Part shown: positions 1 to 38,312 of the stretch, piece by piece
How the letters are laid out: every line of letters begins with the position of its first letter
How positions within the stretch are numbered: the stretch's first letter is position 1
Virus record (IMG/VR): IMGVR_UViG_3300028920_001368
Span: 1 to 38,312 of that record
Strand: one strand, 5' to 3'
DNA: 38,312 nt
Origin: a virus
Notes under the pieces: generated by a model
The model's input: the letters and a program-made list of their open reading frames with translations, nothing else
What the model was told of the DNA's origin: nothing
Databases searched by the model: none
Made by a program: the position numbers and the translations under genes

Positions 1-2
1 TT

Positions 3-548
3 TCGATTGCTAAATTTAGAAAAGAAAGAATTGACGAGTTAGAAATATCAAACCAAACATATTTTGATAAAATTAACGAACTAACTACAAAAAACAACGA
101 ATTAGCAATCGAAAAGCAAAAACTCTCACAAAATCTTATGGAGAAAACAGCAGAGATTAAAAACCTTGAGAGCGAATTAAAGCAAATGTTGGAAATTCAA
201 AAGCAGAAACATACAAAATTTTATTTCTTCTCACCTATGGAAAAAGCTAACATGCAGAAACACAACGTAAAAAAATATGGAGTTTACTACCGAAAATTTG
301 TAAAAGTAGATGGAAAAACAATCGAATATACAACTGCTTTCGGTCCTAATGACGTAGATGTTCCACATTATTCCGATTCTGTATTAGTAACCAGAGGTGT
401 TTTTGATGAAGTAGCAATTCCTTATGATGCTCACGGACAGGAAATCAAAGATAGAGAAATTTATCAAAGCTGGATTGATGAAAGATTGAAGATGTTTGAA
501 GAAAACACCGAACCTCTGCAAGAGGGGAATGAAGAAGTGAGGGAATAA
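3..548 (+). CDS. Coiled-coil protein, 5' end cut by window edge
   Basis: The frame is open from base 3 through a stop at 546-548, so the true start lies to the left; the first internal ATG is at 138. The visible part starts with a long charged heptad-like coiled coil (roughly residues 1-65), followed by a more globular part with the motif YYRKFVKVDGK. I do not recognise the family. The C-terminus (EPLQEGNEE) is encoded by a partial copy of the dispersed CCTCT..AGAGG palindrome, and the stop overlaps the next start by one base (TAATG), so the two genes are probably translationally coupled. Confidence 0.75.
   Translation, partial: SIAKFRKERIDELEISNQTYFDKINELTTKNNELAIEKQKLSQNLMEKTAEIKNLESELKQMLEIQKQKHTKFYFFSPMEKANMQKHNVKKYGVYYRKFVKVDGKTIEYTTAFGPNDVDVPHYSDSVLVTRGVFDEVAIPYDAHGQEIKDREIYQSWIDERLKMFEENTEPLQEGNEEVRE
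503..530 (+). repeat. Dispersed palindrome type I, partial, inside the first gene
   Basis: AACACC followed by CCTCTgcaAGAGGGGAAT matches the second hairpin and flank of the type I repeat seen between the late genes. Here it is translated as the last residues of the upstream gene. Confidence 0.6.
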
Positions 549-871
549 TGAAAGAAGAAAAAGAACAAATAATAGCAAAATTTAGCTTGGATAATTTATT
601 CGATTTTATTCCGCTGATTGTAACATTAGGCTATAGAACTACAGGAAACAAATTTAGCGTATTGTTTCACGGCTCAAAGGGCTATCTTGATTCTTTAGAA
701 ATTATTTGCGAAGGTGTACAGAATGAAACAAACACAATTACATTATCCGATTACATGACTGTAAAAAGAAGGTTTAAGAAAAAAATATTAAACATATTTC
801 ACTCAAACATGATGGGTGTAAGATTAAGTATTGGTAAAGATGAGCCAAAAACTCATTGTGTGCCATTTTAA
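548..871 (+). CDS. Small phage protein of unknown function
   Basis: A 107-residue protein starting in a TAATG overlap with the preceding gene; a GTGAGGG SD lies about five bases upstream. It has an acidic/hydrophobic N-terminal half and a strongly basic stretch (VKRRFKKKILN) near residues 76-86. No family was recognised. It precedes the endolysin by 10 bases in the same transcription unit. Confidence 0.7.
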   Translation: MKEEKEQIIAKFSLDNLFDFIPLIVTLGYRTTGNKFSVLFHGSKGYLDSLEIICEGVQNETNTITLSDYMTVKRRFKKKILNIFHSNMMGVRLSIGKDEPKTHCVPF

Positions 872-881
872 GGAGGGTATA

Positions 882-1292
882 ATGGTAAAAGATTGGAGTA
901 AATACCAGAATTTTAGCGAAGAAGAATTTGCTTGTAAATGTGGCTGCGGACAGGTAAACGTTAGCGAATTTCTTATCCAAAAACTGCAAATATGCAGTGA
1001 TTACACGAAACAAGCAACCGGAAAGAGGATTCCTATCATCATTGAAAGCGGTTGCCGATGCTTACACCACAATCATGAAATAGGTGGGTCCATAAGTTCA
1101 TCGCACATTGCAGATGATAAAGTGGAATGTACTGCTGCTGACATAAAAATTGCTAATTCAACACAAAGATTTTGGATTCTAAGAGGTTTGTTTGTAGCCG
1201 GATTTTTAAGAATTGGCATTTATAATGACCATAACGGGATTCATGCTGATGTGGATTCCACTAAAGATGAATGTGTGATGTGGAAAAAATGA
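882..1292 (+). CDS. M15-type peptidase, phage endolysin
   Basis: A 136-residue protein resembling the Peptidase_M15_3 group (zinc D-Ala-D-Ala carboxypeptidase-like), which cuts peptide cross-links of peptidoglycan at lysis. It shows the FSEEEFACKCGCG opening (residues 11-23), the SGCRC core (56-60), a GGS..SSSH segment with H75 and D87, and GIHADVD with H121 and D123, the expected zinc and catalytic positions. Spacing between H75 and D87 is longer than usual (about five extra residues), so activity is inferred. I chose ATG 882 over 831 because AAGGAGGGTATA lies directly before it. It overlaps the next small membrane ORF by ATGA, a common lysin/holin arrangement. Confidence 0.85.
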   Translation: MVKDWSKYQNFSEEEFACKCGCGQVNVSEFLIQKLQICSDYTKQATGKRIPIIIESGCRCLHHNHEIGGSISSSHIADDKVECTAADIKIANSTQRFWILRGLFVAGFLRIGIYNDHNGIHADVDSTKDECVMWKK

Positions 1293-1435
1293 AAAAGATA
1301 ATCAGAGTTTTATTAGTTCTTCTTTATTTTGGCGTTATTGGAATTATGAATTTGATTGATGCTAATTTATTAGAAGAAGAATACCGGACAACTCACGAGT
1401 TGTCCGTACGGAATAGGGGAAAGCAATGTTTTTAA
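1289..1435 (+). CDS. Small single-pass membrane protein, possible holin/spanin-like
   Basis: A 48-residue ORF beginning in an ATGA overlap with the endolysin stop. MKKIIRVLLVLLYFGVIGIM is a positively charged start plus one hydrophobic segment (about residues 5-21). The C-terminal tail from about residue 32 is encoded by a GGACAACT..AGTTGTCC palindrome of the dispersed type II family, and the stop (1433-1435) falls just inside the next gene. Position next to the lysin suggests a lysis role, but the protein has no diagnostic motif. Confidence 0.5.
   Translation: MKKIIRVLLVLLYFGVIGIMNLIDANLLEEEYRTTHELSVRNRGKQCF
1384..1411 (+). repeat. Dispersed palindrome type II (GGACAACT..AGTTGTCC)
   Basis: GGACAACT-cacg-AGTTGTCC followed by GTACG. 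It has the same layout as the copies at 18941, 22613, 22843 and 24121, with different but still complementary stem bases. It lies within the C-terminal codons of the 48-residue membrane ORF. Confidence 0.75.
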
Positions 1436-2043
1436 AAGTAATTAAATCAGGTGATTTTTGGCAGATTAAAGGCTATAAACATGATATTTATCTTAGTGAA
1501 TTGCCTTTTGATGAAATTGAATTAAGAACAGATTTTCTCATGGGAAATTTGCCAATCTCTGAAGAAGATTACGCTGATTTTAAATATTCCACAATTTCCT
1601 TTGAGAAATTGCAGGAATACATTGCTTTCAAAAATTCAGTCCTTCAAAAGCTAAAAGAAACAGCATTATTCCATAAAATTGACCTTCTGGAGCAAAAATT
1701 AGATACTATGAGCGACTTTTTTTTGAAATTCATAGAAAAACTTGAATTGTTTAAGAAAGTCTCTGAAAAACCAAAATATCAATATCTGGAAGATGTTTAT
1801 AATGAATTTGCTGAAATTGGAAACTTTAAATTTTCGTTATCACGATTCCGGGACATAATCTCATCGAACCGAAGCTATGACGAGAAAACAAATCAATGGA
1901 AAAGCTATATTAAAATCGAAAACTTTATTATTCATTTTTTCCGAGCAGACACACAGAAAAAATGGTTACTGCATTCTGTAGAAATGGATAGGGAAGGGGC
2001 AAAACTCAATGATTATGATTTTCGCAGGAAAGTGATGAAATGA
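1426..2043 (+). CDS. Phage protein of unknown function
   Basis: A 205-residue protein with an AGGGGAAAG SD before ATG 1426. An N-terminal beta-rich part (MFLKVIKSGDFWQIKGYKH) is followed by a long helical segment around residues 65-110 that looks coiled-coil, then a C-terminal part rich in aromatic and basic residues. No family was recognised. It is coupled to the next ORF by an ATGA overlap. Confidence 0.75.
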   Translation: MFLKVIKSGDFWQIKGYKHDIYLSELPFDEIELRTDFLMGNLPISEEDYADFKYSTISFEKLQEYIAFKNSVLQKLKETALFHKIDLLEQKLDTMSDFFLKFIEKLELFKKVSEKPKYQYLEDVYNEFAEIGNFKFSLSRFRDIISSNRSYDEKTNQWKSYIKIENFIIHFFRADTQKKWLLHSVEMDREGAKLNDYDFRRKVMK

Positions 2044-2288
2044 AAAACGAACAAACTTCTTTTTTATTCTTTTTGAAAAAGAACAAAATCATAATAGCTA
2101 TTATCGAAATTCTCCGCAACGAGCATTACAAAAGCTTTTTGCATGAGTGGTTAACAAAAACAGGAAAAGATTTGCAGATAAAGAATATAGCAAAATCAAC
2201 CAATGATAATATATATTCTTTATATTTGAAATTCTTTCATACGCAAATCTTTCCTATTAATAGTTTTACAAGTTTAAATGTTCGCTAA
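2040..2288 (+). CDS. Small phage protein of unknown function
   Basis: An 82-residue ORF overlapping the previous stop by ATGA (start 2040, upstream stop 2041-2043). The N-terminal third (SFLFFLKKNKIIIAIIEIL) is hydrophobic with interspersed lysines and could be an amphipathic or weak membrane helix. No motif was recognised. Confidence 0.55.
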   Translation: MKNEQTSFLFFLKKNKIIIAIIEILRNEHYKSFLHEWLTKTGKDLQIKNIAKSTNDNIYSLYLKFFHTQIFPINSFTSLNVR

Positions 2289-2341
2289 AAATACGAACAA
2301 AACGAACAAAAACTTAAAAAACAAGAATAAGGAAAGAAATA

Positions 2342-2491
2342 ATGTCAGAATTACCAGATAAAATAAATAAGTTATTAGAAAAATACGAAAACAATCCTGA
2401 CGTACAATTAGCCATTACACAAAGCTATTTCATTGGAAAAAACCAAAAAGAAGATACATCACCTAATCAACAACCGGAAATAAAATTATGA
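2342..2491 (+). CDS. Very small phage protein
   Basis: A 49-residue ORF: MSELPDKINKLLEKYENNPD continues to a KEDTSPNQQPEIKL tail. AAGGAAAG lies about eight bases before ATG 2342. It has a short amphipathic helix followed by a polar tail. Function unknown; SD and position between two genes support it as coding. Confidence 0.5.
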   Translation: MSELPDKINKLLEKYENNPDVQLAITQSYFIGKNQKEDTSPNQQPEIKL

Positions 2492-2521
2492 GCCACACAA
2501 AAAAATTTGGAGACAAAAAAT

Positions 2522-3109
2522 ATGAAAAAAAATAATACTGCTCAAAAATTAGCAGGAGATAACAGTGAAAAAGGTAGAACTAAAATGGATTTTTATCCAA
2601 CACCACCATACGTAACCGAAGCACTATTAAAACGTGAAACTTTTACAGGTGATGTTTGGGAGTGTGCATGTGGTACTGGCGATATGAGTAAAGTATTAGA
2701 AAATAATGGGTATAAGGTTTATTCTTCTGATATTGGAAATTATGGGTATGGTGTTGACGGTTTTGATTTTTTAGATGATAAAGGATTTTGGAAGAAGGGT
2801 TTTGTTATGTACCGAAATATAATAACAAACCCACCATTTAATTTGTCGCTTGAATTTGTTTTGCAAGCCAAAATTTATGCAAAGGATAAAATAGCAATGT
2901 TTTTAAGAACTTCATTTTTAGAGGGAGTTGGAAGATATGAAATGTTCCAAGACAAAGAATTTCCATTAAAAACAGTTTATCAATTTAGTAGAAGGGTAGG
3001 TTTTGGGAAACACGCAGGAACTCACAAAGGCGGTGGAATGATACCGTTTGCTTGGTTTGTATGGGAACGTGGGTATAAAGGTAAGCCAACAATAGAATGG
3101 ATTATCTAA
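2522..3109 (+). CDS. Phage DNA N6-adenine methyltransferase-like protein
   Basis: A 195-residue Rossmann-fold methyltransferase. It has DFYPTPPYVTEALL at residues 23-36, the S-adenosylmethionine motif ECACGTGDM at 47-55, an acidic residue at the end of strand 2 (SSD, 68-70), and the catalytic NPPF motif at 103-106, typical of amino (N6-adenine) methyltransferases. Likely it marks phage DNA against host restriction, but no target-recognition domain is evident. TTGGAG lies nine bases before ATG 2522, preferred over the upstream TTG 2507. Its stop codon overlaps the TAACA box that opens the structured element downstream. Confidence 0.8.
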   Translation: MKKNNTAQKLAGDNSEKGRTKMDFYPTPPYVTEALLKRETFTGDVWECACGTGDMSKVLENNGYKVYSSDIGNYGYGVDGFDFLDDKGFWKKGFVMYRNIITNPPFNLSLEFVLQAKIYAKDKIAMFLRTSFLEGVGRYEMFQDKEFPLKTVYQFSRRVGFGKHAGTHKGGGMIPFAWFVWERGYKGKPTIEWII

Positions 3110-3207
3110 CAGTTTTGAAAAAACAACGGTGCGGTGAGATTTTTTTATTTTATTGCACCTAATGTCCCGTGTATGCGGTGCATTAGCAATGATACGCTTG
3201 TTATCTT
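3105..3207 (+). other. attC-like structured element A
   Basis: A non-coding palindrome-rich segment after the methyltransferase gene. It opens with TCTAACA at the stop codon and closes with TGTTATC (3199-3205), the inverted outer boxes expected of a cassette recombination site. Inside is a clear hairpin, CTAATG (3159-3164) pairing with CATTAG (3181-3186), with an inner CC/GG, plus GCACC/GGTGC arms. Assignment as integron-type attC rests on layout only. Confidence 0.4.
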
Positions 3208-3249
3208 GCATTTTAGTAATAGCTGGATGAAAATTTAAAGGAGAATAAG

Positions 3250-3423
3250 ATGAAAAGATTAAAGAGATTCAAAGAGATATTTAGATGGATTGCAATTGGA
3301 GGAGTTATACCTGTAATATTATGTTCTTCGATATTGCATATAGTTTGGCTTGGTGGAATATTATTGGCAATACAATTATCATCATTTGTAATGATGTTTA
3401 TTTTAGGATGGGAATATGAATAA
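3250..3423 (+). CDS. Small two-helix membrane protein, cassette-like
   Basis: A 57-residue ORF with AAAGGAG seven bases before ATG 3250. After a basic amphipathic start (MKRLKRFKEIFRW) come two hydrophobic segments, about residues 14-31 and 35-53, ending GWEYE. The length and two-helix topology fit small holin-like or toxin-like membrane proteins, but no family was recognised. It is the only gene between two attC-like elements and is flanked by a 22-23 bp imperfect inverted repeat (3200-3222 and 3430-3451), which is what a single-gene cassette or tiny mobile unit would look like. Confidence 0.6.
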   Translation: MKRLKRFKEIFRWIAIGGVIPVILCSSILHIVWLGGILLAIQLSSFVMMFILGWEYE

Positions 3424-3429
3424 ATTCTG

Positions 3430-3493
3430 CTATTGCAAAATGCGAGATAACGCCTATGTCCCACGCCTACCGGACGTGGACGGGGTGTTATAG
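3430..3493 (+). other. attC-like structured element B
   Basis: AGATAACGCC (3445-3454) pairs with GGTGTTATAG (3484-3493), enclosing TGTCC..CACG and CGTG..GAC arms around a CCTACCGGA apex. The 3' end, GGTGTTATAGAAAAG, is nearly identical to the end of element E (GGTGTTATAAAAAGG at 11086-11100). The first 22 bases mirror 3200-3222. Confidence 0.45.
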
Positions 3494-3629
3494 AAAAGAG
3501 ATAAAATGAAAATCATGCAGGGTTTTACAAAAAATGAAAAAGGTAAAATTGTTAACTCATTTACAGGCTATCTACAGCCTATGTAGGTTCAGTTCTTTGC
3601 GCCCTGCTAACATAATATAAGGAGTAAGA
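3494..3629 (+). other. Intergenic segment with 26-codon ORF and hairpins
   Basis: This leader of the next gene contains a 26-codon ORF (3508-3588, MKIMQGFTKNEKGKIVNSFT..) with only a weak SD. AGGCT..AGCCT forms a small hairpin around 3563-3578, and GCAGGG/CCCTGC arms bracket the segment. It may be a remnant cassette ORF or a structured 5' leader; the sequence does not decide. Confidence 0.3.
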
Positions 3630-3950
3630 ATGTTATTTCCACGATATAAATGTATTTGCAGCATAGATTTTCTAAAAGATTATCCTCCGAATAGGAAATA
3701 TCTTAGAAAATCTGATTTAATGTACATTATTAAAATGAAAAACCATTTTTTCAATAAAGGCTTTGATGTTGCCTTGTTTAAGATTGGAGAAAAAATCAAA
3801 GTTTATCGAAATAAGGACGATAAAGATACCTTCCGTATTCCAGGAAAGAAAACAGGAAATATGATAAAGTGTACCGACATAGAATTTTGTGAATATTATG
3901 AAAAAGGCGAAGAAAGAATTTTACTGAAAGAGTGGAAACATGAACGATAA
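3630..3950 (+). CDS. Small phage protein before primase-helicase
   Basis: A 106-residue basic protein with AAGGAGTAAGA before ATG 3630. It is rich in lysine and aromatic residues and has one CIC and one C..FCEYYE segment but no clear zinc finger. The stop lies 11 bases inside the primase-helicase gene, so the two are co-translated and perhaps act together in replication. Family not recognised. Confidence 0.65.
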   Translation: MLFPRYKCICSIDFLKDYPPNRKYLRKSDLMYIIKMKNHFFNKGFDVALFKIGEKIKVYRNKDDKDTFRIPGKKTGNMIKCTDIEFCEYYEKGEERILLKEWKHER

Positions 3951-6900
3951 AGAAGTTATTATAGATAGAATTGATATTCTTCATTATATAAGCGAAGAAA
4001 TACAATGCAAGAAAGTTGGAAGCAATACCTTTCGTGGTGAAATATGTCCGCTATGCAAAGGACATGACTGTTTTACCATTTATCCAGAAAAAAAACAATT
4101 TCATTGTTACCAATGCAGTGAAAGAGGAAATATAATAGATTATGTTATGAAACGAGAAGAATTAGATTTCTTATCTGCATTGAAACAATTGGCAAAAAAA
4201 TCCGGAGTAGAACTTTCAAATTCCAATGCAAATAAAGATTGGTATGAACAAAAACAGAAAATTGAAAAGATTTTTTTTAAAACTGCAAAATATTATCATG
4301 AGAATTTCAAAAAGAATCCTGAAGCTGTAAAAATAATATCTAACCACCGGGCAAGAACCAGCGACACTATGAAAAAAGTTATGTATGGATTAGCAGACGG
4401 TAAACTTCATAATTATCTTATTTCTCTTGGTTATGATGAAAATACTATTTTAGAAAGCGGTTTGTGCCGGAAAAACGATAACGGGAAAATATTTGATTTT
4501 ATTTCAGAGAACAAATTTGTATATCCGGTAGCGGTTAGAAAAGTAATTTCTGATTTTCAAATTAAAGATTATTTTGTAGAGAAAAAAGAAAGAAAAGATT
4601 ATCAATTAGTTTCTTCTAATAAACTTAATGATGCTCTTTTTTACGGACAGGACGGACTATATAAAGATAGCTTCATTTTAGTTGAAGGTCCTGAAGATAG
4701 AATTTCCATATTACAAGCATATCAAGAAATATTAAAAAAATTAACACTTGAAATAAAGGATTGCCAAGATGATATTAAAAAAAAGAAATTACAAAAAAAG
4801 AGAACTGCTTTGGAAAATTCTTTTGTACCACCAGTTGCGATATTGGGTAGTATATCTGAAAAACAATTAAGTTTCATTGACGATTTGTGCAATCATAAAC
4901 GGAAAATTATTTATCTTGCATTTGACCCGGACACACAGGGCGAGAAATATACAAAAAAAATAGTTAACTTATTACTTAACAAAGCGGATATTCGGAAATT
5001 ACTTTGGGATTTTGATAAAGGCGATATTGACGATTTTCTAAAAAAAGCAGAACCGGAAAGCATTTTATCCATTATAGAAAATGCAACTAATATTCTTTAT
5101 TTTTTGATTGATTCTCTGCCAAAAGATTTTGATGAGATACAACAAAACAATCCACACGTTGCAATGGGTTACTATGACCCTTTGATTGATTTGATTTGCA
5201 AGGAGCAGGAAGAAATAATTAAAAATTCTTACATAGATAAGCTTGCCAAGAAAGTAGGACAAACAAACCGGCAAATAAAAGCTCTTGTAATGAAAAGAAT
5301 GGGATTGGTACTATCCGCTGAACCGGAAGAAGAACCGGAAGAGAAAAAAACTATTTTTCGTTGGGAAAAGAATCATCAGTATTGGAAGGATGACGGACAA
5401 AACAAAATGAAATTATCTGATTATACGATTGATATAATTGGGAAAATAGAAATGGAAATTCGAGATAAACGGCAGGTGGTTTACAATGTAATTCTCACAA
5501 ATTCCAAAGGACTGAAATCAAAACCATTGGAGCTTTACCCACAGGATAGAATCACTACAAGAAAACTGAATGAAGTGTGTTCAGGACATCATGAAGGATG
5601 CTATTTCTATGGCAGAGATAATGATTTACTTGAATGCTTGAAATTAGAAGAAGATTCGGCAAAAATTGATTCGATAGTTTGTTATTTCCAAAGATACGGT
5701 TGGATTCGAGAACATCAAATATGGCTATTCAATAATTGCGCTGTTCAGCATGACAAAGTATATGAACCGGATGAAAACGGAATTATTAAAGTCGGGAAAA
5801 TAGGTTTTCAGTCTCAGGGAGTAAGAATTTATTCCGGTGATACACCAAATCTAAATTTACATTTTAAACCAACCAAAAAATGGATTAATGAAGTAATATT
5901 AAATTTTTGGAGTATGTTTGACCATCGAAAAGAACAAAGTATTCCCTATAAATCTTATGCAGGATTTTTTGTATTAGGATTTGTAGGAGCCTGTATTTAT
6001 CTGGATGAGATAGTAAAGCATACACACGCCTTTCCATATATGGCAGTTTGGGGAGAAAGTGAAAGCGGAAAATCTTTTGCTATTCGTTTGCTTGCAAATA
6101 TATTTGGCTTTACCCAAATGGGTGAAAGCTGGGAATCAACTGTAAATTCAATGTCAAAAATGATGGAATATGTTTCTTCTCTTATTGTCTGGTTTGATGA
6201 ATTTAAAAATGAACAAAATAAATCGCATCAAACACAAAAAAAAGAAAATCTTCTTAAAAATTTGTGGACACGAGCCGGAGAGAGCAAAGGAACACTTTCA
6301 GCAAGAGACAGTTTCGAGGTAAACGGAGCAATGTTTCTCACGGGAGAAGATGTTTCCGAGCATAAAGCATTCAGGTCCAGAACGGTAGTAATACAAAAGG
6401 TGAAACCTACTCCCACTGCAACGATAGCTTATTTTTGGTTAGAAGAAAACAGCAAGAATTTATCAAGTATTTTTTTATATCTTATTAAGAAAAAAAACGA
6501 AAAAACGATTAAGAACTTTCTTGATACCTACGATAACCTTGTAAAAAGTATTAATGAAAAAATTGAAGAAAAAGGGAAAAAACGACAAATTGACAGACGA
6601 GCAGTAACTAATCATGCAACAATAGCAACCGGATTCTTTGTTTTCGATGAACTTCAATACAAAGATGAGTTTGTTGATTATGTGGTTGACCATATCATCA
6701 AAGAAAGCGAAGCAAAAGAAGCCGAAGACATTTTATTCAAATTTTTTGAAGATATTGATATTGTTACTTTCAATCTGGATGAAGTGATTCACTTCTTTGA
6801 TGAAAACAGAGTTTTCCTTTGGTATCAAAAACTTTATACTGATTGGATGATAAATACAAAACGAAGCGGACTTTCTCAGTACATTTCCCGGAATGCTTTG

Positions 6901-7065
6901 AAAAGTTACATGGAAAAACATTCCTGCGGTTTCTGGATTGGAAACGACAGAGCAACATTGCAAGGACAGCAACGAAGGGGAATAACTTTGGATGTAAACA
7001 AAATGCCGGAACAAATGAAGGAAGTCGTGCAAAATTGGTGGCACAGCTTCCAGAATAGAGGGTGA
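3940..7065 (+). CDS. Primase-helicase (CHC2 zinc finger, Toprim, P-loop ATPase)
   Basis: A 1041-residue replication protein. Domains in order: a CHC2-type zinc ribbon (C36PLC39 and C56YQC59), a Toprim-like catalytic domain (VEG at 248-250, DPD at 329-331, GDIDDF at 361-366), a lysine/glutamate-rich linker around 450-480, and a C-terminal ring-ATPase-like domain. The ATPase has Walker A GESESGKSF at 705-713, Walker B LIVWFDEF at 748-755 and an arginine-containing FRSRT segment around residue 810. Primer synthesis and DNA unwinding at the phage fork are expected, as in fused primase-helicases of T7 or P4 type. A very AT-rich stretch follows downstream at 9.2-9.6 kb. Confidence 0.88.
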   Translation: MNDKEVIIDRIDILHYISEEIQCKKVGSNTFRGEICPLCKGHDCFTIYPEKKQFHCYQCSERGNIIDYVMKREELDFLSALKQLAKKSGVELSNSNANKDWYEQKQKIEKIFFKTAKYYHENFKKNPEAVKIISNHRARTSDTMKKVMYGLADGKLHNYLISLGYDENTILESGLCRKNDNGKIFDFISENKFVYPVAVRKVISDFQIKDYFVEKKERKDYQLVSSNKLNDALFYGQDGLYKDSFILVEGPEDRISILQAYQEILKKLTLEIKDCQDDIKKKKLQKKRTALENSFVPPVAILGSISEKQLSFIDDLCNHKRKIIYLAFDPDTQGEKYTKKIVNLLLNKADIRKLLWDFDKGDIDDFLKKAEPESILSIIENATNILYFLIDSLPKDFDEIQQNNPHVAMGYYDPLIDLICKEQEEIIKNSYIDKLAKKVGQTNRQIKALVMKRMGLVLSAEPEEEPEEKKTIFRWEKNHQYWKDDGQNKMKLSDYTIDIIGKIEMEIRDKRQVVYNVILTNSKGLKSKPLELYPQDRITTRKLNEVCSGHHEGCYFYGRDNDLLECLKLEEDSAKIDSIVCYFQRYGWIREHQIWLFNNCAVQHDKVYEPDENGIIKVGKIGFQSQGVRIYSGDTPNLNLHFKPTKKWINEVILNFWSMFDHRKEQSIPYKSYAGFFVLGFVGACIYLDEIVKHTHAFPYMAVWGESESGKSFAIRLLANIFGFTQMGESWESTVNSMSKMMEYVSSLIVWFDEFKNEQNKSHQTQKKENLLKNLWTRAGESKGTLSARDSFEVNGAMFLTGEDVSEHKAFRSRTVVIQKVKPTPTATIAYFWLEENSKNLSSIFLYLIKKKNEKTIKNFLDTYDNLVKSINEKIEEKGKKRQIDRRAVTNHATIATGFFVFDELQYKDEFVDYVVDHIIKESEAKEAEDILFKFFEDIDIVTFNLDEVIHFFDENRVFLWYQKLYTDWMINTKRSGLSQYISRNALKSYMEKHSCGFWIGNDRATLQGQQRRGITLDVNKMPEQMKEVVQNWWHSFQNRG

Positions 7066-7066
7066 T

Positions 7067-7534
7067 ATGAAGATTGATTACAAAGATTATGATGAAATAA
7101 CAGCACAGAAACAAGCGGAAATAGATAAAAAAACGAAACCAGATAATTTACAAGTAAAAAGACTGCTTAATCATTTTTTGTTTTTTTTAGATAAAACAAC
7201 AACTACAATTTTATTTGATTCTAACGAATTTTTAATAAAAACTTTTCTGGAAATATATGATAAAAATAATTTATTAGAATTGGAACAGTTGTTTAGTATA
7301 GCTGTTAGCAAATATAGAGAACAGCTAAAAAAAGACATAGAAAATGAATACAAAAAATCAATAGGAATTTTAATTGACCAAACACGTATTGATAAAATTA
7401 TTGAAGCGTCTGAAAACCTTATAGCTCACTTTCTATTTTGTGAAAGTACGCCATTGATGGATAACCAACATTTGCAAAAAGATAGAAGCCGTTTAATGTA
7501 CGAATACAAAAAAGCGATAAGATGCAAAAGCTGA
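7067..7534 (+). CDS. Phage protein of unknown function
   Basis: A 155-residue, mostly helical, charged protein starting one base after the primase-helicase stop, with GAGGG as SD. It contains a poly-threonine patch (DKTTTTILF) and several amphipathic helices. No family was recognised. The end overlaps the next gene by 13 bases, so it belongs to the replication operon. Confidence 0.7.
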   Translation: MKIDYKDYDEITAQKQAEIDKKTKPDNLQVKRLLNHFLFFLDKTTTTILFDSNEFLIKTFLEIYDKNNLLELEQLFSIAVSKYREQLKKDIENEYKKSIGILIDQTRIDKIIEASENLIAHFLFCESTPLMDNQHLQKDRSRLMYEYKKAIRCKS

Positions 7535-7956
7535 CATTCAACAATAAACCAACATTAAAAGCTTTAGATAGCGAAGAAGAAATTATCAAACAATCATTTT
7601 CGTTCATCCACGAATATGATAAACCTTATTTTTTTCAATTTCTTGAAACATTCCAACCGGAAGAATTAAAAGCAATCTGGAAAGCTCATAGCGATATGGA
7701 AGAATTTTATGAAACTACTTTTGATTTAGAAGATTTAATTTCTGGTTATCGTGAATTTTGCAAAATCTTTAAACATACATTTCTCAAATATTCGATTCTG
7801 GACACGAAAAACTTAATTAAGAGTATTCATACAAAAAAAACAAATAAGAACGTCTCTGATAAAATTTACAGGGAAATATTGAATAAATACGATGGCACGA
7901 CTTCAACAAAAATGAATTTCATGCAACTGACGTTAGTGGAAAAGGAAATGGAATGA
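7522..7956 (+). CDS. Phage protein of unknown function
   Basis: A 144-residue acidic, helical protein inside the replication operon. It starts within the previous gene (GATAAG as weak SD) and overlaps the C5 methyltransferase start by ATGA. No motif was recognised. The tail (KEME) is encoded by the AAAAGGA SD of the next gene. Confidence 0.68.
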   Translation: MQKLTFNNKPTLKALDSEEEIIKQSFSFIHEYDKPYFFQFLETFQPEELKAIWKAHSDMEEFYETTFDLEDLISGYREFCKIFKHTFLKYSILDTKNLIKSIHTKKTNKNVSDKIYREILNKYDGTTSTKMNFMQLTLVEKEME

Positions 7957-8951
7957 AACACGCTTCATTATTTAGCGGAATTGGTGGATTTGATTTAGCA
8001 GCGGAATGGTGTGGATTTGAAAATATATTTTCCGTAGAAATAGATGAATTTTGCGATAAAGTTTTAAAAAAAAACTTTCCAAATGTAAGGAGATATTATG
8101 ACATTAAAAAATTCAATGGAAGAAAATACAGAGGAGCAATTGACATTCTTTCAGGAGGATTCCCATGCCAGCCATTTAGTGTTGCCGGGAAGCGAAAAGG
8201 CAAAAAAGATGACCGCTTCCTCTGGCAAGAAATGGATAGAGTTATCTCAGAAATTAAACCAAAATGGATTGTTATTGAAAATGTTCAGGGATTACTTACT
8301 ATCGAGCAAGGATTGGTTTTCGAGCAGGTGCTTTCTGACTTGGAAGGTAAAGGATACGAAATGGAATCGTTTGATATTCCGGCTATTGCCGTCAATGCCC
8401 CCCACAAAAGACACCGAATCTGGATTGTTGCCTACTGTAACAGTGAACGGGAATTACAACAGGAAAGGATTAAGCAAAACGAGCGGAGACGGATTGATAA
8501 CAGCAATAAATGCAGTATTACCTACACCAAGAGCTTGCGATTTAGAAGGTGGAACGGTAAAAAATGCAGAATTAAACGGTCAAAGTTTTTCACGCAAAAA
8601 CAAAGGCGGTACTCGATACGGAATAAAATTAAAGGATGCAATTTCATTGCTTCCAACTCCAACACTAAATACTTCAAAAAACTTATCAGAGAGAATCAAT
8701 TGGGATATGAGAGAGAAAAAGTATCATTTAGACGATGTTTTTATGAAACAAATTGGCATAAAAACTGGATTGAGGTTGCAACCGAACTTTGTGGAATGGA
8801 TGATGGGGTTTCCGTTGAATTGGACGGATATAAGATCACCAAAGCAAAACACCGAAGCGAAAGAATAAAATCTTTGGGAAATGCAATTGTTCCACAAGTG
8901 GCTTATCAAATTTTTATGGCAATTAAAAAAGCGGAGGCAAGCAATGAGTAA
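7953..8951 (+). CDS. DNA (cytosine-5-)-methyltransferase
   Basis: A 332-residue C5 methyltransferase. Motif I LFSGIGGFDLA (6-16), motif IV GGFPCQPFS with catalytic C72, motif VI ENV (109-111), motif VIII region PHKRHRIWIVA (150-160) and motif X GNAIVP (309-314) are all present and in order. The variable region between motifs VIII and IX (about 165-280) is unusually basic and low in hydrophobic residues. This same DNA is fully open in the +1 frame (8098-8868), and the odd composition is best explained by double coding. Likely role: protective modification of phage DNA. Confidence 0.92.
   Translation: MKHASLFSGIGGFDLAAEWCGFENIFSVEIDEFCDKVLKKNFPNVRRYYDIKKFNGRKYRGAIDILSGGFPCQPFSVAGKRKGKKDDRFLWQEMDRVISEIKPKWIVIENVQGLLTIEQGLVFEQVLSDLEGKGYEMESFDIPAIAVNAPHKRHRIWIVAYCNSERELQQERIKQNERRRIDNSNKCSITYTKSLRFRRWNGKKCRIKRSKFFTQKQRRYSIRNKIKGCNFIASNSNTKYFKKLIRENQLGYEREKVSFRRCFYETNWHKNWIEVATELCGMDDGVSVELDGYKITKAKHRSERIKSLGNAIVPQVAYQIFMAIKKAEASNE
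8098..8868 (+). CDS. Candidate overprinted gene inside C5 methyltransferase (+1 frame)
   Basis: A 256-codon ORF wholly inside the methyltransferase gene. TAAGGAG lies six bases before ATG 8098, a textbook SD that is also methyltransferase codons. The product has FQEDSHAS at 18-25, LTWKVK near 80-85, three LLPT/VLPTP segments and a C-terminal FVEWMMGFPLNWTD. From memory, many phage proteins of unknown function carry this order (FQEDS..LTWK..PTPT..WVEWLMGFP.GWT). FQEDSHAS is encoded by the bases of catalytic motif SGGFPCQ, and WMMGFP by the bases of the DDGVS segment. What the protein does is unknown. Confidence 0.55.
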   Translation: MTLKNSMEENTEEQLTFFQEDSHASHLVLPGSEKAKKMTASSGKKWIELSQKLNQNGLLLKMFRDYLLSSKDWFSSRCFLTWKVKDTKWNRLIFRLLPSMPPTKDTESGLLPTVTVNGNYNRKGLSKTSGDGLITAINAVLPTPRACDLEGGTVKNAELNGQSFSRKNKGGTRYGIKLKDAISLLPTPTLNTSKNLSERINWDMREKKYHLDDVFMKQIGIKTGLRLQPNFVEWMMGFPLNWTDIRSPKQNTEAKE

Positions 8952-9162
8952 AAAACAACCAATTTTTGAAAATTATTTTAAAAATCCCGAAAAAAAAGAC
9001 CGTTTTTTTGAGAAAAAAGACTCAAAAAAGACAAAAAATGAGCAAAAAACAGAGAATTTTGCTAAAAAAATGAAGATTTCTGAAAAATCAAGACAGTTAA
9101 AAATGGCAAAATATTGCCTTTTTATTCCTCTTTTTTTGCTTAAAAAATTAGCTGTTTGCTAA
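8944..9162 (+). CDS. Small lysine-rich protein
   Basis: A 72-residue strongly basic protein. GGAGG lies six bases before ATG 8944, which overlaps the methyltransferase stop by eight bases. The first 55 residues are almost all K, E, F, N and S; the last 15 (YCLFIPLFLLKKLAVC) are hydrophobic. A longer reading from 8881 has no SD. Function unknown; it could bind nucleic acid or the membrane. Its stop codon is the end of a TTAGC-N5-GCTAA palindrome. Confidence 0.5.
   Translation: MSKKQPIFENYFKNPEKKDRFFEKKDSKKTKNEQKTENFAKKMKISEKSRQLKMAKYCLFIPLFLLKKLAVC
9148..9162. promoter_or_regulatory. Palindrome TTAGC-N5-GCTAA, copy 1
   Basis: TTAGCtgtttGCTAA is a perfect 5+5 palindrome. The same half-sites with the same 5-base spacing occur at 14389-14403 and 15460-15474. 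It lies just upstream of the AT-rich motif cluster, where a regulated promoter or replication control would be plausible. Confidence 0.45.
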
Positions 9163-9174
9163 AAATGAGGAAAA

Positions 9175-9645
9175 ATGAAACTTAAAAATATTAGACAATC
9201 AGTAAAGTCAAGACATTTCACTTTCAATGCTTTAGGTACGCACACACGCACACACGCATTAAGGGAATATCTGAAAAAAAACTTGTTTCTCGTGGCGAAC
9301 CTATTTTTTTACAAAAAAACTGTCTTACTGTCTTTTTATTACTGTCTAATTCTTATAATATCCTTAATAACAATAACTTATACTATATTAATATATATAT
9401 TATTCAAGACAATTTACAAGACAGCTAAGACACTTGTTAGAAGTCAAATAATTTTAAATTCTGTAATTTATTATTTTATAAGCATTTACAAAAAACTGTC
9501 TTTTGTCTTTGGACAAAGTCTTAATGTATTTTATTGTTTTACAGGATTTTACAAACTAAAAGACTATAAGACAGTAAAAAAACATACCTACATACACGTG
9601 AGAGAGTTTTTTTTTAATAAAAATAGGAGGAAGAAAAATGACTGA
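9175..9645 (+). CDS. Doubtful hydrophobic ORF over AT-rich region
   Basis: A 156-codon open frame. The predicted product has a basic N-terminus, a long hydrophobic stretch around residues 38-80 and a basic tail. The region is extremely AT-rich and dominated by short AGACA/TGTCT repeats and an (ACGCACAC) run, and the SD (TGAGGAAAA) is modest. I think a non-coding control or origin region is at least as likely as a gene. If coding, it would be a membrane protein of unknown role. Confidence 0.25.
   Translation: MKLKNIRQSVKSRHFTFNALGTHTRTHALREYLKKNLFLVANLFFYKKTVLLSFYYCLILIISLITITYTILIYILFKTIYKTAKTLVRSQIILNSVIYYFISIYKKLSFVFGQSLNVFYCFTGFYKLKDYKTVKKHTYIHVREFFFNKNRRKKND
9193..9574. repeat. AGACA/TGTCT motif cluster, possible origin or regulator array
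   Basis: By hand I count AGACA at 9193, 9211, 9407, 9419, 9428 and 9569, and its complement TGTCT at 9321, 9329, 9343, 9497 and 9504: eleven in under 400 bases. Several extend to AGACAGT/ACTGTCT. Between them lies a run of almost pure A/T (9349-9406). Repeated short sites beside an AT-rich unwinding-like segment downstream of the primase-helicase operon fit a replication origin or multi-site operator. Confidence 0.45.
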
Positions 9646-9868
9646 AATGGTAACGGAATTGGAAAAACTGGATGCACTTTTCACAGAGTATAATTGCCAG
9701 ATTTTGAGTTTAGAATCTTTGTATAAGATTTTGTTATTTTCAAAAGGAGAAGAAAGGCAGGGATATTATGAGCAAATAGCAGAAATCAGGGCAGTAATTT
9801 CTAACATTAACGAAGCGATTACCGGAATTGGATTAATCGGGGTGGAACATGGCAGGAAAACTCATTAA
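9638..9868 (+). CDS. Small helical phage protein
   Basis: A 76-residue protein with a strong SD (AGGAGGAAGAAAA) before ATG 9638. It is helical and acidic with leucine spacing that could form a short coiled coil (residues 5-60). Family unknown. It overlaps the KilA-C gene by 20 bases. Confidence 0.7.
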   Translation: MTEMVTELEKLDALFTEYNCQILSLESLYKILLFSKGEERQGYYEQIAEIRAVISNINEAITGIGLIGVEHGRKTH

Positions 9869-10142
9869 TATGGATGAAGCTGCAAAATCTCTTTCCGAGA
9901 GCATTGGAAGGAATAAGCTTTTTAAATTACTGAGAGAAAGGCAAATTTTGAACAGTAAAAATGTAGTTTACCAGAAATACGTAGATAGAGGATATTTTGA
10001 ATTGATTCGAGAAACATTCTATCGGAACGGGATTAAAAACAGCTATTTTAAAACTGTTGTTACTGATTCCGGAATGGATTTTTTACGTAGGATAATCGAA
10101 GAAAATGAACCGAAACAAGAAGTACAGGAATTGTTTGTATGA
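9849..10142 (+). CDS. KilA-C domain antirepressor-like protein
   Basis: A 97-residue protein made almost entirely of a KilA-C (phage antirepressor C-terminal) domain. It has NKLFKLLRERQIL (22-34), YQKYVDRGYFELI (41-53) and KTVVTDSGMDFLRRII (68-83). In longer antirepressors this domain follows a Bro-N or KilA-N domain; here it stands alone. It presumably interferes with a repressor or controls early expression. GGGGTGG lies just before ATG 9849. Confidence 0.75.
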   Translation: MAGKLINMDEAAKSLSESIGRNKLFKLLRERQILNSKNVVYQKYVDRGYFELIRETFYRNGIKNSYFKTVVTDSGMDFLRRIIEENEPKQEVQELFV

Positions 10143-10149
10143 GGAAGAA

Positions 10150-10551
10150 ATGAGAAAGATAAAATATAAAGCATGGGATAAACATTTGAATAAAATGTGG
10201 GAAGTAACTGAATTAGTTTTTGAAAATGGAGAACTAAAACTTATTAGAGGAAAAATTGATGGTATTAGTTGCGGATGTATAAAAACATTTGTTCCAGTTA
10301 GATTTCAGAAAATAATTTTACTTCAATTTACTGGACTTTATGATAAAAAAGGAAAAGAGATTTATGAGGGAGATATATTATCTGGTATGGAAAACTTTTC
10401 TGTTACATATTGTAATGGAATGGATGATTGTCTTGGAATGAATGTTGGATGGTATTTACAAAGAAATGATTGGGAATCTTGGACTGAACTCTACCATGAA
10501 GATTTTTGGGAAGTTATTGGTAATATTTATGACAATCCTAAACTTTTATAA
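10150..10551 (+). CDS. YopX family phage protein
   Basis: A 133-residue protein with the YopX signature: opening MRKIKYKAWDK, the central LLQFTGLYDKKGKEIYEGDIL, and the end WEVIGNIYDNPKLL. YopX proteins are common in phages of many hosts; their biochemical role is unknown. GAGGAAG lies before ATG 10150, which I prefer over 10105 because the MRKIKYKAWD start is the family's usual N-terminus. An attC-like structured element follows directly. Confidence 0.85.
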   Translation: MRKIKYKAWDKHLNKMWEVTELVFENGELKLIRGKIDGISCGCIKTFVPVRFQKIILLQFTGLYDKKGKEIYEGDILSGMENFSVTYCNGMDDCLGMNVGWYLQRNDWESWTELYHEDFWEVIGNIYDNPKLL

Positions 10552-10561
10552 AGTTAAATTG

Positions 10562-10655
10562 TATATAATGTTCCCCGTGTGCAGCGGAAGATTCGGTACG
10601 AATCAACGCTGTAAGTGTGTGAGAGCCGAGATTGCTGACACGGCTGTTATATATA
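10562..10655 (+). other. attC-like structured element D
   Basis: TATATAA (10562-10568) and CCGTGTgCAGC (10575-10585) pair with GCTGaCACGG (10634-10643) and TTATATA (10648-10654). The loop holds a second perfect hairpin, GATTCGgtaCGAATC. The right side ends CTGTTATATATAG, similar to the ends of elements A, B and E. It separates the YopX gene from the next small ORF. Confidence 0.45.
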
Positions 10656-10691
10656 GTTTTGGTCAGCATAGAACGACAAAAGGAGATGAAT

Positions 10692-10928
10692 ATGAGTAAA
10701 AGACTTTTCCAAATATTAGACGATATTAATGTAGCTGATATTGAAAATGAAACCCAAATGGTTGGAGTGTTCAATCAGGTTGTTGGTGGGGATATGAACA
10801 AAACAAATGCTAAAATATCAATTGGGATTGACCGAGAAACTTTCCAAAAAATTACAATAGAAAAATCCAAAATACCAATACTGCTTGTTATAGATAAAGA
10901 TGAATATTTTAAGCGTAAAGACAGCTAA
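10692..10928 (+). CDS. Small phage protein of unknown function
   Basis: A 78-residue protein with AAAGGAG before ATG 10692. The C-terminal half (ISIGIDRETFQKITIEKSKI) is beta-like and ends in a charged tail. Family not recognised. It is bracketed by two structured non-coding elements (10562-10655 and 10951-11094), the arrangement of a one-gene cassette. Confidence 0.6.
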   Translation: MSKRLFQILDDINVADIENETQMVGVFNQVVGGDMNKTNAKISIGIDRETFQKITIEKSKIPILLVIDKDEYFKRKDS

Positions 10929-10950
10929 GTTTTATGCTGGCAAAACTGTA

Positions 10951-11094
10951 TATAAAGCCGGCGTGCCACGTCATCTCACCATGAGTAGTGGATTTGAGCT
11001 TGCTCAAACTCCTGCTGCGACTAGTGAGATGATAAAAGATGAGCAAATCAAGGTCATCGGGTGCAGATTTGCGAGTGGTGGAGAAGGTGTTATA
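10951..11094 (+). other. attC-like structured element E upstream of recombinase
   Basis: TATAAagCC (10951-10959) pairs with GGtgTTATA (11086-11094). Inside, CATCTCAC (10972-10979) pairs with GTGAGATG (11024-11031), and TTTGAG-CTTG-CTCAAA (10993-11008) makes a perfect inner hairpin. GTAG/CTGC and GG/CC extend the stem between them. The element ends 12 bases before the recombinase start, so it could also be a structured leader or the enzyme's own site. Confidence 0.45.
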
Positions 11095-11106
11095 AAAAGG
11101 GAATAA

Positions 11107-11787
11107 ATGAAAAGTGAACCTATTCGAGATAGAAAAAAATTAGAATTGTTTCAGCAATTACTTGTAAATGATGGCAAGTTTCGGGAATTGATGGCGTTTC
11201 AATTCATGTTCCATACTAATCTTAGAGTCAGCGATGTTCTTTTGTTGCGTTGGCGAGATGTGATGGATGATGACGGTCAACCGCTTCCACGATTAATATT
11301 GCAAGAAAAAAAAATTGCCAAAAGCAAGCGAAAAAAACGTATTCCGATGACCGATGAGTTAGCAAAAATCTTGCTGAACTATTATCACAAATACAATCCG
11401 GGAATGAGTACATTTATTTTTCGTAGCAATTCTAATAAGCAGCGAGGACGCAACCAAGCATGGACTCGGCAGTATGTTTATATGTGCTTCCACGAATACG
11501 GAAAGAAAGCCGGAATTGTAGAAAATATTGGAGCGCATACACCACGAAAAACATGGGGATATCATGCTTATTATACCTATGGAATAGATATTCTCATTAT
11601 CCAGAGAGCATTTAATCATACAAATATGAGAGATACTCTTATTTACATCGGGGTTATTGATGAGCAGGTTGAAGAAGCGCATCGCAGCGTTTCGCATATC
11701 ATGAAAAAAAGCTCCGATATGCTGAACATAGATAAATTGCCGAACTTGCAGCGAAAAATTGGATGGAAACAAAGGAAAAAAAAATAG
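11107..11787 (+). CDS. Minimal tyrosine recombinase (integrase 1)
   Basis: A 226-residue tyrosine recombinase. The catalytic set is visible: R40 (NLRVSD), lysines in the beta-hairpin near 69-77, H144 and R147 (HTPRK), H171 (FNHTN) and the nucleophile Y180 (YIG). It lacks the N-terminal arm and core-binding domains of ordinary phage integrases, so it is the catalytic domain alone, close in size to FimB/FimE-type enzymes. The active-site segment parallels that of the minus-strand enzyme next door. AAAAGGGAATAA before ATG 11107 is a modest SD. Substrate site unknown; element E directly upstream is a candidate. Confidence 0.85.
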   Translation: MKSEPIRDRKKLELFQQLLVNDGKFRELMAFQFMFHTNLRVSDVLLLRWRDVMDDDGQPLPRLILQEKKIAKSKRKKRIPMTDELAKILLNYYHKYNPGMSTFIFRSNSNKQRGRNQAWTRQYVYMCFHEYGKKAGIVENIGAHTPRKTWGYHAYYTYGIDILIIQRAFNHTNMRDTLIYIGVIDEQVEEAHRSVSHIMKKSSDMLNIDKLPNLQRKIGWKQRKKK

Positions 11788-11813
11788 CCGTCTGGCTAAT
11801 TGCAGACGGCTAT
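11784..11813 (-). terminator. Rho-independent terminator of the minus-strand operon
   Basis: ATAGCCGTCTG (11784-11794) and CAGACGGCTAT (11803-11813) form a perfect 11-bp stem with an 8-base loop. On the minus strand it is followed by an uninterrupted U tract, opposite the A-run at 11776-11784. It lies 13 bases after the integrase 2 stop. On the plus strand no T-tract follows. It overlaps the integrase 1 stop codon and contains TAGCC-gtct-GGCTA, related to the TTAGC-N5-GCTAA sites. Confidence 0.75.
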
Positions 11814-11826
11814 AAACTAATTACTA

Positions 11827-12423
11827 TTATATTTCGTACAAATCCTCCATGACTTGATACACTTTCCCTTTTTCTTCTTCGCGGGTTCCAATGTATCTCA
11901 TGGTTACTTCTTGGTCGCTATGGTTTAGCATTTTCATCAAAGTATAAATATCTTTTGTTTGCTTATAGTAATGATAGCCGAAAGTTTTGCGTAAGGTATG
12001 GCAACCAACTTTTTCTATTCCTACCGCTTCGGCAGCTTCCTTCAGAAATCTCCAGCAATTTGTACGGTCCAGATGTTCCTTCTTGTTTTTGTGGCTGGGG
12101 AATATCCAATCTCCTTTCTCGATATTATTATTTTTGCAGTAGTTTTTTATCTCTTCCCGAAGCTTTTCGGGGAGCTTAATTTTTGTATCACCTTTTTTTT
12201 TCTTTTTTGTTTTGCTTTCTACAACCGATAGATATTCCCGGAAACGATAATCAAGGATGAAAAGGTCATCGTGCTTTAGTCTCAATATATCTGAAATTCT
12301 CAAAGCTGTACTAATACCAAAACGGAACAAAACCGCATTTCTTCCGGTTGTATCGGCTCCGGCAAGGTAATTTGCCATTGCCTTTATCTTTGCTTTATTG
12401 CGAATCGGGCTGACTGTTTGCAT
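11827..12423 (-). CDS. Minimal tyrosine recombinase (integrase 2)
   Basis: A 198-residue catalytic-domain-only tyrosine recombinase, FimB/FimE sized. R42 (LRISD), a lysine-rich hairpin (70-80), H142 and R145 (HTLRK), H168 (LNHSD) and nucleophile Y177 (RYIG) are present. I start it at ATG 12423 because GGAGG lies seven bases upstream; longer readings run through the upstream small gene. It faces integrase 1 tail to tail and shares HT.RKT.GYH.YY and NH with it, so the two are likely relatives rather than a split gene. It could act in integration/excision or site-specific inversion. Confidence 0.85.
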   Translation of the reverse strand: MQTVSPIRNKAKIKAMANYLAGADTTGRNAVLFRFGISTALRISDILRLKHDDLFILDYRFREYLSVVESKTKKKKKGDTKIKLPEKLREEIKNYCKNNNIEKGDWIFPSHKNKKEHLDRTNCWRFLKEAAEAVGIEKVGCHTLRKTFGYHYYKQTKDIYTLMKMLNHSDQEVTMRYIGTREEEKGKVYQVMEDLYEI

Positions 12424-12583
12424 TCTCAGCCTCCTTTTTTTTTCGCTTACGAGCTTCTGCTGAACGTCTGCCGAGTTCTCTTGCTTGCTCTGGTGTAAGC
12501 TTTCGGCGGGATTTTCTGCCGCCTTTGCTTCCTGCTTCCCTGAAAAATTCCAAGTCAATCAGTGTTTTTTTTGATTTTGTCAT
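12395..12583 (-). CDS. Small basic KGG-type protein
   Basis: A 62-residue very basic protein with GGAGGAATCAG before ATG 12583. The central GSKGGRKSRRKLTPEQARELG followed by RRSAEARKRKKK resembles the short 'KGG..LTPE.R.E..R.AA.AR' helical proteins found in many bacteria and phages, probably DNA- or RNA-binding. The gene overlaps the integrase 2 start by 29 bases, so it could be a directionality or accessory factor. That role is inferred from position only. Confidence 0.7.
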   Translation of the reverse strand: MTKSKKTLIDLEFFREAGSKGGRKSRRKLTPEQARELGRRSAEARKRKKKEAENANSQPDSQ

Positions 12584-12966
12584 TCTGATTCCTCCACTAA
12601 TTTTAAAAGAATTTTACATTCTTCTTTTTCTTCTTTTGAAATATTTTTTTCTAAATACATTTCGTATTCAGTTCTGTTTTTAAATGCTCCCATGTTTTCA
12701 CCTAACCAAAATTTTAATTGTCTAATTACATGTTCTTTTACATCAAGGTCATTATTTTCTTTACTGTGATGTTTACAATCAAGTCGCCCTGAATAACTGT
12801 TTTCATCATCGAACGTTACAGAAAAATCATGCTTGTCATATCCAAGTTTCGGGAAAGTATCAGATTGAGAAACTAACCAATTGCTTGCATCTTTAAAAGT
12901 TTTGAAATTCTTTTCTATTCCACATAGTCGAGAAATACCTTCTCCTCTTGTTATTGTAATTTTCAT
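12580..12966 (-). CDS. Small phage protein with YSGRLD-type motif
   Basis: A 128-residue protein read from ATG 12966 (GAGGTGTAAG as SD). The segment DFSVTFDDENSYSGRLDCKH (about 47-66) resembles the Y.GR.D module of accessory domains attached to large polyvalent phage/plasmid proteins; I recall this from the family and cannot confirm it. The C-terminal half is helical and acidic. The stop overlaps the next start by ATGA. Confidence 0.6.
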   Translation of the reverse strand: MKITITRGEGISRLCGIEKNFKTFKDASNWLVSQSDTFPKLGYDKHDFSVTFDDENSYSGRLDCKHHSKENNDLDVKEHVIRQLKFWLGENMGAFKNRTEYEMYLEKNISKEEKEECKILLKLVEESE

Positions 12967-12967
12967 C

Positions 12968-13192
12968 TTACACCTCTTCAAGCATTACGGCAACAATAAT
13001 TTTTTTCTTGATGCCGTTAATTTCAATGCTCCCGCCATCGAAGCATTGAAGATTTTCAACTAATACATCATCAAATATTTTTGGGCAATTCACAAAAGGA
13101 ATTGTCGTCAATTCAGTTTTAACAGACATAACTTCAATTTCGCAAAAAGTTAATCCCTTTAATTTTTTTTGAATTTTTTTTGTAATTTTCAT
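12968..13192 (-). CDS. Small phage protein of unknown function
   Basis: A 74-residue protein with a lysine-rich start (MKITKKIQKKLKG) and beta-like remainder, ending MLEEV. Start ATG 13192, SD GGAAGTG. Both junctions have the same GAxGTG-TAA-G-ATGAAA sequence found between its neighbours, so the next start lies one base after this stop. Function not recognised. Confidence 0.62.
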   Translation of the reverse strand: MKITKKIQKKLKGLTFCEIEVMSVKTELTTIPFVNCPKIFDDVLVENLQCFDGGSIEINGIKKKIIVAVMLEEV

Positions 13193-13193
13193 C

Positions 13194-13568
13194 TTACACT
13201 TCCTCTACTTCTATAATTGTTTCCAAATGGTCATATTTATTGTCTATTTTAATTATATCAAAATAGATTATTTCATTCCCTTCTCTATCTGCCCAAGAGC
13301 CTTTCATATTAGCTATATCTAAACAATCTGATTCGACATCTCCGTCAAAAATATCTGCAAATCCTTTTTGAATTAAAATCCCGCTTAATTCGGACAATGT
13401 CATTTGTTGTCTTTTTACCGCTTCCAAATCATCAATAAAATAACTTCCCACATTTCCACCATATTTGAGATTCTCTAAAAAAATCATATTTTCTTCTATT
13501 GCAACTATTATCATAATCCATCCATGCTTTTTTACTCTTACAATTTGACCAACTTTAAAAGTTTTCAT
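13194..13568 (-). CDS. Small phage protein, SH3-like N-terminus
   Basis: A 124-residue protein starting at 13568 (GGAGGTGTAAG as SD). The N-terminal 45 residues (FKVGQIVRVKKHGWIMIIVA) have the pattern of a small SH3-like barrel; the rest is acidic and ends IEVEEV. Function unknown. Same conserved junction on both sides. Confidence 0.65.
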   Translation of the reverse strand: MKTFKVGQIVRVKKHGWIMIIVAIEENMIFLENLKYGGNVGSYFIDDLEAVKRQQMTLSELSGILIQKGFADIFDGDVESDCLDIANMKGSWADREGNEIIYFDIIKIDNKYDHLETIIEVEEV

Positions 13569-13569
13569 C

Positions 13570-13779
13570 TTACACCTCCGGTATTTCTATAATTTTCTGA
13601 ACATATCCGTTTCCGCAGTCAATAATTTGTCCCACATGTGCGTATGTTTCAAAATGAATAGAAATGTTTACAAGTTTCTTGTTTTGCCATCCTTCAGTAA
13701 TAACCGGAAAATAACCGTTAATCATTCCCTTTTTCTTTGCAAATTCTCTTGCTTCTTGTAATTCTTTTTGATAATCCAT
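13570..13779 (-). CDS. Small phage protein of unknown function
   Basis: A 69-residue protein from ATG 13779 (GGCGGTGTAAA as SD). A charged N-terminal helix (YQKELQEAREFAKKKG) is followed by a beta-like part ending IEIPEV. It belongs to the minus-strand chain of small genes; no family was recognised. Confidence 0.62.
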   Translation of the reverse strand: MDYQKELQEAREFAKKKGMINGYFPVITEGWQNKKLVNISIHFETYAHVGQIIDCGNGYVQKIIEIPEV

Positions 13780-13792
13780 TTTACACCGCCGT

Positions 13793-14005
13793 TTATTTAT
13801 TTGCTATTCTATGATAAGAAATAACAGCGTCAGAAAAATATTCGAAAACTGTTTTAATTGAGTCATACATTTCTAATAGATACTCTTTATAGTCTTCAAA
13901 AAAATCATAAAGACCATATTCATCAATCTGAGATTTCATTTGCTTTCTTTGCCCATTTACCAAGCTATTGTGAATTGTTTCGAGTTGTTCTTTTTTTGTT
14001 TCCAT
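13793..14005 (-). CDS. Small acidic helical protein, first gene of minus operon
   Basis: A 70-residue protein starting at ATG 14005 with GGAGGAAAA just upstream; the longer frame to 14029 lacks an SD. It is helical and acidic with several tyrosine/phenylalanine pairs (GLYDFFEDYKEYLLEMY). As the first gene after the divergent control region it could be a regulator, but no DNA-binding motif is visible. Confidence 0.62.
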   Translation of the reverse strand: METKKEQLETIHNSLVNGQRKQMKSQIDEYGLYDFFEDYKEYLLEMYDSIKTVFEYFSDAVISYHRIANK

Positions 14006-14313
14006 TTTTCCTCCAATATTTAGCTGCAAGTTTACTTCCGCATCCAGCAGCTTCAGCGGTATTTTTTTCGTTTCACTTTTTTATTCACTCTATACGAAAT
14101 ACAATTTAACGAAAGGGGGTTACGTTGTCAAATTATTTTTTTATCTTTTTACGAAACTTTTTTGAAAATCCTTTGTTGAAGGGAGTTTCCGACAATAATT
14201 TTTTTTTGCAGGACCTATTTTTTTGTCATTTTTGAAGGGAAATTTTGGTTTTATTTACGTCATTTTTTGACGAACTGCAACAACATTTTTTTTAAGTTGC
14301 ATTTGTAACCTGT

Positions 14314-14331
14314 ACCAAAAGCGGTACAACT
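14314..14331. promoter_or_regulatory. Operator-like palindrome TGTACC-N6-GGTACA
   Basis: TGTACC-aaaagc-GGTACA is a perfect 6+6 palindrome, suited to a dimeric repressor. The same half-sites reappear before the large terminase at 15382-15388 (TTGTACC) and 15426-15432 (GGTACAA), there separated by 37 bases. Confidence 0.45.
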
Positions 14332-14388
14332 TTTTGATGGCAAAATAAATAGATATTCTTTTTGTCAGGTGTGCGAAATTGATACAAA

Positions 14389-14403
14389 TTAGCGGCAAGC
14401 TAA
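14389..14403. promoter_or_regulatory. Palindrome TTAGC-N5-GCTAA, copy 2
   Basis: TTAGCggcaaGCTAA, with identical half-sites and spacing to 9148-9162 and 15460-15474. It lies eight bases before the TTGACA at 14411 in the leader of the small terminase gene. Confidence 0.45.
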
Positions 14404-14514
14404 AATCTACTTGACAAGCATTCCATATATATTTTTCCGTGTACGTGTGATTCCGTTGTGTTTCGGAATGTTAAGTAATTTTGGTGATTTTTATTTGACA
14501 AAGGAGAAAGGTAA

Positions 14515-15006
14515 TTGCGTAAGTCCTTGAAAACGTCCACTTTAGCTAATAGCAAAAATGATTTGCTTGACGTTAAGCAAGTGAACACTGTTAACTATAG
14601 CTCTATAGACCAGAAGCTGGCAGTTGAGCTAATGGCGTACGATGCAAGGATTTTCGGCGATGAATTGACGCCAAAATATACGCAATGGTCTAACATCTTG
14701 AATATACCGAAAACGACTCTTCGTGACTGGTGGCAAAGAAGAGATGAAATTATGGAGTCGGGAAACGCACTCGGCGACCAATTGCCTAATATTATCGCTC
14801 AGAAAATGCAAGCAGGAATATTGCTTGCAATAGAAGAGCTTTATACAAGATTGCCGAAAATGTCCACCAGAGACATGTTAGATTATATCAAGACTGTTTT
14901 TCCAATCCAAAGATTGTTGACCGGAAAATCTACACAGAACATAGAAAAGAAAATCTCCTACACTCCACCGGTTCCAATGCAGCATCCTACACAGAAAAAA
15001 AAGTAG
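14515..15006 (+). CDS. Terminase small subunit (probable)
   Basis: A 163-residue protein read from TTG 14515, preceded by AAAGGAGAAAGG. It contains a helix-turn-helix-like segment (WSNILNIPKTTLRDWWQRRDE region, about residues 57-77) and a C-terminal helical part ending in a basic tail. Position before the large terminase and the HTH-then-helix layout fit a DNA-recognition small subunit that selects the packaging site. Residue-level similarity is not strong, and about 500 non-coding bases separate it from the large subunit. That gap may contain the packaging (pac/cos) site. Confidence 0.6.
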   Translation: MRKSLKTSTLANSKNDLLDVKQVNTVNYSSIDQKLAVELMAYDARIFGDELTPKYTQWSNILNIPKTTLRDWWQRRDEIMESGNALGDQLPNIIAQKMQAGILLAIEELYTRLPKMSTRDMLDYIKTVFPIQRLLTGKSTQNIEKKISYTPPVPMQHPTQKKK

Positions 15007-15507
15007 TAACGCAACACAATACCTCTTTTGTTACGTTCCGGTTATTACTCTCAATCCTTTATTAATGCGCATTTTTAAAGATTCAGGGAGTTATATATTT
15101 AGAGAAACAGGAATTTTCGCAACATAACGAGACAATTTAGCAGATTTTTACATTTTTACAGTTTTATAGTTTTTCGCAATTTTTTAGGTTTTGTGTGCGC
15201 TCATTTTTGAAAAAGGCGAGGGCATGTTTGGGGGGCGGGGTGGTCATTTATTAATATAGCACGTGCGGTGGTAAAAAAACTCCAGAGCCAAGTTGAAGGG
15301 GAAACGTATCTTTCAAGGAAAATTTTAATAATTTTTCCATGCTATTTTTTGAAAAAAAATTTTTTATGATTTCTCCAAAAGTTGTACCATTTCCGAACAA
15401 ACAAAGATAAAATTGTATCATGTTTGGTACAAAAAAGGTTTTTTCTTATTGACGTGAAATTAGCCAATGGCTAACTTTTATCTTGTAATTGTAAGGAGAT
15501 GAATAAG
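15007..15507 (+). promoter_or_regulatory. Non-coding region before large terminase; possible packaging/late control site
   Basis: About 500 bases with no credible gene. It has a G-rich island (GGGGGGCGGGG near 15230-15240) unusual in this AT-rich genome, several A/T runs, TTGTACC (15382-15388) and GGTACAA (15426-15432) half-sites, and a TTAGC-N5-GCTAA palindrome. The end is the SD AAGGAG for the terminase. Position between the terminase genes makes a packaging initiation site possible. Confidence 0.45.
15449..15477 (+). promoter_or_regulatory. Candidate late promoter overlapping a palindrome
   Basis: TTGACG (15449-15454), a 17-base spacer and TAACTT (15472-15477): a good -35 with a weak -10. 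The spacer contains the palindrome TTAGCCAATGGCTAA (15460-15474), copy 3 of the TTAGC-N5-GCTAA site, so a bound protein would block or help polymerase. It sits 31 bases upstream of the terminase start. Confidence 0.4.
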
Positions 15508-17103
15508 ATGGAATTAGAATTAACGGAAAAGCAACAGTTTTTAATGACTTGCGATGCTGATATTATGCTTTATGGCGGTGCAAGAGGTGGAGGAAAAACT
15601 TTTGTTGATTCCGTAAAAGTGATTCTTGATATTGTAGAGTGGTACACGGAAGAAGAAGTTCGCAATCGAAAAATTGATGTGCGAGGTTATCGTTGTACCG
15701 ATGACTTTCCAAATGATTACGATAAAACTTATTATTTTAAATACACAATGGATTATCTAGAGTTCAGGGCAATATGCGTTAGAAAAACGGAACCTGCTTT
15801 GCGAAGTAACACTTTAGAAGAACAGAATAAAACCTATAAAGGATTTGGCGCAACATGGATTGATAGTAAACTGAAATGGGTTTTCCCAAGCGGAGCGGAA
15901 GTTCATCTTCATCAATTAGGACAGAAAAAGGACAGAGATTTTTTTCAAGGTCCTAATTATCATTATTTGTATGTAGGCGAGTTAACGCAATTTGACAGAG
16001 ATGAAATTGAAGAAATTGAAGCGTGTTGCCGTTCTGCTCATCCATACATTCGAGCAAAAAAGATTTATGACTGCAATCCCGGAAATAGAGGACATGTTTG
16101 GGTTAAGAAAAAATATGTAGATATTTGTCCACCAATCCAAGCAAAAGAACCTGTTTACGTGAAAGAATTGGATATGAGTTATTATCCTTTAAATCCAAGT
16201 GAATCTGTTATCAATGAAAAGGGTGAAAAAGTTCAATACATTCCTGCTTTGGTTTTTGATAATCCTCATTTAATGCGTGATAAAAATTACGTGAATAACC
16301 TGAAGGGAAAAGGAAAGCTTACGGATATGTGGCTTTTCGGTAGATGGGATGTTTTTCAAGGGCAGTTTTTTACCACGTGGGATGATAATCTTCATATAAA
16401 ATCTGAAATGAAATTTTTCAAATGCACAAAACATAGTGAATTGGAAAATAAAAAGAAAAACTTTGATTGGAGCAATTGGCGATTGTTTTCCAGTAATGAC
16501 TATGGATTTGCTTCTACTTCTGCTTGGGCTTGCGGTTTTTATGCTGTTAACGATGATACCGATGATATAGTAAAATTCGCTGAAATTGTTGAAAGCAACC
16601 TAACAATTAAGCAACAGGCACAGAGAACCAAACAATTTTTACTTGAACATTATAATTTGAAACCGGATGATTTTGAGCTTCATATTGGCGACCCGAATAG
16701 TTATTGGCAACGAAGAGATAAAGCGGAAGGTGATTTCTGGACATTTGCTGACGTATATCTTGATGAAGGAATTTATCTAACCAAAGGATATAATGACCGT
16801 GAGCCGGGTGCTGCTGCAATGGCAGAAGCTTTACGAATACGAGAAGAAACAGGAACACCGAGACTGACAATACTGGATTGTTGCCAAGAAACAATTGATT
16901 GTATTCCGAATCTTCCTCAATCTCCAAAAAATCCGAATGATGTAGATACAACGGTTTTCGACCATCCTTACGATGAATGCAGATATTTTATTATGGTTTT
17001 AATTGGGAAACCTGTAAGCAATGAAAAACCTAAAAAGAAGGGATGGCGAGACAGATTAGCTGAAACACAAAAAACTAAAAGTATGAGTTGGAAGGCAGCA
17101 TGA
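15508..17103 (+). CDS. Terminase large subunit
   Basis: A 531-residue DNA-packaging ATPase/nuclease. Walker A is GGARGGGKT (23-31), Walker B is YLYVGE (153-158) with catalytic E158. The C-terminal RNase H-like nuclease shows an acidic D331 (NDYGF) and D395 (HIGDPNSYW). Length is normal for the family. I start at ATG 15508, nine bases after AAGGAG; ATG 15499 touches the SD. The stop overlaps the portal start by ATGA, the usual tight coupling of packaging motor and portal. Confidence 0.93.
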   Translation: MELELTEKQQFLMTCDADIMLYGGARGGGKTFVDSVKVILDIVEWYTEEEVRNRKIDVRGYRCTDDFPNDYDKTYYFKYTMDYLEFRAICVRKTEPALRSNTLEEQNKTYKGFGATWIDSKLKWVFPSGAEVHLHQLGQKKDRDFFQGPNYHYLYVGELTQFDRDEIEEIEACCRSAHPYIRAKKIYDCNPGNRGHVWVKKKYVDICPPIQAKEPVYVKELDMSYYPLNPSESVINEKGEKVQYIPALVFDNPHLMRDKNYVNNLKGKGKLTDMWLFGRWDVFQGQFFTTWDDNLHIKSEMKFFKCTKHSELENKKKNFDWSNWRLFSSNDYGFASTSAWACGFYAVNDDTDDIVKFAEIVESNLTIKQQAQRTKQFLLEHYNLKPDDFELHIGDPNSYWQRRDKAEGDFWTFADVYLDEGIYLTKGYNDREPGAAAMAEALRIREETGTPRLTILDCCQETIDCIPNLPQSPKNPNDVDTTVFDHPYDECRYFIMVLIGKPVSNEKPKKKGWRDRLAETQKTKSMSWKAA

Positions 17104-18935
17104 CAGAAAAGCAATTAGAAACCAATAAATTAGTTGTAGAAAAACTTCGTAAGATAAAAGATATTTCTCAGGAAGCGTGGGGAATTGCAAGGCAAAACGC
17201 TAAACAATGTTATAAATACGTTCAAAATGAACCTTATACCGATGAGCAAATTGCAGCAGCCGAAGAACATGCTAAACCATTATTATCTTATCCAATATTG
17301 ATTTCTAAACTTAATACATTAGTTGGACATGAGCAAGTTAACAGGCGCACCTGTAAAATTATTTCCGATTATCAGAGCAATGAGGAAGTAGTAAAGCTTT
17401 TAAGTGATAATTGGGATTATGTTCGTGAAAATTCCGATTTAGACAGGAAACTTGTAAAAGCACTTTCTGACGCAATTGTGCTTGATACAGGCGGTTGGAT
17501 AAAACGTACTATTGAAATGGATGAAAACGGCTATCTTGCATTTCAGTATAAGCAGTTAGATAGTTTATTAGTTTTTCCTGATAGCTTTCGCAATCTTGAT
17601 ATGAGCGATTGTCAATACATATTGGTAGAGGAATGGCTAACCTTAGATGAGATTGAAACAAAATTCGGAAATGTAGCCGATGAAAAACAAGCGGAGCAAT
17701 GGGAAGAAATAAATGCTCAAATGCTTGATTTGAAAGATAGAGCAGATGGGAATTTGCTTTATAAAAACGGAAACCGATATGCAGTATGGCAACTTGAAGA
17801 AAAAAGAATTGTACTTGCTGATTTGATTTTACTGGAAACAGGCGAGTACGTTAAGGCAACTAAAGAGGATATTATAGAATATAAAAAAGCTAAAATAAAA
17901 TATAATTTTATTCGCAGAGCAAATGACAATAGAATTTATACAACTACTGCTGTTCCTTATTTTGATATTGTTATAAATGAAAAACTTTCTGATTTCAAAA
18001 CAGACAGGCTTTCCTATTTTCCCATGTTTTCATTCGATTGGAATATGCCAAAGAAAGACCAAAGAAGTTTATTCAAAATCCTTATGGATGTAGCTGACAG
18101 AATTAACAAAACAAAATCACAGATGGTTGATTACATGATTCAAATGTTAGGTAGTAGTTGGCACATAAGTGAATTTGAGACACAGGCAATTCGAGACATT
18201 GAAAATAGCAAAGGAAAACCGGAATCACTCGTAAGATATAAGAACATCAAAAATAAAGCAACACGGGAATATCCTGTAGGAGCCGGACAGTCTATTGGAA
18301 TATTGGGGCAATCTGCTAATGAAGATGGAGCAATGATTGATACCATTTCTAATATAACGCCAAATATGCAGGGATATACAGAAAGAAGCGGTGAAAGTGG
18401 AGCTTTATTTGAGAAGAAAAGAACGCAAAGCATGACAGCAACTAATCCATTTTTTGAGATAGTTGCTCATGTTCGGGAAAACTTAACAAGAGATTTTGTA
18501 GAGCTTGCCGGACAAGTTTATTTTGAAGATAGCAGAGTATTACCAACAAAACCGGAAAACTTAAAAGGCGGATTACAATACGAATTAATCAATCTCAATT
18601 ATCAGGGCGATGTGATTCGAGATATTCGCAGAGTAAAAGCAAGAGCATTTCTTGATGATGCTGAAAATACTGTTAACCGCAGAGAAAAAGCGTTTGAAGA
18701 AAACATGGCAATGATGCAGCAATTAATACAATCCGGTTATCCTGCTTATATGCTTCCTTTTGAATGGCTGATAAAAAATAGTACGCTAAGAGATAAACAT
18801 GAATTAATTGAAGCAATGCAGCAAATGAAACAAGAAATGCGAGAACAGCAAGCTTATCAAGAGGGAATGGAAGAATTTAACAATGTGGCAAATGTAGCCG
18901 GAATGTTGGAGAAACGAAATGCAGCGCAGTTGTAG
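17100..18935 (+). CDS. Portal protein (P22-like)
   Basis: A 611-residue protein directly after the large terminase, started at ATG 17100 (GGAAGG as SD, ATGA overlap). The N-terminal part (NAKQCYKYVQNEPYTDEQIA) and central RLSYFPMFSFDW..DVADRINKTKSQM region resemble P22-type portal proteins of short-tailed phages. The C-terminus is a long helical, glutamine/methionine-rich barrel-like segment. It forms the dodecameric vertex through which DNA enters and leaves. Confident by position and length, less so for the P22 label. Confidence 0.85.
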   Translation: MTEKQLETNKLVVEKLRKIKDISQEAWGIARQNAKQCYKYVQNEPYTDEQIAAAEEHAKPLLSYPILISKLNTLVGHEQVNRRTCKIISDYQSNEEVVKLLSDNWDYVRENSDLDRKLVKALSDAIVLDTGGWIKRTIEMDENGYLAFQYKQLDSLLVFPDSFRNLDMSDCQYILVEEWLTLDEIETKFGNVADEKQAEQWEEINAQMLDLKDRADGNLLYKNGNRYAVWQLEEKRIVLADLILLETGEYVKATKEDIIEYKKAKIKYNFIRRANDNRIYTTTAVPYFDIVINEKLSDFKTDRLSYFPMFSFDWNMPKKDQRSLFKILMDVADRINKTKSQMVDYMIQMLGSSWHISEFETQAIRDIENSKGKPESLVRYKNIKNKATREYPVGAGQSIGILGQSANEDGAMIDTISNITPNMQGYTERSGESGALFEKKRTQSMTATNPFFEIVAHVRENLTRDFVELAGQVYFEDSRVLPTKPENLKGGLQYELINLNYQGDVIRDIRRVKARAFLDDAENTVNRREKAFEENMAMMQQLIQSGYPAYMLPFEWLIKNSTLRDKHELIEAMQQMKQEMREQQAYQEGMEEFNNVANVAGMLEKRNAAQL

Positions 18936-18940
18936 AAATA

Positions 18941-18966
18941 ACAGACAGGTCGCAACCTGTCTGTAC
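18941..18966 (+). repeat. Dispersed palindrome type II (GACAGGT..ACCTGTC)
   Basis: AGACAGGT-cgca-ACCTGTCT followed by GTAC, between portal and scaffold genes, 20 bases before the next start. Relative to the 22615 copy, the outer pair G-C is changed to A-T on both sides, a compensatory change. Confidence 0.75.
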
Positions 18967-18985
18967 AAATAATAAGGGGAAAAAT

Positions 18986-19891
18986 ATGTTTAGAGACAGC
19001 GAAGAATTTAAAATACTACGTTTTTTTGAAAGAGGGATGCAATTTGAAGCAGATGCGTCCGGCAGTGGTGGCGATGATAATATTCACGATGACGGTCCGG
19101 CAGGAAGTCCGCAAGGCGGGGAGCTTCATTCTGAAGGGGAGCCGTTACCAGAAGATTTTCTCAAAACCATTTCCGAGAAAAAACCAGAAGAACTTCATAG
19201 AACTATTTACAATTTGGAAAAAAAGTTGGGGCAACAGGGTAATGAACTTGGACAATTGCGAAAAGAAAAGCCTGTTACTTCCGATACTTTAAAAGCAGAG
19301 CAAAAAAAGTTATTGGCAGAAAGCAAGGAACTTGAAAAAAAACTTAAAGAACTTGATGCTGATTTAGATTCAGAAGATTATGAAAAACTAAGCAAACAAA
19401 AAGAGAAACTTCACGAAAACCTTTCTGAGTTATCTGAAAAAATTTCTGATGTTAAAATGTCAGAAAAAATTAATTCAGCTTTTGATGAAAAGAATAACGA
19501 CATATTGCTTGCTAAAACGAGAAAAGATTATGAAGAATCTTGCGGTATGAAATTTTCTAATTCTGAGTGGAAAAACATTGAGCAAACTGCACGTAAATTT
19601 GGCGATGGTTTATTAAAAGATGGCGATATAGACGCTGCTATAATGAAAGAGGTAGGTCCCGAAAAGTATAGAGCAACTATGTCTTTGCAAGGCGAAATGA
19701 AAGCACGTCAAGATATGGCAGCAGCAATTGGAAAGATAACAACAAGTATTGGTGGCGATAGCAAGTATTCCGATAGCAAAATTGCCAATGTTGATAAATT
19801 AACTTATGCTGAAAAGGCTCAGGTTTTAGAAAGTTTGTCCGCTGCTCAAATTGATGAAATCTTAATAAAAAAGGGTATTCAAATAAAGTAA
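18986..19891 (+). CDS. Capsid scaffolding protein (probable)
   Basis: A 301-residue, acidic, strongly coiled-coil protein between portal and major capsid genes, the normal place of a scaffold. After a Gly/Ser/Asp-rich N-terminal linker (residues 20-50), heptad-like helices run from about 65 to 160, followed by a helical C-terminal domain (SLSAAQIDEILIKKGIQIK). Scaffolds guide procapsid assembly and leave before maturation. No protease is visible. SD AAGGGG before ATG 18986. Confidence 0.75.
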   Translation: MFRDSEEFKILRFFERGMQFEADASGSGGDDNIHDDGPAGSPQGGELHSEGEPLPEDFLKTISEKKPEELHRTIYNLEKKLGQQGNELGQLRKEKPVTSDTLKAEQKKLLAESKELEKKLKELDADLDSEDYEKLSKQKEKLHENLSELSEKISDVKMSEKINSAFDEKNNDILLAKTRKDYEESCGMKFSNSEWKNIEQTARKFGDGLLKDGDIDAAIMKEVGPEKYRATMSLQGEMKARQDMAAAIGKITTSIGGDSKYSDSKIANVDKLTYAEKAQVLESLSAAQIDEILIKKGIQIK

Positions 19892-19906
19892 AGGAGAAAC
19901 AATAAA

Positions 19907-21199
19907 ATGACAGACCATGAATTTTTAACCAATCTTCCAATTCTTAACAAGAAATTGCAAAAAGAAGTGGAAGATAATTTAATTTTCCGTGCGTGGTTTC
20001 AAAATGTAGATTTTGATGCTTATCAGGCTGCAAACGGACAAATTAAATATCACCAGAAGTTAGCTGGAACGGGTGCTGTTCATGTAATGAAAGATGCGCT
20101 TGCGGCAAATTCTGACCATGCTTTAATGGCAATGGAAATGGAACTTTCCCAAGACCCGAAATTTGGAGACCAAGACCTGGAAGGAACAGGCGAAAGTTTG
20201 GTTAACAAATACGCACGAATTTACGTGAATTTGATTTCCGGAGTGGCAAACACTAAACAGGGAATTATGGACAAAGTACGTAATGACCGAATGCTTGACC
20301 ATTATAAACGTGCTTTACCTGCTTTGCGAAGATGGTTTGCTAAAACCTTAAATGCTCAAATGATTTCTGCGTTGTATGAAGGACATAGTTACAATGTAAC
20401 AACAGGCGTTGCAAGTTCTCCCAATGGAATTGGAGTTGTAGCAAAATATCATCCTAACATGTATTACAATGGAATTGACCCAAGCGCATTAACCGGAGAG
20501 ATTACAGCGATTGGAACGGAAGGGTATAATAAGACTGACCAAAATATTTATGATAATGTTTATACCGGATATTCCAATTTAAAATTAATTTCACCCTATT
20601 TCCTAAATGAATTATCTGACCTTTGCGAAGCGAGAAAAATCGCAAGAATTGTAAAACATGAAGGAGCAGACCTTTATCTTACTGTTATGAACAGAGAAGA
20701 ATTGAACACACTTTGGCAAAATTCCGAATTTAGAGCAGCAGTCCGTTACGCATTTTCCGGAAAGGGATATAAAAATCCAGAATTTATGCCGGAAAGTTAT
20801 ATCTATGGCGATCATTTCTTAATGCTTGACCGTCATTTACCAAGAGCATATAATACAACGAGAAGAGATTTTGTCGGCGTTAACGGATGGAGAGAAATAG
20901 GGCAGGAAGGTGCAAACAACAAATTTAACCGTTCTATCTTTGTCATTGGTGATGGAGCATTAGGTATGGAAGTTGACCCTGATAACGATTTACAATTTGA
21001 ACCTGAAGCATATAATTTCAAGCAGCAACAGGAAATTGCAGGATTCATCATTAATGGCAGTAGCAGAAAAGAATATGTAAGCAAGGATGATGAAGCTGCT
21101 TATTTTGCAACAAACCAATCTTCAAAAACATTTTGTGCTGCAAAAGAAGTTACCAATCAATCTTCTTTACAAGTAATTGTAAAAGCACGTAAGGCATAG
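19907..21199 (+). CDS. Major capsid protein (N4-gp56-like)
   Basis: A 430-residue protein after the scaffold, with AAGGAG before ATG 19907. The stretch MEMELSQDPKFGDQDLEGTG and the following YARIYVNLI..GVANTKQGIMDKVR..LPALRRWFAKTLNAQM match the pattern I know from the N4-gp56/DUF4043 family of HK97-fold capsid proteins. The C-terminal part with LDRHLPRAYNTTRRDF and EVDPDNDLQFEPEAYNFKQQ is also typical. It forms the icosahedral shell. Confidence 0.88.
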   Translation: MTDHEFLTNLPILNKKLQKEVEDNLIFRAWFQNVDFDAYQAANGQIKYHQKLAGTGAVHVMKDALAANSDHALMAMEMELSQDPKFGDQDLEGTGESLVNKYARIYVNLISGVANTKQGIMDKVRNDRMLDHYKRALPALRRWFAKTLNAQMISALYEGHSYNVTTGVASSPNGIGVVAKYHPNMYYNGIDPSALTGEITAIGTEGYNKTDQNIYDNVYTGYSNLKLISPYFLNELSDLCEARKIARIVKHEGADLYLTVMNREELNTLWQNSEFRAAVRYAFSGKGYKNPEFMPESYIYGDHFLMLDRHLPRAYNTTRRDFVGVNGWREIGQEGANNKFNRSIFVIGDGALGMEVDPDNDLQFEPEAYNFKQQQEIAGFIINGSSRKEYVSKDDEAAYFATNQSSKTFCAAKEVTNQSSLQVIVKARKA

Positions 21200-21207
21200 G
21201 GGGAAAC

Positions 21208-22593
21208 ATGGAAACCACACCTTTTGGATATTATTCCCAGATTGGGAAACGTAACCGAATCGAGGAAGCTAAAACTTCCGATTATACAATTTTAGCAAGC
21301 GAAGTAGGAAAAAGCTTTAGCAATTCCGGAGCCAGCGCAGCCATTGTTTTAACATTACCAATTGCAAAAAGAGGAATGGTATTTACATTTCATAGAAAAG
21401 CACAATACGATTTAAGCTTTAATACCAGCGCAGCCGATACAGATTTTATTAGAGAACCAATATATGCATCAACAGGTATAAAAAAAATTACGTTATCAAG
21501 TCCATTTTGTTATCCATCTGTAAGAGTCGTTTGTTTAGAAGATGGTTTTTGGACATGTCAAATTTTGTCAGGAACAGATGCTACAACTATTCGAGCTTCC
21601 GGTACAAGAACTGCATCGAAAAGCGACAGAGGGCAAACTGATGATGTTACTTTAACTGATATTGATAGCGGACAAAGTTTTGATAATGAAGGCGCAGAAA
21701 AGTCAATTGTTTTTACACTACCGTCCGCTGAAGATGGAATGGAATTTACTTTTGATGTTCTTGCTGCTTATCGAATAACAATTACACCTGCAAGTGGAGA
21801 GCAAATTACAAATCCATTTTCCGGCAGATTATTAGCTGCTGATACCAGCTTAGTAAATTCCGGTGTAATTGGTAATACAATTAAGATAAAATGTATTAAT
21901 GATACAGAATGGGTAGTTGTAAATAGCGTTGGTAAATGGTTGCAGGATATTCCCAAAACTGCTGATTATACAGTTTTAGCTTCGCAAGATGGATGCACGT
22001 TTAACAATTTCGGTGATGCTAACGCTATTGTCTTTACATTGCCGTCTGCTGTTGTTGGTATGGAATATTCTTTTGATGTTCTTGCTGCACAACAAATGAC
22101 AATTACTCCTGCAAGTGGAGAGCAAATTGCAAATCCATTTTCCGGCAGATTATTAGCTGCTGATACCAGTTTAGTAAATTCCGGTGTAATTGGTAATACA
22201 ATCAAGCTGAAATGTATTAAAGCTACTGAATGGGTAATTGTTGGAATTAGTGGTAAATGGTTGCAGGACATTACCAAAACCGCTGATTTTACGGTATTAG
22301 CTTCGCAGGATGGATGCACATTTAACAATGCAGGAGATGATGGAACAATTGTATTTACATTGCCAACCGCTGTAGTGGGCATGAAATATATTTTCCATGT
22401 GCAAGCTGCTCAGGAATTGCGCATTGACCCGAATGCTTCTGAAACAATTGCATTGCCAAGCACAGGCGCACAAAGCGCAGCAGGTAAATATATTGTTGCT
22501 GATGCTATTGGTGAAATGGTAGAAATTGAATGTAAAGTTGTAGGTACATGGAATGTTAACCGCTATATCGGCACATGGGGGGCTGAAGCATAG
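21208..22593 (+). CDS. Repeat-domain head decoration or fibre protein
   Basis: A 461-residue protein made of four related beta domains of about 105 residues (roughly 21-125, 145-248, 249-356, 357-461). Each has 'KTADYTVLASQDG.TFNN.G....IVFTLP.A..GM.Y.F.V.A....I' followed by '.W.V....GKWLQDI'. The family resembles outer capsid decoration or fibre proteins of other phages, where such domains give head fibres. Repeats two and three are nearly identical at the DNA level (period 321 bp), a recent duplication or gene conversion. SD AGGGGGAAAC; nine bases after the capsid gene. Confidence 0.78.
   Translation: METTPFGYYSQIGKRNRIEEAKTSDYTILASEVGKSFSNSGASAAIVLTLPIAKRGMVFTFHRKAQYDLSFNTSAADTDFIREPIYASTGIKKITLSSPFCYPSVRVVCLEDGFWTCQILSGTDATTIRASGTRTASKSDRGQTDDVTLTDIDSGQSFDNEGAEKSIVFTLPSAEDGMEFTFDVLAAYRITITPASGEQITNPFSGRLLAADTSLVNSGVIGNTIKIKCINDTEWVVVNSVGKWLQDIPKTADYTVLASQDGCTFNNFGDANAIVFTLPSAVVGMEYSFDVLAAQQMTITPASGEQIANPFSGRLLAADTSLVNSGVIGNTIKLKCIKATEWVIVGISGKWLQDITKTADFTVLASQDGCTFNNAGDDGTIVFTLPTAVVGMKYIFHVQAAQELRIDPNASETIALPSTGAQSAAGKYIVADAIGEMVEIECKVVGTWNVNRYIGTWGAEA
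21640..22281 (+). repeat. 321-bp direct repeat inside the decoration gene
   Basis: The stretch starting CTGCAAGTGGAGAGCAAATT occurs at 21788 and 22109, an offset of 321 bases (107 codons). About 120 bases from that point are almost identical, differing mostly at third positions. The rest of each unit is clearly related but diverged, so only part of the repeat was recently homogenised. Confidence 0.75.
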
Positions 22594-22612
22594 CATTTAG
22601 ATATTTATTGAT

Positions 22613-22640
22613 GCGGACAGGTTAACGACCTGTCCGTACA
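22613..22640 (+). repeat. Dispersed palindrome type II (GGACAGGT..ACCTGTCC)
   Basis: GGACAGGT-taacg-ACCTGTCC then GTAC, in the gap after the decoration gene and 18 bases before the next start. Confidence 0.8.
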
Positions 22641-22657
22641 TTAAATTTGGAGGAAAT

Positions 22658-22837
22658 ATGCCGAAGAAAAACACCCCGTCCGTAAGCGGACACCCCTCTG
22701 CAAAAGGGGAATTAAAAAATAAAACGGAAGCGGAAGTTTTTGCTTTTATGAAACATTGGGGAATTACTGATTACGGTACTGCTAAATGTCTTTTTGAGCA
22801 GGATAAACGAATAGCAGCATTGGAAAAAGGGAAATGA
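22658..22837 (+). CDS. Small protein whose N-terminus is encoded by a dispersed palindrome
   Basis: A 59-residue ORF with GGAGGAAAT before ATG 22658. The first 20 codons (MPKKNTPSVSGHPSAKGELK) are a complete type I repeat; the remaining part (TEAEVFAFMKHWGITDYGTA..) looks like a normal small helical protein. Function unknown. Either the repeat was inserted into the start of a small gene, or the gene gained a new start within the repeat. Confidence 0.55.
   Translation: MPKKNTPSVSGHPSAKGELKNKTEAEVFAFMKHWGITDYGTAKCLFEQDKRIAALEKGK
22671..22714 (+). repeat. Dispersed palindrome type I, in coding sequence
   Basis: ACACCCCG-TCCGTaaGCGGA-CACCCCTCTgcaaaAGGGGAATT. Two adjacent hairpins, the first with a variable stem, the second CCCCTC-type, inside the 59-residue ORF. 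Confidence 0.75.
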
Positions 22838-22842
22838 TAATT

Positions 22843-22870
22843 AGGACAGGTTAGCAACCTGTCCGTACTT
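22843..22870 (+). repeat. Dispersed palindrome type II (GGACAGGT..ACCTGTCC)
   Basis: GGACAGGT-tagca-ACCTGTCC then GTAC, immediately upstream of the SD of the next gene; same stem as the copy at 22613. Confidence 0.8.
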
Positions 22871-22884
22871 TAAAAAATGGAGGA

Positions 22885-23388
22885 ATGATGAGCCAAAGAT
22901 ACAAAGATATTAATATAAAAAATAGAGAAACAGCAATTTACTTAATTCATTTAGAAGCAGACAGAGCAAATAAAAAAGTATGCACAATTGAACAAATAGA
23001 ATTTCATCAATTGCGTCCATTGGAATCAGTAAGAAGATATGTGTTTGTATTTCAGGAAAAAGTACCGAGATTAATTGATAAAGATTTTGCACGGTTTTTA
23101 ATAGAAAAATATGGCTCAGATGTATTAGCTCAGACTGATGACAGCGGGAAAAGAGTTGATGATTTGAACTTTATGAAGCGAACGGATTTAGTTAAGCTTT
23201 ATTCTCTTTTGCGGAAAAAAGCAGAGGATAGTAAAAAAGATTTAGAAGGTTATCCCGGAGTTATGGGAAAAACGGAAGATATTGAAAAAGCAATTCGACA
23301 ATTAAGACAAGACGGATTTGATATTCCTTATGAATATGATGAAGAATCACAAAAAATGAAATTTATTGTTGGGGAAGATGATGAGTAA
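22885..23388 (+). CDS. Virion-module protein of unknown function
   Basis: A 167-residue charged helical protein with TGGAGGA before ATG 22885 (ATG 22888 equally possible). No motif was recognised. It lies between head and connector genes, so a small structural or assembly role is likely. Its stop overlaps the repeat-derived mini-ORF at 23381. Confidence 0.65.
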   Translation: MMSQRYKDINIKNRETAIYLIHLEADRANKKVCTIEQIEFHQLRPLESVRRYVFVFQEKVPRLIDKDFARFLIEKYGSDVLAQTDDSGKRVDDLNFMKRTDLVKLYSLLRKKAEDSKKDLEGYPGVMGKTEDIEKAIRQLRQDGFDIPYEYDEESQKMKFIVGEDDE

Positions 23389-23482
23389 CACCTTGTTAAG
23401 CAAGGCAACTGACCAGTTGCCACGTAACAACACCCCGTCCGCAAGCGGACACCCCTCTTACAGAGGGGAATTAAAGGAATAG
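23381..23482 (+). CDS. Repeat-derived mini-ORF linking two structural genes
   Basis: A 33-codon ORF, MSNTLLSKATDQLPRNNTPS continuing SGHPSYRGELKE. It starts inside the last codons of the upstream gene and ends four bases before the next start. Nearly all of it is made of a type III palindrome plus a type I repeat. It may be a coupling ORF that keeps ribosomes moving across the gap rather than a functional protein. Confidence 0.35.
   Translation: MSNTLLSKATDQLPRNNTPSASGHPSYRGELKE
23404..23421 (+). repeat. Dispersed palindrome type III (GGCAACT..AGTTGCC)
   Basis: GGCAACT-gacc-AGTTGCC. A near copy, GGCAACTGACCAGATGCC, is translated inside the giant gene at 31797-31814. Confidence 0.65.
23430..23475 (+). 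repeat. Dispersed palindrome type I
   Basis: ACACCCCG-TCCGCaaGCGGA-CACCCCTCTtacAGAGGGGAATTAAAGG, the fullest copy, just before the start of the connector-like gene. Confidence 0.8.
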
Positions 23483-23486
23483 AATA

Positions 23487-24101
23487 ATGACATACGAACA
23501 GGCAATTGATAGGATTCTTGAAAGAGCAGACATGAATAATGTGTCCAACGGTGAAGCATTGGCACGAACTTTTTTTTATGATGCAATGGCTGCATTATCC
23601 GAAAAGCCGGAATGGACGCAAAATGATTTGAGAGATTATTTTTTAAGAATAACTTATTCTGTTCCTTCCGGTGCAACGTATGTAACAAATGCTTTATTAT
23701 GTACGGCTATTTCCGGAACTAATTGTATTGATAAAGTGCTTGATATATTTGATTCTTCAAATGAATTTTTATTTAATAAATGCACTTTAGAAGATGTAAA
23801 AACTTGGTCTTATTCTGGAATGTCTGTACCTTCAGGAAATGAAATTGGATGGTATCAAATAGGAGATAAAATTTATTTTATTCCTGCTGCAACAATTTCA
23901 GAAAAATCTATTTTACTAATAATCAAATTGAAAACAAGAATTTTTGCAAGCAGCGGAGTTACTTCTGCAACACCGGGAGCAGTTGACAGAAAATTATTAG
24001 ATGCTGATGAGTTGAATGCGCTTTATAGCGACCAATTTATTATAGCATGTATTGACATGGCGGTTGAGTTTATGAAAAAATCTGTGGAGTATAACCGATG
24101 A
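23487..24101 (+). CDS. Head-tail connector/adaptor-like protein
   Basis: A 204-residue protein (MTYEQAIDRILERADMNNVS..) with beta-rich centre and helical end, located after the capsid module, where short-tailed phages encode adaptor proteins that extend the portal. AAAGGAAT before ATG 23487 is a modest SD. The assignment rests on position and size; no diagnostic motif is visible. Confidence 0.55.
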   Translation: MTYEQAIDRILERADMNNVSNGEALARTFFYDAMAALSEKPEWTQNDLRDYFLRITYSVPSGATYVTNALLCTAISGTNCIDKVLDIFDSSNEFLFNKCTLEDVKTWSYSGMSVPSGNEIGWYQIGDKIYFIPAATISEKSILLIIKLKTRIFASSGVTSATPGAVDRKLLDADELNALYSDQFIIACIDMAVEFMKKSVEYNR

Positions 24102-24208
24102 TAACACCCCTTCAAGTAAATGGACAATTCACGAATTATCCATACGATATGAAAACACCCTGTCAACTACGTTGCCTCCCCTCTACAAGATGGGAATTAG
24201 AGGAATAG
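24098..24208 (+). CDS. Repeat-derived mini-ORF linking two structural genes
   Basis: A 36-codon ORF starting in an ATGA overlap with the connector stop and ending three bases before the next gene at 24212. It reads MITPLQVNGQFTNYPYDMKT and then the type I-derived PCQLRCLPSTRWELEE. It is composed of repeat DNA throughout, like the mini-ORFs at 23381 and 25120. Confidence 0.35.
   Translation: MITPLQVNGQFTNYPYDMKTPCQLRCLPSTRWELEE
24104..24200 (+). repeat. Composite of dispersed palindromes types I and II
   Basis: A broken type I start (ACACCCCTTCAAGTAAA) is followed by a type II unit GGACAATTC-ac-GAATTATCC-ATACG (24122-24146). A second, decayed type I unit follows (ACACCCTGTCAACtacGTTGCCTCCCCTC..GATGGGAATTAG). 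It looks like one repeat inserted into another. Confidence 0.65.
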
Positions 24209-24211
24209 GAT

Positions 24212-25123
24212 ATGACTATACAGGAATTGCATGATATTATCTTAATTGAATTGCCAAGTTGCACAAGGCTGAAAAAAATAGCAACTGCATTAAACAGAGT
24301 AATTGGCAAGGTAAATTTAACAATAGACGGTATTTTTACATTGGAAGAAGATTTTCTTCTTTCTACATTAAGCGAATATTCTTTATCAAACAATGTTCTT
24401 ACCTGTCCTGCATATTGGAAACAAATTCAAAAAGTATTTGTAGATGATGAAGAATGTATTTCCCGACCTTATGATATTCTTCTGCAAGATACGGATAAAG
24501 AAAATGTATTTGCAAGAACCGGAATCAGAACAATTGCATTTCCCAAAGCATGGTATTTTATTGATGAAGATGAAACCGAAGAAATAGCAGTACGAAGTGG
24601 AACGGCAGAAGATGAATATACTTTTGCAAGTAATGTCTTAACCTTACACGATGATTGGCAAAAGATAACTAAAGTTACGATTGCTTCTACTGATTATACA
24701 GAAAAAACGTATGCTTATGTTCTTGCTAATCCAAGCGAAGCTGAAATTTATGCAATTAATGGCAGAACGATTGTATTTCCTGCAAGCGTAAGTTTAACAA
24801 CTGCAACCATAACATTAACCGGATATGAAGGAGAACCTTTAAAAATAGCCGGAATTAAAATGTTTGAAAAATTATCCAATGCTGATGCTATTGATGGAGA
24901 AACAGAAATTGATATGCCGGAAGTATGGGATGAAATGATTGTTGCAGGTACGATGGCGCATTTAACCGGAAGCGGAGAATTTGCCAATGAACAGCTTCAT
25001 AAAGAAAATTGGGCGATATTTTTAAAAGGTTTAGAACAAATCAATCGTTGGGAATTGACTTGGAGTCCGCAAGAACAGGAAAATCGTTTAAGTTGGAATT
25101 ATCAAACGGTGGAAGGGAAATGA
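24212..25123 (+). CDS. Virion structural protein, tail/connector region
   Basis: A 303-residue protein, helical at both ends with a beta-rich middle (VTIASTDYTEKTYAYVLANP). AGAGGAAT lies before ATG 24212. The end (HLTGSGEFANEQLHKENWAI..INRWELTWSP) resembles the helical termini of adaptor-type proteins. No specific family was recognised; tail-tube or adaptor is inferred from its place before the large stabilisation-type protein. Confidence 0.6.
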   Translation: MTIQELHDIILIELPSCTRLKKIATALNRVIGKVNLTIDGIFTLEEDFLLSTLSEYSLSNNVLTCPAYWKQIQKVFVDDEECISRPYDILLQDTDKENVFARTGIRTIAFPKAWYFIDEDETEEIAVRSGTAEDEYTFASNVLTLHDDWQKITKVTIASTDYTEKTYAYVLANPSEAEIYAINGRTIVFPASVSLTTATITLTGYEGEPLKIAGIKMFEKLSNADAIDGETEIDMPEVWDEMIVAGTMAHLTGSGEFANEQLHKENWAIFLKGLEQINRWELTWSPQEQENRLSWNYQTVEGK

Positions 25124-25182
25124 GAACACCCCGTCAACTACGTTGCCACCCCTCTATGAGAGGGGAATTAGAGGGAAAATGA
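25120..25182 (+). CDS. Repeat-derived mini-ORF linking two structural genes
   Basis: A 20-codon ORF, MRTPRQLRCHPSMRGELEGK. It begins in an ATGA overlap with the upstream stop (25121-25123) and ends in an ATGA overlap with the downstream start (25179). It is entirely type I repeat sequence. Likely a coupling device or accident of the repeat, not a functional protein. Confidence 0.35.
   Translation: MRTPRQLRCHPSMRGELEGK
25126..25170 (+). repeat. Dispersed palindrome type I
   Basis: ACACCCCGT-CAACtacGTTG-CCACCCCTCTatgAGAGGGGAATTA. The first stem (CAAC/GTTG) differs from other copies but is still paired. Confidence 0.8.
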
Positions 25183-28100
25183 AGATACAGGAATTTTTCG
25201 GAGTAAATAATCAAAAGCGAGCGGATTTGTTGCCAATTGGTATGCTATCTGACATAAAAAATTTTGAAAGATTAAGCTCCGGGAATATGACATTGCGAAA
25301 AGGTACAGCAGCAATGACACATTCCATTGCAAGCGGAGTTACTTCCGGCAATACTATTTTAGCTATCTGGACATGGATTCCTTCTTTTACTCTTGATAAT
25401 ATGAGTAGCACTTATGAATATTGCTTGTTATTATACATGAGTAACGGAAAATTATATCTTCTTTATCATGATACTTCAACGACAAAATGGGAAAGTGTAT
25501 TAGCTGCTGATGCGGAGATATTTGACGATTTTGTAAACGAGCCAAGAATAGCAGAAACAGAATATGGTCTTGCAATAGTTGACGGAAGAAACGGGAATAA
25601 CGCAAGATTTATTGAAGTCAATTCTGATGGTGAAGTTATTTATGGTGATATTGGTATTCCTATTGCCAAAGATACACCGACAATTACTTATGATAAATAT
25701 GCAGGAGTTGATGACGCTGATATTGGAATGGCAGTTCCAAAGGGAGCGATATTATTTTATGCTTATACTCAGGTTACAAAAGCAGGAGTTGAAAGCAATC
25801 CATCACCTGTATTTGTGGATAGTGAAGATAATTTTCTTGATTTTGGAACAGATTGGACTAACCAGCAGTATTTGAAACGAGCAACATTAAGCGGATTGAA
25901 AACCATTATAGGATTTGATAGCAGCCATGAAGAATTACGAGAGCAATTAAAATATTTCTATATTTACAGAGCGCACACTTTATATTCCGAAGGACTTTCC
26001 GCAAGAACAGAATTATTATTTAACAGAGCCTTACAAATTGCAAGCATGGATGATTCCAATACATTTGTTGATAGCAACAACGCTAACGGGATTGCTATTT
26101 CTTATGAAAACGATATTTCTTGCAAAGGCGATGATATTTGCGCAACAGGTGGAGTAACATTCATCAGTAATGCAAACAGGGCAATAAAATTTCCTTTTGA
26201 TTTTAAATATTACTGGAAAATTGATATTGCCAATAACAACAGCAGGAATTATGCTCAAAGTGTAATATTGATATTAATAGGAAATGATGATTTACAAGAC
26301 AAGGACGGAGAACAAAAATTTGAATGGGCAGATGTTTTGGATGGAGATGTAATTGATTCTGCATATATTAATAAATTAAGATTTTTTGACCAAGACTTAA
26401 CGACACCATTAAAAGTAACTTTTTATTCTTTGGGGGGATTATATTTAAGAATTGCAGTACAAATTCCTTATATAAATAGTAATAGTGTTCATTCTATTTA
26501 TTTGTGCTATGCTGATGATTTAGTTGGGATTGACGAGACAGCATGGCAAAATGCTGAACACGGAGAATTCATCGGTGTTGGTGATTTTGAAAACCAATTA
26601 GCGATAAGACCAAACAGAGTACGCTCAGAAAATACATTAATAACCATGTTTAATGAATTAGATGGCACGGATATAATTAATAGGGCAAATGAAGAATATC
26701 CTGCAAACTATACAGGAGCTGGTGATTTGGTGCAATGCACAACAGAAGCATACAATCTTCAAATAAATTTCTTTGATGGAGCGTATAAAATAGCCGGAGA
26801 TAATGGTATAAAGTGGGGAGACCCTGTCGCAGCAAATACTTCATATTTTGATTTTGGGGATTTGGGATTGGGGGAACTCCCATCAAAAGGATTCATGAAG
26901 CTCATTTTCTTTTGCCAAACAACTTCAAGTGATGACCCTATATTAACTTTTTATAAAGACAGTACAAATTATTTAACACTAAAAAGAATGGATGTAGCTC
27001 AAAAATTTTATTTTGACAGTGTTGTCTCTGCTTTAGTAGAAAGATGTGAAGTATCACCTTCAAATTTTACAACAAATATTTATCAAATATTGTGTAGTTG
27101 GGATAGGGAAGAAGGGAAAATATCATTATTTTGTAATGAAGTAAAAATAAATCCTACTCTTTATTCTGATGAAACTGATACTGATATTATTACAGATTTT
27201 GACCATTTTTATGTTGGGAAAACACCAGTAGAAAATACTTTTGATTTTGCATTCATTCAAAGCATTGAAGTCGAGCAAGGAATTTATTTAAGTGCCAATA
27301 ATGCTCATGATGTTAAAGTGGCATTAAACATTATGAATGGATTACCATGTTATCCTGATGATTTTATTGGTATAAATTTAGATGATTTAGCGCAAGAAAA
27401 TATTACAATCAATTCGGCAAAGTTAGTAGAAGAAGAAACTAAACCTGGAATGTTAATGTGGAGCAGCATAGGTGGACGGACGTTTCCTGATTTGAATTAT
27501 ATTTTTACAAATGGGAACATTAAGCGAATTATTCCGGCGCCAAATTATACAAAAAACGGACAGGATTATAACAGCTTTTTAATTTTCAATAAAAATGGAA
27601 CACGCCAAAGATTTATTCTTTCCGGTACACCGGACGGATGGGCTGGACAAATTTCAGATAATTTAATCAGCGAACAATCAGCATTTAGTTTGCTTGGCGA
27701 AAATACTATTTGTAAAATAGCAGAAACATTATATTATCTTGCTCCGATTGGATTGGTTAAAGAAAACCGAGACGGAAGAGAAGTTATCAGCAGAGATGAA
27801 CGTGGCGATAAAATAGTAGATTTGCCAATTCAAACAGATGATACTCTGGACATTCTTTTTTATAATCAATATCGTCAGCAATTAATTTATGTGTATTATT
27901 CCGGTAATGCGACTTATAATAAAGCTTTTGTGTATGATATTAGTACAAGATTGTGGTTTTTGTTTACCGGATTTAATGCAGAACGAACAGCAGTGGAATT
28001 GAGTAAAACAACTCAAAAGACATTAGTTCTCTATAATAATACAATTACTGTTTATCCTGGAAGTTCCAATACAACTGAAGCAAGTCCATATATTCAAACA

Positions 28101-28340
28101 GGGAAAATAGCATTAGATTATAAAAGCCTTCGCAGAATTAAGATAGAGTATTCCGGAACGATTACGTCTATTGTAATTGTTGTTTACAATGAAAACTTTA
28201 GCGGAGGTTATAACACTACTGCAATATCATCAGTACCTAATAGCAATGTGTGGTATGGATTGCCGAGAGGATTAAAAGGCAAAGAATTTCAAATCACCGT
28301 TTACGGTGGAACAAACATAAAACAAATAGAGATAGAATAG
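25179..28340 (+). CDS. Large tail/DNA-stabilisation-type structural protein
   Basis: A 1053-residue structural protein started at ATG 25179 (GAGGG SD); the longer frame from 25143 reads through repeat DNA. The N-terminus (FFGVNNQKRADLLPIGMLSD..NMTLRKGTA) and C-terminal LYYLAPIGLVKENRDGRE..NQYRQQLIYVYY..AFVYDISTRLWF recall the propeller-like tail stabilisation proteins of P22-type phages (gp10 role). A middle part, about 600-740, looks like a LamG/concanavalin-like beta-sandwich (ISLFCNEVKINPT..FYVGKTP). It probably closes the portal channel and may bind sugars. The exact family is uncertain. Confidence 0.65.
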   Translation: MKIQEFFGVNNQKRADLLPIGMLSDIKNFERLSSGNMTLRKGTAAMTHSIASGVTSGNTILAIWTWIPSFTLDNMSSTYEYCLLLYMSNGKLYLLYHDTSTTKWESVLAADAEIFDDFVNEPRIAETEYGLAIVDGRNGNNARFIEVNSDGEVIYGDIGIPIAKDTPTITYDKYAGVDDADIGMAVPKGAILFYAYTQVTKAGVESNPSPVFVDSEDNFLDFGTDWTNQQYLKRATLSGLKTIIGFDSSHEELREQLKYFYIYRAHTLYSEGLSARTELLFNRALQIASMDDSNTFVDSNNANGIAISYENDISCKGDDICATGGVTFISNANRAIKFPFDFKYYWKIDIANNNSRNYAQSVILILIGNDDLQDKDGEQKFEWADVLDGDVIDSAYINKLRFFDQDLTTPLKVTFYSLGGLYLRIAVQIPYINSNSVHSIYLCYADDLVGIDETAWQNAEHGEFIGVGDFENQLAIRPNRVRSENTLITMFNELDGTDIINRANEEYPANYTGAGDLVQCTTEAYNLQINFFDGAYKIAGDNGIKWGDPVAANTSYFDFGDLGLGELPSKGFMKLIFFCQTTSSDDPILTFYKDSTNYLTLKRMDVAQKFYFDSVVSALVERCEVSPSNFTTNIYQILCSWDREEGKISLFCNEVKINPTLYSDETDTDIITDFDHFYVGKTPVENTFDFAFIQSIEVEQGIYLSANNAHDVKVALNIMNGLPCYPDDFIGINLDDLAQENITINSAKLVEEETKPGMLMWSSIGGRTFPDLNYIFTNGNIKRIIPAPNYTKNGQDYNSFLIFNKNGTRQRFILSGTPDGWAGQISDNLISEQSAFSLLGENTICKIAETLYYLAPIGLVKENRDGREVISRDERGDKIVDLPIQTDDTLDILFYNQYRQQLIYVYYSGNATYNKAFVYDISTRLWFLFTGFNAERTAVELSKTTQKTLVLYNNTITVYPGSSNTTEASPYIQTGKIALDYKSLRRIKIEYSGTITSIVIVVYNENFSGGYNTTAISSVPNSNVWYGLPRGLKGKEFQITVYGGTNIKQIEIE

Positions 28341-28348
28341 GAGGAACA

Positions 28349-28660
28349 ATGAGATTTTATAAAACCAACCCGGACGGTGATGCTATTCCTGTAGGAGTTA
28401 GCTTTGTTACGGGAACCATAACATTAACTGGAACAGCATTCACGGGAAACAGCGTTACCAGACCGGAAAATGCAGTAGAAATTTCCGTTGCAAAAGATGA
28501 TGAAGATGATGCTGATTTCTGGATTGGAGAAAGCGCAAGTGCAAACGGCTATCCTGATAGCAGAATCGAAGATGAGGGAATTGTTGGGATGGATGCAATT
28601 TATTTTAAAGGCGCAAATGCACAGGTATTGCATTATAAATTCAGATTATTAGGTGAATAA
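28349..28660 (+). CDS. Small beta-rich structural protein
   Basis: A 103-residue protein with AGGAGGAAC before ATG 28349. It is acidic and beta-rich (GVSFVTGTITLTGTAFTGNS..); one acidic run KDDEDDADF lies near residue 50. Probably a minor virion or tail component. The stop overlaps the next start by TAATG. Confidence 0.65.
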   Translation: MRFYKTNPDGDAIPVGVSFVTGTITLTGTAFTGNSVTRPENAVEISVAKDDEDDADFWIGESASANGYPDSRIEDEGIVGMDAIYFKGANAQVLHYKFRLLGE

Positions 28661-29415
28661 TGAAACTTGGATTGGGAACGAGAAAAAGAAAAAGAAAAAG
28701 AAGGGAAGATTTGTTACTTTCTGAAACAAAAGCATACAATGCACGAGTAAAAGCAGACGGTGGATACATACAAGACATTGACATCGTAAATGCTGAAATC
28801 AAAGCTGCTAAAGATGCAAATGAATATTCAACTCTATTGAGATTCTATCCTGAACAATGTGGAATTAAAATTGATAGAAGGCTCGGAGTAGATTATGTTA
28901 CGAAAATATACGATGTAAAAGGCGCAAGCGGAGATATTATAATTTCGACAGAACTAAACCAGCCTGTATTGCAGGAAGATGGTACATATTATCTATTTTC
29001 ACAGATATTGTTAATTCCAGCGATTGCAGGAACGGCAATAACTCACAACATTACATTTGAGATAATGTATAAACCTGACTTGGCACATAACCAAGCTTTT
29101 GGTGCAGTTCCCTCACAAAGTGGAACAGATGTTAGAATGTATATTATTTTTGAAAATACAAATATATTGGATAGGCTTGGCTACATGGAAAACCGAGATG
29201 ATTCTGGGATATTAGATGAATTGACTGCAACTTTTACGAAAATTACTTTGTTGTCATCTTATTCCGATTCTAAGATGTATGTTTATTTAAATGATGTAAA
29301 TGTAAAGGAATATGCAGGAACAACAAAGAATGATACTATGGGTTTTGTTCTCGGCGATGGTATTACGGAAGCTTTTGGTTATCTCAAATCAGCGAAAATA
29401 AGGCAATGGAATTAA
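28660..29415 (+). CDS. Structural protein with LamG-like domain and basic N-terminus
   Basis: A 251-residue protein in a TAATG overlap with the previous gene. It begins with a very basic stretch (GTRKRKRKRREDLL, residues 6-19). The rest resembles a concanavalin/LamG-like fold (NITFEIMYKPD..FTKITLLSSYSDSKMYVYLNDVNVKEYAG), common in phage tail fibres or appendages that touch surface sugars. Likely part of the tail or a receptor-binding accessory; not proven. Confidence 0.6.
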   Translation: MKLGLGTRKRKRKRREDLLLSETKAYNARVKADGGYIQDIDIVNAEIKAAKDANEYSTLLRFYPEQCGIKIDRRLGVDYVTKIYDVKGASGDIIISTELNQPVLQEDGTYYLFSQILLIPAIAGTAITHNITFEIMYKPDLAHNQAFGAVPSQSGTDVRMYIIFENTNILDRLGYMENRDDSGILDELTATFTKITLLSSYSDSKMYVYLNDVNVKEYAGTTKNDTMGFVLGDGITEAFGYLKSAKIRQWN

Positions 29416-29645
29416 TGATGTATGCAATATTTGAAACTTTAGAACAATACAACGCAAAAAATCAGGGAATAAATGAATATCGAGGTTATCCGAATGACAA
29501 AGGGACGATGACTTATGCTCCAGAAAATCCACAGCAAACATTGGATGGCAAATACGCAATGCGAATAGTAATAGGATTGGAAGAGCAATTTACGGGATGT
29601 GAACAAGTCGAATCGGTGGAATATCCAATCGATGAAGAAATATGA
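29415..29645 (+). CDS. Small phage protein in tail region
   Basis: A 76-residue protein starting at ATG 29415 in a TAATG overlap (ATG 29418 is one codon later). It reads MMYAIFETLEQYNAKNQGIN.. and contains TYAPENPQQTLDGKYAMRI. No family was recognised. Short proteins of this kind often accompany phage fibre genes. Confidence 0.6.
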   Translation: MMYAIFETLEQYNAKNQGINEYRGYPNDKGTMTYAPENPQQTLDGKYAMRIVIGLEEQFTGCEQVESVEYPIDEEI

Positions 29646-29698
29646 AATGGAAATAAATGATTATATCGAAGATAATAATCTTATAAACGAGGAATAAC

Positions 29699-29968
29699 AT
29701 GGCAAACGGAAACGGAATGAAATTAACAAATGATAACATCAGAACTATTTTGATGGTAGTAAGTTTTGTAGCAACAATTGTTTTTGCGTACTCTTCTATG
29801 CAAAGTAAATATGATTTACTTTGTGAGCGATTGGAAGCGCAGAAACAAAAAATTGAAAAGTATGAACTCCGTTTTGATATTCAGGATGATAAACTAAAAA
29901 AGATTGATGAAATTTATTATAACGTCCAGAATATCTGCGAAAAACTGGGCGTAACATACAAGCAGTAG
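29699..29968 (+). CDS. Membrane plus coiled-coil protein, possible holin or lysis accessory
   Basis: An 89-residue protein with GAGGAATAAC before ATG 29699. It has one hydrophobic segment (ILMVVSFVATIVFAYSS, about 17-33) followed by a charged coiled coil (35-70) and a short tail. This topology resembles XhlA-type or other single-pass lysis accessory proteins. It lies in the virion module, so a role in DNA ejection across the membrane is also possible. Confidence 0.55.
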   Translation: MANGNGMKLTNDNIRTILMVVSFVATIVFAYSSMQSKYDLLCERLEAQKQKIEKYELRFDIQDDKLKKIDEIYYNVQNICEKLGVTYKQ

Positions 29969-29979
29969 GAGATAATATT

Positions 29980-31485
29980 ATGTGGTGGGCATATCCTCTA
30001 ATTCAAACAGCCGTTTCAGCCGGAACGCAATTATTAAATAAACCGAAAAAGCATACTCCCAATTTGGATTGGATGAATAAATATATCAATCAAATGAAAG
30101 GGCAGCGTTCCAGCAATGCAACATTCAATACCATTATGCAGGGTGGAGGAAAACAGATTGCTCAAAACAGCGAACGGGCAAGATTGGAAAATGAATTTGA
30201 TAATTACCGTTACGGAACCGGAGGGAGCGGAATTGATGCAGAAAAAAATATCAGCAATTTCCAAGAAGCTAATCGGGCAGGAGCAGACCTTACGCAACGT
30301 GCCGGAGAAATTCGCTCACAGGAAAACAAATATTATACAGATAAAATTTCCGAAGCTGAAATGATGAAAGAAAAAGCTATTTCCGAAGCTAAAGAACGCT
30401 ATAAAGTAGAAAAAGATAATTGGAATAAAAATTGGATTGGCGCAGGAATACAATCAGCCGGAAGCTTTGCAGCAGCAGGATTGCAAAATATGGCAGGGTG
30501 GAACAATGCTTATGATTTGGCGAAAATGGAAGACAAGACTTTAACAATGGAAGGTTTTAAAGCAATGGGAAAAACACCAGAAGTTGCAGCACAGGCTTTT
30601 GGAATATCTCAAGCTAAAATGCAGGATAAATCTTTTTATGATTCATTTTCTCAATTATTGGGAAGTAATCAAAAGATGGATGCGGATTTGTCTTTACCTC
30701 AAAATATCAAATTATTAGAAACCGAATTGAAGATTGCCGGAGATAACCAAACAAAAGCAGCAGCACAGAAAATGCTTGAATACAGAGCAAATCCTCCGCA
30801 AGATATAAGCAACGCAGTTGAAGAAATAAAAGGAATGATAGTAAATGAAGAAATAGATGAACAGCATGGAATGAAGATATTGGATTATGTTGAAAGCTTA
30901 CAGCCGAAGATGGATGACAGCACAACAAAAGTGAGCTTAAATTTTAATGGCAATCCAACAGATTTTGAAATCCCTACTCATATTTATCAAGAAGCAACGA
31001 ATAAAGGTATTCCGTTAGAGCAGGTTGTTTCTCAATATGGAAATCCCACAAAAGTTGATGTGCTTGCAGGGGAACGACAGAGAGCAGCAGAAATGAAGCA
31101 ACAGCAAAAATTAATTGAACAACAGACTGAAGAAATAAAGGACAGAGAAAGTGCCATTGATTCCTTACAAGCAACAAAAACATTTTTAGATACTTACCGA
31201 ACACCAATGGTTCCTGAAGAAACTGCTAATAAAATGAATGAAGCTTTAGCGAATATAGATAAAACAGATATTGCTTCATTTACTAAAATTGCAGCAGAAT
31301 ATTCTTATTCTTATAAACCGGAAACAACAGGCTATTCTTCTTTCTTAACGGCTGAAAACACAAATTTACAGGAAAATCTTTATAATATGCTTATCAAAAC
31401 TTACAAAAATTATCATAAATTTAAAGATACTACTTTGAATACTACGGAAGCTTTTAATGAATCTTTAGATGAATTGGGGTTTTAA
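29980..31485 (+). CDS. Ejection/internal virion-type protein
   Basis: A 501-residue protein with AGGAGA before ATG 29980. It opens with MWWAYPLIQTAVSAGTQLL, has a long coiled coil around 90-150, a hydrophobic glycine/alanine-rich stretch (IGAGIQSAGSFAAAGLQNMAG, about 155-175) and a long helical, glutamine-rich C-terminal half. Such proteins are typically packed inside the head and injected to form a channel. The assignment is by composition and position directly before the giant gene, which starts one base later. Confidence 0.65.
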   Translation: MWWAYPLIQTAVSAGTQLLNKPKKHTPNLDWMNKYINQMKGQRSSNATFNTIMQGGGKQIAQNSERARLENEFDNYRYGTGGSGIDAEKNISNFQEANRAGADLTQRAGEIRSQENKYYTDKISEAEMMKEKAISEAKERYKVEKDNWNKNWIGAGIQSAGSFAAAGLQNMAGWNNAYDLAKMEDKTLTMEGFKAMGKTPEVAAQAFGISQAKMQDKSFYDSFSQLLGSNQKMDADLSLPQNIKLLETELKIAGDNQTKAAAQKMLEYRANPPQDISNAVEEIKGMIVNEEIDEQHGMKILDYVESLQPKMDDSTTKVSLNFNGNPTDFEIPTHIYQEATNKGIPLEQVVSQYGNPTKVDVLAGERQRAAEMKQQQKLIEQQTEEIKDRESAIDSLQATKTFLDTYRTPMVPEETANKMNEALANIDKTDIASFTKIAAEYSYSYKPETTGYSSFLTAENTNLQENLYNMLIKTYKNYHKFKDTTLNTTEAFNESLDELGF

Positions 31486-34400
31486 ATGAACGAAAAATAT
31501 TTAAAGGCTAAACAATTATATGAAGAATGGAATGCTCCTGAAAAATTAGCCATTCTTAATGAAGATGAAAAAAAACGATTAGCAAAAGTAAAAGAATATT
31601 TAGAGAATAATAAACCTACCATAGATGAATTTGATAAAGAACGCTATGAAAAAGCAGTTGAATTAAATAGCACATGGAGCGAACCTGGAAATTATCTTCG
31701 CTTAAATCAAGAACAAAAACAAAGATTGACAAAAGTAGAAAAGTATTTGAAAACCCATGAGCAAGCTTATCAAGAATTAACAACACCGGAAAAATTGGCA
31801 ACTGACCAGATGCCACTACAAGAGGGGAATAAAGAAAGCTGGTGGGATAAGGTTACAGGAATATTTAAAAAAAAAAAAGATGAAGAATTAATGAAAGAAG
31901 GAAACTTACAAGTTTCCCCTACAAATAATGAAAACATAGAATTGCCAAAAAAAGATTTTGTGCAGGGAACAAATGTTCCATATCCTGATACAAAAATTAA
32001 ACTGAAAGAAGAAAAGCCAAACATTCTAAAATCTTTGAAAAGCTCAGCTTATAATATTGTTGGTGGAACTTATGGATTAGGACAAATGGCAATTGATGGA
32101 ATCTATACAATTGGCGCAATTCCGCAAAATATATTAGCAAAAACTTTTAATATTGAAGAATTAGAAGCGAATCCAGAAAAGCTTTATGCTACTTTCCCCG
32201 TAATAAAAAAAGCTATAGATACAGCGTTGCCAGCAAATCAAGTATTAGAATCAGCAAAAAAAAATAGTGCTGTTCCATATTTTCAAAATGATTTAAAAGG
32301 ATTTTTAAAAGAAAAAGACTATTCTAATTTTGCCAAATTATTAGGCTATCAAGTACTTGAAAATTTACCTCAGCAAGCAATTATATGGGGAACTGCAATT
32401 GCTACCGGAAACCCAACCATCGGGACATTAACCATTAGCGGACAGGCAGCAGGTTCAAAATATATGACTATCAATAAAGATGTACGTGATTATAATAAAT
32501 TTGCAAATGCAGTTTCTACGGGAATGACTGAATATTTAACAGAAACTTATTTAGGTACTGTTCCTATATTGAAAGATTTAATGAAAGATAGGACAGGAAT
32601 TTTCAAACAAGGTTTTAGAGCAGCAATTAAAGATTATCTGAAAACTACAGGAAAAGCATTTACCGAAGAAGGACTTGAAGAAGCTGTTGCACAAATATCT
32701 GAAAACTTGATTGATATATTTTCCAATAATAGAGATGAATCCGGGAATTTACCTGGTGTATTTGACGGAGTTTTTGACGCTACATTAGTTGGAAGTATGA
32801 CAGGTGGTATTCTTGGAGCAAGCGGAACGGCTGTTAACCGATTCAATTCTAAACAAAGATTGAATAATCCGGTTATCGAAAAAGATAATCAGATTAAGAA
32901 CATTCCTGAAGAAGAAACACCACGTCAGCAAGCGGAAACAAAAGAAAACACCCCGTCAAGTAAACTTGACACCCCTCTACAAGAGGGGAATGAAAAACAA
33001 CCGCTTTACAAAATTGATGATAAAGAATATTCCAAAGAAGATTTTTTGCAGGAAATTGAGAAAATGGAAAATGATACTCCACCGATTACCATAGAAAATG
33101 ACGATGAAACAACAAAATTAGTTTATGATATGGTGAAAGGGAAGGAAAAAAGTAAAAAAACAAAAGCTAAAATAATTGATTTTGGCGAAAAAGTTTTAGG
33201 TATAGGTGATTTTGACCAAAAAATTGAACAATATGAAGCCATGCTTGAACAAAAAGGAAATAATGAACAAATAAAAGAATATTCGGTTTTTCAAAAAAGC
33301 TTACAGATATTACAGGAAAATGAGGATATACCAGAGGTATCTCAATTTTATCAATCTATAGAAAAATTCCCTTCTGATTTTAACACTATTTCAAAATTCA
33401 TAAAGATAATAAACGAAACCGCTGAAATTGTCAGAAATGCAAATAAAGGCGAAACAATACAACCATCTAAAGCAACCGTAAATGAGACAAAAGAATTACA
33501 AGAAATTATATACCATTTGCGTAATGAATTTGATTTAAGATACAAAAATAATCCAAAAGATAAAAGGCTTCCAATTATTGAAGATATTTTAGAACGACTT
33601 GACGATTTACAACGAAATGATGCACAAATTCCAAGAAGATTTGATATGTCTTTAGAAGAATATGCAAACAAATTAAAACCGACTTCCATATCTCAGCCAG
33701 AATCAACGAAAAAAGAAAAAGAAAGTAATAAGACTAAAAAGAAATTATCTGCCGAGAAAAACAACAAATCAAAGCCAAAATATGTAAAAACGTCAAACGG
33801 AGTATTCCAAGTAGAAAAAGAAACTGAAAACCGCTGGATTTTCACAAATGGAACGTTTGCCAACAAAAAAGCAAAAGGAAATTATGAAACAAATGAAGAA
33901 GCATATCGAAGAAGCAAAAACAGACGAGGAATAAAACGAACTAATAATACCAATCGAATTTCTTTAAAGAAAAAGAATATTGATGAGTTGCGAACTCCAT
34001 TTTTATCTCATTTTCTTTCTACCGGAATGCAAACGAATGATATTGATTTACAAAATTACATTGCCGGGATTATTCCCCTGTATAACAAAGAAGGTGTTGG
34101 ATTAGATAAAATTATTCATGAATTAGATAGGTTTTTCCCAGATTTAGACCAAGCTGTTCAAGGAGATATTGAAGCTTATAAAGATGGTTTGCTTGATGAT
34201 ATTAATCGTGTTTACAATTTAAAAGACAGAACTTGGGATGAAGAAGATATTGAATACATGAAAGGAATGGCAGAACAGCAACGGATTGACGAGGAAAACG
34301 AAAAAAAGAAACAAGACCTTTTAAAACAAACGAAAGAAATGATTGGTTCTGAATTTGATTTGAATGATAAGGTTACATGGGTTGATAAGGAATTTGGCGA

Positions 34401-37400
34401 AACTCATACCGGAATTGTGATTGAAAAAAATAATGATGGCGATGTTCGCATTCAAAATGATATTTCGCTACAAGTAGATGATTTTGAAACTCTTCCTGTT
34501 TTGAAAGTAGAAAAAGCGACTAAAGAAGAAGTGAAGGAGAAAAAGAAAGAAGCAAATATTAATCCTGAGCAAGAAGAGTATATTCCCCGTGATGATTGGG
34601 AGAATAATTTGATGAAAGCACGGGAATATGCTAAAAATTTATTATCGAGAGAAGAATTAGATATATTGGATTGGACAGATAAGGAAAATATAGTCGCTGC
34701 TATAAAAAACAAATTGAAAAAATCAAATGACCAATTTGTTGATGATAACAAAATGGAAGAAAAAGACCAGAATACACCGGAGCCAGACGATAAAAACAAG
34801 TTCGTGAAAAAAGGCGAGACATTAAATTTACTTGATACCCGAACTGAAGCTGAAAAAAAATATGATAGAGAATGGAGAGGATTAGAGCAAGGAGAAATAT
34901 TAGATACTCCGAAACAAACACCCCGTCCGCAAGCGGACACCCCTCTATCAGAGGGGAATTTAAAAAAAGACAGAGAGCTTACTGAAGCTGAATACATTGC
35001 AAAATACTCAAAGGGAAAACCTTTAAGTAAAGAATTATTGAAAGAAATTAAAGATAATTATGATAAACTCCATGATAAAAATGCACAATTAGATTTACTT
35101 GGTGAATTTGATAAAGATATTACAGAGCAAGATGAATTGTTCGATGAGAAAAAACCGCAAACATTAGCAACTTATTTAGAAAAGAAAATATTGAATGGCG
35201 AAATAACAGATAACCCAAAATTAGATAAAGCTGTAAGTGAATATCTTGGTGGAACAAAAGCAGAAGGCAAATATACTTCTCAAGATGCTTATAATGCAAT
35301 AGAAACCGCAGTAAATTCTATTTTATCAAAGGAAGAATATTCTATTTTATCTATTCCCGTGAAAGATGCATTAGCGATTATTGATAATTTAATGAGTAAA
35401 TTGCCGACACAAACCAATCGAACGCAGGAAAAGTCTGAACTTCAACAATTTAGCACTCCTCCCCAAATAGCATATTTAGCGGCAAAAGCATTGCAAGTAA
35501 ACAAGAACGACATAATATTAGAACCAAGCGCAGGAAATGGCGGATTAATTGCAATGCTGAAACCATTTGTAAAAATGATTTATGCTAATGAAATAGATAC
35601 TAACAGAGAAAAGAATTTACAAGAGCTTGGATTTAAAACAAGCAATGTAGATGCAATGCAATTGAATAATTTATTGCCGGATGCAATTAAACCCACAGCC
35701 ATAATTATGAATCCACCTTTTAGCAGTCAATTAGGAATTTCCCAAAACAGAAATCAAGTAGGGTACAGACATTTATTACAAGCATTAGCAAGATTAGAAA
35801 AAGGTGGAAGATTGGTTGCTATACTTGGAGAAGGAAGCGCATGGGGAAAACCTAAAGCAATGGAATTTTGGAATCGGCATTTTAAGAATGGAGATTATTA
35901 TTTACGAGCCAATATTGGAATTGATGGAAGCGAATATAGAAAATACGGAACGAATTTTGGTGTGCAACTTGTAATTATAGATAAATTATCTAAGACAGGA
36001 GATATTTTAAAAAGTAGAGACGGAAAAATTGAAAATTATTCTCCCGTATTAATAGGAGAATACAAAAGTATTGAGGAGGCTTTAAATGACATCGAAGCAA
36101 GAATCCCAAAAAGAACACAGCAAGATAATCGCAAAAATGAGAGACCTACTTCTGGAAATACAAGAGACAGAGGAAATAGCACCGGAAGCAATACCAGTGA
36201 TAGGATACCCATACGACCTGGAGGACGTACATCAGTGGACATACAACGAGAATCCGACAACGATACTAAAGGAAATAAACCGACTATACCCGGAAATCGT
36301 GAAGAAACTAAAAAACCAAACAACGACATTAACCAACGAGGAGAAAATAGAGATAGCAGGAATATTGGTGGAAATGTTTCTAATGTTGAAAAATTAGAAA
36401 TACAAAAAAAAATAAATGAAAATGAATCCGGTGGATATGTAGATTATTTTCCTGTAAAATTATCACAGGGGAAAAAGCATCCGGGAAAAATAGTAGAAAG
36501 CTCATCGTTATCAGCGGTAAAACCTCCCGATATTACTTACAAACCGTTATTACCCAAATCAACAATAGAAAGCGGTTCAATCAGCGATATTCAATTAGAA
36601 GCAATAACATACGCAGGGCAACGTCATTCAATGTTATTGCCAAATGGCAAGAGAGCAGGATTTTTTACGGGGGACGGCACAGGAATTGGAAAAGGAAGAA
36701 CACTTGCAGGGATTATTTTGGACAACTATAATCAAGGAAGAAAAAAAGCTTTATGGTTATCTGTTTCAAGAGATTTAGAAGCAGCGTCAAAAGATGATTT
36801 AGAAAGCATTGGAGCAAAACATATTCCAATTACATTTTTAGGCAATTACGATAAAAATATTGCTATAGATTTACCCGAAGGTGTTATTTTTTCCACTTAT
36901 AACACATTTATTCGAGGAATAAAAAATTATAAAGAATCAAGAGTTAAGCAAATAGTGGAATGGTTAGGAAATGATGGTGTTATCATCATGGATGAAGCTC
37001 ACAAACAAAAAAATCTTTTTGCAGGGGCAAGAGGTGAGCCAACCCAAACGGGATTATCTTGTCAAATGCTTGATGATAAATTACCTAAAGCAAGAATTGT
37101 ATATTCCAGCGCAACCGGAGCAACAAATATTCAAGACATAGGTTATGCAACCAGATTAGGATTGTGGGGCGAAGGTAGTCCCTTTAACGATTACCTTGAT
37201 TTTCTAAATAACATTGGCAACAGCGGACTTGGTGGATTAGAAATGATTTCCAGAGACATGAAGTCTTTGGGAATGTATTGTTCCAGAAGAATTAGTTATG
37301 AAGGAGTTGAATACAGAGAAACCATTCACGAACTTACTCCCAAACAAATAGAAATGTACAACGTAACCGCTAACGCATGGAGAGTAATTTTAGAAAATAT

Positions 37401-38312
37401 GAGTAATGTTATAACTGAAGTAATTGGTAGCGAGAAAAAAGGAACATTTTCAAAAGCAATTACAGCATATTGGGGCGCTCATCAAAGGTTTTATAAATCT
37501 TTCATAACAGCTCTAAAAGTACCTACAGCAATAAAAAAAATAGAATCCGAATTAAACAAAGGTCATTCTGTTGTACTATCTTTGCGTAAAACAAACGAAA
37601 CCGCTGTTACACATTCCGTAAGCAAGGCAATTCAAAACAAAGAGGATTTATCTGAAATAGATTTATCACCAAGAGAAATTATCGCACAATTTATTTTACA
37701 TTCCTTTCCTATTAATGCAGTAAGACAAGTACCCGGACCTAACGACAAGCTAATTGAAGAAATTATTCCTGACGTAATAGATAAAGAAGCACTTGCAAAA
37801 AGACAAGAATTATTAGACAGTTTGTCTAAAATAGATTTACCTGAAAATCCTTTGGACCAGATTATTGATTATTTTGAATTATACTCCTTACAAAAAAATG
37901 ATTCTACATTAAGAGTAGCTGAAATTACAGGAAGAAGTAAACGCATGGTAAAAGAAATTGCGAAAAATATCAATGGTAAATATGATTTTACCGGAAAAGT
38001 AGAATATAAATATCGCAAAGCCAAAGGAATTTCAAACAATAAAAAGAATTTGCATGAAATGGAACAATTTCAAAGCGGAAAAAAACGAATAGCCATTATT
38101 AGCGCAGCAGGTAGCACCGGAATAAGTTTACACTCTGATTTACGAGCAAAGAATCAGCAAAGAAGAGTTCACATTACCTTAGAATTGGATTGGAGCGCAG
38201 ATAATCAAATACAAGATTTTGGAAGAACACACAGAAGCAATCAAAAGCAACCGCCAATCTTTGACTTATTAGGCAGCAATATTGGTGGAGAAAAAAGATT
38301 TTTATCCACTAT
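31486..38312 (+). CDS. Giant DarB-like polyvalent protein: virion region, N6-adenine methyltransferase, strawberry-notch helicase (3' end cut)
   Basis: The frame is open from ATG 31486 to the window edge (2275 codons so far). In order: tandem helical repeats (about 1-105); a hydrophobic Gly/Ala-rich region (about 185-450) like those of ejected virion proteins; a long helical/low-complexity middle; an N6-adenine methyltransferase with EPSAGNG (1346-1352) and NPPF (1409-1412); a disordered linker (about 1535-1635) that also holds the +1 ORF 36086-36397; and an SF2 helicase of strawberry-notch type with GDGTGIGKG (1729-1737), DEAH (1836-1839), SSATGAT (1874-1880) and DFGRTHRSNQ (2244-2253). Methyltransferase plus Sno helicase in a >2200-residue virion protein is the plan of P1 DarB, which is co-injected with DNA and protects against type I restriction. 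Dispersed palindromes are translated at about 105-116, 488-502 and 1145-1159. Confidence 0.85.
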   Translation, partial: MNEKYLKAKQLYEEWNAPEKLAILNEDEKKRLAKVKEYLENNKPTIDEFDKERYEKAVELNSTWSEPGNYLRLNQEQKQRLTKVEKYLKTHEQAYQELTTPEKLATDQMPLQEGNKESWWDKVTGIFKKKKDEELMKEGNLQVSPTNNENIELPKKDFVQGTNVPYPDTKIKLKEEKPNILKSLKSSAYNIVGGTYGLGQMAIDGIYTIGAIPQNILAKTFNIEELEANPEKLYATFPVIKKAIDTALPANQVLESAKKNSAVPYFQNDLKGFLKEKDYSNFAKLLGYQVLENLPQQAIIWGTAIATGNPTIGTLTISGQAAGSKYMTINKDVRDYNKFANAVSTGMTEYLTETYLGTVPILKDLMKDRTGIFKQGFRAAIKDYLKTTGKAFTEEGLEEAVAQISENLIDIFSNNRDESGNLPGVFDGVFDATLVGSMTGGILGASGTAVNRFNSKQRLNNPVIEKDNQIKNIPEEETPRQQAETKENTPSSKLDTPLQEGNEKQPLYKIDDKEYSKEDFLQEIEKMENDTPPITIENDDETTKLVYDMVKGKEKSKKTKAKIIDFGEKVLGIGDFDQKIEQYEAMLEQKGNNEQIKEYSVFQKSLQILQENEDIPEVSQFYQSIEKFPSDFNTISKFIKIINETAEIVRNANKGETIQPSKATVNETKELQEIIYHLRNEFDLRYKNNPKDKRLPIIEDILERLDDLQRNDAQIPRRFDMSLEEYANKLKPTSISQPESTKKEKESNKTKKKLSAEKNNKSKPKYVKTSNGVFQVEKETENRWIFTNGTFANKKAKGNYETNEEAYRRSKNRRGIKRTNNTNRISLKKKNIDELRTPFLSHFLSTGMQTNDIDLQNYIAGIIPLYNKEGVGLDKIIHELDRFFPDLDQAVQGDIEAYKDGLLDDINRVYNLKDRTWDEEDIEYMKGMAEQQRIDEENEKKKQDLLKQTKEMIGSEFDLNDKVTWVDKEFGETHTGIVIEKNNDGDVRIQNDISLQVDDFETLPVLKVEKATKEEVKEKKKEANINPEQEEYIPRDDWENNLMKAREYAKNLLSREELDILDWTDKENIVAAIKNKLKKSNDQFVDDNKMEEKDQNTPEPDDKNKFVKKGETLNLLDTRTEAEKKYDREWRGLEQGEILDTPKQTPRPQADTPLSEGNLKKDRELTEAEYIAKYSKGKPLSKELLKEIKDNYDKLHDKNAQLDLLGEFDKDITEQDELFDEKKPQTLATYLEKKILNGEITDNPKLDKAVSEYLGGTKAEGKYTSQDAYNAIETAVNSILSKEEYSILSIPVKDALAIIDNLMSKLPTQTNRTQEKSELQQFSTPPQIAYLAAKALQVNKNDIILEPSAGNGGLIAMLKPFVKMIYANEIDTNREKNLQELGFKTSNVDAMQLNNLLPDAIKPTAIIMNPPFSSQLGISQNRNQVGYRHLLQALARLEKGGRLVAILGEGSAWGKPKAMEFWNRHFKNGDYYLRANIGIDGSEYRKYGTNFGVQLVIIDKLSKTGDILKSRDGKIENYSPVLIGEYKSIEEALNDIEARIPKRTQQDNRKNERPTSGNTRDRGNSTGSNTSDRIPIRPGGRTSVDIQRESDNDTKGNKPTIPGNREETKKPNNDINQRGENRDSRNIGGNVSNVEKLEIQKKINENESGGYVDYFPVKLSQGKKHPGKIVESSSLSAVKPPDITYKPLLPKSTIESGSISDIQLEAITYAGQRHSMLLPNGKRAGFFTGDGTGIGKGRTLAGIILDNYNQGRKKALWLSVSRDLEAASKDDLESIGAKHIPITFLGNYDKNIAIDLPEGVIFSTYNTFIRGIKNYKESRVKQIVEWLGNDGVIIMDEAHKQKNLFAGARGEPTQTGLSCQMLDDKLPKARIVYSSATGATNIQDIGYATRLGLWGEGSPFNDYLDFLNNIGNSGLGGLEMISRDMKSLGMYCSRRISYEGVEYRETIHELTPKQIEMYNVTANAWRVILENMSNVITEVIGSEKKGTFSKAITAYWGAHQRFYKSFITALKVPTAIKKIESELNKGHSVVLSLRKTNETAVTHSVSKAIQNKEDLSEIDLSPREIIAQFILHSFPINAVRQVPGPNDKLIEEIIPDVIDKEALAKRQELLDSLSKIDLPENPLDQIIDYFELYSLQKNDSTLRVAEITGRSKRMVKEIAKNINGKYDFTGKVEYKYRKAKGISNNKKNLHEMEQFQSGKKRIAIISAAGSTGISLHSDLRAKNQQRRVHITLELDWSADNQIQDFGRTHRSNQKQPPIFDLLGSNIGGEKRFLST
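31797..31830 (+). repeat. Dispersed palindromes III plus half of I, in coding sequence
   Basis: GGCAACTGACCAGATGCC, matching the type III copy at 23404, runs directly into CTACAAGAGGGGAAT, the end of type I. Translated in frame as ATDQMPLQEGN; the 23381 mini-ORF reads ATDQLP from the same element. Confidence 0.65.
32948..32992 (+). repeat. Dispersed palindrome type I, in-frame in giant gene
   Basis: ACACCCCG-TCAAGTaaACTTGA-CACCCCTCTacAAGAGGGGAAT. The first stem is TCAAGT/ACTTGA, unlike TCCGC/GCGGA elsewhere but fully paired. Translated as NTPSSKLDTPLQEGN in a low-complexity linker. Confidence 0.8.
34918..34960 (+). repeat. Dispersed palindrome type I, in-frame in giant gene
   Basis: ACACCCCG-TCCGCaaGCGGA-CACCCCTCTatcAGAGGGGAATT, almost identical to the intergenic copy at 23430. 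Translated as TPRPQADTPLSEGN in a linker before the methyltransferase region. Confidence 0.8.
36086..36397 (+). CDS. Candidate overprinted gene inside DarB-like gene (+1 frame)
   Basis: A 103-codon ORF inside the giant gene with GAGGAGG six bases before ATG 36086, one of the best SD sites in the window. The product looks like a folded, amphipathic-helical protein (IIAKMRDLLLEIQETEEIAP; VHQWTYNENPTTILKEINRL; EEKIEIAGILVEMFLMLKN). Over the same bases the giant protein is a low-complexity linker rich in R, N, G, T, D and S. That is the pattern expected when a new frame constrains DNA over a tolerant linker. Codon use differs from neighbours (ATA dominates isoleucine, ATT absent). Function unknown. 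Confidence 0.55.
   Translation: MTSKQESQKEHSKIIAKMRDLLLEIQETEEIAPEAIPVIGYPYDLEDVHQWTYNENPTTILKEINRLYPEIVKKLKNQTTTLTNEEKIEIAGILVEMFLMLKN

Follow-up and report, generated by a model that had tools for sequence, protein, structure and literature searches.

Two reading frames of one phage DNA segment probably encode a split C5 cytosine DNA methyltransferase

The phage locus described here is very probably a two-polypeptide (split) C5 cytosine DNA methyltransferase whose chains are read from two frames of one segment, with target recognition and motif IX on the overprinted chain. The longer chain is called alpha and the overprinted one, in the +1 frame, beta. Sequence comparison shows that beta is protein-coding and constrained and that selection acts on both frames. 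To our knowledge, long same-strand gene overlaps in which both products are measurably constrained are rare in prokaryotes. What is new here is the breadth of the arrangement, its three interchangeable architectures (nested, tandem and single-ORF), and a second phage methyltransferase family with a constrained +1 ORF.

Two reading frames in one segment

The DNA analysed, called the window, is a virus record of 38,312 bases. It has matches to integrase, DNA primase, terminase, portal and head proteins, and it comes from a tailed phage that is probably temperate. The methyltransferase locus has the following features.

7953..8951, + strand: alpha, a C5 cytosine methyltransferase ORF of 332 aa with motifs I-VIII and X (PF00145, E=2.4e-52; phrog_363, E=5.5e-77; aligns to M.HhaI over motifs I-VIII only)
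8163..8180, + strand: alpha motif IV, PCQPFS, with the catalytic Cys as residue 72 (invariant in the alpha alignment)
8403..8432, + strand: alpha motif VIII region, HKRHRIWIVA (alpha alignment; the M.HhaI match ends here)
8877..8897, + strand: alpha motif X, GNAIVPQ, 3' of the beta stop (alpha alignment; motif X pattern in 162/188 alpha tails)
8086..8092, + strand: Shine-Dalgarno sequence of beta, TAAGGAG, with a 5 nt spacer to the ATG (sequence and scan)
8098..8868, + strand: beta, an overprinted +1 ORF of 256 aa with an ATG start, the proposed target-recognition subunit (phrog_1008, E=1.1e-29; phase +1 in 191/191; silent-site constraint)
8131..8424, + strand, approximate boundary: beta N-terminal region, FQEDSHAS ... 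LTWK ... RLLPSMPPT, over alpha motifs IV-VIII (conserved in beta alignments; alpha 4-fold divergence 0.45 and 0.43 vs 0.65 before)
8425..8775, + strand, approximate boundary: beta LPTP-repeat region, the proposed target-recognition region (between motifs VIII and IX, as in single-ORF relatives; beta more conserved than alpha)
8776..8826, + strand: beta motif IX, LQPNFVEWMMGFPLNWT (matched by hhalign to motif IX in a relative with a single ORF, E=3.3e-10; lowest silent-site divergence of alpha)

Alpha has the features of PF00145 as invariant alignment columns: motif I, a PCQ motif IV with the catalytic Cys, an ENV motif VI and an RxR motif VIII. The 256-codon +1 ORF within it had been reported from the letters alone, with its own Shine-Dalgarno sequence and ATG, and that description proved exact. 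The motifs named for it (FQEDSHAS, LTWK, LPT/LPTP repeats and FVEWMMGFPLNWTD) are likewise all there. In a profile search most of beta, residues 7-250, matched residues 29-286 of 329 in phrog_1008. The number of LPTP units (window 8425-8775) differs among relatives, as if the target-recognition region had grown or shrunk by repeat units. Some other matches to beta were taken as chance: Pfam Wza_C (E=0.0029), which is under the curated cut-off and 13 residues long; a pollen allergen found with phmmer (E of at least 0.23); and a T-cell receptor chain, the sole match of the beta profile among PDB sequences with hmmsearch (E=0.45).

Relatives of beta are common in phages and prophages, as expected from the earlier suggestion that it belongs to a common phage protein family. 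All 141 betas in the beta alignment (the window and 140/148 references, over-long ones having been removed by hand) fall in phrog_1008. With tblastn, beta was found in 69 phage records and 6 plasmid records, at identities below 60% in all. Profile-guided scans gave relatives in at least 503 of the 600 candidate stretches listed from viral contigs and in 337/399 candidate stretches from GTDB genomes. The overlap arrangement occurs across phages or genomes of Firmicutes, Bacteroidota, Proteobacteria and Actinobacteria. When the gene from the window was compared as DNA with E. coli genomes, no match was found.

The sequence-only reading had asked whether matches to beta always overlap a C5 methyltransferase in the same phase. 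They do so in 191/191 sequences (190 loci and the window), always in phase +1; this set includes duplicate loci (e.g., L116-L118 and L179-L183), and in it L097 is scored as phase +1 although the N-terminal part of its alpha is in the frame of beta. At 85% identity, 164/175 full-length betas are non-redundant. In L097 (2296-3222 and 2664-3305) the frame switches in mid-gene: the start of alpha runs into beta as one ORF, and the rest of alpha lies in another frame. This switch is either a natural indel or an assembly error.

Synonymous-codon shuffles of alpha carried a mean of 4.1 stops in the +1 frame and were stop-free in 1/1000. The probability of finding no +1 stop under such shuffling was below 0.05 in 176/188 loci, a set taken from the 191 sequences, with P values that are conditional on how the loci were found. 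The zero stops seen in the beta ORFs are themselves conditional on open ORFs, and weight is placed only on the expected numbers and the per-locus probabilities. Frequent +1 stops in homologous methyltransferases, which had been named as evidence against a second gene, were not seen. Stronger evidence against chance than stop shuffling comes from the same-phase homologues (191/191) together with constraint confined to the ORF.

Silent-site constraint in both frames

In phase +1 the third codon position of alpha is the second position of beta, and changes that are silent in alpha therefore alter the beta protein. For 73 disjoint pairs, the divergence of alpha at 4-fold sites was 0.674 before beta, 0.432 in the catalytic overlap, 0.496 in the TRD overlap, 0.253 in the motif IX overlap and 0.679 after beta. 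The catalytic overlap was less divergent than the pre-beta segment in 63/73 of these pairs (Wilcoxon p=1.7e-11), and the motif IX overlap less divergent than the N-terminus in 44/44 usable pairs. The same five segments gave 0.696, 0.435, 0.545, 0.251 and 0.663 in 600 overlapping pairs, which were drawn from 155/188 loci, the rest being without a motif I or VIII pattern. When the window was compared with 116 relatives, the values along alpha were 0.65, 0.45, 0.43, 0.57, 0.24 and 0.62.

In fine bins the constraint begins some 24 codons ahead of motif IV, close to the start of beta. At the other end, the divergence climbs from 0.07-0.17 over motif IX to 0.45 across the final six codons of beta and reaches 0.67-0.73 just past its stop. 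It had been suggested that the two frames may be fixed together, and this is clearest at the bases of motif IX, where the values over the motif contrast with those past the beta stop. There, codon position 1 of alpha also varies more than position 3 (0.399 vs 0.353), the signature of a +1 frame. Which product is the better conserved changes along the overlap in the window relatives. Over the catalytic part it is alpha (0.60 vs 0.43 for beta), over the TRD it is beta (0.178 vs 0.127 for alpha), and at motif IX it is again beta (0.46 vs 0.39).

Pairwise +1 identity relative to synonymous shuffles was tried as a further line of evidence and rejected. The +1 excess had a mean z of 3.37, but +2 identity was raised almost as much (2.66), and divergence at 4-fold sites was therefore used instead. 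With the relatives in phages and prophages, this silent-site constraint supports the claim of an overprinted second gene.

Beta and the motif IX half of the enzyme

The canonical motif IX pattern is found in 0/188 nested alphas, compared with 71/79 canonical enzymes. A beta-type motif IX is present in beta in 170/188 loci and in alpha in 0/188, counts that are partly by construction since the loci were fetched with that motif. The stretch of alpha between motifs VIII and X is poorly conserved, and the motif X pattern is retained in the tails. Beta, on the other frame, ends in LxPxFVEWMMGFPxxWT, the spacing of which resembles canonical motif IX (LTPRECxRLxGFPD). Aligned directly to canonical enzymes, beta is placed exactly at motif IX with a score that is not significant (E=0.12), and for tandem betas the match to canonical enzymes over motifs IX to X has E=0.0086.

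The single-ORF and tandem intermediates carry the argument that beta is the other half of the enzyme, and their support is decisive. For example, Mycobacterium phage mcgavigan has a single-ORF methyltransferase with motifs I-VIII, LPTP repeats, PRLAAAFPEWMMGWPAGW and motif X in that order, and residues 168-437 of this enzyme match phrog_1008 at 4.6e-72. The beta profile aligns with motif IX of this protein (hhalign E=3.3e-10) and, over the N-terminal part, with the tandem betas (hhalign E=1.2e-16). Judged by these profile alignments, the C-terminal part of beta shares ancestry with the half of one-ORF C5 methyltransferases that carries motif IX. The 64 actinobacterial-type loci comprise 43 with one ORF, 18 with overlapping +1 ORFs, one separate in phase 0, one separate in phase +2 and one without a hit. 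A model of the single-ORF member L394 (pTM 0.76, the LPTP part being of low confidence) aligns to M.HhaI end to end (259 residues, 1..362 to 12..327), with Z 22.2 and rmsd 4.5. Beta modelled alone with AlphaFold from 141 sequences reached a pTM of 0.30, too weak to interpret. With that weak model, Foldseek gave no match in the PDB at E<=0.001 and two in BFVD at that threshold, both named methyltransferase.

The earlier description of the locus as a modification enzyme with a partner holds in that one module yields two proteins. It was loose as to the partner: the evidence, notably from the single-ORF relatives, makes this the complementary half of one enzyme and not a separate accessory.

Architecture was classed in 291/303 sequences, those with a catalytic hit. 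The beta-type motif was nested in the +1 frame in 253, in the +1 frame past the alpha stop in 13 and in the same ORF in 3; the remaining 22 had no pattern, several of them being tandem or single-ORF on inspection. Tandem forms are found in Nyxis (gp78/gp77), Camperdownii (gp76/gp75) and phiBT1. In Streptomyces phage phiBT1 (L302), the annotation describes gene 9.1 at 1026-1526 as a methylase which 'may be inactive'. A 310-codon +1 ORF at 1144-2073, to which no listed gene corresponds, overlaps and follows it and has LPTP, motif IX and motif X. Gene 58 of Escherichia phage N15 (L297) contains a nested, unannotated +1 ORF of 242 codons at 1555-2280 with matches to phrog_31772 and phrog_1008. In Mycobacterium phage Kingsley, gp71 (L299 1099-2073) is one ORF that joins the N-terminal frame of beta to motif VIII, the LPTP region, IX and X; its split point differs from that of the close relative mcgavigan.

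A stand-alone homologue of beta had also been asked for as a check. Forms partly free of the overlap, on the downstream side, and single-ORF forms were found, but none wholly free of overlap was found. The annotation of gp40/gp41 in Arthrobacter phage Orcanus shows no overlap, although the +1 ORF there is open further upstream. Among the loci examined, no two-gene form was established in which the open frames are wholly non-overlapping.

A second family has a +1 ORF over the catalytic domain, namely the streptococcal, lactococcal and clostridial-type phage C5 methyltransferases (L303-L381; L193 1652-2071; L194; L196). The streptococcal-type canonical enzymes were considered as a negative control and rejected, as they carry a constrained +1 ORF of their own and are not a clean control. 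Their frame-0 proteins have TRD, IX and X in frame 0, with canonical motif IX in 71/79. The +1 ORF has a median of 163 codons, vs 32 in the +2 frame, and typically ends near SLSDILEExVPEKYFLS; that of L193 (1652-2071) matches phrog_16143. In 64/79 loci, 4-fold divergence of alpha fell from 0.659 at the N-terminus to 0.367 where the ORF overlaps it and to 0.156 over the final 20 codons of the ORF, and stood at 0.667 beyond the ORF. A Shine-Dalgarno match of at least 5 nt precedes a +1 start in 87% of 54 loci, vs 4% in the +2 frame. This type has the overprinted region even with its TRD and motif IX in frame 0, which suggests an independent role for the N-terminal part of beta. In E. coli Dcm, comparison by eye finds a similar stretch, TLAQLLDPMVEAKYILTP, in frame after motif VIII.

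In L381 the +1 ORF continues through the TRD and canonical motifs IX and X (PF00145 at 225-323 of 324, E=1.3e-12). Residues 57-169 of L381 2059-3237, the overprinted region, match PADLOC LmuC (E=1.9e-5), a model possibly trained on a protein beside a methyltransferase.

In the window, ribosomes starting at 7953 would produce alpha, which has motifs I-VIII for SAM binding and catalysis and ends with motif X. Others would start independently at the internal ATG at 8098 and make beta in the +1 frame, internal initiation here being indicated by the Shine-Dalgarno sequence and by +1 constraint that starts far upstream of any useful frameshift point. Across the nested family a Shine-Dalgarno match of at least 5 nt is found in 36%, vs 19% in the +2 frame, a patchy and modest support (the scan covered 184 nested and 54 canonical loci). 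Beta would supply the target-recognition region, presumably its LPTP-repeat part, and motif IX (LQPNFVEWMMGFP), and the two chains may then assemble into one enzyme. Orphan phage methyltransferases are thought to modify their own phage DNA and so evade host restriction. By analogy, the assembled enzyme would most likely methylate the phage's own DNA at a specific site and thereby allow escape from host restriction.

Beta could instead be a real overprinted protein but a separate accessory, either a regulator of alpha or an anti-restriction or other factor, with alpha alone a complete methyltransferase; we consider this improbable. It would agree with the PF00145 match, which spans alpha end to end, and with the streptococcal-type +1 ORF, which is constrained despite TRD, IX and X in frame 0 and indicates that the N-terminal part of beta does more than target recognition. 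Motif IX is nevertheless absent from alpha in 188/188 loci, the TRD stretch of alpha is poorly conserved relative to that of beta, and one-ORF methyltransferases have the C-terminal half of beta as their own C-terminal half.

Slightly less probable again is programmed +1 frameshifting, in which ribosomes from alpha reach the C-terminal part of beta and the working enzyme is an alpha-beta fusion. Single-ORF fusions do exist and are common in actinobacterial phages, and the patchy Shine-Dalgarno support in the nested family would fit as well. The +1 constraint, however, begins well ahead of motif IV, far upstream of any frameshift site at which motifs IV-VIII would be retained; a strong Shine-Dalgarno sequence and an ATG are present in the window; and the nested form keeps motif X in alpha in 162/188 tails. 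That the +1 ORF is a by-product of the conservation and base composition of alpha is hardly credible. In its favour, the +1 and +2 identity excesses are nearly equal and by themselves do not discriminate, but silent-site constraint that changes sharply at both ends of the ORF, the codon-position signature at motif IX and the membership of the beta family as half of one-ORF enzymes are against it, as are the low probabilities of a stop-free +1 frame, conditional as these are on locus finding. The split enzyme remains by far the preferred reading.

Two-frame coding and known systems

On balance, two-frame coding appears to be a general design of phage C5 methyltransferases, of both the LPTP and the streptococcal types, and no rarity. 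In the course of evolution TRD, IX and X would have changed places between frame 0 and +1, as seen in the nested, tandem and single-ORF forms and in L381, where all that follows VIII is in +1. If so, many enzymes annotated as ordinary or inactive, such as N15 gp58 and phiBT1 gp9.1, would each be one of the two chains of a heterodimer, and the beta N-terminal region would be an unrecognised conserved domain of these enzymes. In phages with this arrangement usually only the first (alpha) half is annotated. A large class of phage DNA-modification enzymes would thus be half annotated, and cloning the annotated gene alone may yield an inactive enzyme. Specificity predicted from the 'TRD' of alpha would mislead, since that stretch would be a shadow of the beta frame. 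The family would also offer naturally split methyltransferases that can be tested and could be useful for targeted-methylation tools, and an evolutionary series that joins nested, tandem and single-ORF forms of one enzyme.

Paenibacillus larvae phages, e.g., Tadhana, have two overlapping genes in the same phase as in the window, both annotated as DNA-cytosine methyltransferase without comment, and the passages of the genome paper that name methyltransferases leave the overlap undiscussed (PMC6070908). A description of this methyltransferase overlap in phages was not found in the open-licence PMC literature. The matches of beta and alpha, phrog_1008 and phrog_363, respectively, are named 'DNA methyltransferase'; the library name of phrog_1008 is silent on its identity as the other half and on the other frame.

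The nearest known enzyme is M.EcoHK31I, whose smaller chain is encoded within the gene of the larger one in a different frame, and M.EaeI is a further enzyme of this kind. The passages of PMC3404938 on two-polypeptide enzymes place motifs I-VIII, X and the predicted TRD of M.EcoHK31I (YGGCCR) on its larger chain and IX on the smaller, and put both IX and X of M.AquI, a split C5 methyltransferase, on the smaller chain. As far as those passages go, the window shares with M.EcoHK31I a larger chain bearing motifs I-VIII and X and a smaller one bearing IX. It differs in that the LPTP region is in beta, whereas the TRD of M.EcoHK31I is predicted on the larger chain (PMC3404938). The phage form is also widespread, with tandem and single-ORF versions, and the likeness drawn here is one of motif layout. 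On the same description of M.AquI, the tandem phage forms (e.g., Nyxis gp78/gp77) are like that enzyme in having IX and X on the second gene, while the window is unlike it, with motif X on alpha and beta nested in another frame.

Follow-up and report, generated by a model that had tools for sequence, protein, structure and literature searches.

A second, separately initiated gene is almost certainly encoded in the +1 frame of the linker between the methyltransferase (MTase) and helicase domains of a giant phage gene, and the copy carried by the DNA studied here is itself very likely a real nested gene. As judged by comparison of sequences, the same nested gene is present at the same spot in more than 100 related phages and plasmids, where it is under selection of its own; across phages, plasmids and prophages of several bacterial phyla, it has its own Shine-Dalgarno (SD) sequence and ATG, its own stop codon and its own purifying selection. 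The DNA that we analyzed (hereinafter, the window) is a 38,312-base virus record, with ends classed by IMG/VR, in which a primase, a terminase, a portal and a major head protein are encoded upstream of the giant gene. The features considered are the following.

31486..38310 (+): giant polyvalent gene that encloses the nested one, 2275 codons or more, truncated at the contig end
35485..35823 (+): adenine-methyltransferase core, located 5' of the nested gene (MTS, NPPF motif; Pfam PF05175, E 0.003; PHROG DNA methyltransferase, 3.7e-14)
36073..36079 (+): Shine-Dalgarno GAGGAGG of the nested gene, read from the sequence; aligned with it is GAAGAGG in L177, the closest relative
36080..36435 (+): polar frame-0 linker of the giant protein, hydrophobic-poor by sequence composition, read across the nested gene
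36083..36085 (+): nested-frame TAA immediately 5' of the ATG, read from the sequence; the open stretch starts at the ATG
36086..36397 (+): putative nested +1-frame gene, 103 aa, stop TAG, pI 4.9, predicted helical, with positional homologs in relatives
36475..37362 (+): strawberry-notch-type NTPase (AAA_34), downstream of the nested gene (Pfam PF13872, E 2.7e-109)
37906..38310 (+): C-terminal domain of the strawberry-notch helicase, truncated at the contig end (Pfam PF13871, E 4.5e-48)

The enclosing gene is DarB-like and has the makeup of a polyvalent MTase-helicase dyad, that is, an NPPF MTase fused to a SWI2/SNF2 (strawberry-notch) ATPase within a giant phage protein. Two similar short repeats, LNEDEKKRLAKVKEYLENN and LNQEQKQRLTKVEKYLKTH, are found at the N-terminus of this protein (window positions 31486-31800).

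The preliminary description had reported a 103-codon +1 ORF, led by the SD GAGGAGG with 6-base spacing to an ATG, between the methyltransferase and the helicase. Direct reading of 36086-36397 confirms this ORF and its start (ATG at 36086-36088, separated from the SD by the spacer CTTTAA), and the domain matches upstream (PF05175 and the PHROG MTase) and downstream (the PF13872 NTPase) bear out its position. Because a +1-frame TAA abuts the ATG, the nested frame is not merely open from upstream, and this TAA also speaks against fusion to the MTase side by frameshifting. The odd composition ascribed to the giant frame over the overlap was likewise recovered, this stretch being a polar linker with a hydrophobic fraction of 0.12, compared to 0.36 in the nested frame. 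The hydrophobic patterning claimed for the nested protein, however, has no evidential value and was discarded, given that synonymous-codon reshuffles equal or exceed it (0.40 vs. 0.36 observed, P = 0.88). A 97-aa ORF on the minus strand (36036-36329) had no family match and was treated as a by-product.

Judged alone, the window ORF is mildly unusual (P 0.01-0.08), and it is the comparison with relatives that makes the locus compelling. In the window alone, the chance probability of 103 open codons was P = 0.055-0.07 locally, that of a +1 ORF of such length anywhere in the giant gene was P = 0.08, and that of a linker +1 ORF with an SD and 85 codons or more was P = 0.01; the nested-frame codon-usage score gave P = 0.02-0.03.

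Direct searches of the collections consulted with the window ORF or the MTase-helicase segment yielded no close relatives of the window DNA, and distant ones, about 34-51% identical, were therefore reached through the helicase among viral contigs, plasmids and genomes. We identified 147 distinct MTase-helicase fusions, of which 123 had a linker of at least 250 nt and 24 had a short linker. Nearly all long-linker relatives carry a +1 ORF of about 100-160 codons in this linker. This ORF starts directly past the MTase domain, at the frame-0 motif LLEGI(R/K)(N/D)xR, with the ATG formed by NAT|G, and stops about 40-80 nt 5' of the helicase; the window ORF occupies the same place and the same +1 frame. 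An SD-led +1 ORF of at least 85 codons was present in 108 of the 123 long-linker fusions, compared to 27.6 expected when synonymous codons were reshuffled with the amino acids of the giant protein and its codon usage held, whereas such ORFs were found in the +2 frame of none of the 123 (0.1 expected) and in none of the 24 short-linker fusions. Loci with nested ORFs span 36% to 70% G+C; plasmids of Methylotuvimicrobium alcaliphilum 20Z and Methylomonas sp. LL1 are among the nested-positive carriers. The nested start was ATG in 87 of 92 cases and was preceded by an SD of at least 4 bases in 82 of 92, although the rule for picking starts itself favored ATG, an SD and the frame-0 motif. In 58 of 77 loci, the +1 frame is closed at most 10 codons upstream of the ATG. 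Nested-positive giant genes had a median of 3746 open codons (the smallest complete one, 1976), vs. a median of 1486 for short-linker genes. The alphaproteobacterial MTase-helicase genes (most of L042-L108), with about 1490 codons, have a linker of mostly about 72 nt and no nested gene. In Acinetobacter phage MD-2021a (L003), the linker contained no long ORF.

Third-codon positions normally change fastest. To compare change in the overlap with change in the flanks, we aligned the giant frame in close pairs of relatives. Frame-0 third-position change was significantly less frequent in the overlap in L004/L063 (0.046 vs. 0.282 in the flanks, p = 1.6e-9), L030/L005 (0.065 vs. 0.471, p = 1e-18), L115/L116 (0 vs. 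0.085, p = 1e-4) and L128/L121 (0.217 vs. 0.507, p = 4e-9); in L032/L036 it was 15% vs. 53%, and in L027/L014 the difference was borderline only (p = 0.06). Frame-0 first positions, which are the wobble sites of the nested frame, changed two- to three-fold faster in the overlap, and in sliding windows along the giant genes the reversal was confined to the overlap, save for one strongly diverged stretch in one pair. When changes were counted in the nested frame instead, they were third-position heavy, as in an ordinary gene, and nested identity exceeded frame-0 identity across the same bases in all 14 of the 14 pairs. By this comparison, conservation is stronger in the nested frame than in the giant frame, whose linker is the relaxed partner.

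The nested proteins form a recognizable family. An iterated profile retrieved 92 ORFs at E<1e-3 among 25,639 six-frame ORFs from 177 sequences, all of them in the same strand, frame and linker; among the first 36 profile matches, 16 lay outside the training set. The family motif is N..PLN..A...L......PDP..LY.LQL..W.LE, followed by P..A...L and then by an A..LL..L helix. These proteins are acidic (median pI 4.96), with a median length of 120 aa, and 40% of their residues are hydrophobic, compared to 20% in the giant frame. No match common to the family was found in Pfam, NCBIfam, PHROGs or PDB sequences, and the weak matches of single proteins to IntS11_C, PARG, GatB_Yqey, CBM77 and phrog_5786 were dropped because they were not family-wide; the family is missing from these libraries because it is written inside another gene. 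The AlphaFold model of the main family (71 sequences) is mainly helical, with pLDDT 87.8 and pTM 0.80. Structure searches with this model gave no clear match (best Foldseek E 1.1-1.5; best VIA Z 3.2), a result with which a known fold is still compatible.

The window belongs to a clade with L177 (helicase identity 51%), L178, L109, L110 and L112, every member of which has a +1 ORF between the MTase and the helicase. At the aligned spot, L177 reads GAAGAGG CATTAA ATG, with TIEEALN in frame 0, and the window reads GAGGAGG CTTTAA ATG, with SIEEALN. When each member was left out of the clade profile in turn, L112 (E 4e-7), L109 (4e-6) and L178 (6e-6) were recovered, L177 was recovered weakly (0.011), and L110 had E 1. 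The clade profile weakly resembles the main family (hhalign E 7e-4, probability 26%). The window ORF itself ranked 642 against the profile of its own clade (E 970) and had no match to the main family profile at E 100 (hhalign probability 0.2%). Its AlphaFold model is of moderate quality (pLDDT 69.6), and the predicted helices, of 10, 11, 8 and 19 residues, come in the same order as those of the main family, with 11, 11, 9 and 19. Because position and start context are shared but the amino acids are too diverged, we consider the window ORF to be a positional homolog, identified by position, frame, start context and ends and not proven by sequence, that is very probably functional. The linker is longer in L110/L111 (about 4051-4395), with an additional segment, and a wide gap separates the nested ORF from the helicase downstream.

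The expectation of the preliminary description that relatives would keep the ORF, the SD and the amino acids, with frame-0 synonymous sites depleted there alone, thus holds at the homologous locus, where third-position change in close pairs of relatives falls from 28% to 5% and from 47% to 6.5% in the overlap. For the window's own copy it holds in part: the ORF, the SD and ATG, and the position recur in L177, L178, L109 and L112, but the amino acid similarity of the window ORF is not significant.

A second nested gene, apparently unrelated in sequence to the main family, occurs in Bacteroides phage BS-TP4 (L002, about 8721-9066) and its relatives L271-L279, in which the MTase-helicase linker encodes a +1-frame protein beginning MEQKYYVA; the giant gene of BS-TP4 is annotated only as a hypothetical protein. 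Third-position change was 6% vs. 59% in L002/L279 (p = 1.5e-27) and 0 vs. 26% in L271/L274 (p = 1e-12), and in several more distant Bacteroides-phage pairs the drop was not significant. No homology was seen between the window ORF and this protein.

We further surveyed about 1,400 genomes for copies of the nested protein. Copies were found in 16 of 251 Methylococcales genomes, in 2 of 391 genomes of the Bacillota class of L035 and in 2 of 398 in a Pseudomonadota sample, and those checked in these three groups lay inside a giant gene, with the exception of the L250 remnant. In Thermodesulfobacteriota, the phylum of L032 (Syntrophobacteraceae), 18 of 345 genomes had matches, and at 12 loci on chromosomes of this phylum (L255, L256, L258, L259 and L261-L268), the gene is free-standing, with neither MTase nor helicase nearby. 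The existence of such homologs indicates that the nested frame codes for a protein. The standalone genes often share a few bases with the gene upstream, and that of L262 is fused to a NUDIX domain; their neighbors include NUDIX, Ppx/GppA, histidine kinase and cytochrome genes, a variety that points to no single partner. They had no match to curated families, show ordinary third-position-heavy change and form one clade (SH-aLRT 99, in an unrooted tree built from few columns). Three other loci are escaped cassettes. L250 retains the last 39 MTase residues and an intact nested ORF, the remaining MTase and the helicase being lost; in L257 and L260, where both domains are lost, the intact nested ORF is accompanied by a frame-0 remnant resembling a linker. 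In the same unrooted tree of few columns, the three branch at separate points within the nested diversity.

As to function, we envisage that ribosomes would initiate internally on the giant mRNA, and that the producing cell would make a small, acidic, helical protein concurrently with the giant one and separate from it. In that cell, the nested protein could act as an inhibitor or a chaperone by binding the giant protein, whose methylase and ATPase would be kept inactive or packageable until delivery with the DNA. Because the nested gene accompanies the giant versions and is not found in the smaller MTase-helicases, we take such binding to be the most likely role, and we propose this partner or inhibitor function tentatively. 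The suggestion in the preliminary description of a partner produced separately from the virion protein is thus plausible. A more specific version, which we regard as unlikely but worth stating, is that the nested gene is the immunity or inhibitor half of an injected giant effector, inseparable from it because it lies within the effector's gene, and that bacteria captured the inhibitor as an orphan that protects against incoming phages and plasmids equipped with the giant protein.

The nested frame might instead encode an independent effector, such as an acidic DNA mimic or another anti-defense protein, which would occupy the locus to save space and leave the giant protein unaffected. The acidity of the family and the persistence of free-standing chromosomal copies and escaped cassettes in the absence of the giant gene are compatible with such a role, but in the phages and plasmids seen, the nested gene is always tied to giant MTase-helicase genes, curated families offer no match, and a purely anti-host factor would not be expected to stay on chromosomes; we hold this to be rather improbable. 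Still less credible, indeed hardly tenable, is the notion that the signal reflects a conserved nucleic-acid element or the product of a programmed frameshift and not an internally initiated gene. RNA structure alone could impose frame-0 synonymous constraint, but the constraint observed follows the codon phase of the +1 frame, the nested proteins are conserved in amino acids, length and fold, and standalone ORFs encode the same protein; a programmed frameshift was rejected because the ATG has a closed +1 frame 5' of it in the 58 of 77 loci noted above and, in the window, a TAA directly abutting it.

Another alternative concerns the window alone, where the +1 ORF could be a chance or decaying leftover of a nested gene that functions in relatives and was lost in this lineage. 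Such a loss would fit with amino acids that show no significant similarity to any nested protein, with a length that by itself has P 0.05-0.08, and with the lack of the ORF, by the same criteria, in certain long-linker relatives. It is, however, difficult to reconcile with the strong, ideally spaced SD (P 0.01), the nested-frame codon usage (P 0.02-0.03), the matching start context, frame and end in L177, the closest relative, and the shared order of predicted helices (10/11/8/19 vs. 11/11/9/19), and we accordingly consider loss in the window improbable. The nested genes make up a widespread protein family, for which long overprinting on the same strand is unusually well supported among bacteria and their viruses, and their product is a concrete candidate regulator of the antirestriction giants delivered together with phage and plasmid DNA.

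We found no description of the nested gene in the literature searched, which left out most subscription papers. Polyvalent proteins with a DNA methylase-helicase dyad, including a strawberry-notch example from Methylomonas, have been described (Iyer et al. 2017, PMC5512222), and they resemble the enclosing protein in that a giant protein of a phage or plasmid joins an NPPF adenine MTase to a strawberry-notch SWI2/SNF2 ATPase. In the text of that paper, the word 'overlap' is absent and 'frame' appears once, in reference to neighboring ORFs, none of them nested; the Methylomonas plasmid records that we retrieved have no nested CDS annotated. DarB of phage P1 is similar in being a virion-borne MTase-helicase antirestriction protein, but a search of darB for a nested homolog found none, and P1 DarB was rejected as a carrier. 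In the Rpn genes-within-genes, an internal start in the gene of a larger nucleic-acid enzyme yields a small protein that inhibits the large one (PMC10327210), which may offer a parallel for the inhibitor role, although RpnS is in frame with RpnL and corresponds to its C-terminal domain, whereas the nested protein is read in another frame and is unrelated to the giant protein in sequence. In the overprinted genes of viruses, one stretch of DNA encodes two proteins in different frames (reviewed in PMC8227390); the case described here differs in that the nested protein appears to be the conserved, folded one of the two, is spread over several phyla and has free-standing homologs.
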